34,267 nt of DNA from Burkholderiaceae bacterium (GTDB taxonomy: Bacteria > Pseudomonadota > Gammaproteobacteria > Burkholderiales > Burkholderiaceae_C), in NCBI GenBank assembly GCA_028685665.1, contig JAQUDN010000012.1:1-34267 (forward strand). Reading direction: 5' to 3'. Positions 1 to 34,267 of this stretch are shown here, one piece after another; within the stretch, counting starts at the first letter, position 1; every line of letters starts with the position of its first letter. The translations under genes were made by a program, and so were the position numbers. The notes below the pieces were generated by a model. That model ran no database searches. It worked only from the letters and a program-made list of their open reading frames with translations, and was not told where the DNA came from.

Positions 1-208
1 ACATGGCCATGGGCAGGGGCTCCCCGCCCAGCAACTGCAGGCTATAGGCAATATTGCCCGCGCACCCGCCGAAATCGCGCCGCAGCGCCGGCACCAGGAA
101 GGACACGTTCAGGATGTGCAGCTGGTCGGGCAGGATCTGCTCGGCAAAGCGCCCTTCGAACGTCATGATGGTATCGAACGCAAGAGATCCACAAATCAAG
201 GCAGCCAT
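1..208 (-). CDS. PfkB-family carbohydrate/adenosine kinase, 5' part only
   Basis: The first ~69 codons of a minus-strand gene run off the left edge of the window. The translation begins MAALICGSLAFDTIMTFEG and continues with FGGCAGNIAYSLQLLGGEP. The N-terminal G-S-hydrophobic-D strand followed by a G-G-x-x-x-N-I-A segment is the substrate-binding lid and glycine pair of the PfkB (ribokinase/adenosine kinase) family, which phosphorylates sugars or nucleosides with ATP. The start is the ATG at 208-206. The ATP-binding C-terminus is outside the window, so the substrate cannot be named. It lies 28 bases downstream of the zinc-ribbon gene on the same strand and may be cotranscribed with it. Confidence 0.8.
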   Translation of the reverse strand, partial: MAALICGSLAFDTIMTFEGRFAEQILPDQLHILNVSFLVPALRRDFGGCAGNIAYSLQLLGGEPLPMAM

Positions 209-236
209 AGATAAAGAAAAAGTGAAAGGTTGAAAG

Positions 237-1166
237 TCAGGGGTAAAAAGCGAGCAGGCGGTAGCCCACGATGCGGGCATTCTCGTGTGTGATCTGCAGC
301 GACAGCGTAGTGCTCCAGACGGCTCCGGCCGGCAGCTCGGCGGGCGCCGCCATGTCCTGCGGGTGCAGCACGCGCCGCAGCACGGGCTGGTCCTGCAGGT
401 CGGTCAGCGTGAGTTCGACGGCCGGTGTTGCCAAGGCCAGCGGGGCGTGGTTCTGAAGCGCCAGAGACAAGGCATAGCGCTCCCCGGAGCCCTTCTGGAA
501 CGAGGAACTGTCAATCGCCACTTGCGCAATATTGCGCAGGGGATGCTGGGCGCAATGCAGCAAGCCGCACACCGCCTCCACGGCAGAGCGCACCCGCGCA
601 TCCAGGGCCATGAGGCGGCCCCGCTCCTGCAGGACCACTTGCGCCCCCAACACCAGCAGAAGACCCAAGGCCGACAAGGCCAGACCGCAGCGCACCAGGG
701 GCTGGTGCCACCAGGCCCGGCGCCGGGCCGCGCGCACGAACCCCGGCTCCTGGAGAGCGCCCTCTTCGGCGCCACAGGGCACTGCCGGCGCTGACCATGG
801 CGGGGCCGGCGTTTCCGCCAGCGCCTCTGCGGCCGTCAGGGCCGGGTCTGGGGGTGCATCGGAAAGGGGCCCGTCGGCCCAGGGCATATCAGTGAGGGCC
901 GGGGAAGGCAACTCGTAGCCCGCCAGAACCTCCGGGGAAAAGTCCTGCCCCAAACCATCGGAAAGGGGCAGCCTGGGCGGGGGCTCGGTGGCTTCTTCCC
1001 AGGTTTCAGGCAACAGAAGGGGGGTGTCTGTGGGCAAAAGGTGGGCCGATGCGTCAAAGATGTCCTCACAATGCCCGCAGCGCACCCATCCTTCGGACAC
1101 GCGCAGCTGGTCGGCGACCACCTTGAATTTCGTGCCGCAGGAGGGACAGCGTGTGATCTGGCTCAT
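237..1166 (-). CDS. Zinc-ribbon (MJ0042-type) and DUF3426 membrane protein
   Basis: A 309-aa protein with an N-terminal zinc ribbon (C7-P-S-C10 and C30-G-H-C33, the MJ0042 pattern). A long proline- and acid-rich linker follows (about 40-145), then a basic stretch (RAARRR, ~145-150) and one membrane helix (~157-179). The C-terminal domain (~180-309) matches what is known of DUF3426. The topology suggests a cytoplasmic ribbon and linker with the C-terminal domain in the periplasm. Function is unknown. In Burkholderiales this gene is commonly found just downstream of prmA, as here (48-base gap, same strand). The metal-binding cysteines are intact. Confidence 0.85.
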   Translation of the reverse strand: MSQITRCPSCGTKFKVVADQLRVSEGWVRCGHCEDIFDASAHLLPTDTPLLLPETWEEATEPPPRLPLSDGLGQDFSPEVLAGYELPSPALTDMPWADGPLSDAPPDPALTAAEALAETPAPPWSAPAVPCGAEEGALQEPGFVRAARRRAWWHQPLVRCGLALSALGLLLVLGAQVVLQERGRLMALDARVRSAVEAVCGLLHCAQHPLRNIAQVAIDSSSFQKGSGERYALSLALQNHAPLALATPAVELTLTDLQDQPVLRRVLHPQDMAAPAELPAGAVWSTTLSLQITHENARIVGYRLLAFYP

Positions 1167-1214
1167 CTGCGGGGCATTGTAGAAGGCCGGAGCATCGCCC
1201 CGCCCCGGGCCGCC

Positions 1215-2114
1215 TCAGCGCTGGGCGGTCATCAGAATCCAGCCGTCTTCGGTGTCGGCCACCTCCAGCGCGAGCCAGGGAGCGTAGGCTTCTTTCAGCT
1301 CCTGGGCCTGCCGCTCCAGGATGCCGGCCAGGACCAGATGCCCCCCAGGCGCCACATGCGCGCACAGCAGGGGCGCCAGGACACGCAGGGGCGTGGCCAG
1401 GATGTTCGCCAGCACGGTCTGGTACAGGCCTTGCGCCTTGTCCGGCAAGCCCGCGTGCAACTGAACGCCGTTGGCCTGGGCGTTCTGCCCGGTCGACTCC
1501 ACGGCGGCCGGATCAATGTCCACGGCATCGATGTCCACCGCGCCGAACTTGGCGGCACCGATGGCGAGAATGCCCGAGCCACAGCCGTAGTCGAGCACGC
1601 GCCCCAGCGCCTGAGCGGCCGCAGGGCCTTCGCCCTGGCGGGCGATCCAGCGCAGGCACATGCGGGTGGTGGGATGGGTGCCGGTACCAAAAGCCAGGCC
1701 GGGGTCCAGCCGGATGCTGCGCAGCGCCTGGGCCGGCAGTGCGTGCCAGGTGGGCACGATCCAGAAATCGGGGGTGATATCGACCGGGGCAAACTGGGAC
1801 TGCGTCAGGCGCACCCAATCCTGGTCGGCCAATGGGGTCAGGCCCAGCACCTGGCAGGCAGCGAAGAAATCCTGCAGCGCCAGCAACTGCTGCGCCTCCT
1901 GGGCCTGGGCCTCGGTCGCAAACAGCGCCACCACACGGCTGCGCTGCCAGCCATCTTTGGGCGGCGGCATGCCCGGCTCGCCAAACAGGGCTTGTTCGGC
2001 ATCGGTCTGGGCATCGGCGTCTTCGACCGAGACGCTCAGGGCATCGAGCGCGTCCAGCGCATCGCTGACGGCTTCGATCACATCTTCCGGGCACATCAGA
2101 CTCAGTTCAAACAT
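1215..2114 (-). CDS. prmA: Ribosomal protein L11 methyltransferase PrmA
   Basis: A 299-aa SAM-dependent methyltransferase that trimethylates ribosomal protein L11. An N-terminal substrate-recognition domain (~1-100) precedes the Rossmann methyltransferase domain. The PrmA-specific segment GTGTHPTTR lies at ~143-151 and the SAM-binding loop DYGCGSG at ~175-181. The frame stays open upstream, but the ATG at 2114 is chosen because the protein then starts MFELSL like other PrmA proteins. A purine-rich GAGAGG lies six bases before that ATG. A strong hairpin with a U-tract sits between accC and this gene and ends only ~16 bases before the start codon, so expression may depend on read-through or on a local promoter. 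Confidence 0.95.
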   Translation of the reverse strand: MFELSLMCPEDVIEAVSDALDALDALSVSVEDADAQTDAEQALFGEPGMPPPKDGWQRSRVVALFATEAQAQEAQQLLALQDFFAACQVLGLTPLADQDWVRLTQSQFAPVDITPDFWIVPTWHALPAQALRSIRLDPGLAFGTGTHPTTRMCLRWIARQGEGPAAAQALGRVLDYGCGSGILAIGAAKFGAVDIDAVDIDPAAVESTGQNAQANGVQLHAGLPDKAQGLYQTVLANILATPLRVLAPLLCAHVAPGGHLVLAGILERQAQELKEAYAPWLALEVADTEDGWILMTAQR

Positions 2115-2130
2115 GGGAGGCCTCTCTATC

Positions 2131-2170
2131 AAAAAATGAAATGCTGGCATCCGTTGCCAGATGCCAGCAT
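2131..2170 (-). terminator. Intrinsic terminator between accC and prmA
   Basis: On the minus strand an 11-bp perfect stem (ATGCTGGCATC / GATGCCAGCAT) with an 8-base loop is followed by TTCATTTTTT. The stem is 2141-2151 / 2160-2170 and the T-rich run ends at 2131. This is the form of a Rho-independent terminator for the accB-accC transcript. It stands directly in front of the prmA ribosome-binding site. Confidence 0.75.
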
Positions 2171-2235
2171 GGGGTGCCATGTCCGCATCGGACCCCACCA
2201 CCGGGGCTCGGTGCGGAGAGGCCCGCGTCAGGGCC

Positions 2236-3585
2236 TCAGCGCTTGTGTTGGGACAACCACTCTTCGAGGTAATGGATGTTGGTGCCGCCGGCCATGAACT
2301 TGGCATCGACCATCAGCTCGCGGTGCAGCGGCACATTGGTGTTGATGCCCTCAATCACCGTCTCGGACAGGGCCGTGCGCATGCGCGCCAAGGCCTGCTC
2401 GCGCGTGTCGCCGTGGACGATGATCTTCCCGATCATTGAGTCGTAATTCGGCGGCACAAAGTAGTTGGTGTAGGCATGGGAGTCCACCCGCACCCCCGGG
2501 CCTCCGGGTGCGTGCCACACCGAGATGCGGCCTGGCGAAGGCGTGAACTTGTAGGCGTCTTCGGCGTTGACGCGGCACTCGATCGCGTGGCCCCGGATCT
2601 GGATCTGGCGCTGGGTGAAAGGCAGTTTTTCACCTGCCGCCACCATGATCTGGGTGCGCACGATGTCCACCCCCGTGACCCATTCGGTCACCGGATGCTC
2701 CACCTGCACACGCGTGTTCATTTCAATGAAATAGAACTCGCCGTCCTCGTACAGAAACTCGAAGGTGCCCGCACCGCGGTAGCCGATCTTCTTGCAGGCG
2801 GCCACACAGCGCTCGCCGATCTTGTCGATCAGCCGGCGGGGAATGCCGGGCGCCGGAGCCTCTTCGATCACCTTCTGGTGGCGGCGCTGCATGGAGCAGT
2901 CGCGTTCGCCCAGGTAGACCGCATTGCGGTGCTTGTCGGCCAGCACCTGGATCTCGATATGGCGCGGGTTCTGCAGGAACTTTTCCATGTAGACCGCCGG
3001 ATTGCCAAACGCGGCACCGGCTTCGGCCTTGGTCATCTGCACGGCATTGACCAGCGCGGCCTCGGTGTGCACCACGCGCATGCCACGACCGCCGCCGCCG
3101 CCTGCAGCCTTGATGATCACGGGATAGCCGACCGCCTTGGCGATGCGGCGGATCTGCACGGGGTCCTCGGGCAGTTCCCCCTCGGAGCCGGGCACACAGG
3201 GCACGCCTGCACGGATCATCGCCTGCTTGGCCGAGACCTTGTCACCCATGATGCGGATGGACTCGGGTGTAGGGCCGATGAACTGGAACCCGCTTTTTTC
3301 CACCCGTTCGGCAAAATCAGCGTTCTCGCTCAGGAAACCATAGCCCGGGTGGATGGCTTCGGCATCGGTGACCTCCGCCGCCGAAATGATGGCCGGCATA
3401 TTGAGGTAGCTCAGCGACGAAGGCGCCGGACCGATACAGACCGCTTCTTCGGCCAGCTTGACGTATTTGGCATCGCGGTCGGCCTCGGAATAGACCATGA
3501 CCGCCTTGACGCCCAGTTCCTGGCAGGCGCGCTGGATCCGGAGGGCGATTTCGCCGCGATTGGCGACAAGTATCTTCTTGAACAT
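2236..3585 (-). CDS. accC: Biotin carboxylase subunit of acetyl-CoA carboxylase
   Basis: 449 aa, the usual AccC length. It carboxylates the biotin on BCCP using ATP and bicarbonate, the first half-reaction of malonyl-CoA synthesis. The N-terminus [17 protein letters not shown] is diagnostic. The glycine-rich ATP-grasp loop is at ~162-169 (GGGGGRGM), and the catalytic segment [14 protein letters not shown] is at ~288-301, matching E288/N290/R292 of the E. coli enzyme. It starts 7 bases after accB on the same strand, so the two are almost certainly cotranscribed. No anomaly is visible. Confidence 0.98.
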
Positions 3586-3592
3586 GCGCGCC

Positions 3593-4045
3593 TTACTCGA
3601 TCACGAACAGCGGCTGCCCGTATTCCACGGCCTGGCCGTTTTCACCCAGGATACGGGCCACGGTGCCGGTCTTGTCGGCCTCGATTTCGTTGAGGATTTT
3701 CATCGCTTCGATGATGCAGATCGTCTCGCCTTCCTTGACCTGGCTGCCGACCTCGACGAAGGCCTTGGCGCCCGGGCTGGAAGCCCGGTAGAACGTGCCC
3801 ACCATGGGGGACTTCACCACGTGGCCGGCCAGCGCCGCAGGGGCCGCGGGGGCTTCCACAACCGGTGCGGCGGCGGCCATCGGGGCTGCAGCAGGCATGA
3901 CCATGGGGGCCTGCAGGTACTGCGGAACCACGGCGCCACCACTCTTGACGATGCGGACTTTGCCCTCGGCTTCGGTGATTTCGAGTTCGGACACATTCGA
4001 CTCGGAAACGAGGTCGATGAGGGTTTTGAGTTTTCGCAGATCCAT
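3593..4045 (-). CDS. accB: Biotin carboxyl carrier protein of acetyl-CoA carboxylase
   Basis: 150 aa. The N-terminal AccB segment ([13 protein letters not shown]) is followed by a flexible Ala/Pro/Met-rich linker (~38-74) and a C-terminal biotinyl/lipoyl domain (~75-150). The biotinylation motif EAMKI places the modified lysine at K116. It carries carboxybiotin between AccC and AccAD. The start ATG at 4045 has GGAG just upstream. The 136-base gap from the TlpA-like gene contains AT-rich sequence (around 4060-4110) suitable for an accBC promoter; a possible pair on the minus strand is CTGTAA / TAAATT with 16-bp spacing, which is weak evidence. No aroQ gene precedes accB, unlike in many proteobacteria. 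Confidence 0.97.
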
Positions 4046-4181
4046 GGAAGCTCCAACGGCTATAAAACTAAATAGGGCGCGAATTTACCCCAATTTCAGC
4101 CTTTTACAGTCATCGGAAGACATTTTTCGCCATCTGTTTCAGATCCCAGAAGGCCTGCCACCGCCACCAACGCCCTCGGAC

Positions 4182-4748
4182 TCAGCGCAAACGCGCCCAT
4201 TGCTGCAGGTCTTGCGCACTCACCTGGCCCATTTTACGGTGCAGCACCTGGCGGTTGGCCCCCAGGACCACCGTGAAGGGCAAGCCCCCGGTCAGATTGC
4301 CCAGCGAGCGGCCCAACTCGGAGCCGCCCAGACCGGCCAGTCCCACCGGGAAGTCCAGCGGCAGGCGGTCCAGAAACTTGCGCACCGATGAGGGTTGATC
4401 GATGGCCAGACCCACGACCTGCCAGCCCTGGGCTTTGTGGTCGTGGTAGAACTGGTTCAGCATCGGCAGCTCTTCGACGCAAGGCGGGCACCAGGTCGCC
4501 CAGAAATTGAGCAGCAAAGGCTGGCCCGCCAAAGCCGCCAAGGCCAGGTTCGTGCCGGCAGGCGTCTCGAAGGATTGCGTCCACAGCGCCGCCTCGGCCC
4601 CTGCTTCCAGCGCCTGGGGCTGAAAACGCTTCCAGGCCAGGCCTGCGCCGCCCAAGGCCGCAGCGGCGGCCACCCCGGCCATGAGCAGGCGCCGGCGGGC
4701 GGGGGCAGAGGCCAAAGGGGCCACGGGGGGATTCAGGGGTTCGGTCAT
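4182..4748 (-). CDS. TlpA-like membrane-anchored thiol:disulfide reductase
   Basis: 188 aa. An N-terminal Arg-rich stretch (RRR ~18-20) and a single hydrophobic segment (~21-38) look like a signal anchor or signal peptide. A thioredoxin-fold domain of the TlpA/ResA type follows, with the active site W86-C87-P-P-C90 in NFWATWCPPCVEELP. A cis-Pro region is visible (GGLPFTVVL). The likely role is periplasmic dithiol/disulfide exchange, such as reduction of cytochrome c or cupredoxin cysteines; the target is unknown. Its start overlaps the stop of the upstream 198-aa gene by 4 bases (ATGA), implying translational coupling. Confidence 0.88.
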   Translation of the reverse strand: MTEPLNPPVAPLASAPARRRLLMAGVAAAAALGGAGLAWKRFQPQALEAGAEAALWTQSFETPAGTNLALAALAGQPLLLNFWATWCPPCVEELPMLNQFYHDHKAQGWQVVGLAIDQPSSVRKFLDRLPLDFPVGLAGLGGSELGRSLGNLTGGLPFTVVLGANRQVLHRKMGQVSAQDLQQWARLR

Positions 4749-5341
4749 GGGGGCGTTTCCTCCAGCAGGCGGCGCAGGGCCTGGGCGTCGCCGCGCGGCG
4801 GACGGCCCTGGGCATCGGGGCGCAGGGCGCCGCGCAGGTCATCAAAGTCGTAAATCAGCACATGCACCCCGATCATCTCGCGCAGCTCCGGACACAGGCT
4901 GCTGAAACTCAGGGCCTCGACCGCTTCGCCGCGAAAACCGGTCACGGTGCGCGGCACGTAGTCCACCCGGTTCTCGATCAGGGCAATTTCGGCGGATTTG
5001 GGGTCGTCGCAGAACAGCTGCAGGTAAATATCGGTCAGGCGCGTGGCGGTGCCGTGCCAGACGGCCCCCGCCAGATGGGGGCGAAACCCGGCCAGCCGCT
5101 CCATCCAGACCAGCGCCAGCGCACGCAGGGCCCGCAACTCGCCAGGCTGGGTGTCGGCACAGAAAAGGTCGAGGTATTCGCGCACGGCCGCCTCGACCTC
5201 CTGGTTGTCGGGCAGCGCGGTGCGGGCCGGCAAGCCCATCTCGCGCACGGCCCGGCGCTTGGCGGGGCCCCACTCCAGGCCTTCTTCGACCGCGATGCGG
5301 GCAGTGGTGTGGGCAATCTCGGCGCTCAAAGGACTGGACAT
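4745..5341 (-). CDS. Conserved protein of unknown function (198 aa)
   Basis: I do not recognise a named family with certainty. The start is taken at the ATG at 5341 (MSSPLSAEIAHTTARIAVEEG). The open frame continues upstream, but into low-quality sequence close to a repeat. The protein appears soluble, with no membrane segment and mixed helices. One stretch (HGTATRLTDIYLQLF, ~95-109) loosely recalls the G-[ST]...D-x-[DE] core of nucleotidyltransferase folds, but the spacing is short and the second acid is absent, so this is only a suggestion. The gene is translationally coupled to the TlpA-like gene and divergent from mpl. Relatives next to mpl have, I believe, sometimes been labelled ligases by neighbourhood; nothing in this sequence supports ligase activity. 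Confidence 0.75.
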   Translation of the reverse strand: MSSPLSAEIAHTTARIAVEEGLEWGPAKRRAVREMGLPARTALPDNQEVEAAVREYLDLFCADTQPGELRALRALALVWMERLAGFRPHLAGAVWHGTATRLTDIYLQLFCDDPKSAEIALIENRVDYVPRTVTGFRGEAVEALSFSSLCPELREMIGVHVLIYDFDDLRGALRPDAQGRPPRGDAQALRRLLEETPP

Positions 5342-5475
5342 GAAGCAGCAGGAAAAAGAGGGGGCATGGACAGCGCGCATTGTGGCCTGAAGCCCGCGCA
5401 CGGCGCGCCTGCGCGCGGCAATAGCCTGCGGGCCGGCCCGGCATTTCGCGGCACTTCCCCAAGGCAAAAACTACA

Positions 5476-5527
5476 CTTTTGATAGCTGAAAGTGCTTACC
5501 TGGATTGCGCTAGAGCCCTGTTTGATT
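5476..5527 (+). repeat. Dispersed ~50-bp repeat, copy A (upstream of mpl)
   Basis: One of four copies that align without gaps around AGCT-N6-GCTT-N9-GSGCTAGAGCC, ending in a T-rich TTTGA block. Here AGCT is at 5484-5487, GCTT at 5494-5497, and GCGCTAGAGCC begins at 5507. It lies in the divergent spacer between the 198-aa gene and mpl. The base composition is clearly lower in GC than its surroundings. Confidence 0.7.
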
Positions 5528-5548
5528 TGAATCGTAGAATCTGCGCCC

Positions 5549-6973
5549 ATGCATATTCACATACTCGGCATTTGTGGCACGTTCATGGGCGGCCTGGCCG
5601 CGCTGGCCCGCGAGGCGGGGCACCAGGTCACGGGCTGCGATGCCGGCGTCTACCCCCCCATGAGCGAGCAGCTGCGCGCTCTGGGTATCGATCTGATCGA
5701 AGGTTTTGGCACCGAGCAGCTCGCGCTGCAGCCCGACATCTTCGTGGTGGGCAATGTGGTCAGCCGCGCCCGCCTGGCCGATGGCACGCCCAAGTTCCCC
5801 TTGATGGAAGCCATTCTGGATGCCGGCCTGCCCTACACCAGCGGCCCGCAATGGCTGGCCGAACAGGTCTTGCAGGGCCGCCATGTCCTGGCCGTGGCAG
5901 GCACCCATGGCAAGACGACCACCACCTCGATGATGGCCTGGATTCTGGAGAGCGCCGGCCTGCAGCCCGGCTTTCTGATCGGTGGCGTGCCGCTGAACTT
6001 TGGCGTGTCGGCCCGCCTGGGCGCAGCGCAGCGGCCCCAGCCCGGCCCCGGCCCGCTGGGGGCGGCTTCGCTGTTTGTGATCGAGGCCGACGAATACGAC
6101 ACCGCCTTTTTCGACAAGCGCAGCAAATTCGTGCACTACCGCCCCCGCACGGCGGTGCTGAACAACCTGGAATTCGACCACGCCGATATTTTTGACGACC
6201 TGGCGGCCATCGAGCGCCAGTTCCACCACCTGCTGCGCACCGTGCCGCCCTCGGGCCGGGTGGTAACCAACGGCCTGGAGGAAAGCCTGGCGCGCGTGCT
6301 GCACCAGGGCTGCTGGAGCGAGGTCAGCAGCTTTGGTGCCGTGGTGAGCGATTTTTCGGCCGCCGGCGATCCGCAGGCCTTCGATGTGCTGCACCGCGGC
6401 CAGCCCGTGGCGCGGGTCGAATGGGCGCTGACCGGGGTGCACAACCAGCTCAACGCCCTGGCCGCCATCGCTGCGGCCCAGCATGTGGGGGTGGCGCCCG
6501 CCACCGCCGCCGCGGCCCTGGGCCGGTTCCAGAACGTCAAGCGCCGCATGGAACTGCGCGGCACGGTACAGGGCATCGCCGTCTACGACGACTTTGCCCA
6601 CCACCCCACGGCGCTGCGCACCACGCTGGACGGCCTGCGCCGCAGCCTGGGGCCTGGCGCGCGCATCCTGGCCGCCTTCGAGCCGCGCAGCAACACCATG
6701 AAGCTCGGCGCCATGAAAAGCCAGCTGCCCTGGGCGCTGGAGCCGGCCGACCGGGCGTTCTGCCACACGGCAGGTCTCGACTGGGACGCGGCCGCCGCGC
6801 TGGCGCCGCTGGGCGTGGGACCGGGCCAGCGGGCCCAGACCGCCCCGGACATCCCCACCCTGGTCGCGCAGATCACCGAAGCCGCCCAGGCCGGTGACCA
6901 CATCGTCTGCATGAGCAACGGCGGCTTCGGCGGGGTGCACGCCCAACTGCTTGAGGCGCTCTCAAAAAAATAG
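5549..6973 (+). CDS. mpl: UDP-MurNAc:L-Ala-gamma-D-Glu-meso-DAP ligase
   Basis: 474 aa. It ligates recycled murein tripeptide to UDP-MurNAc in cytoplasmic peptidoglycan recycling. The Mur-ligase N-terminal Rossmann domain opens with HILGICGTFMGGLA, the form seen in Mpl rather than MurC. The central ATPase P-loop is GTHGKTTT at ~118-125, EADEYDTAFFDKRSK follows, and the C-terminal domain ends normally. The ATG at 5549 has no clear Shine-Dalgarno sequence. A TAGAAT hexamer 12 bases upstream could be a -10 box, which would give a very short leader, but no -35 is evident. The stop codon TAG (6971-6973) is part of repeat copy B. Confidence 0.95.
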   Translation: MHIHILGICGTFMGGLAALAREAGHQVTGCDAGVYPPMSEQLRALGIDLIEGFGTEQLALQPDIFVVGNVVSRARLADGTPKFPLMEAILDAGLPYTSGPQWLAEQVLQGRHVLAVAGTHGKTTTTSMMAWILESAGLQPGFLIGGVPLNFGVSARLGAAQRPQPGPGPLGAASLFVIEADEYDTAFFDKRSKFVHYRPRTAVLNNLEFDHADIFDDLAAIERQFHHLLRTVPPSGRVVTNGLEESLARVLHQGCWSEVSSFGAVVSDFSAAGDPQAFDVLHRGQPVARVEWALTGVHNQLNALAAIAAAQHVGVAPATAAAALGRFQNVKRRMELRGTVQGIAVYDDFAHHPTALRTTLDGLRRSLGPGARILAAFEPRSNTMKLGAMKSQLPWALEPADRAFCHTAGLDWDAAAALAPLGVGPGQRAQTAPDIPTLVAQITEAAQAGDHIVCMSNGGFGGVHAQLLEALSKK

Positions 6974-7013
6974 CTGCCAGCGCTTGGTACACAAGCCCTG
7001 TCAGCCATTTTGA
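6964..7013 (+). repeat. Dispersed ~50-bp repeat, copy B (overlaps mpl stop)
   Basis: AGCT is at 6972-6975, GCTT at 6982-6985, GCCCT at 6995 and TTTTGA at 7008-7013, aligning without gaps to the other three copies. The element begins inside the last mpl codons, and its conserved ATAGCT supplies the TAG stop. GCTTG / CAAGC can form a small hairpin. Confidence 0.7.
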
Positions 7014-7033
7014 CCCTTGAAAAGGGCGGTGAA

Positions 7034-7345
7034 TCAGTAGCTGACGGCCATCGCGGGGACATCGACACGGACGATGGGCCGGACCAGCGCCCCGCTGGCG
7101 GCGCGGGCAAAGTCACGGAACCAGGCCGGATCGGCCAGCAAGGCCGGGCCGGCGGCCTGGGCCACGGTCAACACCTTGTCGGCCAGCAGCACCTTGCCGC
7201 TGGCGCGCAGGGGTTCGCAATCGAGGCGGGTGAACTCGGCATCCAGCCAAAGGCGGGCGGCCTCGGAGGCCATGGGCGCCTCGTGCGCGAGATCGCAACG
7301 GAATTCCTGGTGGGCGGTCAGCGTGACCGACACTTCGCTGTGCAT
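7034..7345 (-). CDS. Small conserved hypothetical protein (103 aa)
   Basis: 103 aa, from the ATG at 7345. I do not recognise the family. It is a soluble protein with no signal peptide, no cysteine pairs beyond two isolated cysteines, and no catalytic motif that I can name. The composition is Ala/Leu/Asp-rich with predicted strands near the N-terminus (EVSVTLTAHQEFRC). Its codon use resembles the neighbours and it has a GGAAAGG-type purine stretch upstream, so I regard it as a real gene. It follows aroG on the same strand after an 85-base spacer that carries a strong hairpin. Confidence 0.65.
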   Translation of the reverse strand: MHSEVSVTLTAHQEFRCDLAHEAPMASEAARLWLDAEFTRLDCEPLRASGKVLLADKVLTVAQAAGPALLADPAWFRDFARAASGALVRPIVRVDVPAMAVSY

Positions 7346-7372
7346 GGTGTGCCTTTCCTGAGCATGAAGGGG

Positions 7373-7392
7373 GCCGTGCCCTGCGGCACGGC
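7373..7392 (-). other. Strong hairpin between aroG and the 103-aa gene
   Basis: An 8-bp perfect stem (GCCGTGCC 7373-7380 / GGCACGGC 7385-7392) with a 4-base loop. No T-tract follows on either strand, so it is not a classical intrinsic terminator. It could be an RNA-stability or Rho-related element at the end of the aroG message. Confidence 0.4.
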
Positions 7393-7430
7393 GGTTGCGC
7401 TGCCAAGCTTACACCGGGCAGCCCGGCGCC

Positions 7431-8555
7431 TCAGTGGGCGCGGCGGTCGAGCACGGCCTGCGACAGCACGGCCAGGGACTCCAGCGAATCGTCCCAGCCC
7501 AGGCAGGCGTCGGTGATGCTCTTGCCGTATTCGAGGTCGCCCGGCAGGTCCTTGCCCGGGGTGAACTTCTGGGCCCCGGCGTGCAGATGGCTTTCGATCA
7601 TCACGCCGAAGACGCTGCGCGAGCCGCCGGCGATCTGGCCGGCGATGTCGCGCGCCACATCGAGCTGCTTTTCATGCTGCTTGCTGCTGTTGGCGTGGCT
7701 GCAATCGACCATCAGCGTCGGGGGCAGCTTGGAGGCTTCCAGGTCCTTGCAGGCGGCGGCCACGCTGGCCGCGTCGTAGTTGGGGGCCTTGCCGCCGCGC
7801 AGGATCACGTGGCAGTCCTTGTTGCCCTTGGTGTTGACGATGGCCACCTGGCCGTTCTTGTGCACCGACAGGAAATGGTGGCCCCGGCTGGCCGACTGGA
7901 TGGCATCGGTGGCGATCTTGATATTGCCGTCGGTGCCGTTCTTGAAACCGATCGGCGCCGACAGGCCGGAGGCCAGTTCGCGGTGGACCTGGCTTTCGGT
8001 GGTGCGCGCCCCAATCGCGCCCCAGCTGATCAGGTCGGCAATGTACTGGGGCGAAATCACGTCGAGGAATTCGCTGCCGGCCGGAATGCCCAGGCGGTTG
8101 ATCTCGATCAGCAGCTGGCGGGCCATGCGCAGGCCCTCGTCGATGCGGTAGCTTTCGTCGAGGTAGGGGTCGTTGATCAGGCCCTTCCAGCCCACGGTGG
8201 TGCGGGGCTTCTCGAAATACACGCGCATGACGATTTCCAGCGTGTCGGCGTACTGCTTGCGCACCTCGACCAGGCGGCGGGCGTAGTCCACGGCGGCGGC
8301 GGGGTCGTGGATCGAGCAGGGGCCAATCACCACCAGGAGGCGGTCATCCGAGCCGGCCATGATGTTGTGGATGGTCTTGCGGGTGTGGGTGATCAGCGTT
8401 TCCACCGGGGTACCGTGGATGGGGAAAAAGCGGATCAGATGTTCGGGAGGGGGAAGCACGGTGATGTCCTGGATGCGCTGGTCGTCGGTCTGGCTGGTGC
8501 GGTCGGTGGGATGGGTGTTCCAGACATCGGTGGCTGGGGCGTGGGGCTTGCTCAT
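7431..8555 (-). CDS. aroG: 3-deoxy-7-phosphoheptulonate synthase, class I (AroG/F/H type)
   Basis: 374 aa. It catalyses the condensation of PEP and erythrose-4-phosphate to DAHP, the committed step of the shikimate pathway. The family segment LVVIGPCSIHDPAAAVDYA is clear, followed by RVYFEKPRTTVGWKGLIND, the class I (AroA-alpha) PEP-binding region, and later GCSHANSSK-like VDCSHANSSK and the SVFGVMIESHL metal/E4P region. The start ATG at 8555 has GAGGA about 10 bases upstream. The upstream leader (8588-8722) carries an aromatic-rich leader peptide and a terminator, so transcription is probably attenuated by charged aromatic tRNAs, in addition to feedback inhibition typical of the family. I cannot tell from sequence which of Phe, Tyr or Trp inhibits this isozyme. 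The symbol aroG is used generically. Confidence 0.95.
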   Translation of the reverse strand: MSKPHAPATDVWNTHPTDRTSQTDDQRIQDITVLPPPEHLIRFFPIHGTPVETLITHTRKTIHNIMAGSDDRLLVVIGPCSIHDPAAAVDYARRLVEVRKQYADTLEIVMRVYFEKPRTTVGWKGLINDPYLDESYRIDEGLRMARQLLIEINRLGIPAGSEFLDVISPQYIADLISWGAIGARTTESQVHRELASGLSAPIGFKNGTDGNIKIATDAIQSASRGHHFLSVHKNGQVAIVNTKGNKDCHVILRGGKAPNYDAASVAAACKDLEASKLPPTLMVDCSHANSSKQHEKQLDVARDIAGQIAGGSRSVFGVMIESHLHAGAQKFTPGKDLPGDLEYGKSITDACLGWDDSLESLAVLSQAVLDRRAH

Positions 8556-8587
8556 GGGTTTCAGTCCTCGGGAAGGTGTGAAAAATC

Positions 8588-8624
8588 AAAAAAAAACCGC
8601 CGGGCTCCTGGAGCTTCGGCGGTT
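8588..8624 (-). terminator. Attenuator terminator in the aroG leader
   Basis: On the minus strand ACCGCCG pairs with CGGCGGT (forward coordinates 8617-8623 / 8596-8602). An inner GCTC/GAGC extension follows, and nine uninterrupted T residues follow the stem (8596 down to 8588). It sits between the leader peptide stop (8654) and the aroG ATG (8555), and would end transcription before aroG. Its 5' arm can alternatively pair with CGGCGG at 8671-8666 in the leader codons. Confidence 0.85.
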
Positions 8625-8653
8625 GTTTGGAAAGCTGTGTGCTTGCGTGCGCT

Positions 8654-8722
8654 TCAGCCTCTCATCCGCCGGGGGACCGAGAACCAAAAGCCAAAATAAT
8701 AGAAAGCACTGTGCAAAGACAT
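8654..8722 (-). CDS. Aromatic-rich leader peptide of aroG (22 aa)
   Basis: ATG at 8722, TGA at 8656-8654. Codons 7-14 read FYYFGFWF: seven aromatic residues in eight codons, covering Phe, Tyr and Trp. The peptide ends with Val-Pro-Arg-Arg-Met-Arg-Gly. The two Arg codons CGG CGG (8671-8666) are complementary to the 5' arm of the downstream terminator. A ribosome stalled on the aromatic run would leave them just uncovered; a ribosome reaching the stop would cover them. An in-frame ATG nine codons upstream (8749) is an alternative start. No clear Shine-Dalgarno sequence precedes either. TGCTACATT just before the ATG resembles an extended -10 box, so the transcript could be leaderless. This gene is too short for standard gene calling. 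Confidence 0.8.
   Translation of the reverse strand: MSLHSAFYYFGFWFSVPRRMRG
8666..8671 (-). promoter_or_regulatory. Antiterminator arm of the aroG attenuator
   Basis: CGGCGG on the minus strand, formed by leader codons 18-19. It can pair with CCGCCG (8622-8617), the 5' arm of the terminator. After one A-A mismatch, two further pairs (UG with CA) extend the helix. The two structures are mutually exclusive. Confidence 0.7.
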
Positions 8723-8771
8723 GAGAGTCAATGTAGCACAGACTGGCATCGGGAATCCGCTGGAGAACCCG

Positions 8772-9725
8772 TCAGCGAATGGCCACGGGGTGGATGATGG
8801 CCTGCACGCCACCGGTCATGCGCGAGGCGCCCAGCGTGAACATGAACTCCCAGGCCTGGTCCTTGACCAGTTCGCTGGTACGGATGTTTTCCAGGATGTA
8901 GATGCCATTTTTGGGCAGCAGGATCTGGTGGACCTCGAAGACCCCAACGCCCTTCTCGAAGGGAATCACCTCCAGAGCCCAGCTGTCGGCACCCACCGCC
9001 AGCACCTGCTTGCTGGCGAGGTACTCGGCGCCTTCCTTGCCCAGACCGGGCTCACCCTTGAGGTAGCGTTGGTCGTCCTTGCCGATCAGATCCACCCAGC
9101 CGGTATGGAACAGCACCACGTCGCCCTTGCGGATGTCGATGCCCTGGCGCTGGGCCTGCCCATCAATCTCCTTGCGGTTGAAGGGCGTTCCTTCCGGCAC
9201 CGGGTCCTTGCCGAAGTAGGACACCATGTCCAGCACCACGCCACGCGTCACAAAGGGCGGCACCTTCTCGATGCCCAGCTTGGTCAAGCCGTTGGCCTGG
9301 ACAAACTCGCTGTTCTTGTTGCAGTTGTAGTAGACGTTGTCGATACCGATGTGCCCCAGGCCATCAATTTGCGTGCCAGTGCCCACGTAGCCCATGTAGA
9401 TGTCGTCGTTGTAATTGGTCTTGGTGTGGCCCAAGCCCACGCCACCAACCTGGCCGGGCTGATTGATCGCCAAGGCCCAGCTGCGCGGGCCAAATGCGGG
9501 CGTCTTGGAATTGGTCTCGACCGCCAGGCTGTACACCTTGCCACTCTTGACCAGCTTGGCGGCGTCCACCGCCAGCTGGGGCGACAGCAGATTGGCCGCG
9601 CCGATCTCGTCATGGACGCCCCATTTGCTCTTGCACCAGTCCATATGGGCGAATGCGTTCGTGGAACCGAAAACCGTGACTGCGGCGGCCAGCAAGGCCT
9701 GTCGCAATGGAAAACCTTTGTGCAT
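8772..9725 (-). CDS. Secreted cyclase-family (PF04199-like) metal-dependent hydrolase
   Basis: 317 aa. The ATG at 9725 is chosen because GAGGAG precedes it and the protein then opens with a signal peptide (~1-26, ending NAFAH). The fold resembles kynurenine formamidase/isatin hydrolase, which open amide or lactone bonds using Mn/Zn. The usual H-x-G-T-H-x-D-x-x-x-H metal motif appears as G115-T-G-T-Q119-I-D121-G-L-G-H125, so both first histidines are replaced while Asp and the last His remain. FHTGW is also present. The gene is divergent from the GntR regulator and probably belongs to the adjacent uptake operon, acting in the periplasm on the substrate before import. Substrate unknown. Confidence 0.85.
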   Translation of the reverse strand: MHKGFPLRQALLAAAVTVFGSTNAFAHMDWCKSKWGVHDEIGAANLLSPQLAVDAAKLVKSGKVYSLAVETNSKTPAFGPRSWALAINQPGQVGGVGLGHTKTNYNDDIYMGYVGTGTQIDGLGHIGIDNVYYNCNKNSEFVQANGLTKLGIEKVPPFVTRGVVLDMVSYFGKDPVPEGTPFNRKEIDGQAQRQGIDIRKGDVVLFHTGWVDLIGKDDQRYLKGEPGLGKEGAEYLASKQVLAVGADSWALEVIPFEKGVGVFEVHQILLPKNGIYILENIRTSELVKDQAWEFMFTLGASRMTGGVQAIIHPVAIR

Positions 9726-9867
9726 GTTGTCTCCTCGAAAAGTCATGGAAATGACCCCCATCGGGTCCCATTGGATTGGGCTACGACATGCGGAAAGACA
9801 GGCCAGGTGTTTCCCCCATCTAGGGCAAACCCCCTCCTGAAGCGTTGTTTTTGTGTGCAACAGTTGG

Positions 9868-9880
9868 TTTGTCCGACAAA
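9868..9880. promoter_or_regulatory. Candidate FadR/GntR-type operator
   Basis: A perfect palindrome TTTGTC-C-GACAAA in the 175-base spacer between the cyclase and gntR genes. It fits the T-x-GT-N3-AC-x-A form known for operators of FadR-subfamily (FCD) GntR proteins. It lies 20 bases before the gntR ATG and could control both divergent promoters. The rest of the spacer (9726-9900) shows no convincing -35/-10 pair. Confidence 0.6.
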
Positions 9881-9900
9881 GAAACACCCCCCTCTCATCC

Positions 9901-10719
9901 ATGTCCCACCTGGCCGCATCGACCCCAGCGCCCCCCAGCCCCGCAAGCAAGGCGCCCGGCAGCGCGGCGCCCATACCCCGCTTCGACCGGGTGAAGCTGG
10001 TGCCCGCTTACAAGGCCATTTCGAGCGCGATCGAACAGCGCATCGTCCAGGGCGAACTCACACCAGGGACCCAACTGCCGACCGAGCAGGAGCTGGCCGA
10101 GCAGTTCGGCGTCAACCGCTCGACGGTGCGCGAGGCCATTCGCCAGCTGGAGCAGGAAGGACTGGTCGAGCGCGGAGGGAGCAAACGCCTGCATGTGACC
10201 ATGCCAGGGGTGCACGATGCCGCCCCACGCGCCGCCCGGGCGCTGTTGCTGCACCAGGTCACGTTCGAAGAGCTGTGGCAACTGGCCATCGTGCTGGAGC
10301 CGCAGGCGGCACGGCTGGCAGCGCAGTCCGCCACGGACAAAGACATCCAGGCGCTCAAGACCTCGCTGGAGCGGCTGCAGGAACACCATGACGGCGCGGA
10401 TGCCATCCACTCCCACGCAACGCTGGACATTGAATTCCACGCCCTGGTGGCGCGCATTTCCGGCAACCGTGCCTTGATGCTGGCCCGCGAGCCCATCAAT
10501 TTGCTGTACCAGCCATCGCTGACCCGACTGCAGAAGGTGCTGCCCCAGATGGAGGCGCGCAACCTCGAAGCCCACCGCCGCATCGTGCGGGCCATCGCCG
10601 AGCACGACGCCGAACAGGCCCATGAATGGACGCGCAAGCACCTGGCCGACTTCCAGCGCGGCTACGCAATGGCCGGGATTCCGATGAACACGCCCTTGCA
10701 GGCCTATCCACCGCCCTGA
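9901..10719 (+). CDS. GntR-family regulator, FadR subfamily (FCD domain)
   Basis: 272 aa from the ATG at 9901 (MSHLAAST). The frame is open 16 codons further upstream, but that would place the operator palindrome inside the gene. The N-terminal winged helix-turn-helix includes TQLPTEQELAEQFGVNRSTV and RQLEQEGLVERGG. The C-terminal FCD ligand domain has the expected D-x-x-F-H and E-A-H-R-R-I-V-x-A-I segments that usually hold a metal and a carboxylate effector. The likely role is repressor of the divergent cyclase gene and the downstream transporter-ligase operon, relieved by an acid or its CoA ester. The effector is not identifiable. Confidence 0.9.
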   Translation: MSHLAASTPAPPSPASKAPGSAAPIPRFDRVKLVPAYKAISSAIEQRIVQGELTPGTQLPTEQELAEQFGVNRSTVREAIRQLEQEGLVERGGSKRLHVTMPGVHDAAPRAARALLLHQVTFEELWQLAIVLEPQAARLAAQSATDKDIQALKTSLERLQEHHDGADAIHSHATLDIEFHALVARISGNRALMLAREPINLLYQPSLTRLQKVLPQMEARNLEAHRRIVRAIAEHDAEQAHEWTRKHLADFQRGYAMAGIPMNTPLQAYPPP

Positions 10720-10801
10720 GCGCGCACCCCTGCAGCCCCCCCGAATTCGAGGTCTTTCAACCCGGCAGCCAAGACTGCCATTTCACCTGCGGAGACAAAC
10801 G

Positions 10802-12112
10802 ATGAGCATGCAAAACAAGGCAATTCGGCGCCCTGGATGGCGCAAAGCAATGGTGGCTGCAGCCGTGTCCCTGGCTGCGCTGCCGGCGCTGGCCCAGGAA
10901 TCGTTCAAGATCGGGGTGGTCAGCTTCCTCTCAGGCCAGGCCGCAGAGAGCTTTGGTGTGCCCGCAGTCAACGCAGCCAAGCTGCTGGTGGATGTGTTCA
11001 ACAAAGGCCAGGCCCCTGCCCCCTACAACAAGACGGGCTTTGGCGGCATGAAGATCGAGGCGGTGTACATCGATGAAAACGGCGGCGCCACCAAGCAGGT
11101 ACAGGAACTGCGCACCCTGTACGACCGCGACAAGGTCGATGCGGTGGTGGGCTACGTGGGTTCGGGCGACTGCCTGGCCGTAGCGCCCGTGGCCGAGGAG
11201 CTGAAAAAATTCCTGATCCTCTACGACTGCGGCACCCCGCGTATTTTCGAAGACGGCAAATACAACTACGTGTTCCGCACCGCAGCCCATGCCGCCATGG
11301 ACAACGTCGCCCTGGCCCGCTACCTGAAGGCACGCAACGTCAAGGTCGACAAATTCAACATGATCAACCAGGACTACGCCTGGGGCCAGGACAGCAAGAA
11401 AGACTTCACGCTGTCGATGCAGCAGCTCTACAAGGACGCCAAGATCGAGGCCGACCTGCTGCCCAAATTTGGCGCAGGCCAGTACGGCACCGAGATCTCG
11501 GCGCTGCTGACCAAGCCAGCCGACATCGTGCACTCCAGCCTGTGGGGCGGTGACCTGCAAGCCTTCATCCTGCAAGCGGGCGCGCGCGGCCTGTTCCAAA
11601 AGCAGACGCCTGTGTTCTCTGCCGCCGACCACGTACTGGTGGGCCTGGGCGAGAAATTTCCCAACGGCGCCATTCTGGGGGCCCGAGGAGCCTACGGCCT
11701 GTTGTCACCCAAGTCGGAGCTGAACGACTGGTGGTTTGACCTGCACTCCAAGGCGCAAGGCGTTTACCCGGCCCAACCCGCCTACCGCATGGCACAAAGC
11801 CTGATGGGCCTGAAACTGGCTGCCGAAAAGGCCATGGCGGCCAACGGTGGCAAGAAACCCACCACCGAACAACTGGCGGCGGCCCTCAAGGGTTCCAGCT
11901 GGCCCTCCCCCGGCGGAGAGATCCGCTTGGCGCTGGGCGATGGCCAACAAGCTATCCAGGAAACCGCCATTGGCCGCACCCGCTGGGATACCGCCAAGAA
12001 GATGGTGGTGATCGAAGACCTCCAGCGCTTCCCGGCCGAATGCGTCAACCCGCCCGCCAACATGAAGGCCGAGGACTGGATGAAGGCAGGCTTCCCTGGC
12101 GCCAAGTGCTGA
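10802..12112 (+). CDS. ABC transporter substrate-binding protein (LivJ/Peripla_BP_6 type)
   Basis: 436 aa, secreted. A signal peptide (~1-31, ending ALPALAQ) precedes a type I periplasmic binding fold beginning ESFKIGVVSFLSGQAAESFG. It belongs to the branched-chain amino acid (HAAT) group, whose members in Burkholderiales often bind aromatic or aliphatic acids rather than Leu/Ile/Val. GGAG lies just before the ATG at 10802. It is the first gene of a five-component transporter with two permeases and two ATPases following in order. Two hairpins separate it from the permease genes, which would allow a higher level of the binding protein. Confidence 0.93.
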   Translation: MSMQNKAIRRPGWRKAMVAAAVSLAALPALAQESFKIGVVSFLSGQAAESFGVPAVNAAKLLVDVFNKGQAPAPYNKTGFGGMKIEAVYIDENGGATKQVQELRTLYDRDKVDAVVGYVGSGDCLAVAPVAEELKKFLILYDCGTPRIFEDGKYNYVFRTAAHAAMDNVALARYLKARNVKVDKFNMINQDYAWGQDSKKDFTLSMQQLYKDAKIEADLLPKFGAGQYGTEISALLTKPADIVHSSLWGGDLQAFILQAGARGLFQKQTPVFSAADHVLVGLGEKFPNGAILGARGAYGLLSPKSELNDWWFDLHSKAQGVYPAQPAYRMAQSLMGLKLAAEKAMAANGGKKPTTEQLAAALKGSSWPSPGGEIRLALGDGQQAIQETAIGRTRWDTAKKMVVIEDLQRFPAECVNPPANMKAEDWMKAGFPGAKC

Positions 12113-12169
12113 TCTCTGGCCAGTGCCAGACCGGTCGATTCCGTTCACGGTTGACCTGAGCGGCCCGTT

Positions 12170-12189
12170 GCATGCCCTCCGAGGCATGC
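12170..12189 (+). other. Intercistronic hairpin 1 after the binding-protein gene
   Basis: A perfect 7-bp stem GCATGCC (12170-12176) / GGCATGC (12183-12189) with a 6-base loop. No T-tract follows. It lies directly before the stronger hairpin 2 and is probably an mRNA 3'-end stabilising structure for the binding-protein message. Confidence 0.5.
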
Positions 12190-12192
12190 CAC

Positions 12193-12225
12193 CCGGGGCC
12201 ATGGCGGCCTGGCCCCGGACTTTTT
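12193..12225 (+). terminator. Partial terminator between binding-protein and permease genes
   Basis: A perfect 9-bp stem CCGGGGCCA (12193-12201) / TGGCCCCGG (12210-12218) with an 8-base loop, followed by AC and five T residues (12221-12225). It lies inside the presumed operon, so it likely causes partial termination or 3'-end protection, lowering permease and ATPase expression relative to the binding protein. Confidence 0.65.
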
Positions 12226-12253
12226 GCGACAACTCCCTCTTTGCAAGGCAAGC

Positions 12254-13150
12254 ATGAACCTGCTGCTGACCATCCTGTTCGACGGGATCACCTACGCCTC
12301 CTGGCTGTTCATCGTGGCCCTGGGCCTGACGCTGGTGTTTGGCGTGCTCAAGATCCTGAACATCGCGCACGGCAGTTTTTACGCCGTGGGCGCCTATGCC
12401 GGGGCCAGCCTGGTCACCTGGCTGCTGTCCAAGCAATTCTCGCCCGCGCTGAGCGTCGTGGCGCTGGTGTTTTCCGCTGCCGGGGTGGCGGCGCTGGTGG
12501 CGCCGCTGACCGAGCGCGGGCTGCTGCGCATGTTCTATGGCCGCGACGAAGTGCTGCTGGTGCTGGTCACCTACGCACTTTTTTTGATGCTGGAGGACGT
12601 CACCAAGCTCATCTGGGGCGTGAACCCCTATTACGTGTCAGACACCTACCAGGCCTTCGGCAATGTGCAGCTGGGCGCGCTGAGCTACGTGGGTTACGAC
12701 ATCATGCTCATCGGCATGGCCGTGCTGTGCGGCCTCGTCACCTGGTGGGTGCTCAACCGCACACGCCAGGGCAAGATCGTGACGGCCGTGATCCACAGCC
12801 CCGAAGTGGCGTCCAGCATGGGCGTCAACGTGTCGCGCATCTACACCGGGGCTTTCATGGCCGGGGTGTTTCTCGCCTCGCTGGGTGGTGCGCTCACGGC
12901 CCCGATGATTTCGGTGCAACCCGGACTGAGCGTGGGCGTCATCATCGTCAGCTTTGCGGTGGTGATCATCGGCGGCCTGGGCAGCATCGAAGGCGCCGCG
13001 ATCGGCGCGCTGGTGGTCGGCCTGGCGCGCGCCGCCTCGGTCCACATCTGGCCCCCCGCCGAGCTGTTCAGCATTTATGTGGTGATGGCCGCCATCCTCG
13101 TGTTCAAGCCCGAGGGACTGTTCCAGCGCATCCAGGCACGAAAGATCTGA
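12254..13150 (+). CDS. Branched-chain-type ABC transporter permease (LivH type)
   Basis: 298 aa, mostly hydrophobic, with about eight membrane segments. The N-terminus MNLLLTILFDGITYASWLFI and the early GLTLVFGVLKILNIAHGSFY segment are hallmarks of LivH permeases. A conserved cytoplasmic loop (~170-185, IHSPEVASSMGVN) would contact the ATPases. The start at 12254 is preferred over an in-frame ATG ten codons upstream because it matches the family N-terminus and is preceded by AAGG. It pairs with the next gene to form the inner-membrane channel. Confidence 0.93.
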   Translation: MNLLLTILFDGITYASWLFIVALGLTLVFGVLKILNIAHGSFYAVGAYAGASLVTWLLSKQFSPALSVVALVFSAAGVAALVAPLTERGLLRMFYGRDEVLLVLVTYALFLMLEDVTKLIWGVNPYYVSDTYQAFGNVQLGALSYVGYDIMLIGMAVLCGLVTWWVLNRTRQGKIVTAVIHSPEVASSMGVNVSRIYTGAFMAGVFLASLGGALTAPMISVQPGLSVGVIIVSFAVVIIGGLGSIEGAAIGALVVGLARAASVHIWPPAELFSIYVVMAAILVFKPEGLFQRIQARKI

Positions 13151-13154
13151 ACCC

Positions 13155-14111
13155 ATGTCCTCTTCGCTTACTTCACGGCGCGTCGTCGCTGCGGCCCTCG
13201 CGTCGGCAGTGGTCCTGCTGCTGGCCGGGTTCGTGGCCCCCAAATGGCTGGTGTCTCTGGGCACCCTGGCGCTGGCCAACGGGCTCGTGTCCTTGGGCAT
13301 TCTGGTGATGATGCGCAGCGGCGTCGTCCCCTTCGGCCAGGGCCTGGTCTTTGCCGCAGGCGGTTATGCCGCCGCGCTGGCCTTCAACCGCCTGGGCATG
13401 ACCGACGTGCTGCTGCTCAGCGCCCTGGGCGGCGCGACGGCGCTGCTGGTGGCGGCCCCGTTTGCGCCGATGCTGGCGCGCTACCGCGGCATCTTCTTTG
13501 CCATGCTGACGCTGGCGCTTTCCATGGTGTTGTACGGCATCTTGGTCAAAACCGAGGCCCTGGGTGGCTCGGACGGTTTCAACGTCTCGCGCCCGACCCT
13601 CTTCGGCCAAAAGGCGCCCGAGGGCCGGCCCGAACTGCTGCTGTGGGGCGTGACGGCGGTGCTGACCTGCCTGCTGACGGCGCTGGTGCGGCTGTACTGC
13701 GACTCGCGGCGCGGGCTGCTGTCGCTGGCCGTGCGCGAGAACGAGCTGCGCGTGGAATACCTGGGCATGTCGGTCGTCAACCTGGTGGCCTGGAACTACG
13801 TGATCGCGGCCTTCCTGGGCGGCGTGGGCGGCGCATTGGCCGTGCTGGCACTGGGCCACATTGATCCTCACTTCAGCTACTGGACCACCTCGGGCGAGTT
13901 CGTGTTCGTTGCCATCCTGGCCGGACACCACAGCACGGTCGCCATCCTGGCCAGCTCGCTCCTGCTGGAGCTGGTGCGCTCGTTCTCCAGCGCCTACTTC
14001 CCCAACACCTGGCAGTTCGTGCTGGGGCTTTTCCTGCTGCTGGTGATCCGCTTCCTGCCCGAAGGGCTGGGTTCGCTGATCGACCGCGTGCGCGCCCATC
14101 GGCGCGCCTGA
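13155..14111 (+). CDS. Branched-chain-type ABC transporter permease (LivM type)
   Basis: 318 aa with multiple membrane helices. It begins 4 bases after the LivH-type stop. The segment NGLVSLGILVMMRSGVVPFGQGLVFAAGGYAAA resembles the LivM signature (usually G-x-L-S-x-G-x-A-x-F-x-G-x-G-A-Y), here with V-P-F-G-Q-G in place of L-S-x-G. The cytoplasmic coupling loop RENELRVEYLGMSVVNL is present. It forms the heterodimeric channel with the LivH-type partner. Confidence 0.92.
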   Translation: MSSSLTSRRVVAAALASAVVLLLAGFVAPKWLVSLGTLALANGLVSLGILVMMRSGVVPFGQGLVFAAGGYAAALAFNRLGMTDVLLLSALGGATALLVAAPFAPMLARYRGIFFAMLTLALSMVLYGILVKTEALGGSDGFNVSRPTLFGQKAPEGRPELLLWGVTAVLTCLLTALVRLYCDSRRGLLSLAVRENELRVEYLGMSVVNLVAWNYVIAAFLGGVGGALAVLALGHIDPHFSYWTTSGEFVFVAILAGHHSTVAILASSLLLELVRSFSSAYFPNTWQFVLGLFLLLVIRFLPEGLGSLIDRVRAHRRA

Positions 14112-14132
14112 TGCACCCCACCCAGGACACGC

Positions 14133-14939
14133 ATGAACACACCTTCCTCCTCCAGCCATCCGCGGCCTGTGCTGTCGGCGCGCGGCCTGCAACGCAGCTT
14201 CGGCGCCGTGGTTGCGGCGGCCGATATCAACATCGACATCGCCACCGGCGAACGCCTGTGCCTGATCGGTAGCAACGGCGCGGGCAAGACCACCTTCGTC
14301 AACATGATCACCGGCTACCTCAAGCCCAGCGAAGGCCACATCTTTTTGGGCGACGAGGACATCACGCAGCGCTCCCCGCGTGAAATCACCCGGCGCGGCG
14401 TGGCACGGTCGTTCCAGATTCCACAGCTGTGCCTGCACATGACGGTGCTCGACAACATGCTCACGGCGCTGCACTCCAGCCGGGGCCGGACCCAGTTCCT
14501 GCACCCGGCCCGCGATGCGGCCTCGGTCGACGAAAGCCGTGAACTGCTGCGGCGCTTCGGCCTGCAGGACCAGGCCCACCGCGAAGTGCGCGAACTGCCC
14601 GGCGGCGTGCGCAAGCTGCTGGACATCGCGATGGCACTGACCGGCCACCCCCGGCTGCTGCTGCTGGACGAACCCACCAGCGGCGTCAGCGCCGACGAAA
14701 AATTCTCCACCATGGACACCGTGGTGCAGGCCATCGAGCACGGCACCGACCGTGCGCCGGTGACCGTGGTGTTCGTGGAACACGACATGGACATCGTGCG
14801 CCGTTACGCCACCCGGGTGGCGGCGTTCTACAGCGGCCGCGTGATCGCCGACGGTGCTGCCAACGCGGTGCTGAACGACCCCGACGTGCAGCGCCACGTC
14901 ACCGGCTTTGCCGCCCCCGCCGAAGAGGTGAGCGCATGA
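14133..14939 (+). CDS. ABC transporter ATP-binding protein (LivG type)
   Basis: 268 aa. Walker A is GSNGAGKTT at ~46-54, Walker B is LLLLDEPTSG, and the switch histidine lies in FVEHDMD. The C-terminal extension that marks LivG is present (NAVLNDPDVQRHVTG). The signature motif reads LPGGVRKLLDIA where most ABC proteins have LSGGQ; the Ser-to-Pro and Gln-to-Val changes are unusual. The stop overlaps the next gene's start (ATGA), so the two ATPases are translationally coupled. Confidence 0.92.
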   Translation: MNTPSSSSHPRPVLSARGLQRSFGAVVAAADINIDIATGERLCLIGSNGAGKTTFVNMITGYLKPSEGHIFLGDEDITQRSPREITRRGVARSFQIPQLCLHMTVLDNMLTALHSSRGRTQFLHPARDAASVDESRELLRRFGLQDQAHREVRELPGGVRKLLDIAMALTGHPRLLLLDEPTSGVSADEKFSTMDTVVQAIEHGTDRAPVTVVFVEHDMDIVRRYATRVAAFYSGRVIADGAANAVLNDPDVQRHVTGFAAPAEEVSA

Positions 14940-15631
14940 TCGATTTGCAGTCGGCCCGCGTGGCCATTCAAAACGTCGAGGTGCTGCGCCAGTTCTCGAT
15001 CCGCATCGCTCCCGGCCAGATGGTGGGCCTGATCGGCCGCAACGGCGCAGGCAAGACCACGGTGATGCGGACCATCATGGGCCATCTGCCGCTGATCGAA
15101 GGCCGCCTGGGCCTGGGCAGCACCGACCTGTCGGCCACGCTGCCCCACACCCGCGCGGCCCTGGGCATCGGCTACATGCCCGAAGACCGCGGCCTGGTGC
15201 CCGAACTGACGGTCGAAGAAAACATCTGCCTGCCCCTGTGGGCGCAACCCACGCTGCCGCTGCAGCAGCGGCTGGACTTCGTCTACGGCGTTCTGCCCGA
15301 ATTGCTGCCGATGCGCGAGCGCAAGGCGTTGCTGCTGTCGGGCGGCCAGCAAAAGCTGGTGGCCCTGGCGCGGGCCCTGACGGTGGGCACCAAGCTCTTG
15401 CTGCTGGATGAACCCTTTGAAGGCGTGGCGCCCGCGCTGTCGCAACGCCTGTCCGAGGTGGTGGCCGGGCTGCGCGGCGCCGGCATGTCGGTGCTGATCA
15501 GCCAGTCCGACCTGAACCACTCACGCAAGCTGCTGGACGCCGAAGTGGTGATCGAGCGCGGCGCCAACGTCACCCCCCCAGCACCTAGGCCCACCACAGC
15601 CATCCACCCACCATGCACAAGCCTGCTTTGA
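14936..15631 (+). CDS. ABC transporter ATP-binding protein (LivF type)
   Basis: 231 aa. Walker A is GRNGAGKTT, the signature LSGGQQKLVALARAL is canonical, and Walker B is LLLLDEPFEGVAP. It partners the LivG-type ATPase to drive import. The C-terminal ~18 residues are Pro/Thr-rich and unlike the family; they are read in the region that overlaps the start of the ligase gene (19 bases from 15613), so the tail may be a recent extension after loss of an earlier stop. Confidence 0.92.
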   Translation: MIDLQSARVAIQNVEVLRQFSIRIAPGQMVGLIGRNGAGKTTVMRTIMGHLPLIEGRLGLGSTDLSATLPHTRAALGIGYMPEDRGLVPELTVEENICLPLWAQPTLPLQQRLDFVYGVLPELLPMRERKALLLSGGQQKLVALARALTVGTKLLLLDEPFEGVAPALSQRLSEVVAGLRGAGMSVLISQSDLNHSRKLLDAEVVIERGANVTPPAPRPTTAIHPPCTSLL

Positions 15632-17265
15632 CAGTCCCCGCACCGTCCGCCCGCTGGGGCGCCGCCGCCACCCGGATCGAAACCCATTTCGGTGACCGCA
15701 CCCTGCGCTGCTACAGCGAACGCCCGGCCCACCTGCCGCAGATGCTGGCCCAGGCGGCCCAGGGGCGTGCAGCCCATCCAGCGGTCTGCGACCCTGGGCG
15801 CGAATGGACCTGGCAGACCCTGCGCGAGCACAGCGGGCGTCTTGCCCAAGGACTGGCCGACGCCGGTGTCGCGCCCGGCGACCGCGTGGCCCTGCTGATG
15901 GACAACAGCCTCGAATTCGTCAGCGCCGTGCATGCCGTCCTGCGCGTGGGCGCGGTGGTGGTGCCGGTGAGCACGCGCGAAGCCGCGCCAGGCGTGGCCT
16001 TCATCCTCAACCAGTGCCGCGCCCGTGCCGTGCTGGCCGACACCGGACTGGTCGCTCGGGTTCCCGTGGCGCTGAACGACGGTAGTGCCCTGCTGCGCGT
16101 GCACTGGTCCAAGGCACCCCACGAAACCGCACAGGGCACCGAGAGCGGATGGACCGACGCGGACTGCCTGCTGCGCAGCCCACCGCTGGCGCAGGACGCT
16201 GCGCCAGACGAAGAAGACGCTGCGGTGATCCTCTACACCTCCGGCACCACCGGCCAGCCCAAGGGCGCGGTGCTGACGCATTTCAACCTGGTCCACTCGG
16301 TGCTGCACTACCGCCATGCCCTGGACCTGCGGGCAGACGACCGCGCCCTGCTGGCCGTGCCGGGCTCACATGTCACCGGATTGGTGGCGATTGTGCTGGC
16401 CATGGCCGGTGTGGGGGGTTGCGTGGTGGTGTTGCGCGAATTCAAGGCCGCCAGCTGCCTGCAGCTGCTGAGCCAGGCGCGTGTCAGCTTCACGCTGATG
16501 GTGCCCGCGATGTACGCGCTGTGCCTGCGCGAACCCCAGCTGGCACACACCGATCTCAGCGCCTGGCGGCTGGCAGGTTTTGGCGGTGCCCCCATGCCCC
16601 CCGCCACCATCGCCGGCCTGCGCGGGCATTGCCCGGACATCCGGCTGTTCAACGCCTACGGCGCCACCGAAACCAGCTCACCGGCCACACTGACACCCCC
16701 CGGCTCTGACCAGGTCGACAAGGTCGGGATCGCCCTGCCCTGCGCCGACATCCGGGTGATGGACGACGACGGCGCCGAGCTGCCCCGCGGGCACAGTGGT
16801 GAAGTCTGGATCCGCGGACCGATGGTGGTGCCGCGCTACTGGGACAACCCCCAGGCCACCCAGGACAGTTTTGTCCAGGGCTACTGGAAATCCGGCGACA
16901 TCGGCACCCTGGATGCCGAAGGTTTCCTGCAGGTGCACGACCGCAAGAAGGACATGATCAACCGCGGCGGCTACAAGGTGTTTTCGGTGGAGGTGGAGAA
17001 CTGCCTGCTCGCCCACCCTGCGGTGCAGGAAGCGGCCACGGTGGGGGTTCCCTGCCCGGTGCTGGGTGAGCGCACGCATGCGTTCGTGTATGCGCCGGGC
17101 ACGCACGACACCGAGTGGCTGCGCAGCGAACTCACCGCCCATTGCAAGGCGGCTTTGGCCGACTACAAGCTGCCCGACGCCTGGACCTGGCTGTCCGAAC
17201 CGCTGCCGCGCAATGCGAACGGCAAGTTGCTCAAACGCGCCTTGCGCGAGCAGGCCGCCCGCTGA
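15613..17265 (+). CDS. Adenylate-forming acid-CoA ligase
   Basis: 550 aa, ANL superfamily. The P-loop-like motif YTSGTTGQPKGAVLTH is intact, as are the adenine-binding NAYGATETSS, the Asp of GYWKSGDIG, the hinge DRKKDMINRGG and the catalytic lysine near the end (NANGKLLKR). It activates a carboxylic acid to acyl-AMP and then acyl-CoA in the cytoplasm. It is the last gene of the ABC importer operon and overlaps the LivF-type gene by 19 bases, so the imported solute is probably an acid. Whether aromatic, branched or medium-chain cannot be decided from sequence. Confidence 0.9.
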   Translation: MHKPALTVPAPSARWGAAATRIETHFGDRTLRCYSERPAHLPQMLAQAAQGRAAHPAVCDPGREWTWQTLREHSGRLAQGLADAGVAPGDRVALLMDNSLEFVSAVHAVLRVGAVVVPVSTREAAPGVAFILNQCRARAVLADTGLVARVPVALNDGSALLRVHWSKAPHETAQGTESGWTDADCLLRSPPLAQDAAPDEEDAAVILYTSGTTGQPKGAVLTHFNLVHSVLHYRHALDLRADDRALLAVPGSHVTGLVAIVLAMAGVGGCVVVLREFKAASCLQLLSQARVSFTLMVPAMYALCLREPQLAHTDLSAWRLAGFGGAPMPPATIAGLRGHCPDIRLFNAYGATETSSPATLTPPGSDQVDKVGIALPCADIRVMDDDGAELPRGHSGEVWIRGPMVVPRYWDNPQATQDSFVQGYWKSGDIGTLDAEGFLQVHDRKKDMINRGGYKVFSVEVENCLLAHPAVQEAATVGVPCPVLGERTHAFVYAPGTHDTEWLRSELTAHCKAALADYKLPDAWTWLSEPLPRNANGKLLKRALREQAAR

Positions 17266-17273
17266 GAGGGTCA

Positions 17274-17299
17274 TGCCAGACCCCACGGCCTGGCGTTTT
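17274..17299 (+). terminator. Weak terminator after the ligase gene
   Basis: GCCAG (17275-17279) pairs with CTGGC (17290-17294), plus one wobble pair, followed by GTTTT. The stem is short. It lies between the convergent ligase and tldD genes, where a terminator is expected. Confidence 0.3.
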
Positions 17300-17310
17300 C
17301 GGCGGGCGAT

Positions 17311-18795
17311 CTACGCCGTGCCGCCCACCGTGAGCCCTTCGATGCGCAGCGTAGGCTGGCCCACGCCCACCGGCACGCTCTGGCCTTCCTTGCCGCAGGT
17401 GCCCACGCCGCTGTCCAGGCGCATGTCGTTGCCGATCAGGGTGACCTGCTTGAGGCATTCGGGGCCGCTGCCGACGATGGTGGCGCCCTTGACGGGGTAT
17501 TGGATCTTCCCGTTCTCGACCCAGTAGGCTTCACTCGCCGAAAACACGAACTTGCCCGAGGTGATGTCCACCTGGCCACCGCCAAAGTTGGTGGCGTACA
17601 GACCGCGTTTCATGCTGGCGATGATCTCGGCCGGCTCCTTGTCGCCGCCGAGCATGTAGGTGTTGGTCATGCGCGGCATCGGAATGTGTGCATAGCTCTC
17701 GCGCCGGCCATTGCCGGTGGGGGCCACGCCCATCAGGCGGGCGTTGAGCGAGTCCTGGATATAGCCCTTGAGGATGCCGTCCTCGATCAGCACATTGCGC
17801 TGGCTGGCATGGCCTTCGTCGTCCACATTGAGCGAGCCGCGGCGGTCGGCGAGGGTGCCGTCGTCCAGCACCGTGACGCCCTTGGCTGCCACGCGCTGGC
17901 CGATGCGGCCGCTGAAGGCGCTCGATCCCTTGCGGTTGAAGTCGCCCTCCAGGCCATGGCCAATCGCTTCGTGCAACAGGATGCCCGGCCAGCCGGCGCC
18001 CAACACCACACTCATCTCGCCCGCAGGCGCGGGGCGCGATTCGAGGTTGACCAGCGCGGCATGGACGGCTTCATCGACGTACTGCGCAATTTGCGCCTCA
18101 TCGAAATAAGCCAGGCCAAAGCGCCCGCCCCCGCCCGCAGAACCCATCTCGCGCCGGCCCTTGTGTTCGGCGATCACCGTGACCGACAAGCGCACCAAGG
18201 GGCGCACATCGGCGGCCAGCGTGCCATCGGCCCGGGCCACGAGCACCACGTCGTACTCACTGGCCAGGCCCGCCATGACCTGCACCACGCGCGGGTCCTT
18301 GGCCCGTGCGCGCTGCTCCACCTGGCCCAAAAGGGCCACCTTGGCCGTGCTGTCCAGCGTGGCGATCGGGTCCAGACCCGGGTACAGGCTGCGGCTAGTC
18401 GCTATCTTTTTGGTAGCTACCCGCGCTTTACGGGATTGGGCTGCAGCCGAAATAGTCCGTACCGTGCGCGCCGCGTCGAGCAGCGAGGCTTCAGAAATAT
18501 CGTCGGAATAGGCGAAGGCCGTCTTCTCGCCGCTGACCGCCCGCACGCCGACGCCCTGGTCGATGCTGAAGGAGCCGGTCTTGACGATGCCTTCTTCCAG
18601 GCTCCAGCCCTCGCTGCGGGTGTACTGGAAATACAGATCGGCATCGTCCACCTGGTGGGCGCGGATTTCCGCCAGGGCCCGGGCCAGATGGCCTTCGTCC
18701 AGGCCAAAAGGGGTCAGCAGCAACTGGCGCGCAATGTCGATGCGCTGGGTAGTGGCCGCGCGCTGGGGCGCGGCAGAGGGGGAACGAGAGGTCAT
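17311..18795 (-). CDS. tldD: Metalloprotease subunit TldD
   Basis: 494 aa. TldD with TldE/PmbA forms a zinc protease acting on modified peptides and antitoxins. The zinc motif H275-E-A-I-G-H280 followed by GLEGDF is intact, and the C-terminal part (TPTGNGRRESYAH-like APTGNGRRESYAH, GGGQVDITSGKF, CGKEGQSVPVGVGQPTL) is highly conserved. Residues ~114-132 are encoded by repeat copy C, read on the opposite strand. They replace a variable segment of E. coli TldD at nearly equal length, so activity is probably kept. Codons there (ATA, GTA, ACT, CGT) are unlike the rest of the gene. tldE is not in the window. The gene follows rodA on the same strand. Confidence 0.96.
   Translation of the reverse strand: MTSRSPSAAPQRAATTQRIDIARQLLLTPFGLDEGHLARALAEIRAHQVDDADLYFQYTRSEGWSLEEGIVKTGSFSIDQGVGVRAVSGEKTAFAYSDDISEASLLDAARTVRTISAAAQSRKARVATKKIATSRSLYPGLDPIATLDSTAKVALLGQVEQRARAKDPRVVQVMAGLASEYDVVLVARADGTLAADVRPLVRLSVTVIAEHKGRREMGSAGGGGRFGLAYFDEAQIAQYVDEAVHAALVNLESRPAPAGEMSVVLGAGWPGILLHEAIGHGLEGDFNRKGSSAFSGRIGQRVAAKGVTVLDDGTLADRRGSLNVDDEGHASQRNVLIEDGILKGYIQDSLNARLMGVAPTGNGRRESYAHIPMPRMTNTYMLGGDKEPAEIIASMKRGLYATNFGGGQVDITSGKFVFSASEAYWVENGKIQYPVKGATIVGSGPECLKQVTLIGNDMRLDSGVGTCGKEGQSVPVGVGQPTLRIEGLTVGGTA
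18407..18456 (+). repeat. Dispersed ~50-bp repeat, copy C (inside tldD)
   Basis: AGCT is at 18415-18418, GCTT at 18425-18428 and GGGCTGCAGCC from 18438, aligning without gaps to copies A, B and D. It is on the plus strand, antisense to tldD, and is read through without stop as TISAAAQSRKARVATKKIA. Confidence 0.65.
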
Positions 18796-18858
18796 GGGGG
18801 CATTTTAGGGGTGCCGCCATGCCCCGGCGCCCCCCGGGGACAGCCGGGACCCCGCGGC

Positions 18859-20034
18859 TCACAAAGGCGGCGGCGGGGCCTGCTGCGGATCCTGCCGCTG
18901 CGCCCGGGCCACCGACATCAGAATGCCCAGCGCCAGGCCCAGGGTCACCATGGCCGTGCCGCCGTAACTGATGAAGGGCAGGGGCACCCCCACCACCGGC
19001 AGGATGCCGCTGACCATGCCCATGTTCACGAAGGCATAGGTGAAAAAGATCATCGACACCGCGCCCGCCATCAGGCGCCCGAACAAAGTGTTCGCCTGCA
19101 AGGCAATGGCCAGGCCGCGCCACACCAGCAACAGGAAACACACGATCAGGAACAGATTGCCCAGCAGGCCGAACTCCTCGGAAAAGGCCGCAAAGATGAA
19201 GTCGGTGGTGCGCTCGGGAATGAACTCCAGGTGGGTCTGCGTGCCGGCCATGAAGCCCTTGCCGAACACGCCCCCCGAGCCGATGGCGATCATTCCCTGG
19301 ATGATGTGAAAGCCCTTGCCCAGGGGGTCGCGCGTGGGGTCGAGCAGGGTGCAGATGCGCTGCTGCTGGTAGTCGTGCAGCACCGGCCAGCGCACCCCGT
19401 CGGCACACAGCTGGGGCTCAAACCACACCACCAGACCGATGCCCACGGCCGCGATCAAGGCCGGCGGCAGCACCAGGCGCCAGGCCAGCCCGGCAAAGAA
19501 GATCACCGAGAGGCCCGCGGCCAGCACCAGCAGGGAGGTGCCCAGATCGGGCTGTTTCATGATCAGGCCCACCGGCACGGCCAGCAAAAGCCCCGCCACC
19601 CCGAAATCCAGCGGCCGCAACTGGCCTTCGCGCTTCTGGAACCACCAGGCCAGCATCAGGGGCATGGCGATCTTGAGCAATTCGCTTGGCTGGATCACCA
19701 CCCCCACAGAGATCCAGCGCTGGGCGCCCTTCTTGGTGATGCCGAACAGCGCCACCGCCACCAGCAGCGCCACCCCCAGGCCATACAAAGGCACGGCCGC
19801 CGCCATGATTTTTTGCGGTGAGACCTGCGCGACCAGGAAAAACAAAGTGGCCGCAATCAGCATATTGCGCCCGTGGTCCATGAAGCGCGTCCCATGGTCA
19901 TAGCCCGAGGAATACATTGCCAGCAAGCCCAGCCCGGCCAACAGGCCCACCAGGCCCAGCAGGGGCAGATCCAGCCCCCGGAACAGCGGGGCGAAACGGT
20001 GCACCCAGGAGGGTTTGCGAAAAACATGAGCCAT
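18859..20034 (-). CDS. rodA: Rod-shape peptidoglycan polymerase RodA (SEDS family)
   Basis: 391 aa, an integral membrane protein with about ten helices. SEDS glycosyltransferase that polymerises glycan strands for the elongasome together with PBP2. Characteristic segments are KKGAQRWISVGVVIQPSELL, KQPDLGTSLLV, PERTTDFIFAAFSEEFG and the C-terminal GVPLPFISYGGTAMV. The start at 20034 (MAHVFRKPSW) is chosen over an upstream frame extension that runs into the divergent gene's leader. The usual partner gene mrdA (PBP2) is not adjacent; the 5' neighbour is a divergent esterase. It is followed by tldD after 63 bases. Confidence 0.96.
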   Translation of the reverse strand: MAHVFRKPSWVHRFAPLFRGLDLPLLGLVGLLAGLGLLAMYSSGYDHGTRFMDHGRNMLIAATLFFLVAQVSPQKIMAAAVPLYGLGVALLVAVALFGITKKGAQRWISVGVVIQPSELLKIAMPLMLAWWFQKREGQLRPLDFGVAGLLLAVPVGLIMKQPDLGTSLLVLAAGLSVIFFAGLAWRLVLPPALIAAVGIGLVVWFEPQLCADGVRWPVLHDYQQQRICTLLDPTRDPLGKGFHIIQGMIAIGSGGVFGKGFMAGTQTHLEFIPERTTDFIFAAFSEEFGLLGNLFLIVCFLLLVWRGLAIALQANTLFGRLMAGAVSMIFFTYAFVNMGMVSGILPVVGVPLPFISYGGTAMVTLGLALGILMSVARAQRQDPQQAPPPPL

Positions 20035-20089
20035 GGCGCAATTATCCGTGGGGCGCGGCCCCGGGCCGCCTGGGCACAATGCAGGCGCC

Positions 20090-20674
20090 ATGAACACCAC
20101 CCACCTGCTCTACCTGCACGGCTTTCGCTCCTCGCCCCACTCCACCAAGGCCCGGCAGATGGCCGACCAGGTGGCCCGGCACCACCCCGGGGTGCATTTC
20201 TGGTGTCCGCAGCTGCCGCCCTCCCCGCGCGATGCCATGGCCCGGATTGAGGCCGGCCTGGCCGACTGGCCCCGCGCCAGCATGGCCGTGGTCGGCTCCA
20301 GCCTGGGCGGCTTTTACGCGACCTGGGTGGCGCACCAGACCGGCTGCCCGAGCGTGCTGATCAACCCCGCCGTGGACCCGGCCCGCGACCTGGCGCGCTA
20401 CATCGGCGAACAGACCGCCTGGCACGACCCCCATGAACGCTTTTTCTTCCAGAGCGAATACCTGGGGGAACTGCAGGCCCTCGACCGGCGGGGCCAGCCC
20501 CCCGCCGGCCCCGAGCTGCTGCTGGTCGCCCAGGGCGACGAAGTGCTGGACTGGCGCGAAATGGTGGCCCGCTACCCCCAGGCCACGCAGATCGTCCAGC
20601 CCGGCGGCGACCATGCCCTGAGCGACTTTCCGGCCTACCTTGCACGGGTGGTGGCCTTCCTGCAACTGGACTGA
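20090..20674 (+). CDS. YqiA/YcfP-like alpha/beta-hydrolase (esterase)
   Basis: 194 aa from the ATG at 20090 (MNTTHLLYLHGFRSSP). The oxyanion LHGF motif is at ~9-12 and the nucleophile elbow G-S-S71-L-G follows (Ser71). An Asp (GDEVLDW) and a His (GGDHALSDF) near the C-terminus complete the triad. The length and the pattern YLHGF-x-S-S-P match the YqiA family, small esterases of unknown physiological substrate. The gene is divergent from rodA with a 55-base spacer and leads into the RNB exonuclease gene 36 bases downstream. Confidence 0.9.
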   Translation: MNTTHLLYLHGFRSSPHSTKARQMADQVARHHPGVHFWCPQLPPSPRDAMARIEAGLADWPRASMAVVGSSLGGFYATWVAHQTGCPSVLINPAVDPARDLARYIGEQTAWHDPHERFFFQSEYLGELQALDRRGQPPAGPELLLVAQGDEVLDWREMVARYPQATQIVQPGGDHALSDFPAYLARVVAFLQLD

Positions 20675-20710
20675 GCGCGCGGGCCACGGTGCCCATGGGA
20701 GAATCGCGGG

Positions 20711-22780
20711 ATGCATGCACTGTTTGATGAAGCCGGCAAATTCATGGCCGGACGTATCCTGTCCGAAGCGGACGCCTCGGCCCAGGTGGAGCTCGATTCG
20801 GGCAAGCGGGTCAAGGTCAAGGCCGCCAACATCCTCTTGAAATTCGACAAGCCCGCCCCGGCCGAGTTGATGGCCCAGGCCCAGGCCCTGGCCGAAACCA
20901 TCGAGCTGGACCTGGCCTGGGAGTTCGCGCCCGAGGACGACTTCGGCTTTGCCGACCTGGCGCGCGACTATTTCTCGGAGAACGCCACGCTGGTCCAGCA
21001 GGCGGGGGCCTTGTTCCGGCTGCACGAATCACCGCACTATTTCCGCCGCGCGGGCAAGGGGCGTTTCCGCAAGGCCTCGGCCGAGATCCTGCAGCAGGCC
21101 CTGGTCGCCATCGAGAAGAAAAAGGCGCTGCTGCAGCAGATCGCCGACTGGGCCACCGCGCTGGGCCAGGGCGAATGCCCGCAGCCCATCCGGGAGCAGC
21201 TCTACAAAATCCTGTTCAAGCCCGACAAGAACGCGCCCGAATACAAGGCCGTGGTCGAAGCCAGCCGGGCCACCCACACCGCCCCCCTGGAGCTGCTGCA
21301 AAAAGCGGGCGCCATCGACTCGGCCTACCAGTTCCACTGGAACCGCTTTTTGTTCGAGAACTTCCCCAAGGGCACGGGCTTTCCGCCCCTGGAAGCCCCC
21401 CTGCCGCCCGACGACCTGCCGCTGGCCCCCGTGCAGGCCTACTCGATCGACGACTCGCAGACCACCGAAATCGACGATGCGCTCTCGGTCCAGGGCCTGG
21501 GCAGCGGCACCGTGGTGCTGGGCATCCACATCGCCGCGCCGGGCCTGGCCATCCAGCCGGGCAGCGCCATCGACCAACTGGGCCGCCACCGCCTGTCCAC
21601 CGTGTACATGCCGGGCTACAAGATCACCATGCTGCCCGACCCGGTGGTGCAGATCTACACGCTCGACGAAGGCCGCGCCAACCCGGCGGTGTCGCTGTAC
21701 TGCACGATCGACGAGGCCACGCTGGCCATCGTCTCCACCGAAACCCGGCTCGAACGCGTGCCCGTGGCCGTGAACCTGCGCCACGACCAGCTCGACCACA
21801 TCGTCACCGAAGCCTGGCTGCGCGACCCCAGCATTCAGGTCGAAAACACCCCCGAGGCCTTGCTGGGCCTGCGCGAGCAGCTCTCCTTTTTGCACCGCCT
21901 GGCCCAAAGCCTCAAGGCGCAGCGCGAAGTGGTGCGCGGCAAGCCCGAAAACTTCAACCGGCCCGACTACAACTTCCGCCTGGTCGGCAACGACCGCGGC
22001 GAACCCGTGGGCACCGAGACCGTGCAGATCAGTACCCGCCAGCGCGGCGCACCGCTGGACCTGATCGTCGCCGAGGCCGCCATCGTCGCCAACAGCACCT
22101 GGGGCAGTTGGCTGGCCGAGCTGGGCGTGCCGGGCATCTACCGCAGCCAGGCCAGCATGGCCCCCGGCGTGAAGGTGCGCATGGGCACCAAGGCCTTGCC
22201 GCACGCCGGCATTGGCGTCAAGAGCTACGCCTGGGCCACCTCGCCGCTGCGCCGGTATGTCGATCTGGTCAACCAGTGGCAGATCATTGCCTGTGCGCGC
22301 CACGGCGCCACGGCCGCCCTGGCCGCGCCCTTCAAGCCCAAGGACGCCGAGCTGTTCTCGATCATCAGCAGCTTTGACGCCACCTACGGCGCCTACAACG
22401 GCTACCAGGCGGGCATGGAGCGCTTCTGGACGCTGCAGTACCTGCGCCAGAACCAGCTGACCGAACTCACGGCCACCGTGTTCAAGGAAGGCCCGGGCGG
22501 CAGCTTTCTGGTGCGCGCCGATGACCTGCCGCTGGTGTTCCCCGTGCTCGGGGCGCAGAACCTGCCGCGCGGCGCACGCCTGCGCGTCAAGCTGGGCGCC
22601 ATCGACGACATCACCCTCGACCTGCACGGCACCGTGCTGGAACGCCTGGACAGCCCCGCGCCCGACGCCGCCAGCGAAGGCGACACCGAGGAAGACGACG
22701 ACGCCGTGGCCGGCCCCATCGCCATCGCGGTGGACATGAACGAGAACGAAGCAGGCAGCGCCGATCCAGCCACACCGTGA
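20711..22780 (+). CDS. RNB-domain exoribonuclease (RNase II/R family)
   Basis: 689 aa. A 3'-to-5' hydrolytic exoribonuclease. The N-terminal ~230 residues are a variable domain. The RNB catalytic core begins about residue 244 with YSIDDSQTTEIDDALS, whose aspartates (D247, D255, D256) match the Mg-binding cluster of RNase II, and continues to WATSPLRRYVDLVNQWQ. A degenerate C-terminal S1-like region precedes an acidic tail (EGDTEEDDDAV). The organisation differs from classical E. coli Rnb and Rnr and matches the shorter RNB proteins common in betaproteobacteria. Its TGA overlaps the GTG start of tonB. Confidence 0.93.
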   Translation: MHALFDEAGKFMAGRILSEADASAQVELDSGKRVKVKAANILLKFDKPAPAELMAQAQALAETIELDLAWEFAPEDDFGFADLARDYFSENATLVQQAGALFRLHESPHYFRRAGKGRFRKASAEILQQALVAIEKKKALLQQIADWATALGQGECPQPIREQLYKILFKPDKNAPEYKAVVEASRATHTAPLELLQKAGAIDSAYQFHWNRFLFENFPKGTGFPPLEAPLPPDDLPLAPVQAYSIDDSQTTEIDDALSVQGLGSGTVVLGIHIAAPGLAIQPGSAIDQLGRHRLSTVYMPGYKITMLPDPVVQIYTLDEGRANPAVSLYCTIDEATLAIVSTETRLERVPVAVNLRHDQLDHIVTEAWLRDPSIQVENTPEALLGLREQLSFLHRLAQSLKAQREVVRGKPENFNRPDYNFRLVGNDRGEPVGTETVQISTRQRGAPLDLIVAEAAIVANSTWGSWLAELGVPGIYRSQASMAPGVKVRMGTKALPHAGIGVKSYAWATSPLRRYVDLVNQWQIIACARHGATAALAAPFKPKDAELFSIISSFDATYGAYNGYQAGMERFWTLQYLRQNQLTELTATVFKEGPGGSFLVRADDLPLVFPVLGAQNLPRGARLRVKLGAIDDITLDLHGTVLERLDSPAPDAASEGDTEEDDDAVAGPIAIAVDMNENEAGSADPATP

Positions 22781-23634
22781 AGCCCTTCCCCTTCCTGCGC
22801 TCCGTGCGCACGCTGCACCTGGCCCTCGGCGTCTCGATCGCCGTGCATGCCGTGCTGCTGACGGTGCGCTTTGTGGACCCGGAAGGCTTCAACCGGATGT
22901 TCCGGGACACGCCGCTCGAAGTGGTGCTGGTCAACGCGCGCTCGAATGACGCACCCGACAAGGCCCAGGTGCTCGCCCAGACCAGCCTGGCCGGGGGCGG
23001 CGAAGCCCGCCAGGGCCGCGCCAGCAGCCCCCTGCCCCATGCCGGCCCCACCTCCGTGGGCAGCGACATCGAAGACGCCCAGCGCCAGCTCGAAGCCCTG
23101 CAGGCCCAGCAAGACCAGCTGCTGACGCAGCTGCGCCAGCAAATCGCCGCCCTGCCGGTGCCCGAGGCCCGCCCGACGCAGGAGCAGGGCGAACAGAGCC
23201 AGCAGGAAGAAAAGCGGCGCCAGCTGGTCAAGCTGCTGGCCGAGATCGAAAAGCGCATCAACGAAGAAAACGCCACGCCCCGCAAGCGCTACATCAGCCC
23301 CGCCACGCGCGAGGCGGCCTATGCCATTTACTACTCGGCGCTGCGCAACAAGGTCGAGGACAAGGGCACGGCGCACTTTCCGGAGCAGGGCGGCAAAAAG
23401 CTCTATGGCGAGCTGATCATGATCATCACCGTCAACCACGACGGCCGGGTGCTCGACACCGAGGTGGTGCAAAGCTCGGGCAACCCCGCCCTGGACCGCC
23501 GCGCCCAAGCCATTGCCCGCTCGGCCGGCCCCTTTGGCGCCTTCACCCGCGACATGCGCCGCCAGGCCGACCAGATCGCCATGGTGGCGCGCTTCAAATT
23601 CACCCGCGAGCAGACCCTGGAAACCGGCGGCTGA
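22777..23634 (+). CDS. TonB-like energy-transducing protein
   Basis: 285 aa, with a GTG start at 22777 that shares bases with the upstream TGA (GTGA), implying translational coupling. An N-terminal membrane anchor (~12-30), a coiled-coil rich in Gln and Glu (~96-165), and a C-terminal TonB domain (~205-285, with YGELIMIITVNHDGRVLDTEVVQSSG) are visible. The coiled-coil resembles TolA more than the Pro-rich linker of classical TonB. ExbB and ExbD genes are absent here. Likely role: coupling the proton gradient to an outer-membrane process; the receptor is unknown. Confidence 0.88.
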   Translation: MKPFPFLRSVRTLHLALGVSIAVHAVLLTVRFVDPEGFNRMFRDTPLEVVLVNARSNDAPDKAQVLAQTSLAGGGEARQGRASSPLPHAGPTSVGSDIEDAQRQLEALQAQQDQLLTQLRQQIAALPVPEARPTQEQGEQSQQEEKRRQLVKLLAEIEKRINEENATPRKRYISPATREAAYAIYYSALRNKVEDKGTAHFPEQGGKKLYGELIMIITVNHDGRVLDTEVVQSSGNPALDRRAQAIARSAGPFGAFTRDMRRQADQIAMVARFKFTREQTLETGG

Positions 23635-23684
23635 AGCCTGCCCGGGTCGGCCTGCCTGCGTTTTACCCCCTGTTTTTTCTCCCG

Positions 23685-24539
23685 ATGAATGCGCCCATGC
23701 CGTCCTTGAGCCCCCCTGCCGATCTGTACTGCGTCATGGGCAACCCGGTGGCCCACAGCCGCTCGCCCGCCATCCACACCCGCTTTGCCGAACTGACCGG
23801 CGAGCACCTGGTCTATGAACGCCGCCTGCTGCCGCTCGACGGCTTTGCCCAGGGCGTGCGCGATTTCCTGGCCGAAGGCGGGCGCGGCTGCAACGTCACC
23901 GTGCCCTTCAAGCTCGAAGCCGCCCAGCTGGCCGACCAGTGCAGCGAGCGCGTGCGCCTGGCCGGCGCGGCCAACACCCTGCTCTTCACCACCGAAGGCA
24001 TCCATGCCGACAACACCGACGGCCTGGGCCTGGTGGCCGACATCACGCGCAATGCCGGCGTGGCGCTGGCCGGGCGCGATGTGCTGCTGGTCGGCGCTGG
24101 CGGGGCCGCCGCCGGGGTGCTGGGCCCGCTGATCGAGGCAGGAGCCCGCCGCATCACCGTGGCCAACCGCACCCTGTCCCGGGCCGAGGCCTTGGTGGCC
24201 GCCCATGCCCCGCTGGCCGCGCTACATAAAACAGAGCTACTCGCGTCCACCCCACAAGGGCTAGAGGCCGATTTCGACATCACCATCAACGCCACCGCCA
24301 GCAGCCTGGCGGGAGCGGAAGTGCCGGTGCCGGCCCGGGTGCTGCGCGCCGGCAGCCTGGCCTACGACATGATGTACGGCCCCGCCGCCCAGGGCTTTCT
24401 GGACTGGGCGCGCCAGCACGGCGCCACCCCGCGCGACGGCCTGGGCATGCTGGTCGAACAGGCGGCCGAGGCCTTTGCCCTGTGGCGCGGCGTGCGCCCG
24501 CCCTCGGCCCAGGTACTGGCCGAACTGCAGGCGCACTAA
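23685..24539 (+). CDS. aroE: Shikimate dehydrogenase (NADP)
   Basis: 284 aa. It reduces 3-dehydroshikimate to shikimate. The shikimate-binding NPVAHSRSP (~20-28), catalytic Lys76 in NVTVPFK, Asp112 in ADNTDG, NADP loop LVGAGGAAAG (~135-144), ANRT (~160-163) and NATASSL (~202-208) are all present. Residues ~181-199 come from repeat copy D, read in the same direction as the gene; the codons there (three CTA, ACA, AAA) are atypical. The segment lies between two strands of the Rossmann domain where the family varies in length, and total length is normal, so the enzyme is likely active. The start may be M1 or M5. Confidence 0.96.
   Translation: MNAPMPSLSPPADLYCVMGNPVAHSRSPAIHTRFAELTGEHLVYERRLLPLDGFAQGVRDFLAEGGRGCNVTVPFKLEAAQLADQCSERVRLAGAANTLLFTTEGIHADNTDGLGLVADITRNAGVALAGRDVLLVGAGGAAAGVLGPLIEAGARRITVANRTLSRAEALVAAHAPLAALHKTELLASTPQGLEADFDITINATASSLAGAEVPVPARVLRAGSLAYDMMYGPAAQGFLDWARQHGATPRDGLGMLVEQAAEAFALWRGVRPPSAQVLAELQAH
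24227..24278 (+). repeat. Dispersed ~50-bp repeat, copy D (inside aroE)
   Basis: AGCT is at 24235-24238, GTCC replaces GCTT at 24245-24248, and GGGCTAGAGGCC begins at 24258, followed by GATTTCGA. It aligns without gaps to copies A-C and is closest to A in the GCTAGAG block. It is read in frame within aroE as HKTELLASTPQGLEADFDI. Confidence 0.65.
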
Positions 24540-24554
24540 AGAAGCCGGCGGCCC

Positions 24555-25313
24555 ATGAAAGCCCTGCTGCGCTGGTGCGCCCTGGTGCTGGTGGCCCTGC
24601 TGGGCCTGCAGCTGTTTTTTGTCGGCCGCATCGCCGCCATGGCCTGGGTGGCGCCGGAATCGACCACCTTCCAGCGCTCCGAAGCCTGGGCCCAGCTGGA
24701 GCGCCAGGGCCGGGTGCGCTGGCGCCAGCAGTGGCTGCCCTATGCGCAGATCGCCGACCCGCTCAAGCGCGCCGTGATCGCCTCCGAAGACGGCAGCTTC
24801 GCCAACCACGACGGTGTGGACTGGAATGCCATCGAAAAAGCCTGGGAACGCAACGCCAAGGCCGAAGCCCTGGCCGCCGCACGCTCCCTGAGCCGCAAGG
24901 GCGGCCCCGAGGCGCGCACCAGCCCCCCGCCGGCACGCGCCGCCAAAATCGTGGGTGGCTCCACCATCACCCAGCAGCTGGCGAAAAACCTGCTGCTCTC
25001 GGGCGAGCGCACCCTGCTGCGCAAGAGCCAGGAGTTCGTGCTGACCGTGCTGCTGGAAAGCCTGCTGAGCAAGCAGCGCATTCTGGAGATCTACCTGAAC
25101 AACGTGGAATGGGGCGAAGGGGTGTTCGGCGCCGAAGCCGCCGCCCAGCATTACTTTGGCAAGAGTGCCGCCCGGCTGGGCCCCGCCGAGGCCGCGCGCC
25201 TGGCCGTGATGCTGCCTGCGCCCAAGCGCTTCGAGAAAACGCCAGGGTCGGCCTACCTCGCCGGCCGCACACGCGCCATCCTGGCGCGCATGGGCGGGGC
25301 CGAACTGCCCTGA
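24555..25313 (+). CDS. mtgA: Monofunctional peptidoglycan transglycosylase
   Basis: 252 aa, GT51 family. An N-terminal membrane anchor (~5-25) precedes the transglycosylase domain. The catalytic glutamate lies in VIASEDGSFANHDGVDW and the second motif is GGSTITQQLAKNLLL; KQRILEIYLNNVEWGEGVFG and EAARLAVMLPAPKRF follow. It polymerises glycan from lipid II in the periplasm. A Pro/Arg/Lys-rich insert of about 22 residues (~110-133) before GGSTITQQ is longer than in E. coli MtgA. It lies 15 bases after aroE and is probably cotranscribed. Confidence 0.95.
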   Translation: MKALLRWCALVLVALLGLQLFFVGRIAAMAWVAPESTTFQRSEAWAQLERQGRVRWRQQWLPYAQIADPLKRAVIASEDGSFANHDGVDWNAIEKAWERNAKAEALAAARSLSRKGGPEARTSPPPARAAKIVGGSTITQQLAKNLLLSGERTLLRKSQEFVLTVLLESLLSKQRILEIYLNNVEWGEGVFGAEAAAQHYFGKSAARLGPAEAARLAVMLPAPKRFEKTPGSAYLAGRTRAILARMGGAELP

Positions 25314-25397
25314 AGCCGGGCCAGCCCGACCGGCCTCCAGGGCTCGTCCGAAAGGCCTTGGGGGCTCGCGCCCACAGGGCCCCCGCCCCCGCCGGGC

Positions 25398-26573
25398 TCA
25401 GAGCACTTCGAAGATGCCCGCAGCGCCCATGCCGCCGCCAATGCACATCGTCACCGCCACCCGCCGGGCCCCACGGCGCCGGCCCTCGATCAGGGCATGG
25501 CCCACCAGGCGCTGCCCAGACACCCCATAGGGATGGCCCAGGGCAATCGCGCCCCCGTTCACATTCAGGCGATCGGCCGGGATGCCCAGCTGGTCGCGGC
25601 AGTACAGCACCTGCACGGCAAACGCCTCGTTCAGCTCCCACAGGTCGATGTCCTGCACCGCCAGGCCCAGGCGCGCCAGCGCCTTGGGCACGGCATGGAC
25701 CGGGCCGATGCCCATCTCGTCCGGTTCGCAGCCGGCCACGGCAAAGCCCAGAAAACGGCCCAGCGGCTGCAGGCCCTGGCGGCTGGCACGGGCCTCGCTC
25801 ATCAGCACGCAGGCGCCGGCACCGTCGGAAAACGGACTCGCACTGCCCGCAGTGACCCGCCCCCCGGGCAAGGCCGGGGCCAGGCCCCGCAGGGCCTCGA
25901 CCGTCGTGCCTTCGCGCAGGCCCTCGTCGCGCCGCACCGTGACTTCGCGCGTGACCAGGCCCAGGGCCTTGTCGGCGACGCCGGTGGTGACGGTGATGGG
26001 GGCGATCTCGGCGTCCCAAAGGCCGGCCGCCTGCGCCGCACAGGCTTTTTGCTGGCTGGCGGCGCCGTAGGCGTCCATGGCGTCGCGGTCGATGCCATAG
26101 CGCTGGGCCACCTGCTCGGCGGTGCGCAGCATGGGCCAGTACATTGCCGGGCGCAGCTGCTGCAGCTGGGGATCCTGGAGCATGTGCAGGTTCATTTCAT
26201 GGGCCACGCAGGAGATGCTTTCGACGCCTCCGGCCACATACACCTCGCCTTCGCCCGCGATGATGCGCTGCGCGGCCAGGGCGATCGCTTGCAAGCCAGA
26301 GGAGCAAAAACGGTTCACGGTCAGGCCCGGGACGCTGACCGGGCAGCCCCCCAGCACCGCCGCCTGGTGGGCGATGTTCAGGCCGGTGGCGCCTTCGGGA
26401 AAGCCGCAACCCAGGATCACATCCTCGACCTCGGCGGCCTCGATGCCGGCCCGTACAAGGGCGTGGCGCACCGCGTGGCCGCCGAGGGTGGCCCCGTGGG
26501 TCATGTTGAAAGAACCCTTCCAGCTCTTGGCGAGCGGGGTGCGGGCGGTGGAAACGATGACGGCGTGGGTCAT
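25398..26573 (-). CDS. Acetyl-CoA acyltransferase (thiolase)
   Basis: 391 aa from the ATG at 26573 ([13 protein letters not shown]). The frame is open far upstream, but only this start gives the family N-terminus. Catalytic Cys90 is in [11 protein letters not shown], the His in [12 protein letters not shown] (~H347) and the second Cys in TMCIGGGMG (~C377). It performs thiolytic cleavage of 3-ketoacyl-CoA, the last step of beta-oxidation, although acetoacetyl-CoA synthesis cannot be excluded. It follows the FadJ-like gene on the same strand (47-base gap), so the two probably work as the beta-oxidation alpha and beta partners. Confidence 0.94.
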
Positions 26574-26620
26574 GGACACAGTTCTCCGGGCGTTGAGCGG
26601 GGGGCTGGGGCGCGGGGCGC

Positions 26621-28720
26621 TCAGCGGAAAGGGGCGCCCTCGGCCACGGCACGGGCCAGCAGGGGAGCGGGTTGCCAGAAGGCGGCATCGTCGAGGGGGT
26701 TCTGGGCGCAACGCTGCATGCGCTGCGCCACCTTGTAGAGGCCGACCTCGTTGGCGTAGTGCATCGGCCCGCCGCGCCAGGCCGGAAAGCCATAGCCCGT
26801 GACGTAGACCACATCGATGTCGCCGGCCTTGCTGGCGATGCCCTCGCCGAGGAGGCGCGCGCCCTCGTTCACCAGGGAGAGCACCAGGCGCTGCACGATC
26901 TCCTCGTCGGAAATGGCGCGCGGCGTGATGCCCTGCGCCTGACGGTGCTGGGTCAGCAGGTCCTGCACCACGGGGCTGGGCACGGGCGCCCGCTGGCCGG
27001 GCCGGTAGTCGTACCAGCCCGCACCGGTTTTCTGGCCGAAGCGGCCCAGGGCGCACAGCCGGTCGGCGACGGGGCTGAACTTCAGGCCCGGCTGTTCGGC
27101 GTAGCGGCGCTGGCGGATCGCCCCGCCAATGTCATTGCCCGCCAGGTCCTGCATGCGGAACGGCCCCATGGCGAAACCGAATTGCTCAAGGGCCCGGTCC
27201 ACCTGGGCGGGCGTGCAGCCTTCATCGAGCAAAAAGCCCGCCTGGCGGGTGTAGTGCTCGACCATGCGGTTGCCGATGAAGCCGTCGCACACGCCCGAGA
27301 CCACCGCCGTCTTGCGGATCGTCTTGGCCAGGGCCATCGCGGTGGCCATGACATCGGCCGCCGTGTGCGCGCCGCGCACCACCTCCAGCAGCTGCATCAC
27401 CTGGGCAGGGCTGAAAAAATGCAGGCCCACCACGTCCTGGGGGCGCCGGGTGCAGGCGGCCAGGGCATTCAGGTCCAGCGTCGAGGTGTTGCTGGCCAGG
27501 ATGGCGCCGGGTTTCATCACGGCGTCGAGCTGCGCGAACACCGCCTGCTTGACGCCCGCGTCTTCGAACACGGCCTCGATCACCAGGTCGGCGTGGCCAA
27601 TGGCGGCGTACTGCAGGCTGGTCGACAGCAGGCCCAGGCGCTGCGCCTGCGTCTCGGGCGTGAGCTTGCCTTTCCGGAGCTGGGCGTCGTAGTGGGTGTG
27701 CACGGCAGCCACGCCACGGTCGAGCGCGGCCTGCTGGGTTTCCAGGAGCGTGACCGGAATGCCGGCGTTCAAAAAGGTGATGGCGATGCCCTGGCCCATG
27801 GTGCCGGCACCGACCACGGCCACGGCCGCGATCGGCCGCTGGGGGGTGTCGGGCGGAATGTCGGCAATCCGGGCCGCCGCGCGCTCGGCCAGGAAGAGGT
27901 GGCGCAGGGCCCGGGACTCGGGCGTGGCCAGTCGCTCCAGAAACAGGGCCCGCTCACGGGCCAGGCCTTCGTCGAAGCGGTGGGTGGTGGCCGCTGCCAC
28001 GGCGTCCACCGCTTTCAGGGCAGCCTGTGCGGGCGCGCCCATGCCCCGGACCGTGGTGCGCACGAACTGGAAATACGCCTCGCCCTGGGGGTGGGCGCAG
28101 GGCAGGTCGCGCAGCAGCGGCAGCGGGCGCACACCGGCCACCGCAGCGGCGAACGCCTGGGCCTCGGCCAACAAGGTTGCGGGCGAGGCGGCCAGGTGGT
28201 CGAACAGGCGCGCGCCCGGCCAGGCCGCGAGGACTTCGCTGGAGACCGCATCCCCGCGCACGATCAGGTTGAGGGCCGCTTCCACACCGAGCGCACGCGG
28301 CAGGCGTTGCGTGCCCCCGGCCCCCGGCAAGAGGCCCAGCCGCACCTCGGGCAGGGCCACGCGGCACGCCGGGGCCGCCACCCGGTAGTGGCAGGCCAAG
28401 GCCAGCTCCAGGCCGCCCCCCAGAGCCATGCCGTGCAAGGCCGCGACCACCGGCTTGGTGGAGGCTTCGATGGCGGTGATGACCGAGTGCAGATCGGGCT
28501 CGTAGGCCACGCCCCCCGAGCTGAACTCCTGGATGTCCGCCCCGCCCGAAAACCCGCGCCCCGCGCCGGTGATGACGATGGCCTGCACGGCGCTGTCGCT
28601 CTGCGCACGCGCCAGGCCCTGCACCAGGGCCTGGCGCGTGGCCCAGCCCAGCGCGTTGACGGGGGGATTGCGGAGGGTGAGCACAGCCACAGGGCCTGTG
28701 GCGTGGTAGAGGGCGGTCAT
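26621..28720 (-). CDS. FadJ/FadB-like enoyl-CoA hydratase and 3-hydroxyacyl-CoA dehydrogenase
   Basis: 699 aa, a bifunctional beta-oxidation enzyme. The N-terminal crotonase domain (~1-190) includes the oxyanion segments [15 protein letters not shown] and [15 protein letters not shown], with the glutamate of [19 protein letters not shown]. The NAD-binding Rossmann domain starts near residue 296 ([15 protein letters not shown]), and the dehydrogenase motif [15 protein letters not shown] and a tandem C-terminal HCDH repeat follow. The ATG at 28720 is chosen for its upstream AGGAG. It hydrates enoyl-CoA and oxidises the hydroxyacyl-CoA, feeding the adjacent thiolase. Confidence 0.94.
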
Positions 28721-28834
28721 CTGCGTGGGCTCCTGGGGACGGAAATTCAAAACGGGGGCACGAAAAGGCTAGGGGGCAGCGGGCGAAAGCGGCGAAAGCA
28801 GCGCCATGGGCGGGCCTCCGCAGCCTGGCCGCGA

Positions 28835-29824
28835 TCAGCTGTCGGCCGTGAAGCCGATGCCCTTGACGATGGGCGCCCAGCGCTTGAGGTCGGCCTGCAG
28901 CGCGGCAGCCAGCTGCTCAGGGGTGGACGGCGCGGGCTCCATGGCAAAGCTGGCCAGGGTCTGGGCGATTTCGGGCGACTTGAGCGCATCCTGCAGCGCG
29001 GCGTTCAGGCGCTTGACGGTCTCGGGCGCGGCCTTGGCCGGCAGGAAAAAGCCATACCACTCGGAGAAGACCAGGTCCTTGAAACCCTGCTCGGCCAGCG
29101 TGGGCACCGCCGGCGTGAAACGGGTGCGCTGGGCGCCCGAGGTGGCCAGGACGCGGATCTTGCCGTCCTTGAGGTAGGTCGAGAACGAACCCAGCGGCGT
29201 GCACAGCGCAGGCATGGTGCCGCCCAGCATGTCCTGGATGGCGGGCGCGGCGCCCCGGTAGCCCACATGCTGCAGGTCCACGCCGGCGGCACGGCCCAGC
29301 ATCTCGACCACGAAATGCAGGGTGGAGCCCGTGGAGGGCGAGGCCATGCTGGCCTTGCCGGGGTGGGCCTTGTACCAGGCCATCAGGTCATTGAGGGTCT
29401 TGACCGACTCGGGCACGCCCGGGCCCACGCCGATGGCGTAGTCGTACAGCACGCCCATGGACACCGGGGTCAGGTCGGCCACGGGGTCGTAGGGCAGCTT
29501 CTTGTAGGTGTGGGGGAACACGCCCAGCATGGACATGGGGGTCAGCAGCACATTGCTGCCATCGGGGGCCATGCCCTTGACGGAACCCACGGCCAGCTGG
29601 CCACCGGCACCGGTCTTGTTGTCCACGATGGCGGCGCGGGCGTAGCCGGACTTGGCGAGCAGGTCACCGACCTTGCGGGCCAGCACATCGGGGTTGCTGC
29701 CGGCGGGAAAGCCGTTGACGATGCGCACGGTATCAAGCGCCTGGGCGGAAGCGGTGCGGCCAAGGCCGGCGAACAGCGCGCTGGCACCAGCGGCTTGGAT
29801 CAGGTGGCGGCGGGACAGTGGCAT
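28835..29824 (-). CDS. Bug/TctC-family extracytoplasmic solute receptor
   Basis: 329 aa from the ATG at 29824 (GGAG upstream). The N-terminus MPLSRRHLIQAAGASALFAG has a twin-arginine look (SRRHLIQ), though Sec export is also possible; cleavage is likely after ASA. The mature part is typical of tripartite tricarboxylate transporter receptors: VRIVNGFPAGSNPDVLAR, then a ligand-loop region with SPSTGSTLHFVVEML. These proteins bind carboxylates through two ordered waters. No TctA/TctB permease genes are nearby, so it is an orphan receptor that either docks on a permease encoded elsewhere or acts as a sensor. It sits inside a beta-oxidation cluster, which suggests its ligand is the acid being degraded. 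Confidence 0.93.
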   Translation of the reverse strand: MPLSRRHLIQAAGASALFAGLGRTASAQALDTVRIVNGFPAGSNPDVLARKVGDLLAKSGYARAAIVDNKTGAGGQLAVGSVKGMAPDGSNVLLTPMSMLGVFPHTYKKLPYDPVADLTPVSMGVLYDYAIGVGPGVPESVKTLNDLMAWYKAHPGKASMASPSTGSTLHFVVEMLGRAAGVDLQHVGYRGAAPAIQDMLGGTMPALCTPLGSFSTYLKDGKIRVLATSGAQRTRFTPAVPTLAEQGFKDLVFSEWYGFFLPAKAAPETVKRLNAALQDALKSPEIAQTLASFAMEPAPSTPEQLAAALQADLKRWAPIVKGIGFTADS

Positions 29825-29996
29825 GGAAAAGTCTCCAAAGAATGAAATGCACAAAGAAATCGCTCATGCACCGTGCCCAGAGAGGCCCCAGGCGCATGAA
29901 ACCGACACGGTCCAGGTCAGGGCCACCGCGGAACGGCTTGTGCCCGGCCCCGGGTGGCCCCCCCTGGGAGGAAGGAGCCCAGCGACACCCGGAGGC

Positions 29997-31670
29997 TCAC
30001 TGCACATACTGCCGGCGCAGGGCCTGCTTGTTGAGCTTGCCGACCGAGGTCTTGGGCAGCGCGGGCACGAAGGTGATGTGCTCGGGCACCATCCATTTGG
30101 GGAAGCGGCCGAGCAAATGCGCGCGGATGGCGTCGGCCGTGGCCTCCGCGCCGGGTTGGAGGGCCACCAGCGCCAGCGGGCGCTCGCCCCAGTGGGCGTC
30201 GGGCACGGCGATCACGCCGGCTTCGAGCACGGCGGGGTGGTCGCACAGGGCTTTTTCCATGTCCACCGAGCTGATCCACTCGCCGCCCGACTTGACCAGG
30301 TCTTTGAGGCGGTCCACCAGGCGCATATAACCGTTGGGCTCGAAGACCACGATGTCCCCCGTCTTGAGCCAGCCGTCCTCGGTCGTCGCGGAAATCGGCG
30401 CGGGGTGGCCGATGTAGGCGCCCGTCACCCAGGGGCCGCGCACCTGCAGCTCGCCCATGGCCTGGCCGTCCCAGGGCAGCACCTGGCCGTCGGGGTTGAC
30501 ATGGCGCATCTCGACCAGCGAGGCCGGAATACCGCCGCTGCTGCGGGCGGCCATCACGGTGTCGGCGTCGGCACCGTCCAGCTCGGGGCGCAGCCAGGCC
30601 AGGCTGCCCATGGGCGAGCATTCGGTCATACCCCAGCCGGTTTGCAGGGTGATGCCCAGGCGGTCGAAGCGGCGGAACATCTCGGGCGGCGGCGCGGAGC
30701 CACCGGAATGCACGACGAGCTGGGGCACAAACTGCCAGCGGTCCGGCTGCGCCTCGAGGGTGGAGAGCACATCGGTCCAGATCGTGGGCACACCCAGGGT
30801 GATGGTCACGCGCTCGGCGGCCAGCAGGTCGACGATCTCGGTGCTGCTGGGGCGGGGGCCGCTCAGCACCAGGCGCATGCCCAGCATCACCGCCGAATAC
30901 GGCGCGCACCAGGCGTTGACGTGGAACATGGGCGTCAGCGGCAGCAGCGTGCCCCGGCCGGAGAAGTTCAGCGCGTCCGGAATGGCCGAGGCCAGCGCGT
31001 GCAGCATCACCGAGCGGTGCGAATACACCACGCCCTTGGGGTGGCCGGTGGTGCCCGAGGTGTAGCAGATCGACACCGGCGCGTTCTCGTCGATGGGGTG
31101 GTCGGGCCAGTCGGCCAGGGGCGCGGTGGCCGCCAGCAGTTCGTGCCAGGCCAGGCGGCCGGCTTCGTGCGGGCTGGCGGGGGATTCGGGGCCGCCCAGG
31201 CGGTGCACCACGACCAGCGGCACCTGCACATGCTTTTCCACCTCGGCCCACAGGGGCAGCAGGTCGTCGTCGATCAGCACGGCGGCATCGCCGGCGTCGG
31301 CCACGATGTAGGCGATTTCCTCGGCCGACAGGCGGGGGTTCAGGGTGTGCAGCACCGCGTCGATGCCGGGCACGGCGTAGTAGGCGCTCAGGTGGGTGGC
31401 GTGGTTCCACATCAGCGTGGCCACGCGCATGCCGGGCTGGATGCCGTTAGCCTGCAGCGCGGCGGCCAGGCGGCGGGCGTCCTCGCCAATCTGGCCGTAG
31501 TGGCTGCGCACCAGGCGCTGTGGGCCATAGCGGCTGACCACCTCGACGGTGGGAAAAAGGCGCTCGGCCCGGCGCAGGGTGTCGGTGATGCGCAGGGGCC
31601 GGTCCATCATGGTGCGCGGCACGGGCTGGGCGGCATGCTGGCGGCGCAGGGCTTCAAGGGCAGTGGACAT
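29997..31670 (-). CDS. Acyl-CoA synthetase (medium/long-chain type, AMP-forming)
   Basis: 557 aa from the ATG at 31670 (MSTALEALRRQHAAQP). The ANL-family ATP motif ICYTSGTTGHPKGVVYSH, the adenine motif GWGMTECSPMGS, the DGWLKTGDIVVFEPNGY segment, and the C-terminal catalytic Lys in LPKTSVGKLNKQ are intact. The N-terminal opening MMDRPLRITDTLRRAERLFP resembles the fatty-acid and 3-methylmercaptopropionate-CoA ligase group. It activates the substrate for the downstream beta-oxidation genes. Two MarR-type palindromes lie in its promoter region. It is probably the first gene of the transcript ligase, receptor, FadJ-like, thiolase; the 172-base gap to the receptor gene (29825-29996) shows no clear signal. 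Confidence 0.93.
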   Translation of the reverse strand: MSTALEALRRQHAAQPVPRTMMDRPLRITDTLRRAERLFPTVEVVSRYGPQRLVRSHYGQIGEDARRLAAALQANGIQPGMRVATLMWNHATHLSAYYAVPGIDAVLHTLNPRLSAEEIAYIVADAGDAAVLIDDDLLPLWAEVEKHVQVPLVVVHRLGGPESPASPHEAGRLAWHELLAATAPLADWPDHPIDENAPVSICYTSGTTGHPKGVVYSHRSVMLHALASAIPDALNFSGRGTLLPLTPMFHVNAWCAPYSAVMLGMRLVLSGPRPSSTEIVDLLAAERVTITLGVPTIWTDVLSTLEAQPDRWQFVPQLVVHSGGSAPPPEMFRRFDRLGITLQTGWGMTECSPMGSLAWLRPELDGADADTVMAARSSGGIPASLVEMRHVNPDGQVLPWDGQAMGELQVRGPWVTGAYIGHPAPISATTEDGWLKTGDIVVFEPNGYMRLVDRLKDLVKSGGEWISSVDMEKALCDHPAVLEAGVIAVPDAHWGERPLALVALQPGAEATADAIRAHLLGRFPKWMVPEHITFVPALPKTSVGKLNKQALRRQYVQ

Positions 31671-31735
31671 GGCGGTCTGGGAGACTGAAAACGGCGGGGC
31701 ACAGGCAACACCGGTCGGTCCGGCACCACCCAACT

Positions 31736-31753
31736 TGTCAAGTTAGATTGACA
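31736..31753. promoter_or_regulatory. MarR-type operator, site 2 (ligase promoter)
   Basis: TGTCAA-N6-TTGACA, a perfect 6-bp inverted repeat with spacer GTTAGA. It lies just downstream of the predicted transcription start of the ligase gene. The same palindrome is found at 31784-31801 and 32329-32346. Confidence 0.7.
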
Positions 31754-31760
31754 TGGTGCG

Positions 31761-31789
31761 ATTCTTCAGCGCCCCACCCAAGATGTCAA
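31761..31789 (-). promoter_or_regulatory. Candidate promoter of the ligase operon
   Basis: On the minus strand TTGACA (31789-31784, perfect -35, part of operator site 3) is followed after 17 bases by AAGAAT (31766-31761, a moderate -10). Transcription would start near 31754 and be bracketed by operator sites 3 and 2. Confidence 0.4.
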
Positions 31790-31801
31790 GTCGTATTGAC
31801 G
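31784..31801. promoter_or_regulatory. MarR-type operator, site 3 (ligase promoter)
   Basis: TGTCAA-N6-TTGACG, one mismatch from the palindrome at sites 1 and 2. Its centre is 48 bp from that of site 2. It overlaps the candidate -35 box of the ligase promoter. Confidence 0.65.
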
Positions 31802-31867
31802 ATAACCGTTTCAGGGTTTTCCCGAGGCTTCAGAACCAGGCCCGCCCCGCCTGCGCCTGGCGCCGGA

Positions 31868-32302
31868 TCAGACCGCTTCACCGGCCACCCAGGGCCTGGC
31901 CAGGATGCGCTTGAGTTCAGCCAGGTCGGTGGCACCGATCTGGGCCGCCAGCGCAGCCTCGATGGCCTCGATCTCGCACACGGCGGTGTCCGACATGTCC
32001 CAGCCTTTTTGCGTAAAGCGCAGCAGTTTGACGCGGCCATCGCTCTCGCTGGGCACGAACTCCACCAGGCCCAGGGCCGCGGCCTCATTGGCCAGCTGGT
32101 GCACCGCCTGGCGCGACACAGCCAGCAGGCGTGCCAGCTCCGACAAACCCACGGGGCGCCCGGCCAGGTGGGCAAACATGCGGCTCATGGCGTCGGTGAC
32201 TTCGCCATAGCCATGGCGTGCCGCGCCCTCCATCAAGCGCGCATTCATCCACTGGGAACGGGCCAGCAAGAGCTGGTGCAAGGAGGTCTTGGCGGGTTTC
32301 AT
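31868..32302 (-). CDS. MarR-family transcriptional regulator
   Basis: 144 aa from the ATG at 32302; a GTG six codons upstream is an alternative. The winged helix-turn-helix is clear: GLSELARLLAVSRQAVHQLA for the recognition region, then FVPSESDGRVKLLRFTQKG for the wing. Short helices at both ends form the dimer interface. The gene is divergent from the acyl-CoA dehydrogenase, and the shared 109-base spacer holds a perfect palindrome (site 1). Two more copies of this palindrome lie downstream of it, in front of the ligase gene. The likely role is repressor of the whole beta-oxidation cluster and of itself, responsive to an acid or acyl-CoA. Confidence 0.9.
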   Translation of the reverse strand: MKPAKTSLHQLLLARSQWMNARLMEGAARHGYGEVTDAMSRMFAHLAGRPVGLSELARLLAVSRQAVHQLANEAAALGLVEFVPSESDGRVKLLRFTQKGWDMSDTAVCEIEAIEAALAAQIGATDLAELKRILARPWVAGEAV

Positions 32303-32326
32303 AGACGGAGATTGTGGCACCGTTTA

Positions 32327-32348
32327 TTTGTCAATTTATATTGACAAA
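32327..32348. promoter_or_regulatory. MarR-type operator, site 1 (marR / acyl-CoA dehydrogenase)
   Basis: A perfect inverted repeat TTTGTCAAT-N4-ATTGACAAA containing the core TGTCAA-N6-TTGACA (32329-32346). It lies between the divergent marR and dehydrogenase genes. Its right half TTGACA (32341-32346) may serve as a -35 box for the dehydrogenase, with AAAATT 17 bases further on as a weak -10. Confidence 0.75.
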
Positions 32349-32411
32349 ATTCAAAGGCCGGGGAAAATTCGCGCCATCCTTTTCGCCGATCCTTGCCCTT
32401 CAGGAATTTCC

Positions 32412-33572
32412 ATGTCCCCCATGCCCCGCCCCTTCTTCAGCCCCGAGCACGAAGCCTTCCGCGACCAGGTGCGCCGCTTCTGCGAGAACGAGATCGCCCC
32501 CTTCCACGCCGAGTGGGAGCAGGCGCATGGCGTGCCGCTGTCGCTCTGGAAAAAGGCCGGCGACAACGGCCTGCTGTGCTGCTGGCTGCCCGAATCGCAG
32601 GGTGGCCCCGGCGCCGACCTGCTGTTCGACACCATCGTGGCCGAGGAGCTGTGCCGCATCGGCGCCACCGGCCCGGGCTTCAACCTGCACTCCATGGTGG
32701 TGGCCCCCTACATCGCCCACTACGGCCAGCCCAGCGTGCAGCAGAAGGTGCTGCCCCCCATGGTCAGCGGCGACTGGGTGGGCGCGATTGCCATGACCGA
32801 GCCCGGCGCCGGCAGCGACCTGGCCGGCATCCGCACCCGCGCCGAGCGCGATGGCGACGACTGGGTGATCAGCGGCCAGAAAACCTTCATCACCAATGGC
32901 CAGAACGCCCACGTGATGGTGGTGGCCGCCAAGACCGATCCAGAACGCGGGGCCGGCGGTGTGTCGATGTTCGTGGTCACCGCCGACATGCCGGGCTTCT
33001 CGCGCGGGCGCAACCTGCACAAGATCGGCCAGCACGCGCAAGACACGGCCGAGCTGTTCTTCGACCAGGTCCGCGTGCCCGCCGACCACCTGCTGGGCGA
33101 AGTGAACCAGGGCTTCAAGTACATGATGCGCGAGCTGCCGCAGGAGCGCCTGCAGATCTCCATCAACTGCCAGGCCCGCGCCGAAGCCGCCTTTGAATGG
33201 ACCCAGGCCTACGTGAAAGAGCGCAAGGCCTTCGGCAAGCGCATCGCCGACTTCCAGAACACCCGCTTCAAGCTGGCCGGCCTGTGGGCCGAACTGCAGG
33301 CGGGCCGGGCGTTTTGCGACAACCTGCTGCAGCGCCACCTGGCGGGCACACTGGACTCGGTCAGCGCCTCGGCCGGCAAGCTCTGGCACTCCGAGCTGCT
33401 GGACCGCGTGACCGACGAATGCGTGCAGCTGCACGGCGGCTACGGCTATATGCAGGAATACCCGATTGCCCGCGCGTACGCCGACGCCCGCATCGAGCGC
33501 ATCTACGCCGGCACCTCGGAAATCATGAAGGAAATCATCGCCCGCGCGGTCTGCGACGAACCCCGCACCTGA
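32412..33572 (+). CDS. Acyl-CoA dehydrogenase (LCAD-like)
   Basis: 386 aa from the ATG at 32412 ([20 protein letters not shown]). An FAD flavoenzyme that introduces the trans-2 double bond into acyl-CoA, the first oxidation of beta-oxidation, passing electrons to ETF. Motifs are [33 protein letters not shown] and [20 protein letters not shown]. The C-terminal YxGT segment reads [11 protein letters not shown] with Ala where medium-chain enzymes have catalytic Glu. As in long-chain and isovaleryl-CoA dehydrogenases, the base is probably the Glu of PQERLQI (E245). It is divergent from marR and supplies the step missing from the minus-strand cluster. Confidence 0.94.
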
Positions 33573-33617
33573 ACCCCGCCCGGGCCCGCAGGCCCCCGTG
33601 GGGAAGGGGACGGCAGG

Positions 33618-33646
33618 GCGTTGACAATCAGGGCCTGGTTCAACGC
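33618..33646 (+). repeat. Inverted repeat upstream of ruvC
   Basis: GCGTTGA (33618-33624) and TCAACGC (33640-33646) are perfect inverted copies with a 15-base spacer, 19 bases before the ruvC ATG. The left arm contains TTGACA, which could be a -35 box, but no good -10 lies at the right distance. It does not match a LexA box. Function unclear. Confidence 0.35.
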
Positions 33647-33664
33647 TCTCCCCCACAAACTCCC

Positions 33665-34213
33665 ATGCGCATTCTTGGTATCGACCCCGGCCTGCAGACC
33701 ACCGGTTTTGGCGTGGTGGACATGGAGGGCCACCGCCTGGGCTACGTCGCCAGCGGCACCATCCGCACCACCGCCCTGGCCCTGGGCGACCTGCCCGGGC
33801 GCCTGAAAGTGCTGTTCGACGGCATCAACGAAGTCACGGCCCGCTACCAACCCGATGTGGCCTCGGTCGAAATCGTCTTCGTCAACGTCAACCCCCAATC
33901 CACCCTGCTGCTGGGCCAGGCGCGCGGAGCCTGCATCACGGCACTGGTGTCGCGCGACCTGCCGGTGGCCGAGTACACCGCACTGCAAATGAAGAAAGCC
34001 ATCGTCGGCCACGGGCGCGCCGCCAAGAGCCAGGTCCAGGAAATGGTGCGCCGCCTGCTGGAGCTGCCCGGCCTGCCCGGCACCGATGCCGCCGACGCCC
34101 TGGGCATGGCCATCACCCACGCCCACGCCGGCACCGCCATGGGCCGCCTGGGCGAAGCCGCCACGCTGCAGCGCCGCCAGCACGCGATGTACAAGGGTGG
34201 GCGGAGCTATTGA
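33665..34213 (+). CDS. ruvC: Holliday junction resolvase RuvC
   Basis: 182 aa from the ATG at 33665 ([19 protein letters not shown]). The endonuclease resolves Holliday junctions with the RuvAB motor. The four catalytic acids are in place: D7, E69 (in SVEIVF), D141 and D144 (in GTDAADALG). The conserved [17 protein letters not shown] segment is intact. The frame is open upstream through the dehydrogenase 3' region, but this start gives the family N-terminus. ruvA and ruvB probably follow beyond the window edge. Confidence 0.96.
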
Positions 34214-34267
34214 AATCCAGGGGGAATGGCCCCCCGGCGGGTGTTGGACCATGCGTTGATCTCCCCA

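Follow-up and report, generated by a model that had tools for sequence, protein, structure and literature searches.

Arrangement of the aroG upstream region

The stretch of DNA analysed here, called the window below, covers 34,267 nt (contig JAQUDN010000012.1 of the Burkholderiaceae assembly GCA_028685665.1). It carries on its minus strand an aroG gene whose product matches Pfam PF00793 (E 4.4e-94) and NCBIfam aroFGH (E 1.4e-159), and which is the sole class I DAHP synthase match in this 88%-complete genome. The features found at the locus are listed in Table 1. Along the minus strand from 8722 to 8588, the leader reading frame is followed by a 29-nt spacer, the terminator hairpin and nine T (8596-8588); next comes aroG, with its own Shine-Dalgarno sequence (GAGG) before the start at 8555. 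The leader codons are ATG TCT TTG CAC AGT GCT TTC TAT TAT TTT GGC TTT TGG TTC TCG GTC CCC CGG CGG ATG AGA GGC TGA, and the coordinates, the 22-codon peptide, the FYYFGFWF run at codons 7-14 and the place of CGGCGG at codons 18-19 given in a preliminary description of the locus all match the sequence. Two elements are added here to that description, namely a protector hairpin (UUCUC/GAGAG) and a -10 element placed close to the leader ATG. A cyclase-family gene (PF04199, kynurenine formamidase family; 9974-8772, minus strand) lies directly upstream, about 50 nt away from the leader, and read-through from it into the leader is possible.

Table 1. Coordinates of aroG and of its upstream elements in the window
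Feature	Position	Strand	Remarks
aroG	7431..8555	minus	Class I 3-deoxy-7-phosphoheptulonate (DAHP) synthase, 374 aa
Leader reading frame MSLHSAFYYFGFWFSVPRRMRG	8654..8722	minus	22 codons and stop; ATG at 8722; conserved frame with aromatic-preserving substitutions
Regulatory codons 7-14, Phe-Tyr-Tyr-Phe-Gly-Phe-Trp-Phe	8681..8704	minus	Sequence and stall scan
Putative extended -10 promoter element TGCTACATT	8730..8738	minus	TACATT hexamer at 8735-8730, 7 nt to leader ATG; sequence and relatives
Protector arm 1, UUCUC, codons 14-15	8679..8683	minus	Fold, and pairing with GAGAG in relatives
Arm 2, antiterminator arm CGGCGG, codons 18-19	8666..8671	minus	Covaries with the terminator 5' arm, to which it is complementary
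GAGAG, 3' side of protector hairpin	8659..8663	minus	Highly conserved over 45 sequences
Intrinsic terminator, AACCGCCG/CGGCGGTT stem, inner GCTC/GAGC stem and nine T	8588..8624	minus	Fold and 45 sequences
Arm 3, terminator 5' arm CCGCCG	8617..8622	minus	Common to terminator and antiterminator

The terminator had earlier been described as a 7-bp GC stem with nine T. The nine T are present, while the stem has to be revised, RNAfold giving an 8-bp outer stem, AACCGCCG/CGGCGGUU, with six GC pairs, and inside it a second stem of 4 bp. The search of Rfam gave no riboswitch, T-box or known leader family at gathering score, and its sub-threshold matches were weak and on the opposite strand only.

Competing RNA pairings

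Since one RNAalifold consensus cannot hold alternative pairings, and that for alignment A1 gave the terminator only, the pairings were counted separately. Over 45 sequences, 99.4% of cells could form the terminator pairing and 92.6% the antiterminator pairing (leader GGCGG with terminator CCGCC), both well above versions shifted by 1-3 columns. Own partners allowed a longer extension of the antiterminator duplex than permuted ones did, 115 compared with 78.9 (sd 6.3), a value reached in none of 5,000 permutations; it should be noted that such permutation tests ignore relatedness, and that the independent changes are fewer than the covariation counts. The leader arm covaries with both terminator arms, and matched changes could be found across families, i.e. 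CGGCGG with CCGCCG, CCTGGCGG with CCGCCAGG, CGCTGGCGG with CCGCCAGCG, and AACTGGCGG with CCGCCAGTT. The pairing of CGGCGG at codons 18-19 with the terminator 5' arm, proposed from the single sequence, is in agreement with these changes. The comparison of orthologues proposed at the same time has likewise borne the proposal out, with aromatic codons, terminator and antiterminator arm conserved and covarying across Burkholderiales.

The protector pairing UUCUC/GAGAG could be formed in 88% of cells over the same number of sequences (45), with double changes in four of its five pairs. In the fold predicted for the window without a ribosome, this leader hairpin hides CGGCGG. In some relatives the free RNA is already predicted to prefer the antiterminator, and the arm is not sequestered in several.

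Simulated ribosome stalling

In the stall scan, the RNA made before the terminator 3' arm emerges was folded with the ribosome footprint blocked codon by codon. For the window, the antiterminator probability does not exceed 0.28 for codons 2-6, rises to 0.93 at codon 7 and 0.98-1.00 over codons 8-14, falls to 0.34 at codon 15, and is 0 for all positions from codon 16 through the stop. That is, the codons that switch the antiterminator on coincide with the aromatic run, and changing the footprint by one base in either direction alters the result only at the edges (codons 6, 7 and 15). The geometry, previously judged to fit classical attenuation, is exact in the simulation for the window and for most relatives. 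For 60 leaders, the mean antiterminator probability is 0.87-0.89 at the first and last aromatic codon and 0.50 at the stop. The distance from the last aromatic codon to the arm is at least 11 nt in the leaders compared, most commonly 12, which is about the reach of a ribosome past its A site.

In some relatives, the stop is too distant for a ribosome that terminates there to cover the arm; such leaders would have to rely on ribosome release and refolding, which are steps outside the simulation. Because the free RNA prefers the antiterminator, or the stop is too distant, in some relatives, the protector step is predicted not to be uniform among them.

Codon constraint in the leader

Could such a reading frame occur by chance? 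Frames that open with ATG and hold six or more aromatics within nine codons appeared in 39 of 20,000 Markov shuffles of the window's upstream region; among the relatives, 55 of the 60 real upstream regions had one, compared with 17 of 6,000 shuffled ones. Single-base codon differences at the aromatic codons are silent in 55%, aromatic-to-aromatic in 36% and other in 9% of cases, where 11, 11 and 79% would be expected (91% observed against 22% expected for the first two classes together), percentages that count pairs of sequences, which are non-independent. A chance frame is ruled out by the shuffles together with this constraint, and the constraint argues for a leader that is read as codons, i.e. 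translated. For the GGCGG arm, conservation is at the level of the nucleotides; its reading frame varies among the leaders (31, 26 and 2 in the three frames), and it would be translated as Arg-Arg in the window and as Gly-Gly or Ala-Ala in most relatives.

Among 59 distinct leaders, Phe is present in all 59, Tyr in 58 and Trp in 45. The mean number of codons per leader is 4.4 for Phe, 1.7 for Tyr and 0.8 for Trp. Because the Trp codon is missing in 14 of the 59, Trp sensing would not be universal. The leaders without Trp include Massilia- and Janthinobacterium-type ones (among L055-L081), for example FFTAYFYF, and Trp is kept in most Caballeronia/Burkholderia leaders (FYFYFFW). Two further leaders upstream of aroG have unusual compositions: in one (MRTTVRYHFWHFHIQHLTGAGVANA, L026) His codons are mixed into the aromatic run, and in another (L032) Phe is the sole aromatic.

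Predicted promoter and start of the leader

A search of 60 leaders for a TAnnnT hexamer whose end stands 6-9 nt upstream of the leader ATG identified an extended -10 element, typically GTGCTACATT, in 41 of them, which are of the Comamonadaceae type and include the window. With the usual distance between a -10 element and its start site, transcription should start at the leader ATG or within about 2 nt of it. A Shine-Dalgarno-like 4-mer was found in none of the 60 leaders, compared with 14 of 16 aroG starts. Because the -10 element ends so close to the ATG and no Shine-Dalgarno sequence precedes it, the leader mRNA is probably leaderless in Comamonadaceae-type leaders. The Caballeronia- and Massilia-type leaders have instead a TATAAA- or TATAGT-like box about 25-40 nt upstream.

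Leaderless mRNAs of this kind have been described, since the mRNA 5' end coincides with the ATG for trpL (rnTrpL) of S. meliloti (PMC7298713), and a leaderless leader mRNA has been reported for ilvB of C. diphtheriae (PMC5784534). In addition, a leuA leader observed in another member of the family (MNRISLALILLLPPGRSW; L125, 1100-1600 minus, G386) has a TATATT box 7 nt from its ATG, as in the aroG leader of the window, and because of this identical spacing the leaderless arrangement may be general for amino acid leaders of Burkholderiales.

Phylogenetic distribution

In an initial sample of 80 aroG relatives from named genomes, an automatic search found leader, arm and terminator in 61, as well as in the window. 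Five further loci (L003, L026, L032, L048 and L065) were positive by eye, having variant arms or a terminator missed by the pattern, and one (L016) lacks the upstream DNA. The other 13 loci comprise Polynucleobacter (L034-L036), the similar L067, the Cupriavidus copies L039 and L041, and distant or possibly paralogous genes. In Polynucleobacter and L067 the leader is lost, and another frame ends a few dozen bases before aroG. Named genera in this sample that carry the element include Caballeronia, Paraburkholderia, Trinickia, Massilia, Janthinobacterium and Rugamonas.

When the family of the window was searched with a covariance model made from 45 loci, 194 of 200 genomes, representing 141 genera, gave a match, in nearly every case a single strong one. 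The six genomes without the element have no complete aroG orthologue: G328 and G431 give no aroG match, G316, G347 and G436 contain a distant copy only, and G366, a 55%-complete assembly, gives weaker aroG matches. All of the 50 hits that were checked share the strand of aroG and stand 31-112 nt upstream of its first matched residue. At the order level, full-length matches occur in 15 families, and aroG is directly downstream in 30 of the 32 hits fetched (14 families, including the window's own). No comparable leader was found upstream of the aroG homologues of 36 class members outside the family, and in two family members that were checked the leader stands on one aroG copy only, the second copies being without leader, arms and promoter. 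Because these homologues and second copies have no leader, we take the element to belong to one orthologous aroG of Burkholderiales. The idea that a pan-aromatic leader is needed by organisms with a single DAHP synthase found no support, as many family genomes with two to four class I matches carry the leader.

Most of the second model matches per genome are short, cover only the last 35-45 model positions, and were set aside as terminator-like hairpins. A candidate queuosine-sensing leader of queA (L124, a weak second match with an NNYYYW frame) was also rejected, as it looks like the end of the upstream frame plus a terminator. Another observation concerns MVTFSVVYNVYFYWYRSSGGAKGC (L163, 2724-2921 minus, G585), a leader with aromatic codons and a GCCGCC/GGCGGC hairpin; it is not before aroG but precedes a 204-aa frame with no Pfam or NCBIfam match.

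Proposed mechanism and alternative explanations

The locus has a leader rich in codons for the pathway products, a terminator between leader and gene, an antiterminator sharing an arm with it and a protector hairpin, and in the simulation a stall at the regulatory codons alone frees the arm. With these features of a classical attenuator, aroG is very probably controlled by ribosome-mediated transcription attenuation. Transcription would begin at the leader ATG or immediately beside it, and the 5'-terminal AUG would be bound by a ribosome without the help of a Shine-Dalgarno sequence. When aromatic aminoacyl-tRNA is ample, the ribosome would pass codons 7-14 to the stop and cover or pass CGGCGG, so that CCGCCG could pair with the second CGGCGG and transcription would end at the T-run. 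When any of these aminoacyl-tRNAs is short, the ribosome would stall in codons 7-14 and the protector hairpin would open; CGGCGG, just beyond the footprint, would then pair with CCGCCG, no terminator would form, and aroG would be transcribed. The efficiency of termination and the response to each amino acid are predictions from sequence. Judging from the codons, the leader probably reads charged tRNA-Phe and tRNA-Tyr, and probably tRNA-Trp, with Tyr and Trp acting as triggers besides Phe. The fullest form of the proposal is a leaderless three-input OR gate, in which shortage of any one of the three charged tRNAs raises aroG, as the standard control of aroG in most Burkholderiales; we consider its chances to be evenly balanced.

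The same attenuator might in practice sense Phe only, or Phe and Tyr, its single Trp codon being incidental. The codon content (means of 4.4 Phe, 1.7 Tyr and 0.8 Trp, with Trp missing in 14 of 59 leaders) points in this direction, and so does aroR of C. glutamicum, which is reported to answer Phe and not Tyr despite its Tyr codon (PMC11802643). However, Phe, Tyr and Trp are found in 59, 58 and 45 of the 59 leaders, the Trp codon stands at a fully effective stall position in the simulation, and Phe and Tyr codons interchange rather than all turning to Phe, which leaves such narrower sensing a possible but rather unlikely reading.

The hairpin could also be a plain terminator, or stabilising 3' end, of the upstream cyclase-family gene, with a fortuitous small frame. 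This gene shares the strand of aroG, stops about 50 nt short of the leader, and showed no terminator of its own in the scan. However, promoter, leader and arms are conserved together, the aromatic codons are constrained, and the second aroG paralogues of the two relatives checked have none of the arrangement, so that this origin of the hairpin is extremely improbable. Hardly more probable is a leader RNA or peptide that acts mainly in trans, with attenuation secondary, as reported for rnTrpL/peTrpL of S. meliloti. A terminated and leaderless leader RNA would indeed be built like rnTrpL, which begins at the trpL ATG (PMC7298713). However, the 3' part of the peptide changes its reading frame freely, so that conservation does not extend to the complete peptide, and the element stays beside aroG.

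Under classical attenuation, the aromatic signals for one enzyme appear to be integrated by a single leader throughout an order whose members are common soil, plant-associated and clinical bacteria. In E. coli, control of entry into aromatic synthesis is split among three isozymes with separate repressors. The proposal makes a sharp prediction, namely that any of three starvations would act on one switch, and it gives a defined point of de-repression for aromatic overproduction in Burkholderiales. The leader would also be a short conserved gene of the kind that annotation easily overlooks, and its probable leaderless start a natural test of Shine-Dalgarno-free initiation coupled to attenuation.

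Comparison with known attenuators

The E. coli leaders of pheL-pheA and trpL-trpE each read one amino acid and precede branch enzymes, not the common first step. The Burkholderiales leader resembles them in its product-amino-acid codons and its protector, antiterminator and terminator hairpins, and differs in preceding the enzyme of the first step and in matching no Rfam leader family. Several end products of a shared pathway are also read by single leaders in the ilv systems (E. coli ilvGMEDA, C. glutamicum ilvBNC) and the thr leader, which contain Ile/Val/Leu or Thr/Ile codons; here the set is Phe/Tyr/Trp instead. The likeness to trpL of S. meliloti lies in the coincidence of 5' end and ATG, but the latter is a Trp attenuator before trpE(G) with reported trans activities (PMC7298713).

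A single leader reading Phe, Tyr and Trp before the first shikimate-pathway enzyme was initially regarded as less familiar, which needs qualifying, as there are precedents. One is aroR of C. glutamicum, a Phe-Tyr-Phe leader before the aroF DAHP synthase gene with reported Phe-dependent, ribosome-mediated attenuation, on which Tyr limitation had no effect (Neshat et al., 2014, as cited in PMC11802643). It differs from the present leader in being actinobacterial, in responding to Phe but not Tyr, and in that no Trp codon is mentioned for it. The absence of the leader before the aroG homologues of the 36 class members outside the family suggests an origin independent of aroR. DAHP-synthase attenuation has likewise been predicted for the Acholeplasma uORFC-13-1 motif, which precedes aroF and contains one or more Phe codons (PMC8632094), and for Vibrio aroF-tyrA (PMC1173090); both are in unrelated lineages and are not described as reading all three aromatics. 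A pan-aromatic aroG leader of Burkholderiales was not found in the full-text papers searched, which is weak evidence of absence since subscription journals are mostly outside their coverage. Because known or proposed DAHP-synthase leaders exist elsewhere, the mechanism is classical, and the novelty lies in the set of codons for three aromatics before the first enzyme of the pathway, together with its near-universal presence in the family, its wide presence in the order and its probable leaderless start.

Follow-up and report, generated by a model that had tools for sequence, protein, structure and literature searches.

In-frame copies of a 66-nt palindromic repeat in aroE and other genes of Comamonadaceae

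Introduction

Within the shikimate dehydrogenase gene aroE of a Burkholderiaceae bacterium lies a stretch that resembles repeats found elsewhere on the same contig, which raises the question of how repeat DNA came to encode part of an enzyme and whether it does anything there. The contig (C138, 34,267 nt, from an assembly of 3.37 Mb in 285 contigs) was analysed over its full length and is referred to here as the window. A preliminary description of it held that the copy in aroE and a second one in tldD are two independent exaptations, and that the family is tolerated in coding regions generally. In-frame palindromic repeats were reportedly described in earlier work as a feature of Rickettsia.

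Results

A dispersed 66-nt repeat with a copy in aroE

Seed copies were collected with a degenerate pattern that had 25 matches genome-wide, compared with none for the same pattern reversed. The alignment of 25 genome copies other than the one in aroE (copy D), designated A1, gave a covariance model of 66 positions (R1). Four copies in the window, with GC contents of 42–55%, are recognized by this model (Table 1), and copy B is found on both strands because it is highly palindromic. Copy D is a member of the family: R1, built without it, gives it 28.2 bits, and an HMM of A1 gives 19.1 bits to copy D (24221–24276) and 15.5 bits to copy C, compared with maxima of 4.9 bits on the same 275 kb reversed and 9.1 bits on 353 kb of other loci reversed. 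The proposal that a repeat copy is read in frame within aroE, between the NRT and NATASS motifs, is thus borne out at the site proposed, although the extent first given, 24227–24278, is slightly short at both ends. A direct-repeat search of the window missed the family because its copies are too divergent, and exact matches to the copy D word are scarce in the genome, at three sites. A further repeat-like match inside an RNB-domain gene (21831–21896, minus strand; 11.2 bits with R1 and 8.0 with the HMM) is weak and close to chance level.

Table 1. Copies of the repeat and their host genes in the window
Feature	Position	Strand	Evidence
aroE, shikimate dehydrogenase, host of copy D	23685–24539	+	NCBIfam PRK00258, 363.5 bits (cut-off 221)
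Copy D, sense and in frame in aroE	24221–24286	+	R1, 28.2 bits, E = 2.8e-4 for the window, positions 1–66
Palindromic core of copy D, CTCGCGTCC / loop / AAGGGCTAG, mismatched	24240–24264	+	A1 register, columns 20–44
Copy C, antisense within tldD, interior, stop-free	18401–18466	+	R1, 19.7 bits, E = 0.031
tldD, host of copy C	17311–18795	-	NCBIfam TldD, 669.9 bits
Copy A	5470–5535	+	R1, 47.7 bits, E = 5.7e-9
Copy B	6958–7023	+	R1, 47.7 bits on +, 17.3 bits on -

The family consensus is GCTnTTnATTTnATAGCTGCTAGCGCTTnCTGGATAAGCGCTAGAGGCnnTTTTGGnTnnAA, whose 66 nt correspond to 22 codons and contain a candidate hairpin with a 9-bp stem and a 7-nt loop. Pairing is seen in 86% of cells across the 25 copies, which were picked by a pattern containing the stem, and covariation is weak; RNAalifold, run on the copies, did not choose the AAGCGCT/AGCGCTT stem. 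Across the 18 genomes reached via named loci, the highest count of the 12-mer GCGCTAGAGGCC is 97, in Simplicispira hankyongi, where the reversed word matches once. Within the window's own family, the repeat is present at E ≤ 0.001 in 24 of 80 genomes. In the window's genome, R1 returns 149 rows at E ≤ 1, two of which are opposite-strand duplicates, leaving at least 147 distinct copies (scoring covered the best 150 of 2021 candidates).

Genomic placement of the copies

When copies C and D are counted together with the 147 copies of the genome scan, 20 of 149 lie in the interior of an open frame with coding sequence on both sides, 8 in sense and 12 in antisense, confirming that the element is open on both strands. 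As had been proposed, the two window copies are oppositely oriented relative to their genes: copy D is sense, and copy C is antisense because tldD lies on the minus strand. On the genes used to train it, the frame caller for coding copies was right in 77 of 78 segments. Without C and D, 18 of 147 copies (12%) are interior. Coding sequence makes up roughly nine tenths of a bacterial genome, so insertions into genes are strongly depleted. Among non-interior copies with two flanking genes called, 31 and 28 have co-directional neighbours, 17 convergent and 3 divergent ones. Where a gene was called on one side only, 32 copies face its 3′ end and 7 its 5′ end; for the other 11 non-interior copies, neither side had a called gene or one flank was too short. 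The family is therefore mainly a REP-like repeat near gene 3′ ends; given the coding space available, its coding copies are rare, though not exceptional. General tolerance in coding regions is thus true only in part, as 18 further copies do sit in coding frames while the share of interior copies shows strong depletion.

About 20 host genes carry interior copies in sense or antisense. A named protein family supports 19 of the 20 ORFs, and one is unmatched. The hosts are aroE, tldD, mutS, an SrkA-type kinase, thiL, uvrD, purK, cobS, the mtn nucleosidase, a PCC-type carboxylase subunit, a carboxyltransferase, moeA, an ABC-transporter-like ORF, a YgjP-like ORF, purL, earP, truB, a YgiQ-type radical-SAM ORF and an M16-type peptidase; the repeat falls outside the domain that gave the match in the YgjP-like and ABC-like ORFs. 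Two reading frames occur among the sense copies. The frame used in aroE, LQKTELLAxxxQALE, is also read in mutS and, in four other genomes, in AddA/RecB-like ORFs, and the second, ALxxIAASAxxxSAG, in the SrkA-type kinase, thiL, mtn and the M16 peptidase, with MiaA of another genome holding a copy in the same register. The AddA/RecB-like helicase ORFs (loci L283, L284, L294 and L297) share an LLQKTELLxx segment; L297 was tested and falls below the curated cut-offs. No pattern of concerted evolution among the aroE, mutS and AddA-like copies within a genome was seen by eye.

The aroE copy across related genera

Copy D supplies the codons CTA CAT AAA ACA GAG CTA CTC GCG TCC ACC CCA CAA GGG CTA GAG GCC GAT, which are residues 180–196 of AroE, and the element spans residues 180 to about 197, between NRT (161–163) and NATASS (202–207). 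In an AlphaFold2 model (pLDDT 93.4), which aligns along the whole chain with the solved AroE 3o8q (Z 38.5), helix 164–180 is followed by loop 181–183, strand 184–188 and strand 197–202. On this model, the element covers the end of the helix, strand 184–188 and the run-up to strand 197–202, and the peptide fits the general AroE pattern E-L-x-A ... L ... FD. The A-run of the element was also considered as a frameshift site and rejected, as the heptamer, judged by eye, is in the wrong frame.

The same aroE codons are occupied in many genera. With a model built without any aroE copy, the element is detected at this site in 49 of 80 fetched loci (E ≤ 1; best 62.2 bits), and at 55.9 bits in one of 20 loci of the order sample (L136). 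Copy D is therefore not an event private to this genome; it is shared among genera of Comamonadaceae. Carriers belong to the Acidovorax, Comamonas, Rhodoferax and Polaromonas groups, Acidovorax providing the closest AroE relatives of the window's gene, and the element is absent or eroded in Variovorax, Ramlibacter and Pseudorhodoferax, a group nested among carriers in the aroE tree. A conserved AroE sequence at this site across genera lacking the repeat was not found in this comparison of orthologues. On the aroE tree, which scored L136 as lacking the element it has and left out five outgroup rows, presence and absence require 17–18 changes, at least nine of them forced by well-supported branches; therefore, either losses have been many or detection is patchy. 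We read this history from the sequences as probably one old gain with repeated decay, with separate gains as the alternative. A second copy in the same orientation lies 0.8–0.9 kb downstream of aroE in four loci (L002:2704–2769, L017:2645–2710, L022:2645–2710 and L047:2649–2714, all on the minus strand).

Counted from NRT to FD, 39 of 51 carriers have 38 residues and the other 12 have 42–48, compared with 38 residues in 29 of 31 own-family rows without a detected element and a median of 34 (31–45) in 19 genomes of other families. Some species retain the 3′ end of the repeat in aroE as 4–10 additional codons. No empty aroE site beside a full-length insert was seen, and because all family members are near-equal in length, insertion into aroE is not directly observed.

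The codons of the element are foreign to the gene and AT-rich. GC at third positions (GC3) is 0.433 in the element and 0.867 in the rest of aroE, lower in 50 of 50 rows and forming the lowest window of the gene. CTA stands at codon 180 in 44 of 50 rows, compared with 0.4% of leucine codons elsewhere in aroE. Rows without a detected element also have their GC3 minimum at the element site (0.707), as eroded remnants would show. Mean codon identity, 0.67 in the element versus 0.63 elsewhere, shows no clear excess, and because this test is blunted by codon bias we relied on the rare-codon and GC3 test instead. CTA, CAA, AAA and ACA are kept in the element across deep divergences while other synonymous sites vary, and the third positions of codons 185, 186 and 193 vary freely.

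Length effects in mutS, moeA and other genes

The mutS element is read in the aroE frame (L208, L276–L304 and L306–L335) with no net change in length, the MutS stretch being 68 residues long with the element in the window's genome and nearly all relatives, and also 68 in 11 of 12 element-less outgroup rows (L338–L349). GC3 is again lower in the element, at 0.583 versus 0.877 elsewhere in 34 rows, whereas the 12 outgroup rows have 0.934 and 0.921, respectively. At the same element position as in aroE, CTA is found in 22 of 34 mutS rows, compared with a share of 1.2% among the other leucine codons. Genomes with at least three detected copies have this codon at the start of the mutS element in 17 of 17 cases and the other genomes in 5 of 19, counts that are uncorrected for relatedness. 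MutS of two genomes (G178 and G216) has 20 and 35 additional residues exactly at the element site.

In MoeA (L178, G000:C266:1403–1468), the corresponding stretch has 34 residues compared with 5 in E. coli MoeA, a gain of about 29 that spans the antisense copy, and this appears from the sequence to be the clearest full-length insertion seen. The other gains are 10–12 residues in SrkA, 7 in PurL, about 4 in AroE and 0 in MutS, and Pfam alignments show none in PurK and EarP. That the aroE and mutS copies bring little or no net length change relative to relatives without them was unexpected from the picture originally given. The graded series from MoeA through SrkA and PurL to MutS suggests insertion followed by trimming, although replacement is still a serious rival. 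At these sites the native sequence partly resembles the repeat, with LQ..EL in MutS and QALELIA in SrkA.

A repeat-encoded start in an M16-type peptidase

The first residues of the M16-type peptidase are encoded by the repeat (L119:1481–1546, minus strand, equivalent to G000:C5:7601–7666), at 60.5 bits for a copy that is itself among the 25 of the model. The start of the gene is repeat-like in at least three further loci (L405, 56.7 bits; L407, 51.8; L403, 49.2), with weaker likeness in L406, L404 and L413. L402 is also among the M16-type peptidase loci with a repeat-encoded N-terminus, which come from several genera of the family. The N-terminal peptide in the window's genome, MTLKKIAARALLAGAGALLGSGSAWA, looks by eye like a Sec signal peptide and is a candidate only.

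Discussion

Taken together, these observations make it probable that copy D, read in frame, is an old copy of a REP-like repeat, about 66 nt long and with a candidate hairpin, that is specific to Comamonadaceae. It would have entered aroE before the genera split and then been trimmed to near the length of the old segment, and it would now be eroding, presumably completely in the Variovorax group. Its survival would owe something to a stop-free frame, with GAG and CAA where most intergenic copies have TAG and TAA, and to a peptide, roughly LQKTELLAxxxQ(A/G)LEAD, that could fit its place in the NADP domain, with a helix before it and two strands beside it. The repeat itself would spread as selfish or REP-like DNA, with most copies close to gene 3′ ends. 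The retention of CTA, CAA, AAA and ACA counts against this explanation, because simple decay does not predict it; so do the many changes required on the aroE tree and the lack of any empty aroE site beside a full-length insert. The element most likely has no role in AroE beyond being acceptable protein that fills its place, and exaptation, in the sense of a function gained in aroE or tldD, is unsupported.

Trimming is not the only way to arrive at equal lengths. Repeat DNA may instead have overwritten, without changing length, stretches of aroE and mutS that already resembled it, through templated gene conversion or short-patch illegitimate recombination; short-patch replacement was reportedly treated by Harms in 2016. 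The unchanged length of MutS, the small gain in AroE and the lack of any in PurK and EarP would all follow, as would the native likeness in MutS and SrkA, and the strand supplied by the repeat is one present in every AroE. However, the extra residues of MoeA and the additional codons of some aroE copies show that insertion does occur, and we consider such replacement rather unlikely. The retained rare codons raise a different idea, namely selection at the level of DNA, with the 5′ arm CTACAAAAANCAGAGC as a candidate site for binding or processing that coding regions would retain. The excess of CTA in the mutS element, its association with copy load and the recurrence of the same arm in the AddA/RecB-like gene are consistent with this, but that association is uncorrected for relatedness, the free third positions in aroE argue against it and codon identity shows no clear excess, so that we regard it as improbable. 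Finally, an ordinary AroE segment could resemble the repeat by chance or convergence, given that the peptide fits the usual AroE pattern and the lengths agree; this is refuted for practical purposes by the scores of other species, which reach 62 bits with a model that includes no aroE copy, by reversed controls that stay at or below 9.1 bits and by AT-rich codons in every row.

Among known repeats, the closest parallel is offered by the Rickettsia palindromic elements (RPEs), elements of about 100–150 bp in Rickettsia and Wolbachia which are described as lying in frame in unrelated housekeeping genes as well as between genes, with orthologues carrying the element at the same site (PMC10969869, PMC3767692). 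The 66-nt family is likewise found in frame inside ORFs, at the same site in orthologues and between genes. It differs in its 66-nt length, its Comamonadaceae hosts, the use of both orientations and coding copies whose net addition to the protein is mostly small or nil. By these descriptions, the repeat appears to work like RPEs and yet to be a separate, shorter family in another bacterial class. With REP/BIME and RAYT-mobilised repeats, it shares small size, many copies and a preference for gene 3′ ends, and its palindromic core is a candidate hairpin like theirs. Large REP super-families are described as having a GTAG/CGTC foot (PMC3733652), whereas neither end of the A1 consensus carries GTAG or CGTC. 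The one Y1-type transposase gene found in the genome (PF01797, C117:5169–5495) has a 15-bit repeat-like match nearby and no strong copy beside it. BRE, a dispersed intergenic repeat of Comamonadaceae and Bordetella with some copies inside coding sequences, is given as 75–91 bp long, 69% GC and often tandem (PMC3110155). The 66-nt family is similar in lying mostly between genes, in its Comamonadaceae hosts and in having some coding copies, but it is 66 nt long, 42–55% GC in its four window copies and dispersed, a separation made on described length and GC. Literature searches on Comamonadaceae repeats turned up BRE alone, which is not proof that the 66-nt family is undescribed. A literature search by sequence gave no paper with the family 12-mer, and shorter words gave unrelated papers only, among the matches listed.

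A wider reading is that Comamonadaceae may harbour an RPE-like 'protein-building' repeat that has contributed translated segments to about 20 housekeeping genes of a single genome, including one core strand in AroE, part of the MutS helical domain and the whole export signal of the M16 peptidase, in part by length-neutral overwrites and not by insertion; we put this forward tentatively, as a possibility we rather doubt. The M16 case suggests that the repeat may turn into a functional targeting signal. The codon signature, AT-rich and with CTA, marks and dates repeat-derived segments. A separate family in environmental betaproteobacteria, with aroE and mutS copies across genera, makes the idea of repeats as protein segments testable in many genomes.
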